A stretch of DNA of 64,000 bases from Candidatus Hydrogenedentota bacterium. Lineage in GTDB: Bacteria; Hydrogenedentota; Hydrogenedentia; Hydrogenedentales; JAGMZX01. How positions within the stretch are numbered: position 1 is the stretch's first letter; the number at the start of each line of letters is the position of its first letter. The position numbers were made by a program, and so were the translations under genes. The stretch spans positions 1-64,000 of the forward strand of contig JAKQEQ010000167.1 of the NCBI GenBank assembly GCA_029556545.1. Reading direction: 5' to 3'. The notes beneath the pieces were generated by a model that made no database searches, had not been told where the DNA came from, and worked only from the letters and a program-made list of their open reading frames with translations. Shown here piece by piece: positions 1-64,000 of the stretch.

Positions 1-656
1 CCTGCCGCGCCTGCTCCGGAGGTCTGGCCGTAACCAAGACTTCCCCCGCCGCCGGTTGATCCCGTACCGCCGCCGCCGCCCGAAGTTCCATTCGCGCCGC
101 CGCCGCCACCGTTGCCGTGACCGCCACTTGCCCCATTGGTCGTGGGTATCGGCGTACCGCCACCGCCGCCGCCACCGCCCCAGCCGCCGCCGCCGGGTCC
201 GCCACCGCTGCCGCTGCCGCCGGGCGCCGCGCCCCCGCCGCCACCACCGCCCGTGCCGCCGCCCGCGCGGCCCGCGACGCTTGCGGAGACGTCAAACGAC
301 GCGCCAATGTACATGTCTTCGCTCGCCGTCAGCGAGAGCGGCCGTGAACCGGTTACCGTCACGGCGCGGCCCGCCGGAATGACGACGCGGCGGAAGTCAA
401 ACACCGCCACCCCATTCTCGACGCGACCGTTGTAGGCCGTGCCCTCGCTGATGCTCAGCGTCGGCGCGGCCCCGCCCGTATTGACGGTCAGGCTGCCGCC
501 GCCGCTGAGAAGGAGATTGCCGAGCGAACCGTCGCTCTCGTAGAGGTCGGCGCGAACGGCCGCCCCCGAGATGAGCGCGAGGCACGCGATGAGGCAGCAT
601 GTCGCTACGCGATGCACGCCGCCCCTGTGGATTGGATTGGATGATTGCCCTGACAT
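1..656 (-). CDS. Secreted glycine-rich surface protein (5' part only)
   Basis: Open frame on the minus strand from ATG at 654-656 to the window edge, so the C-terminus is missing. A strong Shine-Dalgarno AGGAGG sits at 665-670. Residues 1-38 have a basic N-terminus and a hydrophobic run ending at Ala-Val-Arg-Ala, which looks like a signal peptide. After about 85 residues of beta-rich sequence (SLTVNTGG, TLSISEG), from about residue 126 the chain is a low-complexity Gly-rich tract (runs of 4-8 Gly with Ala, Ser, Thr and Asn). This resembles glycine-rich autotransporter-like or adhesin surface proteins that go on to parallel beta-helix or autotransporter repeats. The exact family cannot be named from this part. 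The proline-rich frame on the opposite strand is a shadow of the Gly tract. Confidence 0.75.
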   Translation of the reverse strand, partial: MSGQSSNPIHRGGVHRVATCCLIACLALISGAAVRADLYESDGSLGNLLLSGGGSLTVNTGGAAPTLSISEGTAYNGRVENGVAVFDFRRVVIPAGRAVTVTGSRPLSLTASEDMYIGASFDVSASVAGRAGGGTGGGGGGGAAPGGSGSGGGPGGGGWGGGGGGGGTPIPTTNGASGGHGNGGGGGANGTSGGGGGTGSTGGGGSLGYGQTSGAGAA

Positions 657-851
657 AAGAGATTCCTCCTCTTGCTTCCCACAACACCTTCATTTCGGTG
701 CATGAAGAAGTCACATGCGCCGCCCGAGCAGTTGGGCATCAGCCAAGTACGTGCAGCCCTCTTGCCGGAACCGCGCGGCATCTTCACGCACGCTCTACCA
801 CGACATCTTCCGCAGCTCCCGCCCGCCGCAGTGTTCCGCAGAATTCGATGT

Positions 852-881
852 ATATTAGGCCAACGTAGGCGGTCTTGTCAA
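852..881 (-). promoter_or_regulatory. Sigma-70 type promoter for the Gly-rich protein gene
   Basis: Read on the minus strand: TTGACA (881-876), an 18-bp spacer, then TAATAT (857-852). The start would lie near 845, giving a leader of about 190 nt before the ATG at 656. The rest of the 657-1123 gap holds no convincing gene, only this promoter, an AT-richer stretch around 900-970 and the repeat at 1068-1114. Confidence 0.5.
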
Positions 882-1067
882 GCCCCTGGAAAGACATTTC
901 GCGGACTGTATATTCTCGGAATCATCATTCATACCGTCTTGGTTCTCGATATTGTAATACATAATGGATATCAGGCACGAGAATTGCTTACAGACGCCAG
1001 ACAGCACGCTTAGTCGAGATTTCCCGGGTCTCGGGCTGTTTCTTCGAGGGACGGGGCCGCGTGGTGG

Positions 1068-1114
1068 CATGGGCATCTTGCCCATGGTCATCAGTCACGG
1101 GCGCGATGCCCGTG
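1068..1114. repeat. Double palindromic repeat downstream of pyrD
   Basis: Two adjacent perfect hairpins: CATGGGCA-TCT-TGCCCATG (1068-1086) and CACGGGC-GCGAT-GCCCGTG (1096-1114). They begin about 10 nt after the pyrD stop. A truncated relative (GGCACGGGCATCTTG) is seen near 59936. This looks like a REP-type dispersed element and may also end or stabilise the pyr transcript. Confidence 0.6.
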
Positions 1115-1123
1115 CCACGGTGT

Positions 1124-2056
1124 TCAGACCCGCATCGCCCCCACGAGTTCGGAGATTTGGGCCACCCCGTGGCGACGGCAGTAGTCTTCAAGCCCTCGAA
1201 TGACGCTCAGCGCCGTGTCCGGTTGCCGGAAGGACATGGAACCTACGGCCACAGCCGTGGCGCCGGCGAGGATAAACTGGAGGGCGTCGGCGGCGTTGGT
1301 GATGCCACCCATGCCGATGATCGGGATGCGCAGCACCTTCGCGGCGTCCCAGACGAGTTTGACCGCCACGGGGCGAATCGCCGGGCCGCTGAGCCCGCCG
1401 ACGATGTTCGCGAGGATGGGCCGCCGCGTCTCAGGGTTGATACCCATCCCGAGGAGGGTGTTGATGAGCGACACGGCGTCGGCCCCGGCTTCTTGCGCGG
1501 CGAGGCACGGCTCGGCGATGTCGGTCACGTTCGGCGACAGCTTGATGAACAGCGGCAGGCCCGTGGCCTCGCGCAGCGCGCGCGTATATTCAGCGACGCG
1601 GTTCGGGTCCTGGGCGACGAGCGCGCAGCCGCGCGCGGTCCTGGCGTCGTGGACGTTCGGGCACGACAGATTCGCTTCGATGGCGTCTGCGCCCGCTTCG
1701 GCTTCGATGCGCCGGGCGAGTTCGACGTACTCGTCGGGCGAATGGCCGTAGATGTTCGCGATGATCGTGCAGCGCTTCTCCCGGAGGTAGGGCAGCTTGT
1801 CCCGGAGATAGACGTCGATGCCGACATTTTGGAGTCCGATGGCGTTGAGCATGCCGGCGGGCGTCTCGACCAGGCGCGGGGTCTTGTTTCCCGCGCGCGG
1901 CTTGAGCGTGAGGCTCTTCGTGGTAACGGCTCCGAGTTGGGCGATGTCGAAATAGGCGTCGTACTCCTGGCCATAGGCGAACGTGCCGGACCCGACCGTG
2001 ACGGGATTCTTCATCCGCAGGCCGCCTAAGGTGATTTCGAGATTGACGGTGATCAT
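1124..2056 (-). CDS. pyrD: Dihydroorotate dehydrogenase B, catalytic subunit
   Basis: 310 aa when started at ATG 2056 (MITVNLEITLGG). Class 1B enzyme oxidising dihydroorotate to orotate in de novo pyrimidine synthesis. It binds FMN on a TIM barrel and passes electrons to PyrK. Visible motifs: the N-terminal KNPVTVGSGTF segment, TTKSLTLKPR, the catalytic-loop cysteine in ANLSCPNV, KLSPNV, and the C-terminal FMN phosphate loop IIGMGGI...GATAVAVGS. The frame extends 11 codons upstream, but that part comes from a repeat. Preferred start: MITVN aligns with the usual N-terminus, and its ATG overlaps the stop of a 35-codon leader ORF. pyrK lies immediately upstream. Confident. Confidence 0.95.
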   Translation of the reverse strand: MITVNLEITLGGLRMKNPVTVGSGTFAYGQEYDAYFDIAQLGAVTTKSLTLKPRAGNKTPRLVETPAGMLNAIGLQNVGIDVYLRDKLPYLREKRCTIIANIYGHSPDEYVELARRIEAEAGADAIEANLSCPNVHDARTARGCALVAQDPNRVAEYTRALREATGLPLFIKLSPNVTDIAEPCLAAQEAGADAVSLINTLLGMGINPETRRPILANIVGGLSGPAIRPVAVKLVWDAAKVLRIPIIGMGGITNAADALQFILAGATAVAVGSMSFRQPDTALSVIRGLEDYCRRHGVAQISELVGAMRV

Positions 2057-2160
2057 GTCAGGACCCAGGAACTCGTGGATTGAGGACACGGCCAGACACG
2101 GACAAACACGGACGGGGCGTCCCGGCCGCTGAAGTCGATTCCGACATTGACCGTGCTCAT
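2053..2160 (-). other. 35-codon leader ORF containing a diverged copy of the pyrD start
   Basis: ATG at 2160 opens a 35-aa ORF (MSTVNVGIDFSGR...) whose TGA overlaps the pyrD ATG (ATGA at 2056-2053). Its first 13 codons match the first 13 codons of pyrD at 30 of 39 bases by hand count, and the similarity continues about 10 bases upstream (GTCCTGA in both). Codons 14-30 correspond to a dispersed ACACGGACA-type tandem repeat (about 2092-2122 on the plus strand). It looks like a partial duplication of the pyrD 5' end around a repeat insertion. Whether it is translated is unknown. Confidence 0.55.
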
Positions 2161-2170
2161 TTCAGGACTC

Positions 2171-2216
2171 CGCGATCCGCATTCCGCGTTCTGCATTCCG
2201 CATTCCGCATTCCGCA
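2171..2216. repeat. Heptamer tandem repeat (CATTCCG-type)
   Basis: About six imperfect 7-nt units GCATTCC/CGCATTC fill the pyrK-pyrD intergenic space, starting right after the pyrK stop. No coding function is seen. Confidence 0.7.
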
Positions 2217-2217
2217 A

Positions 2218-3009
2218 TCAATATGATTCCCATTGAATAAGGCGTGTGTCGAACACGGGGCCGTCGGTGCAGACACGCACCATGCGCTCGGCCTCGACTT
2301 CGACGTTCGCCTCGACCACGCAACCGAGGCAGACGCCGTCGCCGCAGGCCATCTCGGCTTCGAGCGAGGCGAGGCACAGCGCGCCCGCAGCCTCGCAGAC
2401 GAGGTGCGTCGCCTTCATCATCGCCATGGGGCCACAACAGTAGACGACGCTGTTTTCCTGGAGTCCGAGTTCGCGCAGGAGGTCCGAAGCGAAACCCCGG
2501 TAGCCCGCGCTGCCGTCGTCCGTGGCGAGGTGGACCTTGCAGCCCATCTGGCGAAAATCCTGTTCGCAGACAAGCTGGTCCGCGGTGCGGGCGGCGACGA
2601 TCACCTCGGGCACGGCCCCGCATTCGCGAATGAGCGCCTCGGCCAACGCCGGGAACGGCGCGACGCCGATGCCGCCCGCGACTATGACGTGGTGCTCGAA
2701 CTCGCGGCGGAGCGGAAACGGCTTGCCGAGAGGCCCCTGCACGTTCACCGTCTGGCCGACGCGCATCTTCGCGATGAGGCGTGTGCCTTCGCCCTGCACG
2801 CGATACACAATCGCGAAGCTGTCGGGGAAGATGCGCTCGAAACACATGGGCCGACGCAGGAACGGGTAGAGTCCCGCCTGCACCTCGAGCATGCAGAACT
2901 GGCCCGCCTTCGCCTCGCGGGCAATCTCGGGACCGCGGAGCACGAGCCGGAAATGCTCGGGCGCAATCTCCTGGTGCATGACGATTTCGCAGTCGATGAG
3001 GTGGGGCAT
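2218..3009 (-). CDS. pyrK: Dihydroorotate dehydrogenase B, electron-transfer subunit
   Basis: 263 aa, normal length for PyrK. It moves electrons from PyrD's FMN through FAD and a [2Fe-2S] cluster to NAD+. An N-terminal FAD-binding beta-barrel carries FLRRPMCFERI (the RRP FAD motif, near residue 53). GPLGKPF and GGIGVAPF mark the FAD/NAD domain. YCCGPMAMM is the ferredoxin-reductase CGP motif. CGDGVCLGC plus a later Cys (VRVCTDGPVF) are the four cluster ligands. The ATG lies 1 nt after the disA stop, so translation is probably coupled. With pyrD downstream it forms the class 1B heterotetramer. Confidence 0.95.
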   Translation of the reverse strand: MPHLIDCEIVMHQEIAPEHFRLVLRGPEIAREAKAGQFCMLEVQAGLYPFLRRPMCFERIFPDSFAIVYRVQGEGTRLIAKMRVGQTVNVQGPLGKPFPLRREFEHHVIVAGGIGVAPFPALAEALIRECGAVPEVIVAARTADQLVCEQDFRQMGCKVHLATDDGSAGYRGFASDLLRELGLQENSVVYCCGPMAMMKATHLVCEAAGALCLASLEAEMACGDGVCLGCVVEANVEVEAERMVRVCTDGPVFDTRLIQWESY

Positions 3010-3010
3010 A

Positions 3011-4093
3011 CTACCGGCGGTCTTCCCATACGAGTTGGTTATGCAGCATGTTCAGGCTGGCTCGGACGCGTTCGGCGAGCACCTCCCCCACGCCGTCCAC
3101 GGCGACGAGTTCGTCCTTCGGCGCGCGGATCAACTGCTGGAGGGAGCCGAACCGCTGCACGAGGTTCTCGATGATCTGCGGCGAGAGGCGATGCGTGCCC
3201 GTGAGCACGCGATAGCCGCGCGGCGTGAGGTACGTGTCCACGCTGCGCAGGTTCGGGCCGTAGCCGAGAGCCTGGCTTATCGCGCCCAGGTTGAAGATGT
3301 CCTGCTCGGAGATCTCACTGACGCGCGCGCGCACCGCGTCGAAGTTTACGTCGGCCTTTTCGCGATAATAGTCGCGAATCACCAAGACCGCTTCCTCGAC
3401 CGGCTGAAGCAACTCCTGGACCTGCAACTCGACCAGTCGCCCCTCGGCCCCGAGTTCAAGGATATACGGTTCGATCTCGGCGGCCATGCGCGAGACCATT
3501 TCCATGCGCTGAATGGCGCGGCATACGTCGAAGATGGTGACGATGTCCTGGAACTCGCGGACCGTGAGTTCCTGAAGCTCCTGTTTCAGGACGTTCGTAT
3601 ACTTTTCGAGGGTCTGTATTGCCTGCTGCGCCTTGTTCAGCAAGGTGGGGATCGTGCCCATGACGTGGCGGATGTCGTGGACGTAGAGGGTGACGCTCGA
3701 GCGGCGCTGCGACACGGCGATCACGACGCACTTCGCCTGGCGCGCGAGGCGTTCGGCGGCGCGGTGGCGCGTTCCGGTCTCCTCGGAGGTTATGGTGGCA
3801 TCGGGCTTGAGCACGCGGTTCGCGTACAACACGCGGCTGCCGTCTTCGTTCAGCAGGATCGCGCCGTCCATCTTCGAGAGTTCGTAGAGCAACTGCGGCG
3901 TCATCTTCGCGTCCAGCTTCACGCCTGCCTCGGAGAGTTCGGTCAGTTTCTTGAGCGAGCCGAAACAGAGGAGCGCGCCGGTGCCCGCCTGCATGATGGC
4001 CGAGATGCCCTCCCGGATTTTCGTGCCCGGCGAAATCATGAGCAGCGCCTTGTGGTAGGCGTCCAGACTGGTCTTTTTCGGCTTGCGCGCCAC
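3011..4093 (-). CDS. disA: DNA integrity scanning protein, diadenylate cyclase
   Basis: 360 aa from a GTG at 4093, chosen because GGAGAG lies just upstream and the codon sits one base after the radA stop. The annotatable frame is 13 codons longer but runs into radA. The N-terminal DAC domain makes c-di-AMP from two ATP, with DGA at residues 76-78 and GTRHR at 107-111 as catalytic motifs. A helical linker follows (about 145-290), then a C-terminal helix-hairpin-helix (VDGVGEVLAERVR) that binds branched DNA. DisA next to RadA is a recurrent bacterial arrangement and fits their physical interaction. Confident. Confidence 0.96.
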   Translation of the reverse strand: MARKPKKTSLDAYHKALLMISPGTKIREGISAIMQAGTGALLCFGSLKKLTELSEAGVKLDAKMTPQLLYELSKMDGAILLNEDGSRVLYANRVLKPDATITSEETGTRHRAAERLARQAKCVVIAVSQRRSSVTLYVHDIRHVMGTIPTLLNKAQQAIQTLEKYTNVLKQELQELTVREFQDIVTIFDVCRAIQRMEMVSRMAAEIEPYILELGAEGRLVELQVQELLQPVEEAVLVIRDYYREKADVNFDAVRARVSEISEQDIFNLGAISQALGYGPNLRSVDTYLTPRGYRVLTGTHRLSPQIIENLVQRFGSLQQLIRAPKDELVAVDGVGEVLAERVRASLNMLHNQLVWEDRR

Positions 4094-4094
4094 G

Positions 4095-5456
4095 TCAACT
4101 CTCCAGGGCCGCGTCAATGACCTCGGTGACATTCGCGACGGGCAGGGCCGCGGCGGGGCCCGAGGCCAGGTCCGCCATGCAGTTTCGCGGTACTATACAC
4201 CGTTTGAACCCGAACTTGCCCGCTTCCGCCAGCCGCCGGCGGGCCATATCGACGGCGCGCACCTCGCCCGCGAGGCCGATCTCGCCGAAAGCGGCGAGGT
4301 CCCCCGCCACAGGTACCCCGCGAAAACTCGACACCAGCGCGAGCGCGATGGCCGCGTCGGCGGCGGGTTCGTCCAAGCGCACACCGCCCGCGACGTTGAC
4401 GAAGACGTCGCGATCGGCGAAGTGGAGCCCGGCCCTTTTTTCGAGCACCGCGAGAATGAGCGAGAGCCGGTTCGGGTTGATGCCCATCACCGCGCGGCGC
4501 GGCGACCCGGCGTGGTAGTCGCCCACGAGCGCCTGGACCTCGACGAGAAGCGGGCGCGTGCCCTCGATGCTGGGCAGGACGACCGAGCCGCTGACGTTCT
4601 CGGGGCGCTCGTTGAGGAACCACGCGCTCGGGTTCGGGACTTCGTGGAGGCCCGTCTCGCGCATCTCGAAAACGCCGATCTCGTTGGTCGAGCCGAAACG
4701 GTTTTTCACCGCGCGCAGGATGCGCAGGGCCTGCTTGCCCTCGCCCTCGAAGTAGAGGACCGTGTCGACGAGGTGTTCGAGGAGGCGGGGACCCGCAATG
4801 AGCCCCTCCTTCGTCACGTGCCCGACGAGGAAGACCGGGACGCCCGTGCTCTTCGCGAGGCGCATGAACTCGTTCGCGCACTCGCGCACCTGGCCGACGC
4901 TCCCCGGAATCGCGGCCAGTTGCGGCGAATACACGGACTGGATCGAGTCGATGACGCAGAACGCGAACGCCTGCGACTCGACGTGGCGCAGGACCGCGCC
5001 GACGCTGTTTTCGGTAAGGAGGAAGAGCCGATCGTCGAGCGTATCGAGCCGGCGCGCGCGCAGCCGCGTCTGCTCGAAGGATTCCTCCGCCGAAACGTAA
5101 AGCACGGGGCCGACGGTCCGCGCGAGGTGGTGGGACAGTTGCAGCATGAGCGTGGACTTGCCGATGCCCGGGTCGCCGCCGACAAGCCCCAGCGAGCCCG
5201 GAACGATGCCGCCGCCCAGGACGCGATCACACTCGCCGATGCCCGTCAAGAGGCGCGGCGGCGGCTCGGCAAGCCCTTCGGTAATGGGCACGGGGGCGGC
5301 CTCGTCCGCAAGCGCGCCGCGCACGTGCGGGCCCTCCTCGAGGACCGGCTCCTCGACGAGCGTGTTCCAGCCCTCGCATTCAGGGCATCTGCCGAGCCAA
5401 CGGGGCGCGACCGCGCCGCATTCCTGGCAGACAAAGGTTGTTTTCGGTTTCCCCAT
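4095..5456 (-). CDS. radA: DNA repair protein RadA (Sms)
   Basis: 453 aa from ATG 5456, which has AGAGG upstream. The frame extends further, but that part is low-complexity repeat (YDYDYEHAHEYKYKYEH). RadA is a RecA-like helicase that promotes branch migration. Visible: zinc-finger Cys 10, 13, 24 and 27; Walker A GDPGIGKST (about 94-102); the RadA signature KNRFG in AVKNRFGSTNEIGVFEM; a C-terminal Lon-protease-like domain (LVEVQALVG...). First gene of the radA-disA-pyrK-pyrD run. Confidence 0.97.
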   Translation of the reverse strand: MGKPKTTFVCQECGAVAPRWLGRCPECEGWNTLVEEPVLEEGPHVRGALADEAAPVPITEGLAEPPPRLLTGIGECDRVLGGGIVPGSLGLVGGDPGIGKSTLMLQLSHHLARTVGPVLYVSAEESFEQTRLRARRLDTLDDRLFLLTENSVGAVLRHVESQAFAFCVIDSIQSVYSPQLAAIPGSVGQVRECANEFMRLAKSTGVPVFLVGHVTKEGLIAGPRLLEHLVDTVLYFEGEGKQALRILRAVKNRFGSTNEIGVFEMRETGLHEVPNPSAWFLNERPENVSGSVVLPSIEGTRPLLVEVQALVGDYHAGSPRRAVMGINPNRLSLILAVLEKRAGLHFADRDVFVNVAGGVRLDEPAADAAIALALVSSFRGVPVAGDLAAFGEIGLAGEVRAVDMARRRLAEAGKFGFKRCIVPRNCMADLASGPAAALPVANVTEVIDAALES

Positions 5457-5590
5457 GACGGTCCTCTGAAACGGGCGAGCCGTGCTCCGGCGCGCTCGGT
5501 CCAACGTAGCACAAGACGGCGAAACCGCGCAAAACCGGATGAAACCGCGCGGGCGCGCATGATAAGCTTGCGCCTTTCCACGACGAAAGT

Positions 5591-5651
5591 GCTCGTACTT
5601 GTATTTGTACTCGTGCGCGTGCTCGTAATCGTAATCGTAATCGACTTCGAC
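5591..5651. repeat. Hexamer tandem repeat between radA and lysA
   Basis: About ten imperfect hexamers (CTCGTA, CTTGTA, CTCGTG, ATCGTA) in the divergent radA-lysA gap. It is the same kind of array as at 41449-41492. If read through it would encode alternating Tyr/Asp/Glu/Lys, which explains the spurious N-terminal extension of the radA frame. Confidence 0.75.
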
Positions 5652-5737
5652 ACCGGCGCGTTCCCGCCGGGATGCGATGCGCATTTTTTAAGTCCGATAG
5701 CGTAGTGACGAACCCAGGCACTGAGGGCAGGCTCGAT

Positions 5738-6991
5738 ATGGATTCGCTCGTGTTTTTTACAGAGGCGCAGGTCCGCGAGGTCCAACGCGCGTTCGGCACG
5801 CCGGTCTACGTGTATGACGAGCGCACGTTCGAGCGTCGCGCGCGCGAGATGCTCGCGTTTCCAAACGCCTACGGGCTGACCGTGCGCTACGCGATGAAGG
5901 CGTTGTCGTCGCGCGCGGTGCTCCGTCTGTTCGACGCGCTCGGGCTGCACATCGACGCATCGAGCGGCTTCGAGGCGGAGCGGGCGTTGCGCGCGGGGAT
6001 TGCGCCGGAGAAAGTCCAGATCACCGCGCAGGAACCGCCGAGAGACCTGAAAGGACTGGTGGAACAGGGCGTGCGGTTCAATGCCTGCTCGATCCATCAA
6101 CTCGACGAATACGGGAAACTCTTCCCTGGCGCGGAAGTGAGCGTGCGGATCAATCCGGGCCTCGGCTCGGGCCACAGCAACCGGACCAACGTCGGCGGAC
6201 CGTCTTCGAGCTTCGGCATCTGGCACGAGCACCTCGACTACGTCCTCGGCAGGGCGGCGAGGCACGGCCTGCGCCTCACGCGCATGCACACGCACATCGG
6301 ATCGGGCACGGACCCGGAGACGTGGCTCCACTGCGCGCGGCTGTCGCTCGCCATCGCGGCGCGCATGCCGGAGGTGACGCTGTTGAGCCTCGGCGGCGGC
6401 TTCAAGGTCGCGCGCATGCCGGACGAATGCTCCGCGGACGTGCGGGAAATCGGCGGGCGCATCGCCGCGGAATTCGAGCGCTTCGCCCGCGAGCACGGGC
6501 GGGAACTGCACCTCGAAGTCGAGCCCGGCACCTACCTCGTGGCGAACGCGGGCGCGCTCGTGTGCACCGCCATCGACGTCGTCGATACCGGGCCGGACGG
6601 ATTCCGCTTCCTGAAACTCGACGCGGGCATGACGGATATCATGCGCCCGAGCATGTACGGCGCGTGGCACCCCATCGTCGTCGTGCCGGCGAGCGACGCG
6701 CCGCGCGGCGCGGCTTCGTATATCGTCGCCGGCCACTGTTGCGAAAGCGGCGACATCCTCACGCCCGAACGGGGCAACCCCGAGGGCCTTGCCCCGCGCG
6801 AACTGCGCGAGGCCGCCATCGGCGACGCGGTGGTCATCGAGGGCGCGGGCGCTTACTGCGCGGCGCAGTGCGCGAAGAATTACAACTCCTTCCCCGAGGC
6901 ACCCGAGGTGCTCCTGACGAAAGCGGGCGAATTTCGGCTCATCCGCCGACGCCAGACCATGGAGCAGATGCTGGAGAACGAGATCGAATAG
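5738..6991 (+). CDS. lysA: Diaminopimelate decarboxylase (PLP-dependent)
   Basis: 417 aa from ATG 5738 (MDSLVFFTE); 22 upstream in-frame codons lack family similarity. Fold type III PLP enzyme converting meso-diaminopimelate to lysine. Motifs: the PLP lysine in VRYAMKAL, HTHIGSG, the phosphate-binding GGGFK, EPGTYLV, the CCESGD active-site Cys segment contributed across the dimer, and GAYCAAQ near the C-terminus. It stands alone, divergent from radA. An ornithine/arginine decarboxylase relative is possible, but the motifs favour DAP. Confidence 0.88.
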   Translation: MDSLVFFTEAQVREVQRAFGTPVYVYDERTFERRAREMLAFPNAYGLTVRYAMKALSSRAVLRLFDALGLHIDASSGFEAERALRAGIAPEKVQITAQEPPRDLKGLVEQGVRFNACSIHQLDEYGKLFPGAEVSVRINPGLGSGHSNRTNVGGPSSSFGIWHEHLDYVLGRAARHGLRLTRMHTHIGSGTDPETWLHCARLSLAIAARMPEVTLLSLGGGFKVARMPDECSADVREIGGRIAAEFERFAREHGRELHLEVEPGTYLVANAGALVCTAIDVVDTGPDGFRFLKLDAGMTDIMRPSMYGAWHPIVVVPASDAPRGAASYIVAGHCCESGDILTPERGNPEGLAPRELREAAIGDAVVIEGAGAYCAAQCAKNYNSFPEAPEVLLTKAGEFRLIRRRQTMEQMLENEIE

Positions 6992-7028
6992 GGGGAGTTC
7001 CCATCTGATCGGCTGCGACGCACAGACC

Positions 7029-7065
7029 CTCACCCCAACCCTCTCCCTCGGGGAGAAAGAGTGAG
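7029..7065. repeat. Dispersed CTCACCCC/CTCCCTC palindromic repeat
   Basis: Inverted ends CTCAC (7029-7033) and GTGAG (7061-7065) enclose CTCTCCCTCGGGGAGA. The same core occurs inside the SBBP protein gene at 50905-50935, so it is a repeat family. Confidence 0.6.
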
Positions 7066-7187
7066 ATACCATATATAGGTGCTGCGGGGTCAAGCGTCTT
7101 GACAATATATTGGGTCTGAAATCCTTCGTCTGTGCCCTTGCTTCAATAGGTGGTGGTGAGAACAAGGCGTGGGGTCGAAAAAAAGAC

Positions 7188-7216
7188 TTGACAACCACTA
7201 TATCTTGTGGTATGGT
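7188..7216 (+). promoter_or_regulatory. Strong sigma-70 promoter of an orphan RNA locus
   Basis: TTGACA (7188-7193), 17-bp spacer, TATGGT (7211-7216). CCAC-N8-GTGG lies across the spacer, a possible operator. No ORF follows before the terminator hairpin at 7375. Confidence 0.6.
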
Positions 7217-7222
7217 GATGCC

Positions 7223-7402
7223 GGTGTTTGAAACCGGGACCTCAAAATCCCCAAGGTTCAACAGCCCTGAGTGACTGAAACCACTACCGCAGCCCAAGGG
7301 TTTCAGCCCCTAGAAACCGTGACCCTCTTGCGCCAAATGAGACGGGACCGGATTTCAGACACTCCCCGCACTTGGGCGGCGGAGTTCCCCCCTCCGCCGC
7401 CC
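7223..7402 (+). ncRNA. Candidate structured small RNA, about 180 nt (6S-like?)
   Basis: Bounded by the promoter at 7188-7216 and a GC hairpin at 7375-7401. The two ends can pair: 7224-7237 with 7348-7362 gives 14 pairs, one G-U and one bulged A. Inside, CTGAAACC and GGTTTCAG form an 8-bp helix. A promoter-driven, rod-like RNA of about 180 nt resembles 6S RNA, but I cannot confirm a family match by eye. No convincing ORF is inside. An unrelated sRNA or leader is the alternative. Confidence 0.4.
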
Positions 7403-7412
7403 CCTCCTTGTA
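7375..7412 (+). terminator. GC-rich hairpin ending the small RNA locus
   Basis: GGCGGCGGAG (7375-7384) pairs with CTCCGCCGCC (7392-7401) around a 7-nt loop, followed by CCCTCCTTGT. The tail is pyrimidine-rich rather than pure T. The remaining 7413-7529 shows no gene. Confidence 0.5.
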
Positions 7413-7529
7413 TACGCGACCGCGCAACCCCTTGATATCGCGCCCCTTGCGCGCCACCGGGAGAGAAATTGCGGTCTACAGTTTGAAACGCGCGCCTTGC
7501 TTATGGCATCATAACGGCTCAATTCCCGG

Positions 7530-7605
7530 TCCGCGATAGCTCAGTAGGTAGAGCGGGTGGCTGTTAACCACTAGGTCGCAGGTTCGAGTCCTGCTCGCGG
7601 AGCCA
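7530..7605 (+). tRNA. tRNA-Asn (GTT)
   Basis: 76-nt cloverleaf with encoded CCA. Acceptor arms TCCGCGA (7530-7536) and TCGCGGA (7595-7601), discriminator G 7602, CCA 7603-7605. Anticodon stem GGTGG/CCACT, loop CTGTTAA, anticodon GTT at 7563-7565. T arm GGTTCGAGTCC. Its 3' 23 bases plus two more are repeated at 13008-13032, marking it as an integration site. Confidence 0.96.
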
Positions 7606-7607
7606 GA
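7583..7607 (+). other. attL: tRNA-Asn 3' end, left copy of a 25-bp direct repeat
   Basis: Bases 7583-7607 (T-arm, acceptor 3' strand, CCA, then GA) are identical to 13008-13032; identity ends at 7608/13033. This is the usual footprint of site-specific integration into a tRNA gene. Confidence 0.85.
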
Positions 7608-7661
7608 TACCGCACTTCAGCGAAATCGCCGCTTTGGCGAGCGCAGGAGTTTCCGAATATG

Positions 7662-7693
7662 CGCCCTGCATAGCCGAAAGGCTGCGCAGGGCG
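7662..7693. terminator. Hairpin at the left end of the island
   Basis: CGCCCTGC (7662-7669) pairs with GCAGGGCG (7686-7693), with an inner AGCC-GAAA-GGCT helix. It could end tRNA-Asn read-through or the minus-strand fusion gene, or be part of the element end. No good T tract. Confidence 0.4.
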
Positions 7694-7889
7694 GTTCTTA
7701 TGTCAGCTTGCAGTTCTGAACGATTGGTTTCGACCCTCCTCTCACTGTCCTTTGCTCATAATGCGGCGAAAACAAGTTGTCTGTTTCAGTGTCAAGCCGA
7801 ACGGCGATGGGGCGCGGAGTGCGAAAGGACAGAGCAGAGTCGCGTGACCTCGGCTTCTGCAATCACAGCGCAAGCTAAGGCAAGGCAGC

Positions 7890-10826
7890 CTATTTCTCTG
7901 ACGATTCGTCTGCTGGCGACGCTTCTGGGTTGCCGGTTGATGACCGACGGCTACGCGCGCGCCGGCTCTCCGCGAAGGCGTAAATGTCCTTTTCGCCCGA
8001 ACGGAGGAAGTCGAGGAAATCCAAGCCCATGTACTTGCACGTTTCGCAAAGGCTCAACAAGACCAAGTAGTCGCGAATGCCTTTCTCCGTCGTGATTCCT
8101 CCGATGACATGACGAAGCGCTGCGAAGGGTTTGACGGCGTGTTCAGCGTTGTTGTTGTTCCACGGGACCCCATCATAGTTGAGAAACGTGAACAGTTTCT
8201 CTCGGTTCTTTTCCAAACGCTCCTTGAACTTCGCCGCTGTCTCGCTCTGCAGGTCGGTTTCGGAGATTCGCCGGTAGAATCGCTTCACAGATGCCAGGTG
8301 CTTCTTCAGAAAGCGGCACTTCAATCCGTACCGATCAATGGTTTCCACTATCGGCTTGAGCAGAGCCGTAAGAGCTAATGCCAGATCTTTCAGTTCCGCA
8401 TCATAGGGGTGCTTCAGGACATCGTCATTCAAGTCTCGAATCAGGTGGATCAAGCACTTTTGCTGTGGACATCGAATTGAATCGTAGGCCGCATAGAAGT
8501 CGGACACCAAAACGCCCTTGAAATCTTTCAACATGGTCTGCAGCAGGTTGCCCTCTCGCGTTTCGCTATAAACGTATGCCACTTCCTGTATGCTTGCGAA
8601 AATCCACACAAACCCTGAGTTTCCTCGAACACTGGCCTTCGTTTCATCGACGTGAAGCAACCGTCCGCTACACAGCTTCTTCAGAATTGCTTCGTAGGCT
8701 CCTCGATATGTCCTGGCCGCTTGCTCTTTGATGCCGTTGGTCGTTTGCCCAGCCGCCAAATCAAATCCGAATAGCCGATTTAGGCACTGGTCAACATGCC
8801 CCTGCGGAAGCCGCAACTCGATGTTCAGATAGATCGCGAGGGCAATGACGTTGGGGCCAAACTTGCCGCGGCCCCAGGTTTTCTCTTGAGATGTGAAGGT
8901 TGCCCCGCAATTTTGGCATCGGTAGTTCTGGAACTGGTAGCAAGTGATCCATCTCTTCAGACCGTACCGCATGAACTTGAGATCGAATACGGTCTTGCTA
9001 AGCTTGGCGTGCTTGATAACGGTAGCCGCGCCACATTTCGGACAGCACCGAGGTCTGGCACACTCGACCGTTTCATTGGGATGCAATACCCGTTGGGGTT
9101 TGCCACTTTGCCTGACCGCGTGGTTCAACCCCTTGTCAGACTTCACATAGACCCGTTCACGTTGGTAATCCCAGTAAGCAGCGTCGTTGATGGTATGCAA
9201 TTCAGGGAATGCAAATTTGTTTCGCCCAAAACCATGCGGGTACTCCCGCTTCAGCTTTGCCGTGTCAACGATCTCGCCGAGGCGGGAGTCTCCCCCCGGA
9301 GGTGCTCTTTGGCCCAATTCAACAAGCGCATGCGTTAACACATCGAGAGCTTCGCAATCCTCGGTGTTGTAGATGAGCAGCGCCTGTTTAGCTGCAGTCG
9401 CTCTTGTGGTTTCCCACTCTTGTCTCCAGGCAACGGTTTGGATTCCGGTCGCAGTGGGATCAGACCATCGAAACCCCATGTGTCCTGCGACTTCTTTCAG
9501 ACTATTTGAGGGGCAAGGAAAGTAGACCTGGGCGAAGACCACAGACAACAGATTTACGGCAGCTTCGATCGTGGTGGTTGCAGCAGAACTTAAACATCGT
9601 TGTCGGTAGCGCTCACGCATTCGTTTCAGAAAGACCGTCTCGTAACTGCCGTAGTGAATCAGCACCGGTTTCTTCACGGCTTGGAGGATGTCAAGGAATT
9701 CCCGCCAAATCTTCCCTTCGTCCTTGACTGTATCCGCCCACAGGCTGTGCTGGACAGCCGATTCGCCATTGCCAATGCGGACGCCGATGAGGTAGTAGAA
9801 ATCGCGGTCGGGCAGGCCCTCGACATCCAGATAGACTGGCGTGCCTTCGAGCTTCAGTTCCAGAGTGCCTACGATGTGTATCTTCTTCTCCCGAATCGCC
9901 AGCGCCTTGAGCGAGTGGTGATACTTCTCCTTCCTATCCCGCAGCCACTTCGGGCGGCGTCGCGGTCGGAACGTATAGGAGAGCTGGGTGACGGTGGAAA
10001 TGCCATTACTGCGTAGTCTCTGACGCTCCTTCGCGCTCATGCCTCCCAGAAGGCTGAGGTCATCCTGCTCCAGTGCCTTTTGCCGACAGCGGGCCTGGAA
10101 CTCGCACTCAGAGCAGTGCCGGTTCAGAACGAGGTCGGGCGGCGTTGGGCTGGACAGCAGCGCGGCAATCTTCCAGAGGCTTTTCCGCACTTCGCCCGCC
10201 AGAGCCTTGATCTTCACCTTGAGCGTTGCGTGGTCCTCGCCGTGAACGATCTTGCCGACGGCGACTCCACGTCCCAGGGCAGCCGATAGCGCGAAGGCGT
10301 CGTAGGCCAGCAACAGACGGTCGTCCTTTCCCAACTTGTTGGCGAAGAGGAAGCGAATGGGGATGAATTGAACCGCCTTGCCCCTGCCTTCGGCGGGCAC
10401 TCGTTCAGTGGCGTGGAGACGAGTCTCGGCAGTAAAGGCGGTCGCCGTCGCATCCGCTTCGTCCCTAGCGGCAGAGGTGACGCGGCTCTGGTCTGACGGT
10501 TGTGAGTTTAGAGTTGCGGGAGGAACGACAGCGGAATGGGGCGCCTGAAGTCGGCCGCCAAGCGGGAGGTCGGGTGCCGTGACTGCGATGTCCACCGCGA
10601 TATGCCACTTGGCGACTTTCAGGTTATCCGCAGGAGGCGAGAGCTCGGAGTCGGTTGGCGGTTTTCGCGCGAGCAGACGTTTGGTTTCGGCAACGCGGTA
10701 AGACTCATTTTGGATTCTTACCCATTCGGCGTAGGTGTGGCCAGCGGGAGCTTCGTTGGTGGCCCGAAGCCAACACTTGGTCGGACATTTCAGAAAGGCT
10801 TCGAAGAGATGTGCCGTTATTCTCAT
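7890..10826 (-). CDS. RecB-like nuclease / RNase H-like / IS66-type DDE transposase fusion
   Basis: 978 aa, one uninterrupted frame with three modules. Residues 1-250 resemble TM0106-type RecB/Cas4-like nucleases: candidate Fe-S cysteines at 14, 18, 238, 241 and 247, although the catalytic E-x-K strand looks altered (FIPIRFLFANKLGKDD). Residues 330-500 match the RNase_H_2 (DEDD-type) domain: D334-V-E336 and D490 in YNTED. Residues 590-950 are an IS66-type transposase: a four-plus-Cys zinc finger (C594, C595, C598, C637, C640), then DDE D727 (LLHVDETK), D776 (SDFYAAYD), E895 (NNNAEH). A helical insertion lies between the last two, as in IS66. No frameshift or stop marks the junctions. It sits alone at the left of the tRNA-Asn island. 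Function unknown; a nuclease-assisted transposase is an inference. Confidence 0.85.
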   Translation of the reverse strand: MRITAHLFEAFLKCPTKCWLRATNEAPAGHTYAEWVRIQNESYRVAETKRLLARKPPTDSELSPPADNLKVAKWHIAVDIAVTAPDLPLGGRLQAPHSAVVPPATLNSQPSDQSRVTSAARDEADATATAFTAETRLHATERVPAEGRGKAVQFIPIRFLFANKLGKDDRLLLAYDAFALSAALGRGVAVGKIVHGEDHATLKVKIKALAGEVRKSLWKIAALLSSPTPPDLVLNRHCSECEFQARCRQKALEQDDLSLLGGMSAKERQRLRSNGISTVTQLSYTFRPRRRPKWLRDRKEKYHHSLKALAIREKKIHIVGTLELKLEGTPVYLDVEGLPDRDFYYLIGVRIGNGESAVQHSLWADTVKDEGKIWREFLDILQAVKKPVLIHYGSYETVFLKRMRERYRQRCLSSAATTTIEAAVNLLSVVFAQVYFPCPSNSLKEVAGHMGFRWSDPTATGIQTVAWRQEWETTRATAAKQALLIYNTEDCEALDVLTHALVELGQRAPPGGDSRLGEIVDTAKLKREYPHGFGRNKFAFPELHTINDAAYWDYQRERVYVKSDKGLNHAVRQSGKPQRVLHPNETVECARPRCCPKCGAATVIKHAKLSKTVFDLKFMRYGLKRWITCYQFQNYRCQNCGATFTSQEKTWGRGKFGPNVIALAIYLNIELRLPQGHVDQCLNRLFGFDLAAGQTTNGIKEQAARTYRGAYEAILKKLCSGRLLHVDETKASVRGNSGFVWIFASIQEVAYVYSETREGNLLQTMLKDFKGVLVSDFYAAYDSIRCPQQKCLIHLIRDLNDDVLKHPYDAELKDLALALTALLKPIVETIDRYGLKCRFLKKHLASVKRFYRRISETDLQSETAAKFKERLEKNREKLFTFLNYDGVPWNNNNAEHAVKPFAALRHVIGGITTEKGIRDYLVLLSLCETCKYMGLDFLDFLRSGEKDIYAFAESRRARSRRSSTGNPEASPADESSEK

Positions 10827-11022
10827 AAGAAACCAGTATATACCTCAAGATGACATCGACTCCTTACGAATGGTACGCTGTTCATTGACGGACGCAGTCC
10901 CGCCGAACGTACCGCGCGCCCGAATGAGCCCGCAAAGGCGTAGCACGGGTTACGGCGTTCATTGTTGTGTTCGGTTCGTTGGTGCGATGATGTGCAGACC
11001 AGCGACCACGGGTAACATCGAA

Positions 11023-12465
11023 ATGAATGCGACTGAAGTGAAACGATTAACAGCGCTGGGCGAAGATAGCAGCCGCCAGTTCAAGGAAGACGTGCGGAAC
11101 GCCGATTCTTTGGCCGCTGAAATGGTGGCGCTGTCGAACAGCGCCGGCGGCGTCATCCTCATTGGCGTGAAGGATAATGGCATGCCCGTTGGATTGTCTC
11201 CGGCTGACGTTCGCCGGGTGAACCAACTTATCAGCAATGCTGCCACGCAGGGCATGCGCGGTCCGATTGTGCCGCGTACAGAGAACGTTCGCGTTGGCAA
11301 GGAACGCATTGTAGTCGTCTTGACGATCCCGGAAGGGCTGGATAAGCCCTATTTCGACCGCCAAGGCGTCATCTGGGTAAAGGCCGGGCCGGACAAACGG
11401 CGAGTCCAATCCAAAGAAGAGCTTCAAAGGCTCTTTCAAGCGGTTGGGCTTGTCTATGCGGATGAGGTACCAACGGAGGCCGGGATGGAACGAGTGTCAC
11501 GTGAACGCCTTCGGGGATTTGTGTCGGAGGTGTTCGGAGAGGACATTCCCGTCAGCCGGGATGAGTTGGCCCGGCTGTTGGAAAATATGAATCTCGCGCG
11601 TGGCGGGAGACTGAATCTGGCGGGGCTGCTCCTGTTCGGCGAACAGCCCCAGTCGGTGAAGCCCGCGTTTGTGGTCAAAGCCGTCCGCTATCCCGGAAGC
11701 GATATTGCCTCGCACACCTATCTGGACATGGAGGATTTCGAAGGAACGCTCTCGGCTCAGTTTGAAGGGGCGTTGGCATTTATCCTTCGGAGCCTACCCA
11801 AGATTCAACAAGAAGGCCGCAGTATCAACTCTCCCGGCAAACTTCCGATCCCGCGCATTGTGTTTGAGGAACTCCTCGTGAATGCGCTCATCCACCGGGA
11901 CTATTTCATCAACGGCGCTGTTCGCGTGTTTGTCTTCGACGACCGCATCGAGATCATAAGCCCAGGATCGCTCCCGAATCATTTGACTGTGGAGAAGGTC
12001 CGCGCGGGAAACTCGATCCTTCGCAACCCGATCTTGGCATCCTTTTCGGCAAAAGGAGTCTTGCCCTACCGGGGTCTCGGCACGGGCATACGCCGGGTTC
12101 TGAAGGAATGGCCCGCAGTGGATTTGGTCGATGACCGGGAAGCGTGCACCTTTACCGCGCGCGTGAGGCTACCGAAGGAACAGAAAACGCCCGCCGCGGC
12201 CAAGAAGAGAAATAAAGGTGCATCTGAACAAGGACGGAATGCACCTATAAATGCACCTTTATCGGGCGTCTTGAACGAGATTCAAGCGTACATACTTGAA
12301 GTGATTTCGGGCAATCCGCACATCTCCTACGATGAATTGGCGGAACGGCTTTCAAAAGACCGAAGCACGGTGATGCGAAACATCGGCAAGCTCAAAGAGA
12401 GGGGAGCGCTTCGGAGAGTGGGTTCCAAGAAAACCGGTCATTGGCAAGTTGTCAATCCAGACTGA
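11023..12465 (+). CDS. Schlafen AlbA_2-domain ATP-binding transcriptional regulator
   Basis: 480 aa from ATG 11023 (MNATEVKRLT); the frame is open further upstream but without family similarity. The N-terminal AlbA_2/Schlafen domain covers about residues 10-130 (EDSSRQFKEDVRNADSLAAEMVALSNSAGGVILIGVKD). The middle HATPase_c_4-type region contains VFEELLVNALIHRDY and DRIEIISPGSLP. The C-terminal winged helix is at about 415-475 (ISYDELAERLSKDRSTVMRNIGKLKERGALRRVGSK). Such proteins are common on islands and are annotated as ATP-dependent DNA helicase-like or transcriptional regulators. Some Schlafen-type proteins are linked to phage defence, which is not shown here. The 10827-11022 gap holds no clear gene. 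Confidence 0.8.
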   Translation: MNATEVKRLTALGEDSSRQFKEDVRNADSLAAEMVALSNSAGGVILIGVKDNGMPVGLSPADVRRVNQLISNAATQGMRGPIVPRTENVRVGKERIVVVLTIPEGLDKPYFDRQGVIWVKAGPDKRRVQSKEELQRLFQAVGLVYADEVPTEAGMERVSRERLRGFVSEVFGEDIPVSRDELARLLENMNLARGGRLNLAGLLLFGEQPQSVKPAFVVKAVRYPGSDIASHTYLDMEDFEGTLSAQFEGALAFILRSLPKIQQEGRSINSPGKLPIPRIVFEELLVNALIHRDYFINGAVRVFVFDDRIEIISPGSLPNHLTVEKVRAGNSILRNPILASFSAKGVLPYRGLGTGIRRVLKEWPAVDLVDDREACTFTARVRLPKEQKTPAAAKKRNKGASEQGRNAPINAPLSGVLNEIQAYILEVISGNPHISYDELAERLSKDRSTVMRNIGKLKERGALRRVGSKKTGHWQVVNPD

Positions 12466-12471
12466 CCACGG

Positions 12472-12924
12472 TCACACGGTTACGATTCCCGCGGCTCTTT
12501 TTTCCAGATCACGGAACGCCTTGAGCTGTTCCTTTGTTCTTGGGAGACGCGTGATGGAACGTAAACGTCGTTCGCTGAAGAAGGCGATGCTCTTGGGCTC
12601 AGAGACGGAGCACAGATTTCGGATAACGGAATCGGGTAGCTTGAGCAAATTGAGGACTTGAGTGATCCGCGCCCGCGTTAGTCCCACCTTCCGTGCGAGG
12701 TCTGATTGATTGTTAACCTCACCCTCTTCCAGCATTCGTTGGAGCGCAAGAGCAAGTCTCGCGGGGCTTACCGGCGTGGCCTTTTCTGGCTTGTTCGGAG
12801 ACGCAATCGTATATATCACATTGCGGTCAGAGGAGTTACAGAAGACCGGCACGATGTGCCAGCCGGCGGCAATGTTTCGCTGTGTTCGCAATACGGGGAC
12901 CCAGACTGTTCTCGCCACCCGCAT
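12472..12924 (-). CDS. ParB/KorB-type HTH protein, recombinase-partner family
   Basis: Up to 150 aa; start uncertain (ATG 12924 sits in a palindrome CCACCC-GCAT-GGGTGG, and the first 35 or so residues look non-conserved). The core NNQSDLARKVGLTRARITQVLNLL is a clear HTH, followed by LPDSVIRNLC and FSERRLRSITRLPRTKEQLKAF. This layout is familiar from small proteins encoded next to large serine recombinases in mobile elements. Here it ends 6 nt from the convergent Schlafen gene, with no recombinase present, suggesting a remnant. An alternative is a stand-alone ParB-like regulator. Confidence 0.65.
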   Translation of the reverse strand: MRVARTVWVPVLRTQRNIAAGWHIVPVFCNSSDRNVIYTIASPNKPEKATPVSPARLALALQRMLEEGEVNNQSDLARKVGLTRARITQVLNLLKLPDSVIRNLCSVSEPKSIAFFSERRLRSITRLPRTKEQLKAFRDLEKRAAGIVTV

Positions 12925-13007
12925 GGGTGGCGTTTGCTTTCGGTGGAGCGGGTGGCCGTTGATCTGCCTGCGGCGGATACGCAGGCCGAAGGTCCGCCGT
13001 AGGCGGA

Positions 13008-13032
13008 TTCGAGTCCTGCTCGCGGAGCCAGA
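13008..13032 (+). other. attR: partial copy of the tRNA-Asn 3' end
   Basis: Perfect 25-bp copy of 7583-7607. The preceding 12935-13007 sequence is not tRNA, so only the 3' third of the tRNA is present here. Confidence 0.85.
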
Positions 13033-13045
13033 CGATCTCAATCAC

Positions 13046-13144
13046 CCCGTGGGGTGGCTTCTTGTGCCCGGTTATGTGTATGTTCCTTGCTCAGAGGCGA
13101 TGGGCAAGACCTACGTTGGTCAAACCATGAGGCGGAACAACATG
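13046..13144 (+). pseudogene. GIY-YIG endonuclease N-terminal remnant
   Basis: The frame reads WLLVPGYVYVPCSEAMGKTY followed by VGQT. This matches the start of GIY-YIG domains (typically GYVYVLRS...GK.YVGQT). The remaining domain (the R..E part) is absent; the frame ends at about 13177. It directly follows the right att copy, so it was probably the original neighbour of tRNA-Asn or the tail of another insertion. Confidence 0.5.
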
Positions 13145-13176
13145 TTTCTCAACACCACGTTCCGGCGTTCAAGTTG

Positions 13177-15360
13177 ATGATCACCGCTACGCGCATATGT
13201 GGTTGCATAGCGGCCTGTGTGGTCGCGCTGTCGGGCGCGGCTTCGGCGGGGCCGGATGTGCCGGCGGCGGAGGCGCTGCTGCGGCGGGTGATCCCGGAGC
13301 GCGCGGGGGAGTTCGCGGTGGAGGGCGTACCCGCGGAGGAGGGGCTCGACGTTTTCGAGATCGAGGGGGCGGACGGCCGGGTCACGCTACGTGGCTCATC
13401 CGGCGTTGCGGTCGGCATGGCGCTTCGCGAATATCTCGCGCGATGGTGTAATGCGAGTCTCTCGTTGTGGGGAAGCCAGCTTGACCTGCCGCGTCCCTTG
13501 CCGGAGGTGAGCCCGAAGGTGCGAGTGGTCGTGCCATTTCGGGACCGGTACGCGTTCAACTACTGTTGCTTCAGCTATTCGATGGCCTGGTGGGACTGGC
13601 CGGAATGGGAGCGTGCCATTGACTGGCTCGCCCTGCAGGGCATCAATATGCCCTTGGCCGTTACCGGCCAGGAAGCAATCTGGCAGGCCGTCTACCGCAA
13701 CATGGGTCTGAGCGATGACGAACTCGATGCGTTCTTCGTCGGGCCGGCCTATCTGCCCTTCGGCTGGATGGGCTGTATCGACGGGTGGGGCGGTCCCCTG
13801 TCCGATCACTGGATTGATCGGCATCGCGAACTGCAGCGCAGGATTGTGGCACGGGAGCGGGAACTCGGGATGCGTCCCGCGTTGCAGGGGTTCACGGGCC
13901 ACGTGCCGAGGGCGTTGATGCAGCATTTTCCCGAGGCCACATTTCAGCAGTTGCCCAGTTGGTGCAACTTTCCGCCGACGGTCTTCGTGGACCCGCGGGA
14001 CCCGCTGTTCCAGCGAATCGGGAAGGCTTTCATCGACGAGCAGACCCGGCAGTTCGGCACGGACCACCTCTACGCCGCAGACACCTTTATTGAGATGCCG
14101 CCGCCCAGCAACGAACCGGCTTTTCTCGACGCGATGGGCAAGGCCGTTCACGGCGCGATGACCGCGGCCGACCCGGAGGCGGTCTGGGTGATGCAGGGCT
14201 GGATCTTCTTCAATGCGGCGCATTTCTGGCAGCCGCCGCAGACGGCGGCGCTGCTGGGGTCCGTGCCTCACGGGCGCATGCTGGTGCTCGATTTGTTCTG
14301 CGAGAGCAATCCGGTGTGGGACAAGACGGAGGCCTTTCACGGGCACGACTGGTGCTGGAGCATCGTGCAGAGTTTCGGCGACCAGACCAGCCTGCACGGC
14401 GGGCTGGCCCAGATCGCGCAGGGGCTGGTCGGCGCGGTAAACGATCGCCGGCACGGCAACTTGCGCGGGACGGGCTTCCTCATGGAGGGGTTTGGCCACA
14501 GCCCCGCGGTGTATGACCTCATGGCCGACCTGATGGTGCGTCCGGTTGAACTGAGTCTTCCCGATTGGATACGCGCCTATGCGCGGCGGCGCTACGGCCA
14601 ATCGGTCCCCGCGGCGGAAGACGCCTGGAAGGTTCTGCTGGACACTGTCTACAACGCGCCCAGGCAGTCCAGGTCGCTGGTCTGCTCGCGGCCGGTGCTG
14701 GCGCCGGCGAAATCCCGGGAGAACAGCCCGGATTCTTCGGTGCGGCGGGAGATCGACGCCGCATGGCGCATGCTTCTCGACGCGCGGGAAGCGCTTCGCG
14801 GCAAAGACGCCTACGAGTACGACGTGGTGAACGTGGCCAGGCAGGCGATCGCGAGCCGGGCGCACGAGCCCTACCATCGGCTGGCGGCCGCCTATGCCGC
14901 AGGGAATGCAGCGGGCGTGGCCGAGGCAGGCGCGGAACTTCTGGGGCTTGTGTCGGACCTGGACACGCTTGTCGCGACGCGGCGGGAGTTCCTGTTGGGA
15001 ACGTGGACCGCAAGTGCGCGCCGCTGGGCGAACAATGCGGAAGAAGCCGCCCGTTACGAGTGGAACGCCCGCAACCAGATTACGCTGTGGGGGCCGCCGG
15101 ACGGCGTGCTCGCGGATTACGCGGCGAAGCAGTGGGCGGGACTCTTGCGCGATTTTTACCGGGGCCGCTGGGAACTCTTCGTTCAGCGGGTCCAGGAGTC
15201 ATTGGCCGGGGACACGCCGTGGGACCACGAGGCGTGGAACGCGGAAATCCGCGCATGGGAAGATGCGTGGACGCGCAAGACCGACGCATACCCGACGGCG
15301 CCCGAAGGCGACAGTATCGAAATTGCCTTGCGGCTGCTGGAGAAGTACGGCGGACGTTGA
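13177..15360 (+). CDS. Alpha-N-acetylglucosaminidase, GH89 (NAGLU-like)
   Basis: 727 aa from ATG 13177, giving a signal peptide (MITATRICGCIAACVVALSG) cleaved near ASA. It removes terminal alpha-linked GlcNAc, for example from heparan sulfate-like glycans or mucin. Three NAGLU parts are seen: the N-terminal domain (to about 110), the catalytic TIM barrel beginning RYAFNYCCFSYSMAWWDW, and the helical C-terminal domain. The predicted acid/base Glu is in ADTFIEMPPPSNEP and the nucleophile Glu in GTGFLMEGFGHSPAVYDL, at the places of human E316 and E446. Length is normal. Secreted or periplasmic, suggesting host-glycan or detrital polysaccharide use along with GH29/GH95 further right. Confidence 0.93.
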   Translation: MITATRICGCIAACVVALSGAASAGPDVPAAEALLRRVIPERAGEFAVEGVPAEEGLDVFEIEGADGRVTLRGSSGVAVGMALREYLARWCNASLSLWGSQLDLPRPLPEVSPKVRVVVPFRDRYAFNYCCFSYSMAWWDWPEWERAIDWLALQGINMPLAVTGQEAIWQAVYRNMGLSDDELDAFFVGPAYLPFGWMGCIDGWGGPLSDHWIDRHRELQRRIVARERELGMRPALQGFTGHVPRALMQHFPEATFQQLPSWCNFPPTVFVDPRDPLFQRIGKAFIDEQTRQFGTDHLYAADTFIEMPPPSNEPAFLDAMGKAVHGAMTAADPEAVWVMQGWIFFNAAHFWQPPQTAALLGSVPHGRMLVLDLFCESNPVWDKTEAFHGHDWCWSIVQSFGDQTSLHGGLAQIAQGLVGAVNDRRHGNLRGTGFLMEGFGHSPAVYDLMADLMVRPVELSLPDWIRAYARRRYGQSVPAAEDAWKVLLDTVYNAPRQSRSLVCSRPVLAPAKSRENSPDSSVRREIDAAWRMLLDAREALRGKDAYEYDVVNVARQAIASRAHEPYHRLAAAYAAGNAAGVAEAGAELLGLVSDLDTLVATRREFLLGTWTASARRWANNAEEAARYEWNARNQITLWGPPDGVLADYAAKQWAGLLRDFYRGRWELFVQRVQESLAGDTPWDHEAWNAEIRAWEDAWTRKTDAYPTAPEGDSIEIALRLLEKYGGR

Positions 15361-15432
15361 GGTGCGAGGCGCTGCGTTGCCGCAGGAGCGGCACGGGCTA
15401 TGTGATCACGTCTTCTTCGATTGGAGGAGAAC

Positions 15433-16119
15433 ATGGCAACGCGGACCAATAGCGGTAATGAGTCGCAGACGGAACGGCGCATTGATTGGACAGACCTGAA
15501 GTACGCCGTGTTCGTTGGGGTCGTCTTTGTGGCGGTTAAGCTGGCAGGCGTCATGGCGCCGGCTTGGGAGGTCAGACGGATCACGATCGACGACGTGGCG
15601 TCGGTTCTGACGCTCGGCTATATCGTCGCGCGAGCGCGACGCCAACCCGAGAGGCTGGACGATTGGGGCATCACGACCCGCCTCACGCTTTCGGGTGTGC
15701 TGACAGGAGCCGCGTTACTTCTTCTTGCCGTCGCTATTCCGGCGGCACTCGGCGTCGCGGTAGCCGGGCGCCTCTCGTTCAGACCTTCCTACGTGTCGGA
15801 AATGATCGAGTACATCCCATCCGCGTTTCCGCAACAGTTCTTCCTGTGCTCCGTCGTTCTGGCGACGCTCGCCACGCTGCGGCCGTTCCGGGGCCTTTGG
15901 CAGTTGCCGCTTGCTGTGGGCCTGCTTTTCAGTCTCGCCCACTTCTGGACGCCGGCCCGCATTCCGGGCACCATCGTGCCGATTCAGCTGGTGCTTACGT
16001 TTCCCGCGGGCTTCTTCGCCGCCTTCTACTTTCTGAAGTTCCGGACCATCCTTCCGCTGACGGCCATCCATGCCATCTGCTATCCGCTCCTCCACAACTG
16101 GGTCGAGTCGCATCTGTAA
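15433..16119 (+). CDS. CPBP-like integral membrane protein
   Basis: 228 aa from ATG 15433 with GGAGGAG immediately upstream (an in-frame ATG 12 bases earlier lacks spacing). About six hydrophobic segments. The positions of FSLAHFW and the terminal IHAICYPLLHNW resemble CPBP (Abi/CAAX) intramembrane protease motifs 2 and 4, but the first motif (EExxxR) is replaced by PQQFFLCS. Catalysis is therefore doubtful. No operon partner; 73 nt after the GH89 stop. Confidence 0.6.
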   Translation: MATRTNSGNESQTERRIDWTDLKYAVFVGVVFVAVKLAGVMAPAWEVRRITIDDVASVLTLGYIVARARRQPERLDDWGITTRLTLSGVLTGAALLLLAVAIPAALGVAVAGRLSFRPSYVSEMIEYIPSAFPQQFFLCSVVLATLATLRPFRGLWQLPLAVGLLFSLAHFWTPARIPGTIVPIQLVLTFPAGFFAAFYFLKFRTILPLTAIHAICYPLLHNWVESHL

Positions 16120-16261
16120 GCCGCCTCCATGACGGTCTTTCGCGTTGGACAATCCATTGCAGGAACTGGGAAGATGGCGCTTGGCGGTCATCGAACCTGG
16201 AATCGCAGTGGGAGATGGTTGTGGCCGCGAGGGTGTTCGATACCACGCGCGAGAACCTGAT

Positions 16262-17026
16262 GTGAACGAACCCACGCCGCGTTACTGGGAGGTCTTTTTC
16301 GAGGTCTACGAGGCGCTGCCGCGGCAGGGTCCGGGCAATCGCGCGTGCGCCGCAAAGGCGCTGGCGTTGTGCCGGGACCTGCCGCCGACGCCGGCGGTGC
16401 TGGACTTGGGCTGCGGCACGGGTGGCCAGACGCTGCACCTCGCCGGGATCACATCAGGGTCCATCATCGCTCTGGACAGCCATGCCGCGAGCATCGAGCG
16501 GCTCAAAGCGGAGGTCGCTAAGCGCGGCCTGTCGCATCGCATTCGGCCAATAGTCGGCGACATGGCGGGCACGGGATTGGCGCCTGAGAGCTTCGACCTC
16601 GTCTGGTCCGAAGGCGCGCTCTACAACATGGGCATCGAGAACGCCCTGCGGGTCTGCCGTTCCCTGCTGCGGCCCGGCGGCTGCCTCGCCTTCACCGACG
16701 CCGTGTGGCGGAAGGAGAATCCGCCGCCCGAGGTGAAGGCGGGTTTCGACCAGGATTACCCGACCATGGGCTGGACGCACAACGTCCTGGCGACCATCGA
16801 GAAATGCGGCTTCGGAGTGCTCGGTCATTTCACCCTGCCCGATGAGGCGTGGTGGGACGACTTCTACACGCCGATGCAAAGACGGGTTCGGGAACTCCGG
16901 GGCAAATACGCGGACGACGGCGAGGCGCTCGCCGTCCTCGATCAGATCGACCGCGAGCCCGAACTCCACCGCTTGCACTCGGAGTATTATGCCTACGAGT
17001 TTTTCGTGGCGCGCCGGACGGAGTAG
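16262..17026 (+). CDS. Class I SAM-dependent methyltransferase
   Basis: 254 aa from GTG 16262 (an ATG at 16145 in frame adds 39 residues without family signal). Motif I VLDLGCGTGGQT, motif II ALDSHAAS, GDMAGTGLAPESFDLVWSEGALYNMG (post-II/III), then LLRPGGCLAFTDAVW. This is the Methyltransf_11/25 fold; the substrate cannot be told. Cytosolic, alone between membrane and GH62 genes. Confidence 0.85.
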   Translation: MNEPTPRYWEVFFEVYEALPRQGPGNRACAAKALALCRDLPPTPAVLDLGCGTGGQTLHLAGITSGSIIALDSHAASIERLKAEVAKRGLSHRIRPIVGDMAGTGLAPESFDLVWSEGALYNMGIENALRVCRSLLRPGGCLAFTDAVWRKENPPPEVKAGFDQDYPTMGWTHNVLATIEKCGFGVLGHFTLPDEAWWDDFYTPMQRRVRELRGKYADDGEALAVLDQIDREPELHRLHSEYYAYEFFVARRTE

Positions 17027-17104
17027 ACTGCCATCCGCCCCAGGCGGCGCGGCGTTAGGGGCGCGACGAGCCGTCGTCTTTGTAAGCAGAGAGGCAACAT
17101 CATC

Positions 17105-18097
17105 ATGCGTCGAGGTCCTTTGTGGGTATGGACGGTGCTGGCGGCGTCCGCGTGGGCCGCGTCCGCGGAGAACACCGGCTTTCGGTGGACGTATGGCGCG
17201 CCAATCCTCGAACCGGGCCCCGAAGGCGCGTTCGACTCCCAGGCGGTGAAGGATCCGAGCATCGTTTTCCATGACGGCGCATGGCATCTTTTCTACACGG
17301 CGTCGAACGGCCATACCTGCCGGTTGGGCTATGCGTCCGCACCGACTCTTGAACGACTCCGCGACGCCCCGCGCCACGAACTCGCGCAAGCCGTGAACAG
17401 CGGTCTCAGCACGCCGCCTAACAAATACGCCGCCGCGCCGCAAGTCTTCTTCTTCGAGCCGCAAGAGGTCTGGTACCTCGTTTTTCAGACGCGCGACTCG
17501 AACTACCTCCCGGTCTACATGACGACGCGGGACATTGCGGAACCCGATTCATGGTCCGCGCCGCGGACGCTCGCGTGCAAAGAAGAGGACGCCAAATGGA
17601 TCGACTTCTGGGTGCTGTGCGACGATGCCCGGGCCTACCTCTTCTACACTCGGGAACACCGGGACCTGTACGCCATGGAGACGACGCTGGAACGGTTTCC
17701 GGAGGGGTTCTCGGCGCCCCGCGCGGTGTTTTCGGCACTCCACGAGGCCGCGCATATATACAAAGCGGCGGGCCGAGGCGAGTATCACATGATCTACGAG
17801 GAACGCGATCAGCAGGACATCCGCCATTTCCGGCTGGCGGTCGCGCGTCATCCCCTCGGCCCGTGGACTGCGACCGATGCATCCTATGCCACGGGGGAAC
17901 AACTGGCATTCCTTGACGAAGGCGCGCCATGGGCGGGCGAGGTCTCCCACATCGAAGCCGTGCGAAGGGGCTGCAACCAGCGCCTCGAATACGACCCGGA
18001 CGCGCCTCGACTTCTCTTCCAAAGCACGCGGCCCGGCGAGCACAGGGGGCCCTATCCTCTCCTCGTCTGGCGTCTCGGCCTGATGACGCGAGAATAG
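17105..18097 (+). CDS. Secreted alpha-L-arabinofuranosidase, GH62
   Basis: 330 aa with a signal peptide (residues 1-21, ending ASA). Five-bladed propeller fold of clan GH-F. GH62 landmarks: VKDPSIVFHDGAWHLFYT with the base Asp50, APQVFFFEPQEVWYLVFQ, the pKa-modulating Asp in KWIDFWVL, and the acid Glu in HEAAHIYKA. It removes arabinose side chains from xylan or arabinan. Ends 19 nt before the convergent efflux gene. Confident in family; substrate inferred. Confidence 0.88.
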   Translation: MRRGPLWVWTVLAASAWAASAENTGFRWTYGAPILEPGPEGAFDSQAVKDPSIVFHDGAWHLFYTASNGHTCRLGYASAPTLERLRDAPRHELAQAVNSGLSTPPNKYAAAPQVFFFEPQEVWYLVFQTRDSNYLPVYMTTRDIAEPDSWSAPRTLACKEEDAKWIDFWVLCDDARAYLFYTREHRDLYAMETTLERFPEGFSAPRAVFSALHEAAHIYKAAGRGEYHMIYEERDQQDIRHFRLAVARHPLGPWTATDASYATGEQLAFLDEGAPWAGEVSHIEAVRRGCNQRLEYDPDAPRLLFQSTRPGEHRGPYPLLVWRLGLMTRE

Positions 18098-18116
18098 CTG
18101 GCGCGCCGGCAATGTC

Positions 18117-19715
18117 TCAGGCGTCCGGGCCGATTGGCGGCGCCGCAGGTTGGGAATCCCAGCCACCGCCGAGCGCCTTGATCAGCAGGACGGTCGAGAC
18201 GACGCGCTGGTTCAGTATCTGCGCGTCGGACAGTTCGTTGGTCAGGAGGGTTTGTTCCGCGTTGACCACGTGCAGGTAATCGGTCAGGCCGGTCTGGTAT
18301 TGAATCCGGGTAAGCCGCAGGTATTCGCGAGCGGCGGCAACGGCCCTGGCTTGCGATTCCGCCGCGTCGGCGCGGATGTGGAGGTCGGTCAACGAATCCT
18401 CGACGTCTACGAACGCGGTTAACACGGCGTTGCGGTACGTTGCTTCGAGTTCGTCATATCGCGCTTTGGCTTTCCGCAGGTTCGCCTTCAATTGGTCTCC
18501 TTGGAATATGGGAAGAGAGACGCCCGGCCCGATAGACCACGCGAGGTTATGCCAGTCGAGGATGTTCTTGATTTCGTCGCTCTGGTAACCGGCCAAACCG
18601 GTGAGCCTCACGGCGGGAAAGAAATCCGCCTTTGCGACGCCGATCTCGGCGCAGGCCGCAACCAGATTCTGCTCGGCTTCGGCCACGTCGGGCCGCCGTC
18701 GCAAGAGGTCCGAGGGCAGCCCTGCCGGAATCACGGGCGGCGTGGCCGTGAGCGGGTGGACATCGAGCGAGAATTCGGCGGGCGCGCGCCCGAGCAGGAT
18801 GGCAATCGCATGTTCGAGGTTCGTGCGCTGCCTGAGGATATCCGCGGCCTGAGTCCGGGTCGATTCCAGTTGGACGCGGGCCTGGAGCAGATTGGTCTCA
18901 TCGATCAGACCGGCCTTGTACTGACTGTCCGTAAGTTCGACCTGCTCCCGGTACAAATCCAGGTTCCGCTCGAATATCTCGTATTGGCAGTCGAACGAAC
19001 GCAAATTGAAGTAGTTGCGCGCAAGGTCCGCCAGGAGGGTCTGGCGAACCGCTTCGAGGTCATAAACGGAGGCCTGGACTTGCGCCTGGGCCGACTCATA
19101 GGATCGGCGGACGCGTCCCCATATGTCGATTTCATAGCTGAGATCGAAGGGGATCTGAAAGCGATTGCCTGTTGTCGCCGCGGTAGCTACGTCCGCGCCC
19201 GCGACTCCGCCTTGTGAACTTCCGCTCACGCCGCCGATGGTCGTCGCGCCGGCTTGTGTCAGTGAGTTGATCTGACCCAACAAGCTCGACGCCTGGTTGA
19301 CGACCGAGGAAACCTGCGATAGGGTGTCGGCCACGGAATCTTCCGACGCGTCCATGCCCGGCGTGCGAGAACGCGTGGCCGAGGGATCGAGGGTCACCAC
19401 GGGGAAGAACGCACTCTTGACCGATCGCGCGGAGGCCCGCGATTGCGCAACGCGGGCCACGGCGGCCTTCAGCGTCTGGTTCGCCGCGAGCGCCTCGTCC
19501 ATAAGCGCATCGAGTTCCGGATCGTTGAAGAGACGCCACCAGTCCAGGGCAAGTGCGGGTTGCGCAGCTTCATCGGGCGTCGCGCTCTTGTAACCGACCG
19601 GCGCGTTCAGTTCGGGGCGCTGATAGTCCGGCCCGGTGATACAGGCTGTCAACAGCAGGGGCAGGACGAGACGGCCCGCCGCCCGGAACCACCCTGTCAC
19701 GTCTTTGCACTGCAT
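18117..19715 (-). CDS. Outer-membrane efflux lipoprotein (TolC/OprM-type)
   Basis: 532 aa from ATG 19715, chosen because GGAGG lies 5 nt upstream and the lipobox falls right after the signal segment (LPLLLTAC, Cys near residue 24). Two outer-membrane efflux repeats (about 60-290 and 310-520) form the trimeric channel; typical pieces are WWRLFNDPELDALMDEAL, YEIDIWGRVRRSYESA and LRRRPDVAEAEQNLVAA. An unusual Ser/Gly/Thr-rich insertion (about 145-195) sits in the first half. Last gene of the tetR-macA-macB-type efflux operon. Confidence 0.93.
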   Translation of the reverse strand: MQCKDVTGWFRAAGRLVLPLLLTACITGPDYQRPELNAPVGYKSATPDEAAQPALALDWWRLFNDPELDALMDEALAANQTLKAAVARVAQSRASARSVKSAFFPVVTLDPSATRSRTPGMDASEDSVADTLSQVSSVVNQASSLLGQINSLTQAGATTIGGVSGSSQGGVAGADVATAATTGNRFQIPFDLSYEIDIWGRVRRSYESAQAQVQASVYDLEAVRQTLLADLARNYFNLRSFDCQYEIFERNLDLYREQVELTDSQYKAGLIDETNLLQARVQLESTRTQAADILRQRTNLEHAIAILLGRAPAEFSLDVHPLTATPPVIPAGLPSDLLRRRPDVAEAEQNLVAACAEIGVAKADFFPAVRLTGLAGYQSDEIKNILDWHNLAWSIGPGVSLPIFQGDQLKANLRKAKARYDELEATYRNAVLTAFVDVEDSLTDLHIRADAAESQARAVAAAREYLRLTRIQYQTGLTDYLHVVNAEQTLLTNELSDAQILNQRVVSTVLLIKALGGGWDSQPAAPPIGPDA

Positions 19716-19743
19716 AGCGCCTCCGTCCATCGCTGGGAATCCG

Positions 19744-20949
19744 CTATTCATGGCGCAACGCCTCGATGGGGTCCAGCCTCGCGGCCTTGCGCGCGGGAAA
19801 GTAACCGAAAACCACGCCAATAGCGCCGGAGAATAGAAACCCGACAAGGACTATCGGCGCGTTGAAGACAAAGGGGACTTGAAGTACGCCCGCCAACCCG
19901 AAGGACACACCCAAGGCCAGGATGATCCCTATCAGGCCGCCGAATGACGCAAGAACGACCGACTCGACCAGGAACTGAAGGAGGACTTCCCGTTCGAGGG
20001 CGCCGATGGCGAGCCGCGTTCCGATCTCGCGCGTCCGCTCGGTGACGGATACGAGCATGATGTTCATGATGCCGATGCCGCCCACCAGCAGACTCACCGC
20101 CGCCACCGCGCCCAGCAGGCCCGTGAGGACTTGGGTCGTGCCGGTGAGCATCGTCGCGATTTCCTTCAAGTCCATGACGCTGAAGTTGTCCTCTTCGTCG
20201 GGGGCAAGACGCCGGCGGACGCGCATCAGGCGACCGATATCCGCCTTGGCTTTGTCGGTTGCGACGCCCTCCTTCACGGAGACTTGGATAAGACTGACGT
20301 TGTCGTTGCCGACGACACGCCGCTGGAACGTGCGCAACGGCACGAGGATGATGTCGTCCTGGTCCTGGCCCATGCTGGATTGCCCCTTGGCTTCCAACAG
20401 GCCGATCACTTCGCATGAAACCTTCCCGACGCGGATCTTGCGGCCAATCGGGTCTTGATTGCCCAACAATTTGCCTCGTATCGTATCTCCGATGACGCAC
20501 ACGGCCACGCCGGAACGCGCCTCGGACTGCGTGAATATCCGGCCCGCCTCGATGCGTCTGTTCACCACGTCAAAGTACGCTTCGGTCGTGCCCGTCACTG
20601 TGGTAGACCAGTTCGCGTTTCCGAATATGGCGGCGACCGGGCTGGACGATACGGGGGCCACCGCGCGAAGCGATGTGATCTCTCGTTCGACGGCCTCCAC
20701 ATCGGCCATCTTGAATGGAGCGCTGCCCGCCCCTTGGCCCGGTCCCATGCGTTTGCCCGGGGCGATCATCATCAGATTGCTGCCGAGACTCGATATCTGC
20801 TCGGTGACCTGTTGGGTTGCGCCGCCGCCGAGGGTGACCAGGATAATCACGGCGGCCACGCCGATGATGATGCCCAACATGGTCAGGAAGGAACGCATTA
20901 CATTCCTGCGAAGTTCGCGCAACGCCAGCAATAGCGCATTGCCCAACAT
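19744..20949 (-). CDS. MacB-type ABC transporter permease
   Basis: 401 aa. N-terminal TM helix (FLTMLGIIIGVAAVIILVTL), a large periplasmic MacB_PCD domain (about 45-240) and three C-terminal TM helices of the FtsX fold. Its start A overlaps the last base of the ATPase stop (TGATG at 20951-20947). With the adaptor and TolC-like protein it should form a mechanotransmission exporter. ATPase and permease are separate genes, unlike E. coli MacB. Confidence 0.93.
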   Translation of the reverse strand: MLGNALLLALRELRRNVMRSFLTMLGIIIGVAAVIILVTLGGGATQQVTEQISSLGSNLMMIAPGKRMGPGQGAGSAPFKMADVEAVEREITSLRAVAPVSSSPVAAIFGNANWSTTVTGTTEAYFDVVNRRIEAGRIFTQSEARSGVAVCVIGDTIRGKLLGNQDPIGRKIRVGKVSCEVIGLLEAKGQSSMGQDQDDIILVPLRTFQRRVVGNDNVSLIQVSVKEGVATDKAKADIGRLMRVRRRLAPDEEDNFSVMDLKEIATMLTGTTQVLTGLLGAVAAVSLLVGGIGIMNIMLVSVTERTREIGTRLAIGALEREVLLQFLVESVVLASFGGLIGIILALGVSFGLAGVLQVPFVFNAPIVLVGFLFSGAIGVVFGYFPARKAARLDPIEALRHE

Positions 20950-21677
20950 CAGCCGACTTCCTTATGGTCATGGTCCGTCGCGATCATGCCATCTTTGAAA
21001 TACACCGTCCGCTTGGCGTAAGCGGCCATGTCGGGCTCGTGAGTCACCATGATGACGGTGATGCCGAGATCGCGGTTGAATGCCGTCAACAGTTCCATGA
21101 TTTCGACGCTGCGCACCGAGTCCAGATTGCCGGTGGGCTCGTCGGCCAGCAGCACGACGGGTTCGGTGATAATCGCCCGCGCAATCGCCACGCGCTGTTG
21201 CTGGCCTCCGGACAATTCGCCGGGGGTATGGTGCTCCCAGCCGGTCAGCGCCACCGCCTGCAGGGCCTGACGCGCGCGTTGATGCCTCAGGCGGGCCTTC
21301 TCTCCGCGATAGATAAGCGGGAGTTCGACGTTTTCCAAGGCGGACGTGCGGTTCAGGAGATTGTATCCCTGAAATACGAAACCGAGATAGTGGCGGCGCA
21401 AGAGCGCACGCTGGTTACGCGTGAGTTTGCTTACTTCGACGCCGCAGAAGCGGTATGCGCCGGACGTCGGCGTGTCGAGGCAGCCAAGAATATTCATACA
21501 GGTGCTCTTGCCCGACCCGCTCGGTCCCATGACTGCCACGAACTCGGCGGGGTAGACGCGCAGGTCCACGCCGCGCAACGCCTCCATGGCGGCCGCGCCG
21601 ACGCCATAGACCTTGGTAACGCCCGCCAATTCAATGAGGGGTTGTCCCACTTTCCCTTGTGCGTCGTCGTCACTCAT
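20949..21677 (-). CDS. MacB/LolD-type ABC transporter ATPase
   Basis: 242 aa from ATG 21677, which overlaps the adaptor's stop by 4 bases (ATGA). All ATPase motifs are intact: Walker A GPSGSGKST, Q-loop VFQGYNLL, signature LSGGQQQRVAIARA, Walker B VVLLADEPTGNLD, H-loop MVTHEPD. Powers the permease encoded next. Confidence 0.95.
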   Translation of the reverse strand: MSDDDAQGKVGQPLIELAGVTKVYGVGAAAMEALRGVDLRVYPAEFVAVMGPSGSGKSTCMNILGCLDTPTSGAYRFCGVEVSKLTRNQRALLRRHYLGFVFQGYNLLNRTSALENVELPLIYRGEKARLRHQRARQALQAVALTGWEHHTPGELSGGQQQRVAIARAIITEPVVLLADEPTGNLDSVRSVEIMELLTAFNRDLGITVIMVTHEPDMAAYAKRTVYFKDGMIATDHDHKEVG

Positions 21678-22975
21678 GTTGCCGCCGTTACCGTGTCGGT
21701 GACCACTTCCATTCCCTCTTCGAGCGCGCCGCCGGTCACTTCCGTCATCTTGCCGTCGCTCAGCCCTTTGGTAATGGGAATAGCGGTAAGTTGTCCGTTG
21801 CGCAGGGCCCATACCTGCTGGTTCTTGTTCCGCGCATTGGGCGCTTCACGCGGCGCGGATTGCGGACGGGGCGGATGCGGAAGAATCGAGGACAGGAGGC
21901 CGGCGCCACCGCCGGTTTTCTCCTCTGGTCGGGTTTGGGGCGGGGTAAAACGCAGCGCCGCGTCAGGCACAAGCAGCGCATTTTCCCGTCTTGCGACCGT
22001 AATCTGGGCCGTTGCGGTCATTCCCGGCCGCAGGGCGAGTAACGAGTTGTCCACCCGTAGCACCGCCTTATAGGTGACGACGCCATCGACGGTTTCCGAA
22101 CCGTAGCGGACCAAGGTGGTGCGCGCCGGGAACACCTCGTCCGGGTAGGCATCGACGGTGAAGGTCGCGTCCTGGCCCTCGGCCACCATGCCCACGTCCG
22201 CTTCGTCCACATCGACCTGGAGTTCCATCTGGGCGAGGTCTTCCGCCAGCGTGAAGAGCACCGGCGACTGGAACTGGGCCGCGACGGTCTGTCCCGGCTC
22301 GATGGAACGTTCGAGCACCACACCGTTAATGGTTGATCGGACCACGGCCTTTTCCAGGTCGGACCGGTTCGCGTCGAGCGTGGCTTTCGCCTGGGCCACG
22401 TCCGCCTTCGCGCTGGCTTCATCCGCGCGTGCGCGCGCCCGCGCGGCCTTCTGCGTGTCAAACTCGCTTTGGGAGGGCATCTTGCCGTCGCTCAGTTGCC
22501 GGACCTCGTCCAAGCGCGTCATCTGTGCCTCGGCCTCCTGCACTGTGGCCTGCGCCTGAAGCAGCCTGGCGTTCGCGGCCTCGAGCGCGGCGCTGGATTG
22601 CAGGACCTGCGCTTCGAGCTTCGAGGTATCGAGCCGGGCCAGCACTTGCCCCACCTCGACGCGGTCGTTGTAGTCCACTTCGACCGTCTCGATTGTCCCA
22701 GACACTTCAATACCGACTTCCACCTTCTTGATCGGTTCGAGCGTGCCGGTGGCGCTCACCGTCACCACCAGGTCGCCTCGGCGCACCGGCTGGGTCTCAT
22801 AGCGCGCCACCGCCGTTTCGTCTCGTGTCAGCCAGTACGCGCCCCCCGCCACCAGGGCCGCGACCACGATGGTCCACAGCAGCAGTTTGCCGAGACGGCG
22901 CATCCTTGAACGGGGCCTGTCAAGACCGAGCGTCTTGGCAACCTCCGCACGCTTCACGGCATTGGAATCGATCAT
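21674..22975 (-). CDS. Periplasmic adaptor protein (HlyD/MacA-type)
   Basis: 433 aa from ATG 22975, overlapping the TetR stop by 4 bases. One N-terminal TM anchor (LLLWTIVVAALVAGGAYWL), lipoyl half-motifs (GDLVVTVSATGTLEPIKKVEVG...STINGVVLERSIEPGQTV), a long alpha-helical hairpin (about 115-200) and a beta-barrel. A Pro-rich insertion near residues 335-365 is unusual. Bridges the MacB pair and the outer-membrane channel. Confidence 0.93.
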   Translation of the reverse strand: MIDSNAVKRAEVAKTLGLDRPRSRMRRLGKLLLWTIVVAALVAGGAYWLTRDETAVARYETQPVRRGDLVVTVSATGTLEPIKKVEVGIEVSGTIETVEVDYNDRVEVGQVLARLDTSKLEAQVLQSSAALEAANARLLQAQATVQEAEAQMTRLDEVRQLSDGKMPSQSEFDTQKAARARARADEASAKADVAQAKATLDANRSDLEKAVVRSTINGVVLERSIEPGQTVAAQFQSPVLFTLAEDLAQMELQVDVDEADVGMVAEGQDATFTVDAYPDEVFPARTTLVRYGSETVDGVVTYKAVLRVDNSLLALRPGMTATAQITVARRENALLVPDAALRFTPPQTRPEEKTGGGAGLLSSILPHPPRPQSAPREAPNARNKNQQVWALRNGQLTAIPITKGLSDGKMTEVTGGALEEGMEVVTDTVTAAT

Positions 22976-23652
22976 GGTCTGCTCCCGCTCCTCGTGCGCG
23001 CGCGTGCCACGTGTTCGCTGCATTTCCGGCGAATTGCCTTGATACCCGCCATCGAAAACCTCAGGATGTGGTCGGTAAGGCGGTCCACTTCCGACGCATC
23101 AAGGCCGAAAATAGCACGCGGTCCCTTATCGGGCGGTCCGGGCGCCCCGATAAGACATTGGGCCACAATGCTCATTTCACACCACTCCACGTCCCGCCGC
23201 GACGCCCCCGAGCCCAGCAACTCCCGAAGAAGCCTCTGGACCTGTTCCCGGTCCCGGGCCAGTTGGCGGGCCAACAGTTCCTCCAGCAGGCCCGTCGGGT
23301 CGAACATCTCCGCCATACGAATCCGGTGAAGGTCTCCGAGAAGTTCAGGGTCGAACACCCGGCTGAGATGGGCGTGGATAAAGGCATGAAGACGTCTCTC
23401 GGGCGGAGATGCCGCCAACAATCCCCCGTCCAACGGATACATGCGCTCCACTTTCCGGGCCAGATGCTCGAAGACCGCCCGATACAGGCTTTCCTTGGAC
23501 CCGAAGTAGTAATTCACGGCCGCTACATTGGCGCCGGCGCGGCGGCAAATTTCCGCGTGGGTGGCGTCGCGGTAGCCCTTCTCAGCAAAGACCTTACAGG
23601 CTTCCTCAAGAACCTTTTCCTTGGTAGTCTCGCCGCGTCGTCGGCCGCCCAT
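22972..23652 (-). CDS. TetR-family repressor, CecR-like
   Basis: 226 aa from ATG 23652 with GGAGGAT upstream. N-terminal HTH: KEKVLEEACKVFAEKGYRDATHAEICRRAGANVAAVNYYFGSKESLYRAVF. The C-terminal ligand domain resembles the CecR/YbiH (DUF1956) type, whose relatives control HlyD-ABC exporters. First gene of the operon, so it probably represses its own efflux genes. Confidence 0.9.
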   Translation of the reverse strand: MGGRRRGETTKEKVLEEACKVFAEKGYRDATHAEICRRAGANVAAVNYYFGSKESLYRAVFEHLARKVERMYPLDGGLLAASPPERRLHAFIHAHLSRVFDPELLGDLHRIRMAEMFDPTGLLEELLARQLARDREQVQRLLRELLGSGASRRDVEWCEMSIVAQCLIGAPGPPDKGPRAIFGLDASEVDRLTDHILRFSMAGIKAIRRKCSEHVARARTRSGSRP

Positions 23653-23683
23653 GATGCGATCCTCCGCAAACTCCACTGCACAT

Positions 23684-23701
23684 TTCAATTATCAATTTGA
23701 A
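23684..23701. promoter_or_regulatory. Likely TetR operator (inverted repeat TTCAA-N8-TTGAA)
   Basis: AT-rich palindrome in an otherwise GC-rich area, 32-49 bp upstream of the repressor ATG. Fits autoregulation of the efflux operon. The remaining gap up to 23933 shows nothing recognisable. Confidence 0.5.
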
Positions 23702-23933
23702 TTATACGATAGGGAATTCGTTCTGTCAAGCGCTGTCGCGGGGACTAAGACGCGGGCGCGGCGGCAGATCTGAAGGACGAAAGGGGCATAAGAGACACAA
23801 GGCATGGGTGGGGCGAATGAGACCTCTTGCGTCGGCTGGCGCGGCCAATATGGGTCACGCAAGCGCTGCGGTTCCGCGCATCGAGTCTGATGCGCCCGGG
23901 CCTGCGCGCTTTCGGGCGTCGGTCGTGCCGTGA

Positions 23934-25340
23934 TCACGGGGCGGGTCGGAGCAGGAACAGGGTGTCTTCGCCGCGGAGAGCGACGGCGGCGGCGGCGCGA
24001 TCAAAGCGGCCGACGAATTCTATTGCATGAACGGGCTCGGCGAAGCGGGCGCGGAATGCGGGGGCGGGATCGAAACCGGTTTCGCCGGCGCGCCATACGC
24101 GGAACTCGTCCACGGCGGTGGCGCACCCGAAATCCGTACGCCCGTCGCCGGTGAAGTCTTCGAAGACGATTATCGGCGTGGGGGCATCGGCACGGGCACG
24201 CATGGTCCAGGAGAAGGGGGCGTCGACGCGCAGTTGGGCGGTGGGCGCGGGGCTGAAGCGCCGCCGCGCGGGCTCGAAGAGATGCACCGTGAGCCGCCAG
24301 GCGGCGCGTCCGGTCACGGCGGCGCGTGCGAGGGCGTTTGGCGTGGACCATTGCTCGGCGGGGTTCCACAGCGCCAGGTCCGTGAATCCGTCGCCGTTGA
24401 AGTCCGGCAGCCGGTCGGGGGTATTGAGGATCGCGCCGGGAAACCTGCGTTCGGGCCCGACCCGCGGGGCGTCCTGCGGGGTGCGGCCCGGGGTGCGGAG
24501 GCGGATAAGCGACGCTCCGGCGCCGGCGTCCGCGAGCGCGTAGAGGACGTCCCACCGGGCCAATTCCTCCCTGCCGACGGGATCGGTTTGGCTCGGGACC
24601 AAGGGGAACCACGGCCAATACGCGGGGTTGGCTTCCGGCGTAGCGATGCCGGGGGGCGCTATCGAGCGGCGTTGTAGGGCGGCGCGTTTGTCCGGCGGGG
24701 CCAGCGCTCGGGGGAGGTCCGGCTCGATCTCGATGCTGCGGCGCACCTCGATTTCAAGAGCATGTTCGGGACCGATAAGGGGCGGGTCGACGATCTGCAT
24801 CGTGAAGGGCCGCCCATACGAGGCGCGGTGCGGCGCTTCGGTGGTCAGGGGAAAGTCGCCCACCAACGCGCCGGCCACGTCGCGGAGTTCGAAGGTCGTC
24901 TCGCGGGGCAATCCGAGCACGACGCGCCCCTCCCACTCGACGCCGAGTACGTACAGAAACGGCGCGGGGCCGCAGTCGGCCAGTTGCGTGGAGAGTCGGA
25001 ACAGATCGATGGGCGTGGGGGACGTTTCCGCGGCGGCGAGCGACCAGGAGACGATGCGATCGCCCGCCACCGCGATGACCTCGGCGACGTCGTCGCCGTC
25101 CAGGTCGAACACGTCGACGGCGGATGTTTCGGGAGGGAGCGGCAACGTGCGCGGCGTATCGGGCAACCCTCGGGGGTAGACGGTGAGGGCGTGCCCGTGC
25201 AGCACGGCGAGGTCCGCCACGTCCGGGTCCGTCAGGGGCGCCACGAAGAAGCGGGCGGGCGTGTCAGGGATGGGGAAAGCGTGTATGTCGAACAGCGCGC
25301 CCTGCGCGATGGCGGCCAGGATGAATACGAGGGTGGTCAT
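23934..25340 (-). CDS. Secreted FG-GAP/VCBS repeat protein B
   Basis: 468 aa with a short signal segment (MTTLVFILAAIAQGALF). Calcium-loop repeats of the FG-GAP type are visible: DVFDLDGDDVAEVIAV, DFNGDGFTDLALW, DFTGDGRTDFGCA, and weaker ones. These build a beta-propeller outside the cytoplasm. Its ATG overlaps the stop of the preceding FG-GAP gene by 4 bases. Last gene of the GT39-methyltransferase-ABC run. Role unknown; the link to the transporter rests on position only. Confidence 0.75.
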   Translation of the reverse strand: MTTLVFILAAIAQGALFDIHAFPIPDTPARFFVAPLTDPDVADLAVLHGHALTVYPRGLPDTPRTLPLPPETSAVDVFDLDGDDVAEVIAVAGDRIVSWSLAAAETSPTPIDLFRLSTQLADCGPAPFLYVLGVEWEGRVVLGLPRETTFELRDVAGALVGDFPLTTEAPHRASYGRPFTMQIVDPPLIGPEHALEIEVRRSIEIEPDLPRALAPPDKRAALQRRSIAPPGIATPEANPAYWPWFPLVPSQTDPVGREELARWDVLYALADAGAGASLIRLRTPGRTPQDAPRVGPERRFPGAILNTPDRLPDFNGDGFTDLALWNPAEQWSTPNALARAAVTGRAAWRLTVHLFEPARRRFSPAPTAQLRVDAPFSWTMRARADAPTPIIVFEDFTGDGRTDFGCATAVDEFRVWRAGETGFDPAPAFRARFAEPVHAIEFVGRFDRAAAAVALRGEDTLFLLRPAP

Positions 25341-26824
25341 GGCGCGCCCTCCATCGCGAAGTGGACGCGGCTGCCCTCTGCGGCGCGGTCCGCCGACGTT
25401 GCGCGGACAATAACGTCGCTGCGTCCGTCGAGGTTTACGTCGGCGACGGCGAACGTGGCGTCGAATTCCAGGGGGATAAGGACGTCCGGCGACTCGGGCA
25501 ACGAGAACCCCCTTGAAAGAAAGACGGCGAGGCGATCGGACCGGTCCTGGACCACGAGGTCCTTGTAGCCGTCGCCGTTGAAGTCGCCGCTCAGGTTAAG
25601 CAGCCCGGCGCGGTGGCGGCGTTGGAAGAACGGCGTGCCCGCGACGGGCGGCCGGTCCAGTTGGACGACGACGCGATGCGTAAGCGCGGGCGTTTCCGCG
25701 AACGCGCCGCGATCCTGGCGATATACGCGCAGTTCGTGCGCGATCCTGGAATGGGTCAGGTACCGGAGCACGGCCTCGCGCGCGCCGCCCTCAAGCACGT
25801 CGTTGGACTCGACCACCATATCAAGGTTCCCGTCGCCGTCGAAGTCCACGAAGCCGCAATGGGGCCAGAACGTGCGCGCCCGACGTATGGCGTAAGACGC
25901 GCCGCCATCGAGGGTGGCGCGCGCGGTGTAGAGCGGACCAGGCAATACGCCGCCCTGGACGGTGTCCCAGTATCCGCCGGCAAAGTCCACGCGGCCATCG
26001 GTGTTCAGCCGGCACGGCTGCATGTAGGCCGGGACATTGTCGCTAACCCATTCCTCGGTCAGATCCGGGGCCACGGCGAACTCGCCATCGGCGGTACGTT
26101 GAACGGTGTGATTCACTTGCCGGTAGCGCACCTCGGTCTGGGAGACGTCGGTCCGCGCGAGCACGCACAGGCGCTGCCCGTCGAATAATAGTCTGCACGC
26201 CATTTCACGCGGGGGAAACGCGAGTCGGCGGGTTTCCGGCGGCCATACGCGGGCCTCCTGCCCGGGTTGCAGCGCCAGTTGTGGCAACACCTCAAGCAGA
26301 CCCGCGGGCACATACTGCTTCCCGTTGTGCCGGAACACGTGCACGCCTTGGGGATTGGTCACGACGATTTCCGGCACGCCGTCACCATCGAAATCATGAA
26401 GACGTCGCTGCCGCAGGGCGGCTGCGCGGCCCGGTCCGCGCAGCGGCAGGACCCCGGCCTCGGTCGCGGGCCATGCGATGGTTTGGCTCAGGACGCTTTG
26501 CCACTCGTCCCCTCGCCGGCGCATCACCGACAAATGCTCGGCGAAGAACAGATACAATTCGCCGCGCCAGACATCGAGAAAGGCTTGTTCGCCGGAGTCC
26601 GGGAGCGAGACGCGGGCTTCGCGCGGAAAACCGCCGCCGCGTTGAAACGCGACCTCACGGGGAAATACCAGGTCCGCGGCGCCGTCGCCGTCGAGGTCCG
26701 CCTGCACGCAGTTCAGGCTTGCGGCGGCGGTGAGCGGATGTACGGCGTCGACACGAAGGCCGGGAACGTCCTGCGCACGGAATTCGAGCGCCGCAAGCAT
26801 CGGTATGAGCACGACGACGATCAT
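25337..26824 (-). CDS. Secreted FG-GAP/VCBS repeat protein A
   Basis: 495 aa with a short N-terminal hydrophobic segment (MIVVVLIPMLAAL). At least five Asp-rich loops: QADLDGDGAADLVFP, DFDGDGVPEIVVT, DFDGDGNLDMVVE, DFNGDGYKDLVVQ, DVNLDGRSDVIVR. Predicted seven-bladed propeller, extracytoplasmic. Starts 9 nt after the ABC permease stop and is translationally coupled to protein B. The two are diverged paralogues. Confidence 0.78.
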   Translation of the reverse strand: MIVVVLIPMLAALEFRAQDVPGLRVDAVHPLTAAASLNCVQADLDGDGAADLVFPREVAFQRGGGFPREARVSLPDSGEQAFLDVWRGELYLFFAEHLSVMRRRGDEWQSVLSQTIAWPATEAGVLPLRGPGRAAALRQRRLHDFDGDGVPEIVVTNPQGVHVFRHNGKQYVPAGLLEVLPQLALQPGQEARVWPPETRRLAFPPREMACRLLFDGQRLCVLARTDVSQTEVRYRQVNHTVQRTADGEFAVAPDLTEEWVSDNVPAYMQPCRLNTDGRVDFAGGYWDTVQGGVLPGPLYTARATLDGGASYAIRRARTFWPHCGFVDFDGDGNLDMVVESNDVLEGGAREAVLRYLTHSRIAHELRVYRQDRGAFAETPALTHRVVVQLDRPPVAGTPFFQRRHRAGLLNLSGDFNGDGYKDLVVQDRSDRLAVFLSRGFSLPESPDVLIPLEFDATFAVADVNLDGRSDVIVRATSADRAAEGSRVHFAMEGAP

Positions 26825-26833
26825 GGTCGCGCC

Positions 26834-27619
26834 TCAGGCAAAATCACGGCGGTGAAAGCGGGCGACGGCCGCCGCCGTGAACACGCACCAGCCGCCGAGG
26901 GATGCCGCCAGGCACTGCCACGCCATCGGAAACCAGGAGGCGTCGAGGCCGTCCACGCGCGCCGCGAACACTTCCCATGGCCGCTCGATATACGACGAGA
27001 ACAGGTACGCATCGATCCCCAGGGGATACTTGATAGCATCGACGACCGCCCAGAAACTGACGGCGAGCACGGCGGCGACGATCGGATTGCGCACGCAGGT
27101 GGACCAGAAAAGCGCATAGGCCACGGCGGCCCATTGCGGCGCAAGCACAAGAAGCGCTCCCAATACATAGGCGGAGATCATGTCCCCCGCCGGGAATACG
27201 AGTTCGCCTCCGCACGCCACCCCGGTCAGGTCGCCCAACAGATACGCCAGCGCCCACGCGGTACCCCCCGTGGTCAACGTCAAGACCGCGGCGTAGGTCA
27301 TGCCGAGCGCCGCCTTGGCCAGCAGCAGTTCGTGGCGCGCGACCGGGCGGGTCAGGCTGTGCCGCAGCGCGCCGTACGGCTCGGACGCCACCAGACCCGC
27401 GCCGTAGACCAAGAGCACGATCAGTCCGAGCAGGGACGACGCAATTGCGGTGGCGACGGCGACAAACCCATAGTCGCCGACGCCGTCGCGCGCGACGGGA
27501 CGCAACGCGAGACACACCGCCACCGCCACCGCAAGGAGCGCCGGGCCGACATAGGTGTACTTGTGCCGTAGCGCCTTGGTCAGTTCGACCGCGTAAGCGG
27601 CCCAAATGCGTCCCATCAT
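26834..27619 (-). CDS. ABC-2 type transporter permease
   Basis: 261 aa (or 260 from the second ATG at 27616). Six hydrophobic segments with N-terminal AAYAVELTKALRHKYTYVG, as in ABC-2/GldF-type permeases. The start overlaps the ATPase stop (ATGATG region). Pairs with the ATPase encoded upstream. Confidence 0.85.
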   Translation of the reverse strand: MMGRIWAAYAVELTKALRHKYTYVGPALLAVAVAVCLALRPVARDGVGDYGFVAVATAIASSLLGLIVLLVYGAGLVASEPYGALRHSLTRPVARHELLLAKAALGMTYAAVLTLTTGGTAWALAYLLGDLTGVACGGELVFPAGDMISAYVLGALLVLAPQWAAVAYALFWSTCVRNPIVAAVLAVSFWAVVDAIKYPLGIDAYLFSSYIERPWEVFAARVDGLDASWFPMAWQCLAASLGGWCVFTAAAVARFHRRDFA

Positions 27620-28515
27620 TCGTTAGTCACCTTCAAGAGAACGTCCTGCAAGGTGCGCCCTCGCGGCAGCAGCCCGTGAACCCGGTAGCCCGCGGCCACC
27701 AGGAACGCGTTCAAATGCGCGGCGTTCTTGTCGCGAAGGCGCACGAAAATACGGCCCGGTCGGAGATCGACCTGGGCCACCCACGGCTGATCCGCGAGTT
27801 TCCTGGCCGCGGTCTCCGGGCCATCCAGAATCACTTCCACCTCGCTCGGCTCATAGGCGATCAGGTCTTCCGCCGCCACTTCGGCGACCAGGCGGCCGTC
27901 CCGCAGCACGACGGCGCGGTCGCACAGCACCTCGACCACGCGCATCAGCCGCGTGGCGAAGAGGATGGTAACCCCGGCCTCTTCCCGGAGACGGCGCAAC
28001 AACTGGAAGGTGGGCTGCGCGTCCTCCAGGTCCAGGCCGAGGAACGGCTCGTCGAGTAAGAGCAGTTCGGGCTCCGTGAGCAGGGCTTGGGCTAGGGCGA
28101 GACGCCGCCGCAACGGCCGCGGCATTTCGAGGGGCCGCTCATTTGCGACGGGGACCAATCCGACCCAATCGAGCACACGCGTGACATTGACCGGTCTTCC
28201 AGCAAGGCGGGCCTGCATGAGGAGATTGCGCCTCAGGCTTAGATGCTCGAAGAACGCCGGTGATTCGACGAAGACACCGATGCGTGGGCTCACGTCGAGC
28301 CGCCCGCGGGGCATTTCCTTGCCGAACAGGCTGACGACGCCGGAGGTGGGCCGCACCAGGCCCGATACGATACTCAGTATAGTGCTCTTGCCGGCGCCGT
28401 CCGGTCCCAGCAACGCGGTTGCTTGCCCGGCTTCCACCGCGAGGTTTACATCCTGGACCGCGACCCGCGCGCGGTAGCGCTTTGTGACGTTCTGAATTTT
28501 GACTACAACGGGCAT
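27616..28515 (-). CDS. ABC transporter ATPase with degenerate signature and H-loop
   Basis: 299 aa from ATG 28515 (MPVVVKIQNVTKRY). Walker A GPDGAGKST and Walker B LLLLDEP are intact. The LSGGQ position reads MPRPLRRRLALAQAL, so the SGG is missing, and the switch His is Arg (FATRLMRVVEVL). A C-terminal extension of about 80 aa follows (EVEVILDGPETAARKL...). ATP binding is likely; hydrolysis may be weak. Lies 10 nt after the methyltransferase stop and overlaps the permease. Confidence 0.85.
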   Translation of the reverse strand: MPVVVKIQNVTKRYRARVAVQDVNLAVEAGQATALLGPDGAGKSTILSIVSGLVRPTSGVVSLFGKEMPRGRLDVSPRIGVFVESPAFFEHLSLRRNLLMQARLAGRPVNVTRVLDWVGLVPVANERPLEMPRPLRRRLALAQALLTEPELLLLDEPFLGLDLEDAQPTFQLLRRLREEAGVTILFATRLMRVVEVLCDRAVVLRDGRLVAEVAAEDLIAYEPSEVEVILDGPETAARKLADQPWVAQVDLRPGRIFVRLRDKNAAHLNAFLVAAGYRVHGLLPRGRTLQDVLLKVTNE

Positions 28516-28525
28516 AGGCCGGATT

Positions 28526-29098
28526 CTAGCACGAGTGGTCGCGGCCATGCAGGACATGAAAGCCGGATCGCGGCGGCTTACGGAACTTCCCCCACTGGGC
28601 GAGGCCGACGACCCGTCGGAGAGCGACCGGTTCGAAGAGGGGCACGTCGCGCAGATCGAGCAGATGCGCGTGGGGACTGGTGCGCCGCTGCAACAGTCCC
28701 AGTTGTTCGAGGAAGGCTAGAAACGGGTCCGCACGCGGGACGGGCGTCGTAAGGAAAAGCAGCCCGCCAGGCCGCAGGAGCGCGTGGCACTCGGCGAAGC
28801 ATGGGATATGTTCGATCACTTCGAACGCCGCGATCACGTCAAATGCTTCGGCTTGAAGTCCGAGGTCGCGCCAGCGGCGCACGTCGCCGACGATGTCCGC
28901 GGGCGGTCGGAGGTCCAACCCGACGTAGTTCGTGTACCCGGCGGCGCGCGCGCGGTCTCGCGACCAGCAGTCGCCGCAGCCGATCTCGAGGATGCGCGTG
29001 GTATGCGGCACATCCGAGAAAAACCACTTGAACTTGCGCCGCCGCGCGAGGCCGCTGAGCAATGGCGTCATGCGCGCCCTCGTTGTCTCCGGTTTCAC
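28526..29098 (-). CDS. SAM-dependent methyltransferase (Methyltransf_23-like)
   Basis: 190 aa. ILEIGCGDCWSRDRARAAGY (motif I), YVGLDLRPP, AEAFDVIAAFEVIEHIPC and LLRPGGLLFLTTPVP, as in lipid or glycan methyltransferases. Four bases after the stop of the GT39 gene, within the same six-gene run. Substrate unknown. Confidence 0.85.
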   Translation of the reverse strand: MKPETTRARMTPLLSGLARRRKFKWFFSDVPHTTRILEIGCGDCWSRDRARAAGYTNYVGLDLRPPADIVGDVRRWRDLGLQAEAFDVIAAFEVIEHIPCFAECHALLRPGGLLFLTTPVPRADPFLAFLEQLGLLQRRTSPHAHLLDLRDVPLFEPVALRRVVGLAQWGKFRKPPRSGFHVLHGRDHSC

Positions 29099-29102
29099 GA
29101 CC

Positions 29103-31691
29103 TCACTGGTAGAGGCCGAAATCGACCGTACCCACGTTTACGCCGCGCCCGAAGTCCCCGTCCGCGCTCGTGAAGAAACCCAACTTGAACGTATACGGGA
29201 TTGGGGCCGGCATAATCGTACGCGTAATGATCACGTAATCGCCGGCGGGCCAGTCCGTGATGGGCGGCTCCGGATCGAAGTTCCAATCCTGATAACCCTG
29301 GGACCGCTTGCTATCCTCGAGGAAATGAAGATTTTCAGTGGTCACGCGCCCGTGAAGGAACACGCGCAGATTCTCTTGAATGGGCTTATGGACACGGAAG
29401 ATGAACCAGAAGCGGAATTCGTTATCGTGGATACGCGCCACTTCCGCGCCAATGTAAGTAAGGTACTCGTTGATTTCCTGGGGCGGGGGATAGTTGCCCT
29501 GTTCCAGGAGTTGCAGGAACCGCTTCAGCGTGTACTCCCGCATATCGACGCGCAATTGCGGAAATTGGTGCGAGGCTCTCAGATCATACAGTTCGAAAAG
29601 GCCCAATCGATCGATATCGTCCTTCGATTCAATGGTAATAACCGCTGTCTCCTTGCGGGACATGACCCCGTAGGTGCGCGCCGGCACGTAGCCGAACCGC
29701 TCGATGGTGAAGCGCTCGACCAACTCGAAACCGCGCTCTTTCAGAAATTGCTGCCACTCGCGCTCCTGCGCTTTGTCGCTCGCATACACGGCGTAGGCCA
29801 CGTAATCCGTCTGGGGCAGCTTGCCTGGGAGTTCTTTCGTCGAGAGGGCCATTTGGATGCTGCGCAAGCGGCGCGCCGGAATGTCCTCAGGACGCAGGGA
29901 CCGATCGAGAAACGGGTTTGGCGGCGGCCAGAAATGGCGTTCGGCAAGTTCCATGCCGCGCATCTCACGGCCCAGCCGCATGTAGTTGGCGTATTCGCCC
30001 GTCAGTACTCGGCGACGCCGGTCCTCACGGGCCATGGCGCGCAAGAGCCGGTCCTGGTAGTTGCACTGGTGAATCGTGCAATAGTCGTCGTCCGCTCGAT
30101 AAGTCTCGCGCACGGCGGCGCCCAGCCCGGAATATGAGTAGCCGTACGTGATGGTGTCCTTGTAGACCGCGAGGCCGGGGTCCTGGTAGCTGTTCTGGAT
30201 TGTCGCGTTCAGGATGACAGGCACGTAGAGTCGGCCCAGCGGGCCGTACGAGGCGAAGGTCAGGTTGCAGTAGCCGAACAGCAGATACGCGCCGAGCGCG
30301 GCCATCGCCGCCGCGCGGAGCGACCGTCGCGGCAACGCAATTACGGGAAGTGCGGCCAGCAACGCGAGCGCGGGCGCCACCGGCAGCGCGTACCGCGCGA
30401 CGGAATACTTGATAAGGACGGTCATCAGCACGTAGGCCCCGAGAAGCCACAACAGCATCAGAACTGTCGTGAAAGAACGGAATCGTCGCATGACAAGCGC
30501 GAGAACCGCCCCCGCCGCAGCAAGCAGGGAAAGCGGGAGGAACAGGTTGTTGTTGACCACGTGGGCGAGGTATCGCGTCCACGGCTGACGCCGCTCGAGC
30601 ATCCCGCGCAACCGGTCGGCCCACGTGACGCGAGCCGGAACGGGGGGGGGCTGGGGTCTGTCGAGGCGAATCTCGACCGCGGTGGACACCGGCGTCGTCT
30701 CGTCCGCAGTTGGTTGTTCCGGGGACGCTTCGGCTGCGGGCGGTGCGGCTCGGGGCGTGACCGGCACGTTCGGCCGGGCGATAGTCAACGGACCTCCGGT
30801 GCCGCCCGCGTGTTGATTCACCCAATAGTTGTAATAGATTTCGAGGTTATGGAAATACCACGGCGCGAATACCGCCACGCTCAGCCCAACCGCGATCACA
30901 CCGTGAAGCAGTAGCCGGCTCGGGCCGACACGATCGGCGGACGGTCGGTCGGACTGCCGCCATGACGCCCAGAGACCGAGCGCAAAGACCACTGCGGCGG
31001 GCAGGATATAATAGACGAAAGTTACTGTGCGGGTGAGGATGCCTAAGCCCGTAAGCACCCCGAAAAGCGCCACCCAACCGATGTTGCGGAAACGGTCGCT
31101 GCGCAGGAGCGCGTAGAATGACCATACGGTGACCGTGGCCGCGGGGTAGTCTGTCATGAAAAAGCGCGAGGCGTGAAAGACACTCGGCGTGAAACTGATG
31201 ACGAACACGGCGAACAGGGCGGGCCAAGGGTCGAGAAACTGTCGCGCAATCGCGTGGCAACCTAGCAGCAGGAGCAAGAACATGAAGGTATTGACCAATG
31301 CGAAGACGTCGGTGCTGTAGCCAAGGACACTTGCCAGGCCCGCGCCCAGGATGGGCAGCAACGGGGGATGCGCCGGGTTGCTCGGGTGGATGTTGCCCAA
31401 CGCGATGAGGGTCGTGAGCAGGTTTTCGTGTTCCTGCAGTGCAAAGGCCTCGAAGTACTCGCGGGCGGTGAGCATGTGGGTCTCTTCATCCGTGCGGACG
31501 ACATGGTTGTCCGCGCGCAAGTACCAGACATTCGCCACGAAATGGAATCCGAGCAACGCGATCAGCGCGGCGACCCGCAGCATCGCCTCCGTGTCGGCAG
31601 GCGACTTCTTTCCACCGCCGGCGCCTTCGGATTCTTCAATATTCACGAAGGGTTCCTTCAAAACCGGAAAATCTCCCGCAGCACACGCCAC
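29103..31691 (-). CDS. PMT/ArnT-type membrane glycosyltransferase (GT39/GT83-like)
   Basis: 862 aa from GTG 31691; a GTG at 31646 with AAGGA upstream is an equally good start. N-terminal TM helix, then the acidic active-site motif RTDEETHMLTAREYFEA in the first periplasmic loop, followed by about ten more TM helices up to residue 470. A large C-terminal soluble domain (about 400 aa) follows, longer than usual. Such enzymes use polyprenyl-phosphate sugars to glycosylate proteins or lipids in the periplasm. First gene of the run ending in FG-GAP protein B. Confidence 0.8.
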   Translation of the reverse strand: MACAAGDFPVLKEPFVNIEESEGAGGGKKSPADTEAMLRVAALIALLGFHFVANVWYLRADNHVVRTDEETHMLTAREYFEAFALQEHENLLTTLIALGNIHPSNPAHPPLLPILGAGLASVLGYSTDVFALVNTFMFLLLLLGCHAIARQFLDPWPALFAVFVISFTPSVFHASRFFMTDYPAATVTVWSFYALLRSDRFRNIGWVALFGVLTGLGILTRTVTFVYYILPAAVVFALGLWASWRQSDRPSADRVGPSRLLLHGVIAVGLSVAVFAPWYFHNLEIYYNYWVNQHAGGTGGPLTIARPNVPVTPRAAPPAAEASPEQPTADETTPVSTAVEIRLDRPQPPPVPARVTWADRLRGMLERRQPWTRYLAHVVNNNLFLPLSLLAAAGAVLALVMRRFRSFTTVLMLLWLLGAYVLMTVLIKYSVARYALPVAPALALLAALPVIALPRRSLRAAAMAALGAYLLFGYCNLTFASYGPLGRLYVPVILNATIQNSYQDPGLAVYKDTITYGYSYSGLGAAVRETYRADDDYCTIHQCNYQDRLLRAMAREDRRRRVLTGEYANYMRLGREMRGMELAERHFWPPPNPFLDRSLRPEDIPARRLRSIQMALSTKELPGKLPQTDYVAYAVYASDKAQEREWQQFLKERGFELVERFTIERFGYVPARTYGVMSRKETAVITIESKDDIDRLGLFELYDLRASHQFPQLRVDMREYTLKRFLQLLEQGNYPPPQEINEYLTYIGAEVARIHDNEFRFWFIFRVHKPIQENLRVFLHGRVTTENLHFLEDSKRSQGYQDWNFDPEPPITDWPAGDYVIITRTIMPAPIPYTFKLGFFTSADGDFGRGVNVGTVDFGLYQ

Positions 31692-31963
31692 GAAGAGACA
31701 TTTTACGGACCGTACGCGTGCTTCGTCAACCGGATTGCGAAGCCGCGGGGCGGCTGAACCTTATCAGCGAGGTTGAATTGAAGTGGCGCCGGAACTCGGA
31801 TTCGTGGGAGAAGGCGCGGCCTTACATTGCAGTACCCAGCCTGACTGTTGCGTTCCGGTCCCGGTCATGGTTTAATGACGCGGGTCGATGTCGCGCGTGT
31901 GTGGGGCGCGACCCGGAGCGCCCGATTCCTGGAGGGCGCGGCGTTTTTCGATGGAGGACCAGT

Positions 31964-34924
31964 GTGATCAAGGTGCGCTTGGAGTCGCCGCCCGGCCGGG
32001 CCTGGCTTGCCCGGGCGCTTCGTCTACTGCTCACGAGCAAGACGTTCTGGCTCGCGCTGGTGATCGTCCTTGCCGCGACGGGCGCCTATGTTCGGTTCCG
32101 TCCCCAAATCACGTACGTTCCGGTTACCACACGCGGCGGCGTGCTGGTAATCCACGGGCATGGCTTCGGCAAACACGAAAGCGAAAACTACGTGCTCTTT
32201 CGTGAGACGGAGCGCCCTCGCGACGTGTTCGACGCCATATGCGAGTGGACCAATGACCGGGTAGCCCTCGAACTGCCCGCCGAAGTAACGGCGGGGGGGT
32301 ACGTCCAGGTGGTCAAGAAAACCCCCTTGTGGGAATGGGCGTCGAATGCCGCGCCGTTCGTGGTGCGCGCCCCGGAGCTGCCCTCGCAGCCGTTCGGCTA
32401 TGACACGCCCCTGCGCGCCGACGCGCCTTGGCCGACGTTCCGCCGCGATCGGCGCAACACGGGCCGGAGCACGCTTCCGGCCATTTATCAAGGCAACCGC
32501 CCATGGTCGTTCCGAACCGGCAAGGGCATCTTCTCGACTCCGGTAATCGACGGGGACGGCGTGGTCTATTTTGGGTCGGCGGACCACCATTTCTACGCGG
32601 TCAACCCCGACGGAACGCTCAAGTGGCGTTTCAAGACCGGGGAACTCATCGACTCCGCGGCGGCGCTTCATCGTGTGGCGCCTGGCGGCCCGCCCGCCGT
32701 CACTTTCGCGTCGGGCGACGGAGTCCTCTATCACTTGCGTACGGATGACGGGGTGCAAACGCCGGCGGAACGCGTATTATGGACTTTCGACGCCGCCGAC
32801 GCGCCCGGCGCGGGTTATAACAACTGGTGGGAAGGCAATGTACAGATTGGCTTTGACGGAACCCTCTACGCCGGAAACACGAACTGGAATTACTACGCGC
32901 TGTATCCCGATGGCCGCCTGAAATGGGTCCTGCCGACTGGCAACAACAACTGGTCCGTCGCGGCCATCGGCGACGACGGCACGCTCTTCTGGGGATCCTG
33001 CGACACCGCAGTGTACGCCGTCGCGCCGGACGGACAACCCCGGTGGAAAAAGCGGACGCTCGGCTTTGTCGCCGGGTCGGCGGCCCTTGGCCGAGACGGA
33101 ACAGTGTATATCGGCTCGTTTGACACGCAGGTATACGCTTTCGCTCCCGATTCGCCGTGGCCAAAGTGGAAGTTCAAGACCGGCGATCACGTGTATGCGT
33201 CGCCCGCGTTAGCCGAGGATAGCGCGGGAAACACGACAGCCGTCTACATCGGATCGACCGATGGCCGCCTCTATGCCATTGACCCGAACGGCAGGCAACT
33301 CTGGGCTTATGACGCGGGCGACCCGATTCGATCGTCGCCCGCGTTGGGCGCGGGGCCGAACGGCGAACCGGACGCTATTGTCTATTTCGGATGCGGCAAT
33401 GGCCGTCTCTACGCGCTCAATACGGCGGACGGGTCGCGGCGGTGGTCCTTCGATACGACGCCGCTCGATACGGAATTGCAGGATCGCAACGACCTCAACA
33501 GTTCGCCGGCTCTCGGGCAGACCGGCGTGTATATCGGCGGCGAACACGGCTATCTTTGGTACGTGCCCTATGATTACTGTCTCCATGCGAACGCCGATGC
33601 GCCATTCCAGACCGCTTCGGCCCGCTGCGAGACCAATCCCGCGGAAGACTGGCCGAACGACGCGGCGCGCCTCTACTACGTCACCCCCGGCGGCAACACG
33701 CGCGAGGCATTCCCCGAGGAACTGCCCGCGGCCACCATCATCACGTTGCGGCTCGTGGTCCGGGAGCAGGGCGACACGATTGACGCGCGCGTCAACCCGG
33801 TAGATCTGAATATCCTTATCGAGCCCGAGACGCCGCTCCATTACGAACCTTCGGCGCGCGGCGATTACCTGTACATCATTCCGGACGATTTTCTGGAACC
33901 GGGCGCGATGTATACGATCAGCATCGCCGGCACGTACCTGACCGGCGGCCTCCGCGTGGGGAATCTACGTTTCGGCGGGCGCGAGGCGGGGGAAATCAGG
34001 GAGCGGTTTTCCTTCCGGGTGACCCAGCCGGACCTTGGCGCGTTGCCCATGGCCGTCACCGAAAATGCGACGACCGCCCTGGAATTCACGCGGCTCGCCG
34101 TGCCCATTCCGACCATGTTGCCCAGCCTTAATCAAATTGGTTTCGATTTCATCGAGATGATCCTCGGCGCGGCCTCGATAAGCCCGGCAGACGACCAGGG
34201 CCGCGGCAAGTGCGTCGTGTGGGCCATCGGCGGACGCCGCGACGACCAGGGCGTGCTCGTTGCGAACACGGGGCAAGGCGTCAACACGGAGACCGATTTC
34301 ACCTTCGCGTTGAGCGGACGCTGCCAAGGCAACGATTTCATCCTCGACGCGGGCGGGGTCACCCTGGGCGTTACCGGCATCGATATCCCATTCCGGCGGC
34401 TGCAACTGCGCGGGCGGCTCGGTCCCGACGGGCGTGTACTGCCGGGGGCGACTGCCTATGCGGAGACGCCGGCGCTCGCCGTTCCGACCTTCGGGCCCCT
34501 GCTGATCATGGCCGGACTCGCGAACAATCTTTGGGAAAAGCTGGTCGTCATGGGCACATACATCACGCGGCCTTATCCGGCCCTCGGGCCCGCGAACCGC
34601 AGGCCGGAGGGCGTCCACGTGGCGCACGTGGACTTTCGCCCGCCCGCGAACGGCAAGGCCGGGTACGTAATCGCCACGATGCGGCTCGATGACGGGGTCG
34701 CGTACTCCCTTGACCGTCACCGGGCCGGCATCCTCCTGATCGACGCGGCCGCCCGCGAAGCCGTTCAACTCGACTACAATCCCAATCTTCGCGCCACCCA
34801 CGACGGCCACGGCAACCTCAGCACCGTCACCCTCACCATCCCGCCGCGCACTGCCCTGCCCGAGTCCCTCGCAGCAATCGTCATGCTGGACGTTTTCCCG
34901 TTGCACGAGAAAACGCTCCGGTAG
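31964..34924 (+). CDS. Membrane-anchored PQQ-like beta-propeller protein
   Basis: 986 aa from GTG 31964, with GGAGG at 31953-31957. One N-terminal TM helix (FWLALVIVLAATGAYV), an IPT/TIG-like domain (about 40-120), then an eight-bladed PQQ/BamB-like propeller to about residue 560. Its repeats include STPVIDGDGVVYFGSADHHFYAVNPDGTLKWRFKTG and SAALGRDGTVYIGSFDTQVYAF. The remaining 400 aa are beta-rich and unrecognised. Probably an extracytoplasmic scaffold or sensor; no catalytic residues for quinoprotein dehydrogenases are evident. Convergent with the M28 gene. Confidence 0.8.
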   Translation: MIKVRLESPPGRAWLARALRLLLTSKTFWLALVIVLAATGAYVRFRPQITYVPVTTRGGVLVIHGHGFGKHESENYVLFRETERPRDVFDAICEWTNDRVALELPAEVTAGGYVQVVKKTPLWEWASNAAPFVVRAPELPSQPFGYDTPLRADAPWPTFRRDRRNTGRSTLPAIYQGNRPWSFRTGKGIFSTPVIDGDGVVYFGSADHHFYAVNPDGTLKWRFKTGELIDSAAALHRVAPGGPPAVTFASGDGVLYHLRTDDGVQTPAERVLWTFDAADAPGAGYNNWWEGNVQIGFDGTLYAGNTNWNYYALYPDGRLKWVLPTGNNNWSVAAIGDDGTLFWGSCDTAVYAVAPDGQPRWKKRTLGFVAGSAALGRDGTVYIGSFDTQVYAFAPDSPWPKWKFKTGDHVYASPALAEDSAGNTTAVYIGSTDGRLYAIDPNGRQLWAYDAGDPIRSSPALGAGPNGEPDAIVYFGCGNGRLYALNTADGSRRWSFDTTPLDTELQDRNDLNSSPALGQTGVYIGGEHGYLWYVPYDYCLHANADAPFQTASARCETNPAEDWPNDAARLYYVTPGGNTREAFPEELPAATIITLRLVVREQGDTIDARVNPVDLNILIEPETPLHYEPSARGDYLYIIPDDFLEPGAMYTISIAGTYLTGGLRVGNLRFGGREAGEIRERFSFRVTQPDLGALPMAVTENATTALEFTRLAVPIPTMLPSLNQIGFDFIEMILGAASISPADDQGRGKCVVWAIGGRRDDQGVLVANTGQGVNTETDFTFALSGRCQGNDFILDAGGVTLGVTGIDIPFRRLQLRGRLGPDGRVLPGATAYAETPALAVPTFGPLLIMAGLANNLWEKLVVMGTYITRPYPALGPANRRPEGVHVAHVDFRPPANGKAGYVIATMRLDDGVAYSLDRHRAGILLIDAAAREAVQLDYNPNLRATHDGHGNLSTVTLTIPPRTALPESLAAIVMLDVFPLHEKTLR

Positions 34925-34956
34925 TCTTCCGCGCATCCGGCTCGCGGCCCGATTGA

Positions 34957-37299
34957 TCAGAAATCGAATGTGCGCGTGACGTACACGTGCTCGCTGTCCA
35001 GCACACGCGCGCCGTGCAACACGGTGTTGGGCATGCAGGCCATGTACTCGGGTCTGGGTTGATAGCCGGGCAGTTGCGGCAGGCCGTAAAAGGTCTCACG
35101 CGCGTTCAGCCGCACCGGGCCGCCTGCCGGCACACGCAGGGTAAGATCGATGCCGTCCTTCGGAAACAGCCTGAAGTTGACCCGGAAGCGATGGTGATCC
35201 ATATCGAGGGGACGCCCGAAGACTAGCGCTTCCTGAACCTCCGTATCGGAAACCATGCGCAATTCCAACTGCGCGGCGCCCGCCGGCGACGCCACGTGCA
35301 GGACAAGTTGACGTGTGTCTTCGCTGATCTCGTCGCCCACGACGGCGATCTCCGGTCCGGGAAACTGCGGCGCTATGGGGGCCGGGGCCTTCATAATCGC
35401 GTGGTGGGAGCCAGGGACGAATTCATCGAAGTGGTCGCGGGGCGTTCCGGGCGGGAAGAACTGGACGGTCCATTCGTCCGGCTCGGAGTCGGCGCTGAGC
35501 CAGAAAGCGCGCTGTACGTCGTAATCGATCCCATACGAGACGGAGTTCAACTTGGGGCGCTCGCGGGTGAAATCGCTATTGGCCAGACTGATTCCGACCA
35601 GAAGCGCTGCCAGCGCGGCGCTTGCGCTCGGCAGCCACCACCGGTTGCGCCGCTGGAGGAACACCAATTGCGGGACCAGCAGGCCCATGAGCAGCGTCAC
35701 GAGCAGGGCAAGTCCCGGCGCGGCCATTATCATGACGGTATACCCGCCCATCCGGTACGCGGGGATAAACAAGACGACAGCCGGCAGTACGGAGACCGTG
35801 AGCGCCATCGCCCATCCCGGTTGCAGCAAGCCGGGTTTGGCCAGCAAGGCGTGGATAAGCAACCCCAGCGTGGCGAAGAACAGCGGCCACATGACCAGGT
35901 ACCCGGCGCCGGGCAGCACGCGGGCCACCACCAGCATCGCCGCGGTCCACCACAAACAGGCGCCCAGCGCCAGGCTCTGCACGGCAACCCACCGGCTGGC
36001 GGCCCCGTAAACCAGCGCGGCCACGGCGATTGCCGCCAACGTGATTGACGCTACGTAGAGGTTGTTGTGATGCAGGGGTTGCAGATTCGGGATACGGGTA
36101 ATGGTCTCAGTGTAGAGAATCCACACCGTATCCGGCCCCCAGATTATCGCGAGCATGATCAGGGCCGCGCCTGCGGCCAGGACGGCCGACAACGCCCATA
36201 GGAATACGCCGGCAAGCACCCCCGGAACCGAGACGTGCCCGCGCAGGCGGGCAATAAGCAGCGTCAGAACCACAAGAAGCGCCGTCAGGAGCGCGAGGGG
36301 CCCGCCCCACGACAGCGGATAGCGGACCATGTTATAGCCGATCGTGTTGAAATACATGACATCCGGCGCCGTCACCGGACCGTCCAGCGGCATGTCGCCG
36401 AAGTGGCGGGCCATGTCGAGGGCGTACATGCCGACGTGCTGGAGCGAACCGAGATCGAGGTGCTCCGGCTTGTCGTTCTTCGTGTGGTACCACGCGAAGT
36501 TGTCGATGAACGCGATGTCGAAACCCTTCATGCCGTGCCGCCGCAACGCGTCGAAATCCGACGAGAACGGCATCCGCCGGTAGACGTCGTACATGAGCGA
36601 GGACGTGCAGGGATATCGCACGCCTTTGATGGCTTCGGCGATAAGCCACCCATTCTCCGGGCTGGTCCCGAAAAGCAGCGCCGTACCCCGCGTTCCGCGC
36701 GCCTCGAGATTCGCCGTCACCCCGACCTCGCCAAACTGCGGATGGTCCGCAAACAGATGCGCCCCCAGCAGCCCGTCCTCCTCGCCGTCGGTAAACACCA
36801 GGATGACGTCGTTCTGAAGGGGCGGCGACGCCTTGAGCGCGCGGGCGACCTCGAGCATCGCGCTGACGCCCGCGCCGTCGTCCGCCGCCCCCGGCCCGTA
36901 GGGCACGGAATCATAGTGCGCCATCAACGCGAACGCCTTCGTGTTGGCGGTCCCCGGAATCCGGCCCAGAATCATGTTCCGCTGGCCGGCGCCGCGCCGG
37001 CCGACGACAAATTCCGATACCGCCTCCGCCTCGACACCGAACGATTGCAGCGTCTCGAAGATATAGGTCTGGACCTTTTCATTGGCCGGCGACCCCGCCG
37101 GATGGGGCTCCTTCGCGATAACGCTGTTGTGCCGGAGGGCGCGGTGCGCCGAAAACTCCGTTTCCAGGCCGTCCTCGGGCAGGGGGCGGGGCGGCGCCAA
37201 GGCATACAGGGACACTCCCGCCGCCAGTACCAGCACGCCAAGAACGGAGATGGTCCAGGAATGGGCACGCCACGGCGTGGTAGAAACGGGGTCGGACAT
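34957..37299 (-). CDS. M28 zinc aminopeptidase with multi-TM domain (ERMP1-like)
   Basis: 780 aa. N-terminal TM anchor, then an M28 domain (about 75-320): zinc ligands in MAHYDSVPYGPGAADDGAGV and VFTDGEEDGLLGAH, plus FSSDFDALRRHGMKGFDIAF and YHTKNDKPEHLD. About nine TM helices follow (340-590), then a soluble C-terminal domain. This is the ERMP1/vacuolar membrane protease layout also seen in bacteria. It should cleave N-terminal residues of extracytoplasmic peptides. Confidence 0.9.
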   Translation of the reverse strand: MSDPVSTTPWRAHSWTISVLGVLVLAAGVSLYALAPPRPLPEDGLETEFSAHRALRHNSVIAKEPHPAGSPANEKVQTYIFETLQSFGVEAEAVSEFVVGRRGAGQRNMILGRIPGTANTKAFALMAHYDSVPYGPGAADDGAGVSAMLEVARALKASPPLQNDVILVFTDGEEDGLLGAHLFADHPQFGEVGVTANLEARGTRGTALLFGTSPENGWLIAEAIKGVRYPCTSSLMYDVYRRMPFSSDFDALRRHGMKGFDIAFIDNFAWYHTKNDKPEHLDLGSLQHVGMYALDMARHFGDMPLDGPVTAPDVMYFNTIGYNMVRYPLSWGGPLALLTALLVVLTLLIARLRGHVSVPGVLAGVFLWALSAVLAAGAALIMLAIIWGPDTVWILYTETITRIPNLQPLHHNNLYVASITLAAIAVAALVYGAASRWVAVQSLALGACLWWTAAMLVVARVLPGAGYLVMWPLFFATLGLLIHALLAKPGLLQPGWAMALTVSVLPAVVLFIPAYRMGGYTVMIMAAPGLALLVTLLMGLLVPQLVFLQRRNRWWLPSASAALAALLVGISLANSDFTRERPKLNSVSYGIDYDVQRAFWLSADSEPDEWTVQFFPPGTPRDHFDEFVPGSHHAIMKAPAPIAPQFPGPEIAVVGDEISEDTRQLVLHVASPAGAAQLELRMVSDTEVQEALVFGRPLDMDHHRFRVNFRLFPKDGIDLTLRVPAGGPVRLNARETFYGLPQLPGYQPRPEYMACMPNTVLHGARVLDSEHVYVTRTFDF

Positions 37300-37443
37300 G
37301 ATTGGGCCTTTCAGGTAGCGAATGGTGCGTCTCGGACCTGCGGGGCTTTGACCGAACGCGCTGACAAAAGGTTACAGGAGCGGCGGGCCGGCACGGCGTC
37401 GCCAAGCGAGCGCAACCGTCTCCTGCTCGTTACGGCCTCGTTT

Positions 37444-37462
37444 AGTGACATTTTTTGTCACT
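37444..37462. promoter_or_regulatory. Inverted repeat AGTGACA-N5-TGTCACT
   Basis: Perfect 7-bp arms at 37444-37450 and 37456-37462 around a T-rich loop, flanked by CCTC/GAGG. It lies between the M28 start and the pilin promoter, so it may be an operator, an activator site upstream of the sigma-54 promoter, or a hairpin. The rest of 37300-37577 holds no gene. Confidence 0.4.
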
Positions 37463-37577
37463 GAGGGACGGTATGCGTGCCTTGATGGATGGCGCTATGA
37501 CCTCCGAGAGCGTCCGGTCCAGGCCAAAAATAGGATGTTTAATTGTTTTTTGGCGAGAATTTCCGAGGTTTTGGCTG

Positions 37578-37594
37578 TTGGCACGGATGTTGCC
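37578..37594 (+). promoter_or_regulatory. Sigma-54 (RpoN) promoter of the pilin gene
   Basis: TTGGCACGGATGTTGCC matches the -24/-12 consensus TGGCACG-N4-TTGC in full. Predicted start near 37605, 84 bases before the pilin ATG. Implies control by an NtrC-type activator such as PilR. Confidence 0.8.
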
Positions 37595-37688
37595 TTGACA
37601 TAGGCGTCAGTTGAAACCTGGAAGTGAGGCCCCAACGGGCGGGGCTTTAGGAACACCATCCGGGACGAACCAAACGGGAGATCAGACT

Positions 37689-38120
37689 ATGAAGAAAAAC
37701 CAAGGCTTTACGTTGATTGAGTTGATGATCGTCGTGGCCATCATCGCGATTATCGCGGCCATCGCGATCCCGAACCTGCTCCGCTCGCGGATGCAGTCGA
37801 ACGAGTCGGCGGCCGTCGGCAACCTGAGGACCATCGTCGGCGCGCAGACCGCGTTCCAGTCGGCGAATTTCCAGTATGCCGCCACGTTCGATGAACTGAC
37901 CACGCCCACGCCGCCGTTCCTGGATGGCGACTGGACCGGCACGAAGAGCGGCTACAACTACGTCATGGGCGGCGACGCGAACGCCTTCAACGCGAACGCC
38001 AACGCGGCCCAGTACGGCGTAACCGGCAACCGCGGCTTCTTCACGGATGCGTCCGGCGTCATCCGCTTCGAGGAAGGCGGCGATGCGACCGCGGCGAGCC
38101 CGGTGCTTGGCACGACCTGA
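37689..38120 (+). CDS. Type IV pilin / pseudopilin major subunit
   Basis: 143 aa from ATG 37689 with GGGAGATC upstream; the longer in-frame start is not needed. Class III leader MKKNQG|FTLIELMIVVAIIA: cleavage after Gly6, Phe1 and Glu5 of the mature protein present, then an unbroken hydrophobic helix and SNESAAVGNLRTIVGAQTAFQS. The small globular domain ends with GFFTDASGVIRFEEGG. The dedicated sigma-54 promoter and strong terminator suggest a highly expressed monocistronic major pilin; no assembly genes are nearby. Confidence 0.93.
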   Translation: MKKNQGFTLIELMIVVAIIAIIAAIAIPNLLRSRMQSNESAAVGNLRTIVGAQTAFQSANFQYAATFDELTTPTPPFLDGDWTGTKSGYNYVMGGDANAFNANANAAQYGVTGNRGFFTDASGVIRFEEGGDATAASPVLGTT

Positions 38121-38128
38121 TCTTAACC

Positions 38129-38200
38129 CGGACCCTCGGGGGTCCGACCAAGAGTCGCCGGTCGGCGGCGAGGGAAACCTCGCCGCCGACTGCTTTCTTG
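38129..38200 (+). terminator. Strong intrinsic terminator after the pilin
   Basis: A first hairpin CGGACCC-TCGG-GGGTCCG lies at 38129-38146. The main one is a perfect 13-bp stem with a GAAA loop (38161-38190), followed by TGCTTTCTT. It may also serve the convergent GT2 gene. Confidence 0.88.
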
Positions 38201-38219
38201 AGCAATACCGGGATTACTT

Positions 38220-39026
38220 TCACTCGTCAGGCGTGGCGGGCGGCTTGTTTTCGAGGAGGAGGTCGTCAAGGATGAGCAGGCGCTCGAACCAGATCATGAG
38301 GAGCGTGCAGAGATAGCGGCGGCCCATTTTTCGCAGGCGGAGGTTGGACTGGCCCCAAGTCCGGCCCGACCAGGAGATCGGGATGCGCGCAATGCGGTAA
38401 CGCCGGATCAGCGCGGACAGCGACATTTCGATGGTGACGTTGAAATGGGCGGCCTGGAGCGGGCTGATGCTGTCGATGACGTGACGGCGGTACACCTTGA
38501 AGGCGTTGGTGAGGTCGTTGTGACGGGTCATGAAGAGCGCTTGCATGAGTTTATTGACGATACGATTGGCCACGAGCTTGACGGGGGGGTACATGGTCAC
38601 TTTGCCGCCGGGCATGAAACGGGACCCGAAGACGCAGTCGTACCCTTCCTCGATCTTGCGGTAACACCGGGCCACGTCTTCCGGCGCGTCCGATCCGTCG
38701 GCCATGACGACGGCCACCGCGTCGCCGGTGATATGCCGCAGGCCGCAACGGACGGCGCGGCCCAGCCCGCCCGGCGGCGCATTGTGGACCAGGCGCACTT
38801 CGGGGTTATCGCGTTGCGCCTCCTCGACCGCTTCCGGGGTGCGGTCCGTACTGTTGTCATTGACCACGAGGAGTTCGAAGGGGATGCCTTCCTCACGCAG
38901 GCGGGTCGCGATCGCGGCAAGCGTGGAGGCGATGTTGTCCGCCTCGTTGTAGGCGGGGATGAGCACCGTGTACTTGAGCGCGTTGCGTTCAGCCGGCGCC
39001 GGATTAGATACGCCCCTCGAAACCAT
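38220..39026 (-). CDS. GT2 family glycosyltransferase (DPM1-like)
   Basis: 268 aa (start could be a few codons in). GT-A fold: [50 protein letters not shown] (in place of DxD) and GSRFMPGG. No C-terminal TM helices, so like soluble dolichyl/polyprenyl-phosphate mannose synthases. It overlaps the end of the epimerase gene by 23 bases; the two probably act in one surface-glycan pathway. Confidence 0.88.
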
Positions 39027-40065
39027 GATAAATCTCCTCGAGGATGCGCCGCAGATCGTAGGTAAAGTTCCACTCGGGATAGTGGGCTCGGAACTTTCGC
39101 ACGTCGCCGATCCACCAGATGTGATCCCCGATGCGGTTCGTCTCGACGTAGGCGGTGTTCATCTTCTTGCCGGCGATTTCCTCGCAGAGGGCAATCGCCT
39201 CGCGCATCGAGCAGTTGCAGTGCCGGCTCCCGCCGATGTTGTAGACCTCGGCGACGCGCGGCGCGCGAAATACCTGCTCGAAGCAGCGGACCAAGTCGTC
39301 CGAGTGGATGTTGTCGCGCACCTGCTTGCCCTTGTAACCGAAGATGCGGTACTCGCGGCCCGTCATGGCGCACTTCATGAGGTAGGACAGGAACCCGTGC
39401 AGTTCCGCGCCGGAATGTCCCGGGCCGGTGAGGCAGCCGCCCCGGAATACGGCCGTCTTCATGCCGAAATAGCGCCCGTATTCCTGGACCATTACGTCCG
39501 CCGCGACTTTTGACGCGCCGAAGACGGAATGCTTGCACTGATCGATGGACATGGTCTCGTCGATGCCGTGCTCGGCCCAGGGATGGCTCGGGTCGAGTTC
39601 CCAGCGTTCCTCGAGTTCGACCAGCGGCAGGGAATTCGGCAGGTCGCCGTAGACCTTGTTGGTCGAGGTGAAGATAAACGGCGTATCCGGGGCGTGTTGC
39701 CGTGTCAATTCAAGCAGGTGCAGCGTGCCCACCGCGTTCACGCCGAAATCGGTCAGCGGCTCCTTCGCGGCCCAGTCATGGCTTGGCTGCGCCGCCGTGT
39801 GTACAACCAGCGCTATCGCGCCCGCGTATTCGCGGAAGCAGGCATCCAAGTTGGCGTAGTCGCGGATATCGATCTCGCGGTGGACATAATTCGCGAATTC
39901 GCTCTTCAGCCGTTCGGCGGACCAGCGGGTCGATCCGTCCTCGCCGAAGAAATAGGCGCGCATGTCGTTGTCGATGCCCACCACCGTATGGCCCGCGCGC
40001 GCGAAATGACGCACGGTCTCCGCGCCTATCAAGCCCGCCGAACCCGTAACCAGGATTACACCCAT
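39004..40065 (-). CDS. NAD-dependent sugar epimerase (CDP-paratose/tyvelose 2-epimerase-like)
   Basis: 353 aa. Extended SDR fold: Rossmann motif [11 protein letters not shown] (7-17), [10 protein letters not shown] as in CDP-tyvelose epimerases, and [17 protein letters not shown]. The usual catalytic YxxxK reads F182-G-A-S-K186, so the Tyr is replaced by Phe. It interconverts nucleotide sugars for surface glycans, probably feeding the adjacent GT2. Family confident, substrate not. Confidence 0.85.
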
Positions 40066-40225
40066 GCCAATGTCCTCGTGACCGCGCCAACTTGCCCGCT
40101 TAGACGCTCGCTTTTCCCCTATGCCGCAGGCATTCTAATACGCGGCTTCCAGGGCGTGTCAACCGGTCACGGATTCGCCACGGGTTCGCGCGCGAACGGG
40201 GGGCGGACCCGGCCTCGCGGTGTCG

Positions 40226-40609
40226 TCATGTTCCCGGCGCGGCGCGGCGCTTGAGTTTCTTCACGATGCGGGCGATCCAGAGGTCGAGGTATTCCCGGCC
40301 CAGTTCCGCCAGGATGTCAAGACCCTGGTCGCGGCCCAGGGCGACGGCTCGCTGGCGGGCGAGTTCGCGGGCGCGGCGACGTTCGGACGGCGTGAGGCGG
40401 CCATCGGCGCGGGCGGCCTTGATGGCCTCGACGCAGGTGCGGTAGGTCTCATCGACCGCGGCCTCGAGCACATGAAGCGCCTTGGCGCAGCGGCGGCGGC
40501 GCAGACGCTCGAACCACTCGGAACCCTTGAAGAAGGCCCACGCCGCTCCGAGCGCGCCGGCGATCAGAGTCAGGGTGGTGTCCAGGGGGATGCTCGTGAG
40601 GGATTGCAT
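40226..40609 (-). CDS. Small phage-cassette protein with one TM helix (holin-like?)
   Basis: 127 aa from ATG 40609 with AAGGAG upstream. The frame extends upstream into a nonamer repeat reading GRIGRIGRI, which is not protein. N-terminal hydrophobic helix (LDTTLTLIAGALGAAWAFF), then a charged helical region (RLTPSERRRARELARQRAVALG). Position at the end of the structural cassette and topology recall superfamily holin-like proteins, but no family is recognised. Confidence 0.6.
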   Translation of the reverse strand: MQSLTSIPLDTTLTLIAGALGAAWAFFKGSEWFERLRRRRCAKALHVLEAAVDETYRTCVEAIKAARADGRLTPSERRRARELARQRAVALGRDQGLDILAELGREYLDLWIARIVKKLKRRAAPGT

Positions 40610-40689
40610 GCTTTGGTTCTCCTTACTTGGTCGTCTGGATGAACGGTTTGGACAAAGGCGTTGTCTTGACCGCGCGCGCTCAAAGGAAT

Positions 40690-40742
40690 CGATCCGTCCA
40701 ATCCGTCCGATCCGTCCGATCCGTCCGATCCGTCCGATTCCC
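40690..40742. repeat. Nonamer minisatellite (GATCCGTCC units)
   Basis: About five and a half 9-nt units, nearly perfect. Same period and similar core as arrays at 48964-49011 and 51271-51309. Lies at the left end of the phage cassette between two of its genes. Confidence 0.8.
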
Positions 40743-40754
40743 ATGCGCCCGCGC

Positions 40755-41276
40755 TCAGAGAAACGCGCGGACGTCAATGATGTACCCGTTGCTCGAATCG
40801 TCGGCGTTCTTGATTACGGTCATTCCCGGGCGCAGGTAGAGATGGGCCAAGGCGATGCAGTCCGTGTCGGGATTCGGCGGGCTCGGCGAGGCGGCCTCGG
40901 ACCCCTGCTTGATCGTGATGCTCCAGGAGGGAAGACTCGCCTGGACCAGGTCGATGCGGTTGTTCGTCTCGGGCGGCGTGACCTCGGGGGTCTCGACGGT
41001 CGCGGCGATCTTGAACGGGAACTTGTTGATGAAGGCCCAGCCGGGCTTGACCTCGACGGACAAGCCGGGCGTGGCCTTCGCGACCGTCTTGAGGTCGTCG
41101 GCGGTCGCGCCGCGCAGTACGCCGTTGCCGCCGCCCCACGCCAGGTTCAGCAAGAGGCATACGAGTTCGAGCGCCGCCTCGATGCGGTCGTCCCAGGTGT
41201 TGAGTTTCGCGGAGGCGACGGGGCGCTCCTCGAAATTCCACGCGGTCTTCACGTAAGCGGGTCCCTTGAATGCCAT
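40755..41276 (-). CDS. Phage tail/baseplate-associated protein, unknown
   Basis: 173 aa from ATG 41276 with GGAAAGGTGC upstream. Starts MAFKGPAYVKTAWNFEERPVAS and contains EVKPGWAFINKFPFKIAATVETP, a beta-rich central part, and HLYLRPGMTVIKNADDSSNGYI. Reminiscent of tail-fibre or receptor-binding modules by size and position after the tail hub, but no family can be named. Confidence 0.55.
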   Translation of the reverse strand: MAFKGPAYVKTAWNFEERPVASAKLNTWDDRIEAALELVCLLLNLAWGGGNGVLRGATADDLKTVAKATPGLSVEVKPGWAFINKFPFKIAATVETPEVTPPETNNRIDLVQASLPSWSITIKQGSEAASPSPPNPDTDCIALAHLYLRPGMTVIKNADDSSNGYIIDVRAFL

Positions 41277-41397
41277 GAGATGCACCTTTCCTGTGATTCG
41301 AGGACACGCGGCCGGGACGTGAGGGAGGGATGAGGGCAGGGTACTAACCGGCGTCCCGACCGCGGTCCCCGAAAGCTGCGGTAGTACGGACGGGGAC

Positions 41398-41492
41398 GGG
41401 GACTGGCACAAGCGAGCGAGTCTTCGAACGAGACGTGCCTGTCCCCAAGTCCGAGTCCGAGTTCGAGTACGAGTTCGAGTTCGAGCGAGCCC
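41398..41492. repeat. Inverted GGGGACTGGCAC repeat plus hexamer array
   Basis: GGGGACTGGCAC (41398-41409) and GTGCCTGTCCCC (41435-41446) are imperfect inverted arms. They are followed by a hexamer array of GAGTTC/GAGTAC/GAGTCC units (41449-41492). It occupies the gap between two phage genes and resembles the array at 5591-5651. Confidence 0.6.
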
Positions 41493-41500
41493 CCGGCGCG

Positions 41501-43240
41501 CTAGTCAAGGTGGAATCCCATATCCAGGCCGACGCGGGCGTCGTCGAGGCGGAACTCGAACAAAGTCGAGGCCGCGGGCTGACTCCGCACCAGGTAGCTG
41601 AAAGGCCGCGCGACGGAGCGCAGCGGCGAGGTCAAGTGCAGCGTAGTGGTCGCCTGTTTGCCGGAAAACTTGTGGACGACGCGGCACACACGGGCCACCA
41701 ACTTTCCGCTGAAACGCCCGTCCCATTCGTCCGCAAGTTCCGGTTCAAGCCGGCGCACGGGCGCACCGCGCACCTCGATAAGGTCGCCGACTCGCGCCTC
41801 GGCGTTTCCGTCGAAAAAGGTGATCGCGCCGGAAATCGTCGGATACGCCAAATCGGCCAGAAGGCCCGCGATCAACCGGTCAGCGTCTTCGACGCGCGAA
41901 ATCGAGAAGTACTCGAAACGTCGCGCGGCAGGACCATACGCGCCGATGCTCGCGGATCGGCTGTAGGTCTTACTCACCGACCCGGTGAATGGATTGCCCT
42001 GAAAGAACACGAGATTCGCCAGGTCGCGGGCGTCCGCGCCGTACTGCACACTCGTTCGAAGCGGATCATGAAAGTACACGCGCTTCGGCGCCGCAGCGGG
42101 CCCGAAGTGGACCGCCTGCGCTTCATCCACAGTGAAGACATAGCCGCCGCCGGCGTAAGCGAGCGCGGCGACTATCTCGAGCACGCCGCCGGATGCGTCG
42201 AACTCGGACAGGGTGACGCCGGTGTGCGTGACCGAGTCCTCATGCGCGCTGCGATACGAGAAGAAATCCTTCAACGCCAACTCGGGCGCGTGATAGCGAC
42301 CCTGTTCGTAGAGATATACGTCGGCGTGGCCCGTCTCGAACAGCGCCGCGTTGAAGCAGAGGCCGCCGCCGAAGGCCATGCCAATGTAGCGCCCGAAGGC
42401 GTCAATCCGGTCGTCATATTCGCCGAAGGCGTTCTTGTGCGGGTTCAACTCGATGTATTCGACGCCTTCCTCGTCAATCAACGCTTGCAGGAACGCCTTG
42501 GCCGCGTCGGCGGCGCGCTTGTAGCCGCTGGCGTCGTAGCGCGCGTCGGACCACCCGGCGACCTCGGGGTGCCGCTTGATCGCGTGGCTGTTGCGGCTGG
42601 TTTCCTCCGCGTCGATCATGATGAGGCGCAGGTCCGGCCAAGGTTCGCCGTCGACGACGAGCCCGGCGATGGTGTCGCCGTCCTTTGCGTAGGCCGCGCT
42701 GGCGTCGATGCGCGGCGCGCCGACCCACTGGCCCTCGCTGATGCCGCCGACCTCGAGTTCATTCTCCGTCGTCTTGCGCCCGAGAAACTTGACGTTTTCC
42801 TGTTGCGCGCCCTCGGGATAGGCCCCATGCGCCACGGTGTAATGCAACGGCCCAAGGGCCTCGTTGATCGCGCTCTTAACGATCGCGCTGATCTCCTGGT
42901 TCGTGTGCGCCTGGGACACAGCAGGGTTGTCGACGTGCGCGGCCCGCTCCGCGCGCGCTTCGATCACCGTGTGGAGCGGCACGTAGCGGTCGAGGATCAG
43001 CTTGCGCGTGTCGCCCCAATGCGGGCCGATGCTTACCACCGGCGCATCGCAGAACAACGCGCCGTCGACCAGCACGCGGACCCGGTGGGCCGCGCCGATC
43101 GTCGCGATCTCGTGCGGCAGCAGGCCGCGAACCATATCGCGCTCGTCCGGCGTCGTGCGTGTCGCCTCGAGCAGGGGCACGTCGTCGAAAGCGGCGACGC
43201 GCCGCCCCCAGGTATCGTAGACTTCGACGCGATATTCCAT
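41501..43240 (-). CDS. Phage tail/baseplate hub-like protein with internal SNase domain
   Basis: 579 aa from ATG 43240. The N-terminal part (1-100, MEYRVEVYDTWGRRVAAF) and the C-terminal part (from about 345) look like tail-hub beta domains. Residues 180-315 carry a staphylococcal-nuclease-like domain with every catalytic position kept: D189 in DGDT, R205 and D210 in LRLIMIDAEET, E213, and R284 in DAFGRYIGMAF, plus GHADVYLYEQGRY. SNase domains cut DNA/RNA with Ca2+. Here it could act on host DNA during entry or be a structural relic. Three bases after the gene encoding the preceding tail protein. Confidence 0.72.
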   Translation of the reverse strand: MEYRVEVYDTWGRRVAAFDDVPLLEATRTTPDERDMVRGLLPHEIATIGAAHRVRVLVDGALFCDAPVVSIGPHWGDTRKLILDRYVPLHTVIEARAERAAHVDNPAVSQAHTNQEISAIVKSAINEALGPLHYTVAHGAYPEGAQQENVKFLGRKTTENELEVGGISEGQWVGAPRIDASAAYAKDGDTIAGLVVDGEPWPDLRLIMIDAEETSRNSHAIKRHPEVAGWSDARYDASGYKRAADAAKAFLQALIDEEGVEYIELNPHKNAFGEYDDRIDAFGRYIGMAFGGGLCFNAALFETGHADVYLYEQGRYHAPELALKDFFSYRSAHEDSVTHTGVTLSEFDASGGVLEIVAALAYAGGGYVFTVDEAQAVHFGPAAAPKRVYFHDPLRTSVQYGADARDLANLVFFQGNPFTGSVSKTYSRSASIGAYGPAARRFEYFSISRVEDADRLIAGLLADLAYPTISGAITFFDGNAEARVGDLIEVRGAPVRRLEPELADEWDGRFSGKLVARVCRVVHKFSGKQATTTLHLTSPLRSVARPFSYLVRSQPAASTLFEFRLDDARVGLDMGFHLD

Positions 43241-43242
43241 GA

Positions 43243-43929
43243 TTACCACCATCGGTCCCGGTAGGACACTGCGACGTCCGCCGTGTGCGTGCTGCCCGGG
43301 GCGTCCGTGTAGGTGATCAACGTGCCGCCGGGCGACACCCTCGGAAACACGCCTTCCGTGTACGGGGTTACGTCTTCGCCTTCGAGCAGGACCCGCCCCG
43401 CAGGGCCGTCGAACAGCAAGGTCTCGCCGTCCGATACGACGCCGGAGTAGGAGATGGCCCGCACGCCGTCGCTGAACCGCGGCGCGATCACGGCGCCGAC
43501 GGCGACCAGGTCGATCCGCACGGGCGCGGGCGCGTTGCCCGCCATCACAAGCGGCTGCGATGCGCCCGAAGCGATGATGCCCCAAAGCACTTCGGTTTCC
43601 TCGACGGCTTCCTCGAAGGGCAGCGGCGCTTCGAGATCGATCACGAACGAACCGACGAGCGGCTTGCGCCCGACCTCGCGCGTGAAACCCGTGCGCCGAA
43701 CCAGCAGCCGCCGACCGTCGCGCAGGACGAGCGGCGTATTCGCGGCGTCCGTCGATGCGGCCGCCAGCACGTCATCGAGCGCCGCTTCGAGGTCGGCCAA
43801 CGTGCTCTTGCCGGTGATCGCGCCGGCGATGCGGACCTTGCGCGCGTCGCGGCCCCCGATTTCCTCGTACTTTTCGGCGGCGGCCGTGCGCGCGTCGTCG
43901 AAAACGTACTCGCCCAACAGTATGGCCAC
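43243..43929 (-). CDS. Phage tail protein, unknown
   Basis: 228 aa from GTG 43929 (AGGAGT upstream, VAILLGEYVFDDART); the frame extends much further but only as a shadow of the neighbour gene. Beta-rich with TGFTREVGRKPLVGSFVIDLEAPLPFEEAVEE. Located between connector and tail hub, where tail-tube or tail-completion proteins usually sit. No family recognised. Confidence 0.6.
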   Translation of the reverse strand: MAILLGEYVFDDARTAAAEKYEEIGGRDARKVRIAGAITGKSTLADLEAALDDVLAAASTDAANTPLVLRDGRRLLVRRTGFTREVGRKPLVGSFVIDLEAPLPFEEAVEETEVLWGIIASGASQPLVMAGNAPAPVRIDLVAVGAVIAPRFSDGVRAISYSGVVSDGETLLFDGPAGRVLLEGEDVTPYTEGVFPRVSPGGTLITYTDAPGSTHTADVAVSYRDRWW

Positions 43930-43934
43930 GGCGG

Positions 43935-44351
43935 TTACTCCTGTCCCAGCACGGGCGTACTCGCGGTCACATCGAGCGGCACGCGCGGACGCATGGGCAA
44001 GAGAAACGGTTCGAGCGCGCGCCACGCCCGTTTCTCGGACTGATCCGCCATCGCCAGGAGCGCGGCGAAGCGGTCGCCCGCCTCGATGCGCTGCCCTCCG
44101 ATGGTGACACGCTGCTGCTCGATGGCGTCGCGCGAGGCCAGCGCCCGCAGGAGATACGCCCCGGCAAGCAGCGCCTCGCCGATCACGAGCCCCGGGGCCG
44201 CGGGCGGCTCGGCGTATTGCGGGTCGAGGCGGCGCAGCAGCGCGTCGTGCGCATCCTCGAGGGCCGTCGTTACGAGGCCCGTCGGGACCGACTCGGTGTC
44301 GTGGGCCTGAAGCCGCCCCCGGACGTCCGATTCCGAAGCAAACGTTGTCAT
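43935..44351 (-). CDS. Phage head-tail connector-like protein (gp6-type?)
   Basis: 138 aa, mostly helical: SESDVRGRLQAHDTESVPTGLVTTALEDAHDALLRRLDP, then LVIGEALLAGAYLLRALASRDAIEQQ. Size, helical content and position right after the capsid gene match head-tail connector/adaptor proteins of HK97-type phages. Inferred from context. Confidence 0.55.
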   Translation of the reverse strand: MTTFASESDVRGRLQAHDTESVPTGLVTTALEDAHDALLRRLDPQYAEPPAAPGLVIGEALLAGAYLLRALASRDAIEQQRVTIGGQRIEAGDRFAALLAMADQSEKRAWRALEPFLLPMRPRVPLDVTASTPVLGQE

Positions 44352-44435
44352 GCGTGAGGTTCCCCTGGCCGGCGCGGGAAAAGCGGGGAAGTCTTCCCGC
44401 GCCGGCTGTGTGTGTTTCGGTGAATGGTCGCGCGA

Positions 44436-45488
44436 CTACTCGCTCCAATCGCTGTTCAGCACGATGCGCGCCTTGTCGTAGAGGATCGCGAAGTCCGTGA
44501 CCACGGTGAGGTAGGTGCGGTCCCATTGCTGGTTGATGAGCTTGTCGCTCTCGACGAGCAGGTCCTGCTCGGTGAGCTTCTGGACCGCGTAGCCCGCGTC
44601 GAGGATGGTGAGCTTCTTCGCCGGGTGGTCCGCCATGGGCACGAGCTTGACGCCGAGCGGCGTGGGCAGGTTGCCCGTCTTGGCGAAGTCGAACCACTGG
44701 CTCTCCTTGATCTCGTCGAGGTTCAGGATGGCCGCGCTGGTGTCCGGGTCCGCCAGCATGTGCGTCGGCGTGAAGTAGTGCCCGACGGTGAGGGCCAGGA
44801 ACCCCGTCACGAGGTCGCCGTAGGCCCAGGCGTCGCTTGTGGCCGTGTTGATCGCGACCGGCGCCGTGCCCGCCCCGGACGAGTCGCCCGACACCAGCAC
44901 CGCCGCGAGCCGCGCATCGAGGGCGCGGCCCAGGCGTTCGCCGATGCGCCGCAGGTGGACGCGCAGCATGTCGACGGACATGCGCCGCACCACCTCGTAG
45001 GACGCGATCACGCCGCGGCCCAGCTTGTCGAGGCGCACGATGCGGTCCCCGTAAGTGATCTCGGACTCGGGGATCGCCGCGCCCTCGGCGACCTTGCGCA
45101 GTTCCTCTTCGTCCTCGTTCTCGTTGACGTAGGGCAGGTCGTAGGCGGTGCCGTTGATCGACTCGTCACGGACGATCAACTCGGGGTAGACCGGCTTGCG
45201 CCGGAGCCCCTCGAGGACCGCCTCGCGCACGATGTCGGGGAACAGCCACTTGGCGTTCGGGTCCGACTGAAAGAAGCGCTCGACCGTGATGCGCCCGACG
45301 TCGATGCCGAACTCGCGCGCGCAGTAGTCCTGCACGTTCACGCCCAGCGCCTGGAAGTAGTGCCGGTGCGTGAGGCCGAGCGCTTGGAGCGTATCGTAGA
45401 GCTGTTGGCCGCGGACCGCCTCGAGCTTGTCCGCCGGCTGGCCGAGAAACGCGACGCGCTCCCGGATCAATCCGTCGTGGTATGCCAT
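44436..45488 (-). CDS. Phage major capsid protein (HK97-fold, E-type)
   Basis: 350 aa from ATG 45488 with AGGAGG upstream. Sequence such as FFQSDPNAKWLFPDIVREAVLEGLRRKPVYPELIVRDESINGTAYDLPY and LDKLGRGVIASYEVVRRMSVDMLRVHLRRIGERLGRALDARLAAVLVSGD resembles capsid P-domain/spine regions. Near the end, KLTILDAGYAVQKLTEQDLLVESDKLINQQWD. Position between decoration and connector genes supports this. Confidence 0.75.
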   Translation of the reverse strand: MAYHDGLIRERVAFLGQPADKLEAVRGQQLYDTLQALGLTHRHYFQALGVNVQDYCAREFGIDVGRITVERFFQSDPNAKWLFPDIVREAVLEGLRRKPVYPELIVRDESINGTAYDLPYVNENEDEEELRKVAEGAAIPESEITYGDRIVRLDKLGRGVIASYEVVRRMSVDMLRVHLRRIGERLGRALDARLAAVLVSGDSSGAGTAPVAINTATSDAWAYGDLVTGFLALTVGHYFTPTHMLADPDTSAAILNLDEIKESQWFDFAKTGNLPTPLGVKLVPMADHPAKKLTILDAGYAVQKLTEQDLLVESDKLINQQWDRTYLTVVTDFAILYDKARIVLNSDWSE

Positions 45489-45503
45489 GATGATGCGTGC
45501 CTC

Positions 45504-45884
45504 CTACAGCAACACGTGGACCGTCGCGGCCGCCGTGTCGACTTTCAGGTTGATGCCCTTGCCGTTGCCCGAGGCCGGCGCTTTCACCGCGCCCGCCGTC
45601 GCCGAGGCCGCGACGCCCGCCGCGCCGTTCACGTCCGGGGCGGACCCCGTGTACGCGAACGCGCAGACGCCGCGGACCTTTACCGGGATCGCGACGCCGT
45701 TCTCCGAGGCGTCGGCCATCGCCTGGCCGAACACCACGTCCTCGGCGTCCGTCGCGTTCGTGACGGTGTAGTCGCCGGCCAGTTTCACGGCGTCGCCCTT
45801 GTTGATCGCGACGTCGCCTTCCGCGGGCGTCGTGCACGTGACGATCAACTCCGTCACGACGCCGCCGATATCGCCAAATGCCAT
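45504..45884 (-). CDS. Capsid decoration/cement protein (DUF2190-like)
   Basis: 126 aa from ATG 45884 with AGGAGG before it. Small beta-rich, Ala/Val/Thr/Gly-rich protein (INKGDAVKLAGDYTVTNATDAEDVVFGQAMADASENGVAIPVKVRGV), typical of capsid cement proteins encoded just before the major capsid. 15 nt upstream of the capsid gene. Confidence 0.75.
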   Translation of the reverse strand: MAFGDIGGVVTELIVTCTTPAEGDVAINKGDAVKLAGDYTVTNATDAEDVVFGQAMADASENGVAIPVKVRGVCAFAYTGSAPDVNGAAGVAASATAGAVKAPASGNGKGINLKVDTAAATVHVLL

Positions 45885-45963
45885 GATGGTTCCTCCTGTG
45901 TTGTATGCGGGGGCCGGAACGCGCAACGCGCATGGCGCTAAGCCCTCAGTCGCTATAGGTCCT

Positions 45964-45983
45964 ATAGGTCCCATGGGACCTAT
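45964..45983. repeat. 20-bp perfect palindrome upstream of the decoration gene
   Basis: ATAGGTCCCATGGGACCTAT, preceded by a direct repeat of CTATAGGTC at 45953-45970. It could be an operator for the capsid genes or a dispersed repeat; no further gene lies in 45885-46043. Confidence 0.7.
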
Positions 45984-46043
45984 CGCCCGCGCGCCGTGCG
46001 TCTTGCCCCTATCAATGCTTGTTCGTGTTTCGCGCGGCCCGGA

Positions 46044-46745
46044 TCAGCCCTGCCGCACAATCGCAAACGCCCGGTCGCGTGCCCCCGCCGCCGTCTCCTC
46101 GTCGAGGGGCGCGGGCCGCGACACCGGTTGCGGGGGGTACTTCTCGTCGAAGCGGAACTCGTAGGCCCGCAGGTGCGCGTGGATTTCGTCGAGCGAGCAC
46201 CCATCGAGCGTGCGCCGCCAGACCGCCTCGTCAAACACGTTTCCGTCCAGTTCGCGCCCGAGCCCGCGGAACCGCGCGACGGCCCGTCGCCGCGCCGTGA
46301 CGCCGTCGCGGATCAGCCGCCCCGCCGCGTCCGCCGAAAGCCCGCTTTCGCGCAGCGCCTCGCACACGGCGCGCTCCGCCGCCGCCGGCAGCCCCGCCAC
46401 GCGCGTCACCCGGACCACGCGGTCCCCCGTCGTGCCGCGCAGGATCACGCGACCGCCTTCCGCGTTGCGCTCGATCCACGCATACAGGCCGGCGTCCTCG
46501 CGCACGGCGTCGCCGTCCCGGTCGAGCCAGGACACCGGATGCGGCGCCTTCTCGCGGGCCGTGCAGTCACCGTCGAGAGCCGCGCCGTCGATGCGCCACC
46601 CGAGCAGATAGCCGTCCTGTTCGAGGCGCAGGTCGAGGTGCGGCCCTTCTTCATCGTGGTGCCGATGCAATACGAAGCGTCCCGCGAATTGCTCGGGGGC
46701 CAGGTCGACTGCATCGGTCTGTTCGCACTCCAGATTCCAGAACAT
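46044..46745 (-). CDS. LigD 3'-phosphoesterase-like domain protein in phage cassette
   Basis: 233 aa from ATG 46745. The N-terminal half contains GRFVLHRHHDEEGPHLDLRL followed by E, which aligns with the catalytic stretch of LigD phosphoesterase domains (FVVQKH......HYDFRLE). H30, H36, D38, R40 and E42 occupy the Mn-ligand and phosphate positions, and APHPVSWLDRDG may supply the later His. The C-terminal half is helical and unrecognised. Known LigD domains trim 3' ends in NHEJ. Finding one between prohead protease and capsid genes is unusual. A phage-specific structural use is possible. Confidence 0.6.
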   Translation of the reverse strand: MFWNLECEQTDAVDLAPEQFAGRFVLHRHHDEEGPHLDLRLEQDGYLLGWRIDGAALDGDCTAREKAPHPVSWLDRDGDAVREDAGLYAWIERNAEGGRVILRGTTGDRVVRVTRVAGLPAAAERAVCEALRESGLSADAAGRLIRDGVTARRRAVARFRGLGRELDGNVFDEAVWRRTLDGCSLDEIHAHLRAYEFRFDEKYPPQPVSRPAPLDEETAAGARDRAFAIVRQG

Positions 46746-46772
46746 GGGCAATCCTCGCGTTTCAGGGAAGGG

Positions 46773-47477
46773 TCATTCCGCGGCCCAGGGGCGGCGTGAA
46801 ATCAGTTCGACGGGCGTGTGATAGCGGTCACGGGCGAACTCCAGCGCGTCCCGCGCCGGCAGCCCGCGGTTCTCGCGCGGCACGAAACGCGTGCCCTGCG
46901 ACCCCGACGCGACGACCGAGCCCTCGATGACCTCGATCACGTCGCGCAGGATGAAGTGGCACGTCTTGTCGCCGTAGCTCCGGCCCGGCACATGGTCGCA
47001 CGCGCGCAGATCGCGCCCGCACACCGAGCACTCCGGCGTCCGGAACGAGAACCCAATCGAGGTCTCTCGGTAGACGCCCCCCTCGATATTCAGGATGAAG
47101 TCCCGGTTGTCATCCGTCCGCAGCACGTACACGTCGGGCCGCACCGACACACGCGCCTCGTCCCGGTGCAGTCGCGATCGGAAAAACGTGCCGCGAGGCA
47201 GCGAACCGCGCAAGTCATGCCGCTCCATCAGCGGGCGGCCCGGGACCATCCGGTCCACCTTCTCCAGTTCCTCGTCCGGGAACCGGCTGAAATGGCGGTC
47301 GACTTGGTTGTGGCAGAGATCGAGGCTGAACACGGCGAATTCCGCGGGTTCGAGGGGGCGCAGCGTGTAGGCGTTCACGGCGTCGAGCAGCGCGCGCCTC
47401 TCGACGTCGTCGTCGGGCGCGGCGCGCATGCCGAGGAGAACGCCCTCGTGTCTGAAGACAAACGGTTCGAATTCCAT
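46773..47477 (-). CDS. Prohead protease-like protein with zinc motif
   Basis: 234 aa from ATG 47477. The core LEPAEFAVFSLDLCHNQVDRHFSRF...GRPLMERHDL, FILNIEGGVYRETSIGFSFRTPECSVCGRDLRACDHVPGRSY resembles phage prohead peptidases, where a His and the Ser in the SIGFS strand are catalytic. The CxxC...CDH group (about residues 150-160) is a likely zinc site. Placed between portal and capsid genes as expected. Confidence 0.7.
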   Translation of the reverse strand: MEFEPFVFRHEGVLLGMRAAPDDDVERRALLDAVNAYTLRPLEPAEFAVFSLDLCHNQVDRHFSRFPDEELEKVDRMVPGRPLMERHDLRGSLPRGTFFRSRLHRDEARVSVRPDVYVLRTDDNRDFILNIEGGVYRETSIGFSFRTPECSVCGRDLRACDHVPGRSYGDKTCHFILRDVIEVIEGSVVASGSQGTRFVPRENRGLPARDALEFARDRYHTPVELISRRPWAAE

Positions 47478-47536
47478 GCAAGAGTCTCCGTTTCTCGGTG
47501 GGATTTAGCGAAGGCCGGGCTTGCCACGCCGAAGCG

Positions 47537-48826
47537 TCAGCGAAGGCCGGGAAGGTTCAGGAGGACGCCAGCCTGTTCGCGGTTGATCAGCCCCTTGTCG
47601 AGCAGCGTCAGCGCGTTCGCGATGTCGCGCCCCCGCGCCTGGGCCGCCTTGAGCAGGTCCGCGGTGCGGTTCGCGCGCATGTGCACCTTCACACGCGCCT
47701 CGCCCCACATGAGCGCCAGTTCGAAGTTGTAGAGCCGTTCGAGAATGCGCTTGACGTTGCGGTTGATGCCCTCCACCTGGCGCGTGATGATCTCGAACTG
47801 CGCCGTGCCGTAGGTCTCGGTGGTGCCGTAGTTCCGGCCCAGCAGCACCGGCATCAGGTGCGTCCCCGTGATCACCTGTTCCTCGATGGCCTTGTGGTTG
47901 TCGTAGAAGACCTGCGCGTGCTGATCGCCGCGCACCAGCGAAATCTTCACGTTGTCATAGGTGACCAGATTCTGATCCGTTTCCAGCCCGCTCAGACGCT
48001 TTCGCAGTTCCTCGAAATTCGCGCCGACGCGCGCCTGATACGCCTCCGCGCTCTCGCCGCGCTGCCGCGCCTCGGGCGCGTACTGCACGTGCAGCTTGGC
48101 CCAGCCCGCGTTGTGCGTCGCCTTCGCCATGTCCTCGAACAGCCGCTGCTGGACTTTCACCACGAACGGGATCGATCGCAGCATCGATCGCCCATACGGG
48201 TTCGTGCCATCGCGGTCCATCCCCATGTAGAGGAATCGCTCCTTCGGCAGCGGAATCTCTTCCCCGCGCCAGACCTGATACGCCTCGAGCGCGCCGTCCG
48301 CGCGTTTGAACCGCACGGTCCACACGTCCACCGGAACCACGTCCCAGATCGACTCCCGCCCCTGCGACAGCACCATCTCGAGCGCCGCCGCGCCGTACGT
48401 AAACAGCGACGTGTAGAAGACGTCGAGCAGCCCGTCCATCCCGCGGTCGCCGCCGTTGACTCGGTGGTTCAGTTCGTCGATCAGCCGTTCCGCGCGCCGC
48501 TTCGCCACGCCCGAACTCGCCTCGACGATCTCGACGTCGTAGCCGGTCTGGCACAGCCGCTTCCACGTCCACACCGCGTCCGAAATGTCCGGCACGGCGT
48601 CGCGCAGGAAGCGATACACTTGCAGCATCTCGAAAGGCGTTTCATTCGGCAGCGGCACAAAGCGGTCCCAGTGCGCGCCGAACCGCGCCACGTCCTCCGG
48701 CAGCGACGCCGTCTTGAACGTGCCCGCGGGCGGCTGCGGCGCGGGCCGCAAACCGCGGCCCTTCCCCTCTCCCCGGCGCCGTCCCACAACACCGCGCTTG
48801 AATGTAATCGGCCACCAACGCGCCAT
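47537..48826 (-). CDS. Phage portal protein
   Basis: 429 aa from ATG 48826 with GGAAG upstream. Similar to DUF935/HK97-type portals: LPNETPFEMLQVYRFLRDAVPDISDAVWTWKRLCQTGY, YTSLFTYGAAALEMVL, MGMDRDGTNPYGRSMLRSIPFVVKVQQRLFEDM, and a stem/crown helix region ending LINREQAGVLLNLPG. First gene of the cassette; no terminase precedes it. Confidence 0.85.
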   Translation of the reverse strand: MARWWPITFKRGVVGRRRGEGKGRGLRPAPQPPAGTFKTASLPEDVARFGAHWDRFVPLPNETPFEMLQVYRFLRDAVPDISDAVWTWKRLCQTGYDVEIVEASSGVAKRRAERLIDELNHRVNGGDRGMDGLLDVFYTSLFTYGAAALEMVLSQGRESIWDVVPVDVWTVRFKRADGALEAYQVWRGEEIPLPKERFLYMGMDRDGTNPYGRSMLRSIPFVVKVQQRLFEDMAKATHNAGWAKLHVQYAPEARQRGESAEAYQARVGANFEELRKRLSGLETDQNLVTYDNVKISLVRGDQHAQVFYDNHKAIEEQVITGTHLMPVLLGRNYGTTETYGTAQFEIITRQVEGINRNVKRILERLYNFELALMWGEARVKVHMRANRTADLLKAAQARGRDIANALTLLDKGLINREQAGVLLNLPGLR

Positions 48827-48963
48827 GCGGAGCTTCCTTTCTTTTCTCCAAATGCATTCACCCCCCTATGGAAGCGCGTTGCACTCGAGAGCCCGCGTGG
48901 ACGAGTTCGACGAAAGGGACCGTGCCTGCGAGCACCAAGCAGATTGGCGCATCTTCCGCGCTC

Positions 48964-49011
48964 TGTCCATCCCGTCCATGCCGTCCATACCGTCCATACC
49001 GTCCGTCCCGC
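48964..49011. repeat. Nonamer minisatellite (GTCCATNCC units)
   Basis: About five 9-nt units at the right end of the phage cassette, in the gap before the signal peptidase gene. Matches the nonamer arrays at 40690 and 51271. Confidence 0.8.
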
Positions 49012-49101
49012 CGCTCCACACAGGAATTCCGGCCCCCGAATAAGGTATCCTCTGGCACTTCCTTGTCTACTGGGATACAAGAGGACTCGGCGCGCGATAA
49101 C

Positions 49102-50610
49102 ATGGCAAAGAAACGATCAAGCAATCTTGAGCAATCGGGGGACGAACCCGTGGTCTGGAGCGGCTGGCTGGTCGGCGGCGTCATCGCCTTGATTGGCGGC
49201 GGCCTATTCTACGTTGGCGGCAAGTATGCGCGCATCAGCGGATTCGACTGGGTCCAGATGGGCGGCGTTTTCCTGCTGGCCATCGGCGTCATGGTCATGC
49301 TTTCGGGCGATATTACGCGCGAGAGCGCCATCGAGTGGCTGCGCAGCCTCGGGGTCGCCGTCGGCATCGCGCTGCTCATCCGCTGGCCCCTCGCCGAGCC
49401 CTTCCGCATCCCCTCCGGCTCGATGGAAACCACGCTGCACGGCGACGACCGCTTCCTCCGCGGCGATCGCGTCTTCGTCAACAAATGGGTCTACGGCGTG
49501 CGCTACCCCTTCATGAACAAGCGCCTCTGGTACGGCGCGCCGCCGCGGCGGTGGGACATCGTGGTCTTCAAGGCGGTCGAAACCAACGCCGAGCACCCGA
49601 CGCTCGTCAAGCGCATCGTGGGCATGCCCGGCGAGCGGATCAGCATCCACGACGGCAAGGTCCACCGCGTCTTCCGAAACGGCGAGGCGGTCCCGACGCC
49701 CGAGGCCGCGCCCGACCTCAATTTCGCGGCGGCCGGGCGCGTGCGGCGGCCCGGCGGCGACGAGGAACTGCACGTGCCGCTGCGCATCCCGGATTTCATG
49801 CCGGCGGACCAGGAATACTCGTCGCCCTGGGGCTACGCGCCCGACATGCGGTACGGCATCCGAACCGAAGACGAGTACTCGTTGATACCGGAGGGCCATT
49901 ATCTCTTGCTGGGCGACAACAGCCGCAACAGCCGCGATGGCCGCTACTGGGGCTGGGTGCCGAACGAGCACCTCGTGGGACGGGTCTCGTGCATCTGGTG
50001 GCCGCCCCCGCGCTGGCGCGATTTCACCGGATTCTCGATGACCTGGTGGTGGCGCGCGCTCTTGGCGGCGCTGGGCGTGTTCGTCGTGGTTCGTCTCCTG
50101 ATCGGGCGTTCCTACGCGGTCCACGCGGACGGCAGACGTAGCGTCGAGCACGTGTACGTGGACTTCCTGGGCCTGGGATTGCGCGTCCCGTTCACGCGCC
50201 TTTGGGCAGCGCGCTGGGGCCGCCTCGAACGGGGAGACCGCGTCGTCTATTGGGCAGCCACGCACGAGGGCGCGCCCCAGCTCCTGCTGTCGGGGCGCAT
50301 CGCCGGGCTTCCGGGCGAACGCGTCACTTTTGACAACAGCCGCCTGCTAATCGACGACAAGCCCGTCGTATCGCCGCCCGATCTTGCGGAAGCGCGGTAC
50401 CAGGCGGCGCACCCGGACGCCAAGTACGGCCGCGCAAAGGGCAAACAGTACACCGTCGTGCCGGAAGACTCCTATTTCATCCTCACGGACCATGACGAAA
50501 CCGAGTGCCCGGCGGACAGCCGGACCGTGGGCTGGGTCGCGCGCACCGCGCTCGTGGGCAGGCCACGCGCCGTCTGGTGGCCGCCAAGCCGCTGGCGCCG
50601 CCTCCACTGA
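49102..50610 (+). CDS. lepB: Signal peptidase I with tandem second, inactive S26 domain
   Basis: 502 aa from ATG 49102 (MAKKRSSNLEQ). Three N-terminal TM helices, then an S26A domain: IPSGSM with nucleophile S107, general base K170 in LVKRIVGMPGERI, and GDNSRNSRDGRYWGWVP. After another TM helix (about 320-335) comes a second copy: LGLRVPF...GDRVVYW, GRIAGLPGERVTFDNSRLLIDDKPVV, DSYFILTDHDET...DSRTVGWVARTALVGR. In it the Ser and Lys positions are lost. The first half should cleave signal peptides; the second may hold substrates or be regulatory. Confident in identity. Confidence 0.93.
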   Translation: MAKKRSSNLEQSGDEPVVWSGWLVGGVIALIGGGLFYVGGKYARISGFDWVQMGGVFLLAIGVMVMLSGDITRESAIEWLRSLGVAVGIALLIRWPLAEPFRIPSGSMETTLHGDDRFLRGDRVFVNKWVYGVRYPFMNKRLWYGAPPRRWDIVVFKAVETNAEHPTLVKRIVGMPGERISIHDGKVHRVFRNGEAVPTPEAAPDLNFAAAGRVRRPGGDEELHVPLRIPDFMPADQEYSSPWGYAPDMRYGIRTEDEYSLIPEGHYLLLGDNSRNSRDGRYWGWVPNEHLVGRVSCIWWPPPRWRDFTGFSMTWWWRALLAALGVFVVVRLLIGRSYAVHADGRRSVEHVYVDFLGLGLRVPFTRLWAARWGRLERGDRVVYWAATHEGAPQLLLSGRIAGLPGERVTFDNSRLLIDDKPVVSPPDLAEARYQAAHPDAKYGRAKGKQYTVVPEDSYFILTDHDETECPADSRTVGWVARTALVGRPRAVWWPPSRWRRLH

Positions 50611-50654
50611 AACCAACGGATTCGCCTCGCGCCCCAACGCCGCCGCGCGCCCGC

Positions 50655-50683
50655 TTGACAGAATCCACGAACGGGCGTAGTAT
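50655..50683 (+). promoter_or_regulatory. Sigma-70 promoter of the SBBP gene
   Basis: TTGACA (50655-50660), 17-bp spacer, TAGTAT (50678-50683). A CGTGATCACG palindrome lies at the predicted start. The leader to ATG 50785 is about 95 nt. Confidence 0.6.
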
Positions 50684-50784
50684 AAAAGTCGTGATCACGG
50701 CATAGGCGTCGCGGTGGGACACAAGGGCTCGGCGCCCGACGCAGTCGCCTGTGCCGGCGGCATGCACGATGGAGGGACTTCGGC

Positions 50785-53280
50785 ATGAACAGGCATGGAC
50801 TTCGGGGAATCGGTATCTTCGCGGTACGGGCTTTCACGGGAATGGCGGTCCTGTGCTGCCTCATCGCGCCCGCGGCGCCGCAAATCACCCGCGCCTCCAT
50901 CGATCTCCCTCTCCCCGAGGGAGAGGGCAGGGTGAAGGTTGACTCTTCCCTCTGCCCGATCGACGGCGAGGTTGCTCCTTCGGAGTCGCGGGAACTGGCC
51001 CACGCGACGATGGATCGGTTCGCAATGTCGCCGGCCTTGTTTGTGGAGAACCGGGGCCAGGTCGAGGACGCCGCGATACGGTATCTGCACCATGGACGCG
51101 GCGCACTCGTCGCCCTGACCGATTCCGGGCCGGTGATCCAGTTGCAGCGGTCGGACGCCTCTTGTGGCATGGGCATCATCCCCGCGAAAGCGGGGACCAT
51201 GGCTTCTTGGCATGCTGATCTTCCGTTCAGCAACGCATTCGCCCTGAATCTGGACTCTCCCGCTGAATTTCATCCTGTCCATCCTGTCCATCCCGTCCAT
51301 CCCGTCCATAACACCCCCCCGCGCTCGATGATCGCACCCGACCGCCCTTCGCGGATACGGCACGTGTCGGTGCGGTTTCCGGGGGCACACGAGACGACGC
51401 CCGAGGGCGCGCGGTGTTCGGAGTCGGTTTACCATTACCAGAAAGGCGCGCCGGAACACTGGCGCGAGAACGTGCCCACGTTTGGAGAGGTGGTCTACCC
51501 CGGATTGTATGACGGCATCGATCTCAAGGTCTGGGGCAGGCGCGACCATCTCAAGTACGAGTTCCACGTGGCGCCGGGCGCAGACCATGAGCAGGTGCGG
51601 GTGCGTTACGAAGGCATCCGGGGGCTGTCCCTGGACGCGGACGGCGCGTTGCTCATCGACGTGCGCGACGGCTGGGAACCCCTGCGGGATGATGCGCCGT
51701 ACCTCTACCAGGACATCGCCGGGGAGCGGGTGGAACTCCCTGGCCGCTTCCGGCTGCTCGATGCGTACACCTACACCTTCGAACTCCTTGCGCCCCGCCA
51801 CCCCGCCTATCCCCTCATCCTCGACCCTCACGTCGAATGGAGCACGTACCTCGGCGGGATCGGGGCGGACTGGGGCTATGGCATCGCGGTGGACGGCGAC
51901 GGCAACGTCTACGTCACCGGGCGGACCGAGTCCTACGGCTGGGTCTCCGGCGGGTTTGACACGACGTACAACGGCACATCTGACGGTTTCGTGGTGAAGC
52001 TGTCCGCTGCCGGCGCGCACCTGTGGTCCACCTACCTTTGGGACGCTGGCTATGGCATCGCGGTGGACGGCGCGGGCAACGTCTACGTCACGGGATTGAC
52101 CTCCTCCTCGGGCTGGGTCTCCGGCGGGTATGACACGCATCATGGAGGCGGAGATTGTTTGTATGGTGGATCATGTCCCGATGGCTTTGTGGTGAAGCTG
52201 TCCGCTGCCGGGGCGCACCTTTGGTCCACCTACCTCGGCGGGAGCGAGTGGGACAAGGGCTGGGGCATCGCGGTGGACGGCTCGGGCAACGTCTACGTCA
52301 CGGGGCGGACCGAGTCCTCCGGCTGGATCTCCGGCGGGTGGGACACGACGTACAACGACTATACTGACGCCTTCGTGGTGAAGCTGTCCGCTGCCGGTGC
52401 GCACCTGTGGTCCACCTACCTCGGCGGGAGCAGTGCGGACTGGGGCTATGGCATCGCGGTGGACGGCGACGGCAACGTCTACGTCACGGGGGAGACCCAG
52501 TCCGCTGGCTGGGTCTCCGGCGGGTTTGATACGGATCATGGAGGCGGATATTGTCGCGATTATAATGCACCATGCTCTGATGCCTTCGTGGCGAAACTGT
52601 CCACTGCCGGGGCGCACCTGTGGTCCACCTACCTCGGCGGGAGCGACCACGATGTAGGCTCTGGCATCGCGGTGGACGGTGCGGGCAACGTCAACGTCAC
52701 GGGGTTTACCAGGTCCTCCGGCTGGGTCTCGGGCGGGTTTGAGACGGAACAACCCTCCTACACGGACGGCTTCGTGTTGAAGCTGTCGTCTGCCGGGGCG
52801 CACCTGTGGTCCACCTACCTCGGCGAGAGCAATTGGGGCAGGGGCAGTACGGACACGGGCAATGCCATCGCGGTGGACGGCGACGGCATTGTCTATGTCA
52901 CGGGGTATGTGTACAATGGCCCCTTTAGCACCTTCGTGGTGAAACTGTCCGCTTCTGGGGCGCACCTGTGGTCCACCTACCTCGTCGCGCCTATGAACCA
53001 TAGCACTGGCATCGCGGTGGACGGTGCGGGCAACGTCTACGTCACGGGATACACGAGCTTCCACTATTTGGACACGACGCACAACCGCGATGCCTTCCTG
53101 GTCAAAATCCAGGAGGGCGCAGGTGAAGGGGGCGGCGAAGGGCAGGGCGAGGGGGGCGGCGGGTGTTCTGGAACCAAGGGTGTTGGCGGAAAGAGCACGG
53201 ACTTTTTCGGCGACTTGCTCCTGCTGGTCGTAAGCGTTAGTGCCCTGTTCCTTCTCGGCCAGAATGGAAAGACAAGCTGA
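50785..53280 (+). CDS. SBBP-repeat surface protein with C-terminal sorting signal
   Basis: 831 aa. Signal peptide (GIFAVRAFTGMAVLCCLIAPAAP). The N-terminal domain starts ALFVENRGQVEDAAIRYLHHGRG, the usual opening of SBBP proteins. From about residue 345, seven SBBP units follow (SAAGAHLWSTYLGGS...YGIAVDGDGNVYVTGRT). The C-terminus is a Gly/Glu linker, a Cys (GGGGCSG), one hydrophobic helix (LLLLVVSVSALFLLG) and a basic end, like the MYXO/GlyGly-type sorting tripartite signals. Residues 38-50, 130-140 and 162-175 are encoded by dispersed repeats, which is odd. Likely exported and surface-anchored; function unknown. Confidence 0.85.
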   Translation: MNRHGLRGIGIFAVRAFTGMAVLCCLIAPAAPQITRASIDLPLPEGEGRVKVDSSLCPIDGEVAPSESRELAHATMDRFAMSPALFVENRGQVEDAAIRYLHHGRGALVALTDSGPVIQLQRSDASCGMGIIPAKAGTMASWHADLPFSNAFALNLDSPAEFHPVHPVHPVHPVHNTPPRSMIAPDRPSRIRHVSVRFPGAHETTPEGARCSESVYHYQKGAPEHWRENVPTFGEVVYPGLYDGIDLKVWGRRDHLKYEFHVAPGADHEQVRVRYEGIRGLSLDADGALLIDVRDGWEPLRDDAPYLYQDIAGERVELPGRFRLLDAYTYTFELLAPRHPAYPLILDPHVEWSTYLGGIGADWGYGIAVDGDGNVYVTGRTESYGWVSGGFDTTYNGTSDGFVVKLSAAGAHLWSTYLWDAGYGIAVDGAGNVYVTGLTSSSGWVSGGYDTHHGGGDCLYGGSCPDGFVVKLSAAGAHLWSTYLGGSEWDKGWGIAVDGSGNVYVTGRTESSGWISGGWDTTYNDYTDAFVVKLSAAGAHLWSTYLGGSSADWGYGIAVDGDGNVYVTGETQSAGWVSGGFDTDHGGGYCRDYNAPCSDAFVAKLSTAGAHLWSTYLGGSDHDVGSGIAVDGAGNVNVTGFTRSSGWVSGGFETEQPSYTDGFVLKLSSAGAHLWSTYLGESNWGRGSTDTGNAIAVDGDGIVYVTGYVYNGPFSTFVVKLSASGAHLWSTYLVAPMNHSTGIAVDGAGNVYVTGYTSFHYLDTTHNRDAFLVKIQEGAGEGGGEGQGEGGGGCSGTKGVGGKSTDFFGDLLLLVVSVSALFLLGQNGKTS
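50905..50935. repeat. Palindromic CTCCCTC repeat inside the SBBP coding sequence
   Basis: CTCCCTC-TCCCC-GAGGGAG followed by AGGGCAGGGTGAAGG; same family as 7029-7065. In frame it encodes LPLPEGEGRVK. Confidence 0.6.
51166..51203. repeat. CCCCGC-GAAA-GCGGGG palindromic repeat inside the SBBP gene
   Basis: Hairpin at 51180-51195 flanked by GGCATGGGCATCAT and ACCATGGC. Encodes GMGIIPAKAGTM in frame. The flanks recall the 1068 element. Confidence 0.55.
51271..51309. repeat. Nonamer minisatellite inside the SBBP gene
   Basis: Four to five 9-nt CATCCTGTC/CATCCCGTC units; encodes a repeated His-Pro-Val. Same period as 40690-40742 and 48964-49011. Confidence 0.8.
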
Positions 53281-53510
53281 CCACGCCCACAAAGTGAGGG
53301 TCAGTAGATTGCTGATACACGCCCGTCGGCCATCCGCCGAAGGGGTCAGGTGTTGTGTGCCTCGCCGGTGACACGCGCCAGATGCTGCGTTGGGCTCATT
53401 CCTGCACTTGTTTTCGTAAGTGGTTGATATTACTGGGTCGAGGCTTAGTAGTTTTCACCACATCTTGTGAATATCGATCTGGTCCCCGCACGAACTACGA
53501 TTGCTGACGA

Positions 53511-53825
53511 TGTGGCGCGGATTACAACTCTCACGCCTGACGGATCAGGCTTTCCAAGTCGTTGCGTGTAATTCGCTTCTCTAACTCCGCCGGATTCCAC
53601 TGCGTAACGCCGCCGGAAACCACGGAAGACGGCTATATTCCGAGCCCTGGGGCGAACCAGGGCTGCTGCCCGCACGCGAGCGACTATTCGCCGCGGGATT
53701 GGCAGATTTCGCTGCCGGAATTGCTCCGGCTCATTCAGTTCTATAATTCGGGCGGTTACCACTGGTGCCCGGACGCCGTCCCGCCCACCGAGGACGGATT
53801 CTGCCCCGGCCCGCCGCCGGCATAG
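53511..53825 (+). pseudogene. Remnant of a two-unit C-terminal repeat domain (LLRLIQFYNSGGYHW)
   Basis: Reading from 53511, the frame gives RCGADYNSHA, a TGA stop at 53538-53540, then RIRLSKSLRVIRFSNSAGFH and a second, intact unit ASDYSPRDWQISLPELLRLIQFYNSGGYHW ending with TAG at 53823-53825. The stop falls where the second unit has Trp (TGG to TGA). Such repeats end many secreted proteins of Hydrogenedentes-like bacteria. An 87-aa ORF (start 53562) survives but has no signal peptide. 53281-53510 and 53826-53981 hold nothing else recognisable. Confidence 0.6.
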
Positions 53826-53981
53826 GCGCGATGGGCCGATTGGCGCCGCCGGAAACCTTCCGCCGCGTTTCGGGATTACCCTGTCGCCTACCGTGCGGTA
53901 GGTAAAACTCAAACTGCGCAAACTGCGCGGTTGTAAGGTGTAAAAAGGGCCAATTTTTCGCGGAAGGACGCGCTTTTTGGG

Positions 53982-54010
53982 TTGACACAACCCGCCTCGC
54001 GTGCTATAGT
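53982..54010 (+). promoter_or_regulatory. Near-consensus sigma-70 promoter of the M23-bactofilin cluster
   Basis: TTGACA (53982-53987), 17-bp spacer, TATAGT (54005-54010). Predicted start near 54017, a 120-nt leader before ATG 54139, with AAGGAG at 54121-54126. Confidence 0.75.
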
Positions 54011-54138
54011 CCGCCCCACGGGAGAACAAAGCGCCTTTGCACGGAAGCGGGGCGGGGCGTATCTGTCGCGAAAAAGAGCCAAGGAACGACCACACCGGTC
54101 TTGGAAGCCACTGTAATTCATAAGGAGCAACCTCCCCT

Positions 54139-55182
54139 ATGAAGAAGTGGACGGTGATGCTGATCCCTCATGATCGGACCAGCACGCGCACGTTGAATGT
54201 ATCCGCCTTTCATCTCTGGGCGCCCGTCGCCGTTCTGGTGATCCTGACGTTCGCAGCCGCGTTTCTGCTGCAACGGGAACGGTCGTTGAGTGCCCGGTAT
54301 CGAACCCTCGAGCGGGAAACCGTCAAGCACTCGTTCGCGGGCGGGGGCGCGTTGACGCCCGAGGAGGCGCGGGAGTTGGAGGCGTTACGCGAGGCGTCGG
54401 ACGCCTTGCGCACGCAGAACGAGGCGCTTCGCACGGAAAACGAGGCGGACCGGGCCGCGTATCGGGAGGGAATGGAGAAGGTGACGGCGCGGCTGAATGA
54501 GGTGCTCGAGGTCGAGACCCAGATACGGAATTTCACGGGACTGGCGCCTCGGGGCCCGGTCACGCAGCAGAATCTTCAGGCTGCGGGCGGCGGCAAGGGC
54601 GGTCCGCCCGAGGGGTTGGGCGCGGTGGCCCTGGCGCGCAATGGCGGCGGTATCCGGCCTCCCTATCTCATCTACGGCATGTCCCGCCCGTCCGCTGATC
54701 TCGTTGTCGAAGAAATCGAACTGCGCACCGGCAGCCTGCGGGAATTGCTCCAGGATATGGAAATGGAGCGGGACCGTATCGAGCGGGTTCCGTCGGTGTG
54801 GCCGGTGGCGGGCGGCGCCGGGCAGCTCACTTCCGGCTTCGGCTACCGCAAGGACCCGTTCAGCCGGCGCGTGCGGCACCACGACGGCGTGGACATTGCC
54901 GCGAAGCCGGGGGTGCGCGTGGTGGCGGCGGCGAAGGGTAAGGTGTTGGAGGCGGGTTACGACGGGTATTATGGATATTGTGTGAAACTCGACCACGGCA
55001 ACGGGCTCGAGACGTGGTATGCGCACTTGAGCCGCTGCCTTGTCAAGGCAGGCCAATTGGTGCAACGGTCCGAAGTGGTCGGGACCGTGGGCACCACGGG
55101 CCGGACTACCGGGCCGCACCTCCATTACGAGGTGCGCAGAAACGGGAAGCCGGTGAACGCGGCGCAGTACCTGGGTAGATAG
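54139..55182 (+). CDS. M23 peptidoglycan endopeptidase
   Basis: 347 aa. Short cytoplasmic N-terminus, a TM helix (HLWAPVAVLVILTFAAAFLL), a coiled coil (about 50-130, EARELEALREASDALRTQNEALRTENEADRAAYREGME), and a LytM domain. Zn/catalytic pieces are GFGYRKDPFSRRVRHHDGVDIAA (HxxxD) and GPHLHYEVRRNG (HxH). It cuts peptide cross-links in the periplasm. Paired with a bactofilin 6 nt downstream, the pairing that shapes cells in Helicobacter and Caulobacter. Confidence 0.93.
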   Translation: MKKWTVMLIPHDRTSTRTLNVSAFHLWAPVAVLVILTFAAAFLLQRERSLSARYRTLERETVKHSFAGGGALTPEEARELEALREASDALRTQNEALRTENEADRAAYREGMEKVTARLNEVLEVETQIRNFTGLAPRGPVTQQNLQAAGGGKGGPPEGLGAVALARNGGGIRPPYLIYGMSRPSADLVVEEIELRTGSLRELLQDMEMERDRIERVPSVWPVAGGAGQLTSGFGYRKDPFSRRVRHHDGVDIAAKPGVRVVAAAKGKVLEAGYDGYYGYCVKLDHGNGLETWYAHLSRCLVKAGQLVQRSEVVGTVGTTGRTTGPHLHYEVRRNGKPVNAAQYLGR

Positions 55183-55188
55183 AAACAC

Positions 55189-55659
55189 ATGCTGGATTCA
55201 CGGAAGAAGGCGTACAACGAGAACAAGGTGGTGAGCATCGTCGGTCCCGGCACCACCGTGACCGGCGAGATCAAGTCCGAAGGCACCATCCGCATCGAAG
55301 GCAACGTGGCCGGGCGCGTCGAGAGCGACGACTCGATCGTGGTTCACGAGACCGGACGCGTGAAGGCGGACCTCATCGCGGGGCAGGTCATCATCAGCGG
55401 CGAGGTGCATGGGAACGTCTACGCGCATGACCGCCTCGAAATAACGGCGAGCGGCAAGGTCATGGGCGACATCACCGCGCCGCGCGTCAGCATCGCCGAG
55501 GGCGTCATGTTCGAGGGCAAGTGCCAGATGAAGCCGCCGGGGCAGATCAAGCCCCCGCTGCCGGCCGGTCTCCAGACCGCGCCGCCCGCCGCGGCCCCGC
55601 AGCAGCAGCAGGTCCCCCAGCAACAGCCCTTGCCCGCGCAGCCCCGGCCCCAGGCCTGA
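55189..55659 (+). CDS. Bactofilin cytoskeletal protein
   Basis: 156 aa. The right-handed beta-helix of bactofilins spans about residues 14-115 (VSIVGPGTTVTGEIKSEGTIRIEGNVAGRVES...GKVMGDITAPRVSIAEGVMFEGKC), with short disordered ends, the C-terminal one Pro/Gln-rich. It polymerises without nucleotide and localises cell-wall enzymes, most likely the M23 protein encoded just before. Confident. Confidence 0.95.
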   Translation: MLDSRKKAYNENKVVSIVGPGTTVTGEIKSEGTIRIEGNVAGRVESDDSIVVHETGRVKADLIAGQVIISGEVHGNVYAHDRLEITASGKVMGDITAPRVSIAEGVMFEGKCQMKPPGQIKPPLPAGLQTAPPAAAPQQQQVPQQQPLPAQPRPQA

Positions 55660-55685
55660 TCGCCGTCCCGAACGGCGCGATTCCC

Positions 55686-56795
55686 ATGCTGCCTCCCAAG
55701 GACGCGAAAGTCCTCGTCGCCATGAGCGGCGGGGTCGACAGCGCCGTCGCGGCGTCGCTGCTCGTCGATCAGGGCTGCGAGTGCATCGGCCTGACGCTGC
55801 GCCTCGTGCCCGAGCCCGGCGAGAAATCCGTCTTCGAGCCCTGCTGCGGCATCGAGGCCGCGGACGACGCGCGCCGCGTCTGCGACGCCCTGGGCATCCC
55901 CCACGAAGTGCTCCACGCCGTGGACCGCTTCGACCGCGACATCATCGACTACTTCGCCGCGGAATACGCCGCCGGCCGCACCCCGAACCCCTGCGTCCGC
56001 TGCAACCGCATGATCAAGTTCGGCGCGCTCTATCAGCGCGCGAACGAACTCGGGGCCGCCTACGTCGCCATGGGACACTACGCCCGCCTCGAACGACGCG
56101 GCGCGCGATGGGCCCTCCGGCGCGCCGTCCACCGCCCAAAGGACCAAAGCTACGTGCTCGCCCCCCTCACGCAGGCCCAACTCCGCCGCGCCGTCTTTCC
56201 CCTCGGCGCCATGACCAAGGAGGACGTGCGCGCGCGGGCCGCGCGCTTCGATTTCCGCGTCGCCCGCAAGCGCGAGAGCCAGGAACTCTGCTTCGTGTCC
56301 GACCGCGATTACGCGCGCTTCCTCGAAACGCGCCGCGTCGCCGCGACACCCGGACCCATCCTCGCCACCGACGGGCGCGTCCTCGGCCAACACAAGGGTC
56401 TTACCCACTACACCGTCGGCCAGCGGCGCGGACTCGGGATTGCCGCCGAACACCCGTATTACGTCGTGGAACTCGACGCGAAGCGCAACGCCGTCATCGT
56501 CGGGCCGGAGGAGGCGACCTATTGCGCGCGCTTCGAGACGGGCCGCCTCTGCTGGGGCGGCATCCCCCCCCGCGACACGCCCTTTGCCTGCCGCACCCAG
56601 ATTCGCTCCCGCCATGACGCCGTCCCCGCGACCGTAACGCCCCTCGCCGTTCCCGGCAGCCGCGTCGGCGCGCGCGTCGCGCTCGACGCGCCCCAGCGCT
56701 CCGTCACCCCCGGCCAGTGGGCCGTCTTCTACGATGACGACGACTACGTGCTCGCCGCCGCCCCCATCCTCTCCTTCGAGCCCCGCGCATACTGA
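55686..56795 (+). CDS. mnmA: tRNA-specific 2-thiouridylase MnmA
   Basis: 369 aa from ATG 55686 (MLPPKDAKVLVAMSGG); the longer frame overlaps bactofilin. Makes s2U34 in tRNA-Lys/Glu/Gln. PP-loop SGGVDSAVAASLL (14-26), catalytic Cys in NPCVRCNRMIKFG, GHYARL, KDQSYVL and FVSDRDYARFL are present. The second catalytic Cys is in ESQELCFVSD, as expected. 26 nt after bactofilin, probably the same transcript. Confidence 0.95.
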   Translation: MLPPKDAKVLVAMSGGVDSAVAASLLVDQGCECIGLTLRLVPEPGEKSVFEPCCGIEAADDARRVCDALGIPHEVLHAVDRFDRDIIDYFAAEYAAGRTPNPCVRCNRMIKFGALYQRANELGAAYVAMGHYARLERRGARWALRRAVHRPKDQSYVLAPLTQAQLRRAVFPLGAMTKEDVRARAARFDFRVARKRESQELCFVSDRDYARFLETRRVAATPGPILATDGRVLGQHKGLTHYTVGQRRGLGIAAEHPYYVVELDAKRNAVIVGPEEATYCARFETGRLCWGGIPPRDTPFACRTQIRSRHDAVPATVTPLAVPGSRVGARVALDAPQRSVTPGQWAVFYDDDDYVLAAAPILSFEPRAY

Positions 56796-56848
56796 CTGTC
56801 GAACACCAGTTCCAGGGAATGGGAGGTCGGTCCCGGCCTGACAAGCCT

Positions 56849-56875
56849 ATTCGTGTAATTCGTGTGATTCGTGGT
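56849..56875. repeat. Nonamer repeat (ATTCGTGTA/ATTCGTGTG)
   Basis: Three 9-nt units between convergent mnmA and the PLP enzyme gene. The remaining gap shows no gene. Confidence 0.6.
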
Positions 56876-56924
56876 GGTTCCTTGTTCGGCACGGCGCGAG
56901 CCCTTCCGCGCCGCCATCGAACCA

Positions 56925-58364
56925 TCAGGCGAACAGCTCGTTCATGTATTCCGCGAGGAGGTCCTCCGCGACGTGGTCGGGCAGGCATTCGAGCACGCAG
57001 TTGATCATCACCATCGAATCCGGCAGATCGGTCCCGCTAACGCCGCCAAGCGCGAGTATTTGATCGCGGGCGCCCGCGGGGTCTGCTTCGAGCAGCGCGT
57101 TGAGTTGCGCGCGCACCGCCTCGATGTCGATTTGCGTGTCGCTTGCGCGCACGGCCTCGACCGCCGCCCGCAAGTCCGCGAGAAACGCCTCGACGCACGA
57201 CAAGGACGACTGGTTCATGGTGATATGAAGGTTGTACGGGGAAATCGGCGTCGAAAACTGGGGCTGCACGTACCAGCCGCGCCGTTTCGCCTCTTCCGCG
57301 AGTTGGAACAGGTTGATCTCTTCCGAGGTGAACGAAAACATGCACATGTCGGGCTTGCCCAGCACGCGCAGGCCCGGAATCGCATTGACGCCCTCGACCA
57401 GACGCGCCGTGGCGTCCTGCACCTCGCGCACGATCTTGAAGTAGCCCTCCTCGCCCAGGCACGCCAGCGTCGCCCAAGAACCGGCCATGGGCGCGCCGGA
57501 TTTCGTGCTCAGGATGGTCGGATTGATCAGCGCATATGTCGTCGTCTGGAGGCACGAAAAAATCTGATGCCGCCGCAGCGCCTTCTCGCGATACATCACG
57601 ATCGAGGCGTTCTTCGGCGCGTACCCGTACTTGTGCATGTCCGCCGACATCGACGTGACGCCGGGGACCGTCCAATCGAAGGGCGGCACGTCGTAACCGA
57701 GCTTGCGCATGAATGACAGATGAATGCCGCCGACGCAGGCGTCCACGTGGCACCACAGGCCATGCTCTTGCGCCAGCGCCGCAATCTCCGGGATCGGGTC
57801 CACCACCCCCTGCGCGTAGCCCGGCGCGGAACCGACGATCACGATCGTGTTCTCCGTGATCGCGCGCCGCATCGCCTCCACGTCCGCCCGGAACGACTCC
57901 GGATCAAAGTCGACGACAACCGGTTTGATGTCGAAGTACGCGCACGCCTTGTGAAACGCGGGATGGGCCGTGCGCGCCAGGATCATCTCCGGCGCCTTGA
58001 TCCCGGGCCTCGTTACGCGGGCGTGGTCGCGCGCCGTCTTCATCGCGAGGAGGATGCTCTCGGTGCCCCCGGAGGTCATGTTGCCGACCACCTGATCGTC
58101 CCCGCGAAGCAGGTCGATGACCATCCGCACGACTTCCTTCTCCAGGCGCATCACGCTCGGGAACGTCGTCGGGTCCAGGGCGCTCTCCGACAGGTACATC
58201 ATGTACGCCTGCTTCGCCGTGTCGAGCGCCTCTTTCCCGGGATCATACACATACGCCATCACCCGGCCCGATTGCCACGGGAGGTCCTGCGCCTTGTACG
58301 CCTCGAGCGTGCGTACGATTTCCTCTCTACTAAGTCCCTTCTCCGGAATCCGCATCAACCGCAT
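56925..58364 (-). CDS. PLP-dependent decarboxylase/lyase (sphingosine-1-phosphate lyase-like)
   Basis: 479 aa from ATG 58364; ATG 58355, better spaced from AGGGAG, would give 476. Fold-type I group II decarboxylase family: NMTSGGTESILLAMKTARD, GSAPGYAQGVVDPIPEIAALAQEHGLWCHVDACVGG, then the Schiff-base Lys in SMSADMHKYGYAPKNASIV. This string matches S1P lyase and its bacterial relatives more than glutamate decarboxylase. Possible role in sphingolipid-like or amino-acid phosphate breakdown. A palindromic operator lies just upstream, so expression is probably ligand controlled. Confidence 0.85.
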   Translation of the reverse strand: MRLMRIPEKGLSREEIVRTLEAYKAQDLPWQSGRVMAYVYDPGKEALDTAKQAYMMYLSESALDPTTFPSVMRLEKEVVRMVIDLLRGDDQVVGNMTSGGTESILLAMKTARDHARVTRPGIKAPEMILARTAHPAFHKACAYFDIKPVVVDFDPESFRADVEAMRRAITENTIVIVGSAPGYAQGVVDPIPEIAALAQEHGLWCHVDACVGGIHLSFMRKLGYDVPPFDWTVPGVTSMSADMHKYGYAPKNASIVMYREKALRRHQIFSCLQTTTYALINPTILSTKSGAPMAGSWATLACLGEEGYFKIVREVQDATARLVEGVNAIPGLRVLGKPDMCMFSFTSEEINLFQLAEEAKRRGWYVQPQFSTPISPYNLHITMNQSSLSCVEAFLADLRAAVEAVRASDTQIDIEAVRAQLNALLEADPAGARDQILALGGVSGTDLPDSMVMINCVLECLPDHVAEDLLAEYMNELFA

Positions 58365-58404
58365 ACTCCCTTGTTTTCGGCCCGTGCCGCGCGTCGGACC
58401 AACA

Positions 58405-58424
58405 TCAATCAATCGATTGATTGA
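58405..58424. promoter_or_regulatory. 20-bp perfect palindrome, likely operator
   Basis: TCAATCAATCGATTGATTGA, 41-60 bp upstream of the PLP enzyme ATG. AT-rich, TetR-type half-sites; no regulator gene is adjacent. Confidence 0.7.
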
Positions 58425-58481
58425 ATAGTCTACCCGACCCGCGCAAACCCCGTCAAGACTACTACCCTGACCCCGCGCGCT

Positions 58482-59849
58482 TCACCGGCTCCGAAAAACC
58501 CCGAAACTCGAAATGGTCGGGCAGGCCGGCGCCTGACGGATCACCAGTCGCGCCTTCGTGGCCGTAACCGGCGGAAAACGCTCCAGCCGCTTGTAGCCGA
58601 TGGTGGTCCCGTGCGCGACACCGCGCCAGCGTTCCCCGTCCCACACCTGGATGGCGTAGCGCTCGACGCGCTGCCCGAGGGCGATGTGCTCCTGAATCAT
58701 CGCGCGGTCGAACGTGACCGGTTCGCCGAAATCGACCTCAAGCTGCCCCTTCACCACGCCGTCGTCGGTCGCCCAGTACGTCGTCTTGTCGCCGTCCAGC
58801 GCCTTCTCCGGACCGAACGCGGGATCGTTGCCGCGCACGTTCGTGGCGCTGCACGGCTTGCCATGCGCCAAATTGGTCTCGAAGTCCCGCGACACGACCC
58901 GCCACAGCTCGCGCAACCGGGCGCTGTCCGCCTCCGGCAGTTGTCCCCGCCGATCCGGCGTCACGTTCAGCAACAACACCGCGCCACGCCCCACGGACCC
59001 GTAATAGATATCAAGCAGATCATCAAGAGACTTCAGGTTCTTCTCGCCGTCGGTATGGAAGAACCATTGGCCCCGCCGGATCGGCACGTCGCATTCCGCC
59101 GGATGCCACCGCCTGTCGTCGCCCTCTCCGACCACGTTCCAATGCGTCTCCGGCGCGTAGCCGTCCTCGTTGCCGACCCAACGGATATCCGGCCCGCAAA
59201 TCGCGATGAGCGCCTTGGGTTGGAGTTCGCGGATCAACGCGTAATACCCCGCCCAATCGTAGACGTGCCCCTCGCTGCCCGCGCCGTCGAACCAGACCTC
59301 TCCCACCGGACCATAATTGGTCAACAGTTCGCGCAGTTGGCTCTTGAAGTACTCGTCATACACAGGCGGATCGTTGTACTTCGGTTCGTGCCGCTCCCAC
59401 GGCGACAGATAGAAGCCGAACATCAGGCCCGCCTCACGGCAGGCGTCCACCACCTCCTTGACCACGTCGCCTTTCCCGTCGCGCCAGGGGCTCGCCTTCA
59501 CGCTGTGATCCGTGTGCGCGCTCGGGAACAGGCAGAACCCGTCATGATGCTTCGCCGTCACCACGAGATACCGGACCCCGCACTCCTTCGCGACCCGCAC
59601 CCACTGCCGCGCGTCGAAATCCGTCGGGGCGAACCGCGCCGGGTCCTCCGTCCCGTTTCCCCACTCCTGGTCATAGAACGTGTTAATACCGAAATGGCAG
59701 AACATGCCGAATTCCATCTCCTGCCACGCCAGTTGCTCCGGCGTCGGCACCGGACCATACGGCGCGGGCGGCTCCGCCGCGCCCGCCGCGCCCGCCGCGC
59801 CCGCCGCCATCAAGACCGCAAGCAGCGCGAGTAATCCATATGTGCTCAT
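58482..59849 (-). CDS. Secreted alpha-L-fucosidase GH29 with F5/8 (CBM32-like) domain
   Basis: 455 aa. Signal peptide ending in an Ala/Gly-rich run (residues 1-25). GH29 barrel: GMFCHFGINTFYDQEWGNGTEDP, VVTAKHHDGFCLFPS, catalytic nucleophile D188 in GEVWFDGAG. The C-terminal discoidin-like domain (about 330-455, NLAHGKPCSATNVRGNDPAFGPEKALDGDKTTYWATDD) binds glycans. With the GH95 enzyme nearby it removes alpha-fucose from host-like or algal glycans. Confidence 0.92.
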   Translation of the reverse strand: MSTYGLLALLAVLMAAGAAGAAGAAEPPAPYGPVPTPEQLAWQEMEFGMFCHFGINTFYDQEWGNGTEDPARFAPTDFDARQWVRVAKECGVRYLVVTAKHHDGFCLFPSAHTDHSVKASPWRDGKGDVVKEVVDACREAGLMFGFYLSPWERHEPKYNDPPVYDEYFKSQLRELLTNYGPVGEVWFDGAGSEGHVYDWAGYYALIRELQPKALIAICGPDIRWVGNEDGYAPETHWNVVGEGDDRRWHPAECDVPIRRGQWFFHTDGEKNLKSLDDLLDIYYGSVGRGAVLLLNVTPDRRGQLPEADSARLRELWRVVSRDFETNLAHGKPCSATNVRGNDPAFGPEKALDGDKTTYWATDDGVVKGQLEVDFGEPVTFDRAMIQEHIALGQRVERYAIQVWDGERWRGVAHGTTIGYKRLERFPPVTATKARLVIRQAPACPTISSFGVFRSR

Positions 59850-59979
59850 GGTTCGCCTCCTTCAGAGGGTTACTGCTTCCTTCCGGCGCACACTATACAG
59901 AACCGGCCCGCCTTCCGTCGCGCACGCATCGTGGCACGGGCATCTTGCGCCGCCGCCGTGCTCCGGGTAGACTGGGCTC

Positions 59980-60171
59980 ATGAAGTGGAAATTGACGATC
60001 ACGACCCACGCGGAACAGGCCCGCCGGGACCGCGACTTCTGGCGGCGCTGCACGCCGGAAGAGCGTCTCGACGCCGTCGAGAGACTGCGAATCGAGGCGG
60101 GAAAGTTTCTCTATGAATACCCATCCCGACTTCGAAGAGTTGTTTCGATTACTCGAAAAACACGGCGTTGA
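59980..60171 (+). CDS. Small protein preceding a nucleotidyltransferase
   Basis: 63 aa; the sequence FWRRCTPEERLDAVERLRIEAGKF...YPSRLRRVVSITRK recalls the short helical proteins (with TPEERL and R-rich C-terminus) often encoded just before AbiEii-like or DUF6036 nucleotidyltransferases. It overlaps the next gene by 59 bases in another frame. The RBS is weak. Likely partner, perhaps antitoxin; identity uncertain. Confidence 0.55.
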   Translation: MKWKLTITTHAEQARRDRDFWRRCTPEERLDAVERLRIEAGKFLYEYPSRLRRVVSITRKTRR

Positions 60172-60562
60172 CTACGTGATCGTGGGCGGCTACGCCGTGG
60201 CCTTCCACGGATACCCCCGATTCACCAAGGATATCGATATCTTCTTTGACCCGTCTCCCGCAAACGTCGCGCGTCTGCGCGCGGCGCTCGTCGCCTTCGG
60301 CTTCGAGGAGCAGGACCTTCCCGAGGATGCCTTCTCAACAACTGACAGCGTGGTGAGTTTCGGCGTCGAGCCGAGTCGCGTGAACCTGCTTAATGAGATC
60401 GACGGGGTAGCGTTTGCCGAAGCGAAAAGGAACAGCGTTCGCGGCGCGTACGGTTCCGTCGAGGTCTCCTTTATCGGACGCGACGACCTCATTCAAAACA
60501 AACGCGCGACTGCCCGGGCGCAGGACAAGGTGGAAATCGACCAGCTCATGCAGGGAGCGTGA
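60113..60562 (+). CDS. Nucleotidyltransferase (AbiEii/MNT-type)
   Basis: 149 aa. VIVGGYAVAFHGYPRFTKDIDIFF holds the GG..A..H....T.DID pattern of minimal nucleotidyltransferases, with the two metal-binding Asp (DID). Later SFGVEPSRVNLLNEIDGV and the C-terminal KRATARAQDKVEIDQLM are typical of the same family. Such proteins act as toxins that modify tRNA or as antitoxins of paired modules. Overlaps the 63-aa ORF; likely co-translated. Confidence 0.82.
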   Translation: MNTHPDFEELFRLLEKHGVDYVIVGGYAVAFHGYPRFTKDIDIFFDPSPANVARLRAALVAFGFEEQDLPEDAFSTTDSVVSFGVEPSRVNLLNEIDGVAFAEAKRNSVRGAYGSVEVSFIGRDDLIQNKRATARAQDKVEIDQLMQGA

Positions 60563-60602
60563 CCGATCGCGTTGCCCCGGCATCACGCCGCCCGAGTTCG
60601 TG

Positions 60603-63044
60603 TTACTGCCCCAACTTGTACTTCTTCCCCGCAATCACCGGAAAGTCACAAACGTCTTCTTCCGCGCGATCGCAAGCCACTTCCTTCCCGTCACGAAACA
60701 CGCGCGGTTCCCCCATCCCGCGCACGCGGCAGCGCCCGTCCAGGCTTGCACGCACTTCCGCATGGGCGACCTTCCCCTCGGCCCACGCAATATCCACCTC
60801 GAATCCCCCGCGCGCGCGCAGGCCCGTCACGCGCCCCGACGGCCACGCCTTCGGCAGCGCCGGCAGGAGATGCATCTCCCCGCCGTGGCTCTGGATCAGC
60901 ATCTCGGCGATGCCCGCCGTCGCGCCGAAGTTTCCGTCGATCTGGAACGGCGGGTGATCGTCGAAGAGGTTGGGCATCGTTGACTTGCCGAGCAGCGCCA
61001 CCACGTTCTCATGCGCCCGGTCGCCGTCTTCGAGCCGCGCGAAAAAGTTGATGATCCACGCACGACTCCATCCCGTATGCCCGCCGCCGTGCGCAAGCCG
61101 CCGCTCGAGCGTGACCCGCGCCGCTCGCGCCAACTCGGGCGTGCCCCGCACGGTGATCTCCTCGCCGGGATGCAGTGCATACAGATGCGACATGTGCCGG
61201 TGGCCTGGCTCCGGCTCGTCGTAGTCCTCCAGCCACTCCTGCAACTGGCCGTGCCTGCCGATTTGCGGCGGCGCGAGCCGCGCGCGGTCCCGCAACAGCC
61301 GCGCCCGGAACTCCTCGTCCACGCCCAGAATCTCACTCGCCCGCGCGCAGTTCGTATACAGGTCATGGATGATCTGCATGTCCATTGACGGCCCCATGCA
61401 CACCCGCGCGACCTGTCCGTCGGCCATCCGATAGGCGTTCTCCGGCGAATTCGACGGACTCGTCACCAGCCAGCCGTGTTTCGACTCTTCGATCAGGAAA
61501 TCAACGTAGAATTCCGCGCTCTCCTTCATGATCGGATACGCCCATTCGAGAAAGGCGCGGTCGCCACTGAATTCGTAGTGCTCCCATAAATGGCGGCACA
61601 GCCACGCGCCCGCCGCGTGGAACTGCCCCCACGACGGGTCCTCCCCCGGCGAGGTAAAGCCCCAAACGTTCCCGATGGTGTGCGCGACCCAGCCCCGCGC
61701 GCCATAGTGAACCCGCGCCGTCTTCCGGCCCGGCTCGCGCCACGACGCTATAAGTTTCAGAAACGGCTCATGGCATTCGGCGAGATTCGCCACTTCCGCC
61801 GGCCAGTAGTTCATCTGGTCATTGATGTTGTTGTGATAGTCCGCGTTCCAAGGCGCGTGAAAGTGATCGCACCACAGGCCCTGGAGATTCGCGGGCAGGC
61901 TCCCGGGCCGCGACGACGAGATCAGCAGGTAGCGCCCGAACTGGAAGAAGAGCGCCGCGAGATGCGGGTCCTCACCGCCCCGGCGCAGCGCCCGCAGCCG
62001 CGCGTCCGTCGGCAGCCCCGACGCGCCGCTGTCGCCAAGGTCCAGCGACACCCGGCGATAAAGCGCTTGATAATCGGCCACATGCGCCGCGCGCAATTCC
62101 GCGTAAGACTTCGCCGCCGCGAGGTCCAACTGCCGCTTGCTCGTCGTCTCCGGGTTCTCGCCCCGATAGTCCGTGGCGGCGGCAAGCAGCACCGTCGCCG
62201 CGTCGGCCCCCTCGAGTTCGATGCCGTCCTCGACCGCGCGCAACACCCCGCCCTCATGCACTACCCGCAGCAGCGCGGTGAAGGCCATGCCGCGATCGCC
62301 CCAGACATGCCCGCTCATCGCCAGCGTGTCGCCGCCTTCGGCGACTGCCGCCCAGCGCGGCCCGTCCGCGCCGAAGTCCGGCGCTTCGATTCCCGAATCG
62401 TTCTTCCACGGCGTCGATCCGCTCCGCTCGTCCCGGTTCAGCCGCACGGTAAACGCCACACCGCCCGGCTTGTCCGCCGTGAACCGCATCACGATCACCT
62501 GGTCCGGCGCGCTCGAAAAGACCTCCCGCCGGCAACGCGCGCCGCCCGCCTCGTACTCGACGGCGACTATCGCCGTGTCCAGGTCCAGTTCCCGGCGGTA
62601 TGCCGCCGCCTCGCCCGACACGCCCGGAAATTCAAACCAGATATCGCCAAGCGTCTGATACGAACCGTAGGCGTGATCCGCACCGTCGCCCCGATGCGAT
62701 CCCACGCCCTTGCAGACCATCTTGCGCGCCGTCAGTTGCTCCGCCTCGACCATCCGCCCCTCGAGTTGCAGCCGCCGCACCTCCGGCAGCGCCTCGAGCG
62801 ATTCCGGATTGTCCGCGTCCTGCGGCTCACCCGTCCAGAGGCTGTCCTCATTGACTTGCACGCGCTCATGGCCGAACCCGCCGAACACCATCGCGCCGAT
62901 CCGCCCGTTGCCGATGGGCAGCGCCTCTGTCCAACGCCGCGCCGGCTTCTCATACCAGAGCTTCATGGGCATCGCTTCGTTCCCCGCCACCGGCGGCGCT
63001 TCCGCCGCGCCCGTCATCCATACCGCCAACAGTGCTGCAATCAT
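60603..63044 (-). CDS. Secreted 1,2-alpha-L-fucosidase, GH95
   Basis: 813 aa from ATG 63044 with AAGGAGAG upstream (39 bases shorter than the longest frame). Signal peptide, then LWYEKPARRWTEALPIGNGRIGAMVFGG, the standard GH95 opening, a beta-sandwich, and the (alpha/alpha)6 barrel with ANLQGLWCDHFHAPWNADYHNNINDQMNYWPAE, TSPSNSPEN and the catalytic region FQIDGNFGATAGIAEMLIQSH. Full length for the family. Inverting removal of alpha-1,2-fucose, complementary to GH29. Divergent from mazEF. Confidence 0.94.
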   Translation of the reverse strand: MIAALLAVWMTGAAEAPPVAGNEAMPMKLWYEKPARRWTEALPIGNGRIGAMVFGGFGHERVQVNEDSLWTGEPQDADNPESLEALPEVRRLQLEGRMVEAEQLTARKMVCKGVGSHRGDGADHAYGSYQTLGDIWFEFPGVSGEAAAYRRELDLDTAIVAVEYEAGGARCRREVFSSAPDQVIVMRFTADKPGGVAFTVRLNRDERSGSTPWKNDSGIEAPDFGADGPRWAAVAEGGDTLAMSGHVWGDRGMAFTALLRVVHEGGVLRAVEDGIELEGADAATVLLAAATDYRGENPETTSKRQLDLAAAKSYAELRAAHVADYQALYRRVSLDLGDSGASGLPTDARLRALRRGGEDPHLAALFFQFGRYLLISSSRPGSLPANLQGLWCDHFHAPWNADYHNNINDQMNYWPAEVANLAECHEPFLKLIASWREPGRKTARVHYGARGWVAHTIGNVWGFTSPGEDPSWGQFHAAGAWLCRHLWEHYEFSGDRAFLEWAYPIMKESAEFYVDFLIEESKHGWLVTSPSNSPENAYRMADGQVARVCMGPSMDMQIIHDLYTNCARASEILGVDEEFRARLLRDRARLAPPQIGRHGQLQEWLEDYDEPEPGHRHMSHLYALHPGEEITVRGTPELARAARVTLERRLAHGGGHTGWSRAWIINFFARLEDGDRAHENVVALLGKSTMPNLFDDHPPFQIDGNFGATAGIAEMLIQSHGGEMHLLPALPKAWPSGRVTGLRARGGFEVDIAWAEGKVAHAEVRASLDGRCRVRGMGEPRVFRDGKEVACDRAEEDVCDFPVIAGKKYKLGQ

Positions 63045-63134
63045 CGCGACTCTCCTTCCTCGAAGTCCACGGCGCAACCACAAACTGCATCTATACTACC
63101 GCGCGGATAGACACGTCTTCACGTGCAATTCGAC

Positions 63135-63173
63135 TTGCCGGAAGAAGCAACAGTGATTATAATGTGATCACAT
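63135..63173 (+). promoter_or_regulatory. mazEF promoter with overlapping palindromic operator
   Basis: TTGCCG (63135-63140), 17-bp spacer, TATAAT (63158-63163). The 12-bp palindrome ATGTGATCACAT (63162-63173) overlaps the -10 end and start site, as expected for a toxin-antitoxin operator. Confidence 0.75.
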
Positions 63174-63189
63174 ACCGGAGACATCGATA

Positions 63190-63438
63190 ATGAAGACGAA
63201 ACTGGTGCGGATTGGCAATTCCCGCGGCGTGCGGCTCCCGAAGCCCCTCATCGATGAGGCCGGCCTGAGCGAAGAGGTGGAACTGCGGATTCGCAACGGG
63301 GCGGTCGTCATTACCGCCGCGAGACCGCCCCGCGCCGGTTGGGCCGAGGCCGCGCGCGGCCTCGGGCAAAGGGAAGATGCCGGGCTCCTTGACACGCCCA
63401 CGCCGACCCGCTTCGATGAGAAGGAGTGGACATGGTGA
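63190..63438 (+). CDS. mazE: AbrB/MazE-type antitoxin
   Basis: 82 aa. The swapped-hairpin AbrB domain covers residues 1-45 (TKLVRIGNSRGVRLPKPLIDEAGLSEEVELRIRNGAVVIT), followed by a flexible tail (FDEKEWTW) that binds the toxin. Overlaps the toxin start by 7 bases. Likely represses its own promoter via the palindrome at 63162-63173. Confidence 0.88.
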   Translation: MKTKLVRIGNSRGVRLPKPLIDEAGLSEEVELRIRNGAVVITAARPPRAGWAEAARGLGQREDAGLLDTPTPTRFDEKEWTW

Positions 63439-63767
63439 GGCCCGGGCCGGTTCGACGCGGCGAGGTGTACCTTGTGGGGCTCGGCCCGACCCACGGCGGC
63501 GAGATTCGGAAAACGCGCCCCTGTGTCGTCGTCTCGCCCGATGAATTGAACGCCCATCTCCAGACCTTTATCGTTGCGCCGATGACGACGGGAGAACATG
63601 CCTACCCCTTCCGTGTTCCCTGCCGGTTTCAGGGACAGTCGGGTTATGTCGTGCTCGATCAGATTCGGACCGTCGATCGCGAGCGCCTGGTGCGTCGCCT
63701 CGGGAGGATCGCACCCGCCACGCTGCAAAGCGCGCTCCTCACGCTCCAGGAGATGTTCGCGCCCTGA
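63432..63767 (+). CDS. mazF: MazF/PemK-type endoribonuclease toxin
   Basis: 111 aa from ATG 63432 (AAGGAG just upstream). PemK fold: RRGEVYLVGLGPTHGGEIRKTRPCVVVSPDELN with the catalytic Arg in KTRPCVV, FIVAPMTT (the Thr), and QSGYVVLDQIRTVDRERLVRRLG. Intact and in tandem with the antitoxin; cleaves mRNA sequence-specifically when free. Confident. Confidence 0.92.
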   Translation: MVRPGPVRRGEVYLVGLGPTHGGEIRKTRPCVVVSPDELNAHLQTFIVAPMTTGEHAYPFRVPCRFQGQSGYVVLDQIRTVDRERLVRRLGRIAPATLQSALLTLQEMFAP

Positions 63768-63793
63768 AACGCGACCTGACGGCCGGGCTACGA

Positions 63794-64000
63794 TCAGGAT
63801 TCGCGATTCGAGTTCCCGCGCGCTTCAAGAAAGGCAACACCCAACGCGAAGAACGCGATCGCGGGGAACAACACCCACCACGGGAGCCCGTGTTCGAGGA
63901 GGTGTTCCGGGTCCAGCGCCGACTGAAGCGCCTCAGGCAACACGGCATACTGGAGTAGCAGGGCCGCCCCGTTGAATACCGCGTGGACGAGCATCGGGGC
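63794..64000 (-). CDS. CPBP intramembrane protease family protein (C-terminal part)
   Basis: The frame runs off the window edge at 64000. The visible 68 aa begin APMLVHAVFNGAALLLQY, matching the last CPBP motif (H..xxN), then a TM helix WWVLFPAIAFFALGVAFL and a short basic tail. Convergent with mazF, 26 nt away. Confidence 0.6.
   Translation of the reverse strand, partial: APMLVHAVFNGAALLLQYAVLPEALQSALDPEHLLEHGLPWWVLFPAIAFFALGVAFLEARGNSNRES

Follow-up and report, generated by a model that had tools for sequence, protein, structure and literature searches.

The locus at positions 7890 to 10826 raises the question of what an apparently intact IS66-type transposase domain is doing at the end of a protein that begins like a nuclease: whether the gene moves itself, is moved by something else, or serves a different purpose. 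The window, i.e. the whole stretch of 64,000 nucleotides analysed here, contains at this site a single uninterrupted frame of 978 codons (7890..10826, minus strand, read from 10826 to 7890), and the plus strand of the same interval has no comparable frame. We consider the best explanation to be, with about even confidence, that the fusion protein is an island-borne, transposase-derived DNA-processing enzyme, which is old, arose once, spread horizontally and travels as cargo in integrative islands that occupy gene 3' ends.

Three modules in one reading frame

The fusion of a RecB/Cas4-like module, a DEDD exonuclease-like module and an IS66 DDE module was computed directly from frame, domain calls and homologues. 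TIGR03491 (TM0106 RecB-like nuclease) matches residues 4-496 with 179 bits (curated cut-off 97.45) and NF033517 (IS66 transposase) residues 577-942 with 208 bits (cut-off 180), while Pfam places RNase_H_2 at 331-501 (E 1e-18) and DDE_Tnp_IS66 at 654-917 (E 4e-34). A preliminary description of this DNA, which gave no strand, had proposed a frame of this length free of stops and shifts, composed of these three modules. The frame is present, the Pfam and TIGR/NF calls agree on the modules, and the HMM search it had suggested recovers both the RecB and the RNase H part (TIGR03491, PF13482). Database records label only one half each time, either as 'TM0106 family RecB-like putative nuclease' or as 'transposase IS66, putative'. 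The PDB contains no close sequence relative of the fusion protein. The AlphaFold model, computed with 66 family members as input, has a mean pLDDT of 86 and a pTM of 0.58; it consists of well-folded modules with uncertain relative placement, and Foldseek, queried with the complete model, ranks the ISCth4 transposase first (E 2e-7).

The first module (residues 1-256; 10059..10826, minus strand) has a Cas4/RecB fold according to model, fold match and alignment, and includes a disordered hypervariable insert (residues 92-125; 10452..10553, minus strand) recognised from alignment and model. It superimposes on Cas4 of Cas4-Cas1-Cas2 complexes (7mi4_A) with a Z of 18.8 and an rmsd of 2.7 over 187 residues. 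In CRISPR adaptation, the role of Cas4 is to shape DNA ends that are to be integrated. The module shares with Cas4 the fold and the cysteine layout, but its scores lie under the cut-offs of the Cas4 models (PF01930, 21.0 versus 22.7; TIGR00372, 14.7 versus 65) and it lacks the catalytic glutamate and lysine; no cas gene occurs among the recurrent neighbours of the family. The candidate Fe-S cysteines C238, C241 and C247 are invariant in 66 aligned homologues and C14 is found in 63 of them, whereas C18, which the preliminary description had also named, is present in just 33 of 66 and is not conserved. We infer Fe-S binding, like any catalysis by this protein, from conserved residues only.

The suspicion that the RecB catalytic strand is altered, and that the N-terminal part may only bind DNA, was well founded. 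All 66 homologues have a proline at position 156 of this strand, the position of the catalytic glutamate is occupied by arginine in 49 of them and otherwise by leucine, isoleucine, valine or serine, and the position of the catalytic lysine never holds a lysine. Since the PD-(D/E)xK residues are lost in all 66, module 1 probably binds DNA only, without nuclease activity. The dN/dS values across the modules range from 0.05 to 0.27, taking only pairs with a dS large enough to judge, and these low values therefore argue that the presumably nuclease-dead module has been retained by selection.

The second module (residues 331-501; 9324..9836, minus strand) is DEDD 3'-5' exonuclease-like by Pfam, fold match and alignment. 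PF13482 scores 68.1 bits at a cut-off of 22, and residues 327-521 resemble the proofreading exonuclease of family-B polymerases with a Z of about 15. The expected acidic residues D334, E336 and D490 are present in 66 of 66 homologues, and the fourth, E396, is always E or D. Further downstream, the alignment identifies the zinc finger of the IS66 part (8907..9044, minus strand) as C595, C598, C637 and C640, invariant across the 66 homologues. The third module (residues 654-917; 8076..8867, minus strand), assigned by Pfam, Foldseek and alignment, is the IS66 DDE domain; its triad D727, D776 and E895 is likewise found in every one of the 66, and the W-x-N-N-x-A-E motif is present. The DEDD residues, the zinc finger and the triad had thus been correctly read in advance. 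The invariance of the triad suggests that strand cutting or transfer is still important.

The closest known arrangement is that of the TM0106/COG2251 proteins (TIGR03491), which begin with the same two modules, arranged alike, and have the C-terminal cysteines and the DEDD motifs. However, in non-fused TM0106 relatives (L008, L110, L118) a D-x-K nuclease motif is retained and a helicase-like region with a P-loop follows, whereas the fusion has lost the nuclease motif and ends in an IS66 transposase. COG2251 and IS66 have been described as separate RNase H-like clades (PMC3985635). A literature search for a Cas4-like/exonuclease/IS66 fusion found no description in the papers that are searchable; the parts are known, and it is their stable combination, together with its association with islands and toxin-antitoxin genes, that seems to be undescribed there. 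The reuse of a transposase seen here is unusual: the gene is no insertion sequence and has long retained an invariant DDE domain in one polypeptide with a Cas4-like module and an exonuclease. Moreover, with a Cas4-like fold joined to an integrase-type enzyme, the coupling between end processing and DNA joining can be tested in a single protein.

Distribution and descent of the family

A pattern-based scan of about 85,000 species genomes, all family counts of which are lower bounds, yielded at least 156 related stretches, many of them spanning residues 1 to about 960. The carriers belong to Verrucomicrobiota, Acidobacteriota, Nitrospirota, Planctomycetota, Pseudomonadota, Bacteroidota, Cyanobacteriota and others, and 65 aligned homologues share 34-68% identity with the window protein. 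Within a phylum the gene is rare: it occurs in 2 of 288 genomes of a one-phylum sample around a verrucomicrobial genome, and one of the two is this centre genome. Neither in viral contigs nor in phages were relatives of the family found.

In a quick tree of IS66 proteins, whose long branches leave the finer points unsure, every fusion falls within one supported clade, and the sole 'canonical' row inside this clade (L132) is itself a fusion. A long stem separates the fusion clade from the few canonical IS66 proteins sampled. The phyla are interleaved, and the window protein, which is from the same order as the Candidatus Hydrogenedentes genome G002, stands among proteins of Verrucomicrobiota and Acidobacteriota. 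One clade with interleaved phyla therefore fits a single fusion event followed by horizontal spread.

The family also contains mosaics. In the pair L088/L091 the dS is 0.31 in module 1 and 0.005 in the IS66 part, and such patterns in the sequences point to recombination between family members. L069/L070 are also mosaic, with the opposite pattern as to which half is near-identical and which has diverged.

Islands at the 3' ends of tRNA and other genes

The fusion gene lies 288 bp from a tRNA-Asn(GTT) gene (7530..7605, plus strand; tRNA search), the 3' end of which points toward the island. A repeat search detected a 25-bp att-like direct repeat on the plus strand, with the left copy in the tRNA 3' end (7583..7607) and the right copy at 13008..13032. 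The two copies enclose a unit of 5.4 kb with three recognisable genes, namely the fusion, a gene for an SLFN_AlbA_2 plus HATPase_c_4 protein (Pfam; 10735..12465, plus strand, start codon uncertain, Pfam domains from about 11062) and a gene for an HTH_ParB-type protein (12475..12924, minus strand; Pfam and similarity to an island gene of G004). In having direct repeats of a tRNA 3' end as its borders the unit resembles the tRNA islands of serine and tyrosine recombinases, but neither kind of recombinase is among its genes.

The same tRNA-Asn is used in G004, a genome from the same order, in which a large serine recombinase abuts the tRNA 3' end. An HTH_ParB gene near this recombinase is 43% identical over 44 amino acids to that of the window, and the sequence 3' of the tRNA-Asn is partly alignable between the two genomes. 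Most simply, the window unit can be read as a serine-recombinase island, or a derivative of one, that has lost its recombinase and holds the fusion as cargo; the link to G004, one relative and a short similarity, is the weakest step of this reading. A search for a clean empty site of the unit was unsuccessful: G001 retains the genes left of the island and nothing past 6990, and its tRNA-Asn lies at the contig end. Elsewhere in the window's own genome (contig C183, L196:8540-10207), a second large serine recombinase stands beside a tRNA 3'-end fragment.

Across the family, tRNA 3' ends lie within 3 kb of the fusion at 16 of 79 loci (329 kb of flank), while 771 kb of control DNA gave four such matches, only two of which end in CCA like real tRNAs. 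Flanking direct repeats were detected at 11 of 63 loci versus 5 of 115 control placements; the control DNA of these comparisons comes from a limited set of genomes, and the placements overlap. The fusion gene thus behaves as cargo of tRNA-type islands, which occupy the 3' ends of tRNA, tmRNA or comM genes.

The individual units differ in content. Those of L020 and L041 are both bounded by repeats at a tRNA-Gly; the former includes AbiEii and no recognisable recombinase, the latter UPF0175/DUF3368, with a tyrosine integrase just outside. In L070 (1947-5730) a 3.5-kb unit of fusion and HigBA is inserted between comM and mnmA; its ends are 143-bp copies of the comM 3' end with 82% identity, and mnmA remains outside. 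One MAG has two distinct fusion copies (L025:1-3549 and L046:1-3599), each adjoining tRNA-Glu sequence and enclosed by repeats of the 3' or downstream sequence of tRNA-Glu; the fusion is the sole clear gene inside. The unit of L055 is bigger and includes a tyrosine integrase, and in some relatives such an integrase adjoins the att site. The sequence AAAGCAYTTACG follows the tRNA CCA in L014, L020 and L041 alike, as expected of related integrase sites. A tmRNA-like 3' end is near the fusion in L011/L086. The loci differ in where the fusion lies with respect to the tRNA and in which direction it points. The Acaryochloris plasmid pair L123/L129, considered as a possible empty site, proved to have the region replaced, not empty.

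From these observations we infer a mode of action. The fusion would usually be the single gene of its kind in an island, sitting at the 3' end of a tRNA, tmRNA or other conserved gene, and adjoining toxin-antitoxin genes would help the genome to retain the unit. Within the protein, the nuclease-dead Cas4-like Fe-S module might hold a DNA end or a junction, 3' ends could be trimmed by the DEDD module, and the IS66 DDE module, directed to its sites by the zinc finger, could cut or join strands. The fusion would have been moved by the site-specific recombinase of the island, presumably a large serine recombinase at this tRNA-Asn and tyrosine integrases elsewhere.

Against this view of the fusion as cargo stand the repeat-bounded units that lack a recognisable recombinase: the window, L020, L041, L070, L025 and L046. 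In these units the fusion itself could act as recombinase. It might then define a new class of compact mobile units (3-5.5 kb), inserted at gene 3' ends and loaded with toxin-antitoxin cargo, whose long direct repeats its exonuclease and DDE modules would jointly make. We regard this as the leading alternative, though an improbable one. The invariant triad and the additional copies of the fusion 3' end described below speak for it, and it stays of interest because several units hold no other recombinase. However, serine or tyrosine recombinases occur at or beside the same kinds of site, the placement of the fusion with respect to the tRNA is variable, and loci differ in the left boundary of these additional 3'-end copies. 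Gene-end repeats of 25-143 bp, moreover, are typical of serine and tyrosine recombinases and not of DDE enzymes.

The toxin-antitoxin context was computed directly as well. In a set of 149 downstream neighbour ORFs, Pfam recognises Gp49/HigB (5), HTH_3 (5), AbiEii (4), DUF6088 (3), DUF5615 (3), MqsA (2), UPF0175 (2) and PIN (2), and none of these families is among those occurring twice in 148 control ORFs. A toxin-antitoxin pair adjoins the fusion at about two dozen of 77 loci, as judged by reading the sequences and not from tool output. The islands, the AbiE neighbours and the SLFN_AlbA_2 neighbour in the window might also point to an effector of defence or of action against mobile elements, i.e. 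a domesticated transposase that serves as a DNA-targeting nuclease and is guarded by toxin-antitoxin genes in islands; the patchy distribution and the nuclease modules would suit such a role. We consider it unlikely and place it next in rank, as PADLOC returned no match of a whole-protein model, only weak Cas4 and DEDDh sub-matches, and the neighbours are mostly toxin-antitoxin genes, not restriction or CRISPR genes.

In one locus (L074:1650-5300) the final ~90 bp of the fusion gene are repeated three more times downstream. Small cassettes lie between the copies: one for a 92-amino-acid protein and an HNH-like protein, one of two small genes, and one with ParDE. One extra copy of the fusion 3' end is present in each of L033 and L058; the left boundary of the repeated part is constant among the L074 copies and different in these two loci. 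Cassettes may therefore attach at the fusion gene's own 3' end. Taken further, the protein would be the active recombinase of compact toxin-antitoxin units of a new class that insert at gene 3' ends; it would combine a nuclease-dead Cas4-like clamp with DEDD and DDE modules in one polypeptide and use the 3' end of its own gene as the point of cassette attachment, a proposal we rate somewhat lower still. In L058, the HNH pair known from L074 and HicAB follow the 3'-end copy, and an Acido-Lenti-1 RNA (RF01687) is located downstream of the fusion at 2805-2850.

Comparison with insertion sequences

The preliminary description had offered two readings, a transposase with its own end-processing nuclease or a nuclease that captured a transposase; on the first of these, the locus could be an autonomous IS66-type insertion sequence. 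The likeness to IS66 TnpC (NF033517, PF03050) in DDE triad, W-x-N-N-x-A-E motif and zinc finger is evident, the NF033517 match exceeds the equivalog cut-off, and some genomes have several diverged fusion copies. However, the hallmarks of an insertion sequence are absent, and this absence was again computed directly. A locus-by-locus scan detected terminal inverted repeats accompanied by an intact 8-bp duplication neither at the window copy nor, in general, at its relatives; a weak 14-bp inverted pair (GTTACCTGC..GCC) was seen around the Bacteroidetes copy L091 only. The accessory genes tnpA and tnpB are not among the neighbour families that occur twice or more, no such ORF is found beside the window copy, and the N-terminus consists of nuclease-derived modules instead. 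The window's genome has a single copy. In close gene pairs, the 200 bp outside the gene are mostly unrelated, the exceptions being a common toxin-antitoxin operon or repeats; the comparison of flanking ends, proposed earlier for the detection of target duplications, revealed nothing general. Judged by its ends, the fusion is no IS66 insertion sequence, and autonomous transposition of this kind is very improbable. An assembly or gene-calling artefact that joined separate genes can be practically dismissed, since full-length homologues with the same module order, which the preliminary description had proposed to look for, are present in dozens of unrelated assemblies, and long homologues lie on two finished replicons, a Polaromonas chromosome and an Acaryochloris plasmid.

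REP-like repeats account for the apparent repeats at the loci L021, L039 and L072. An integron-cassette origin of the Bacteroidetes copies, considered for their GTTACCTGC ends and the repeats in L088, was unsupported on inspection of the sequences, and an Rfam search of six loci gave one unrelated match. In these Bacteroidetes copies the homology begins sharply at GTTACCTGC/GTTACAAGC, and in L091 it stops at an inverted GTTACCTGCTGGCC. An AbiE pair is located directly downstream in L088 (4424-9210), L091 (244-4725) and L082 (3712). The REP-like repeats, of ~25 bp, surround the fusion gene in L021 (4920-9100), L039 (2465-3249) and L072 (4845-8578); in L021 they also occur within the variable region of the fusion, and a gene for a REP-associated-type transposase adjoins it.
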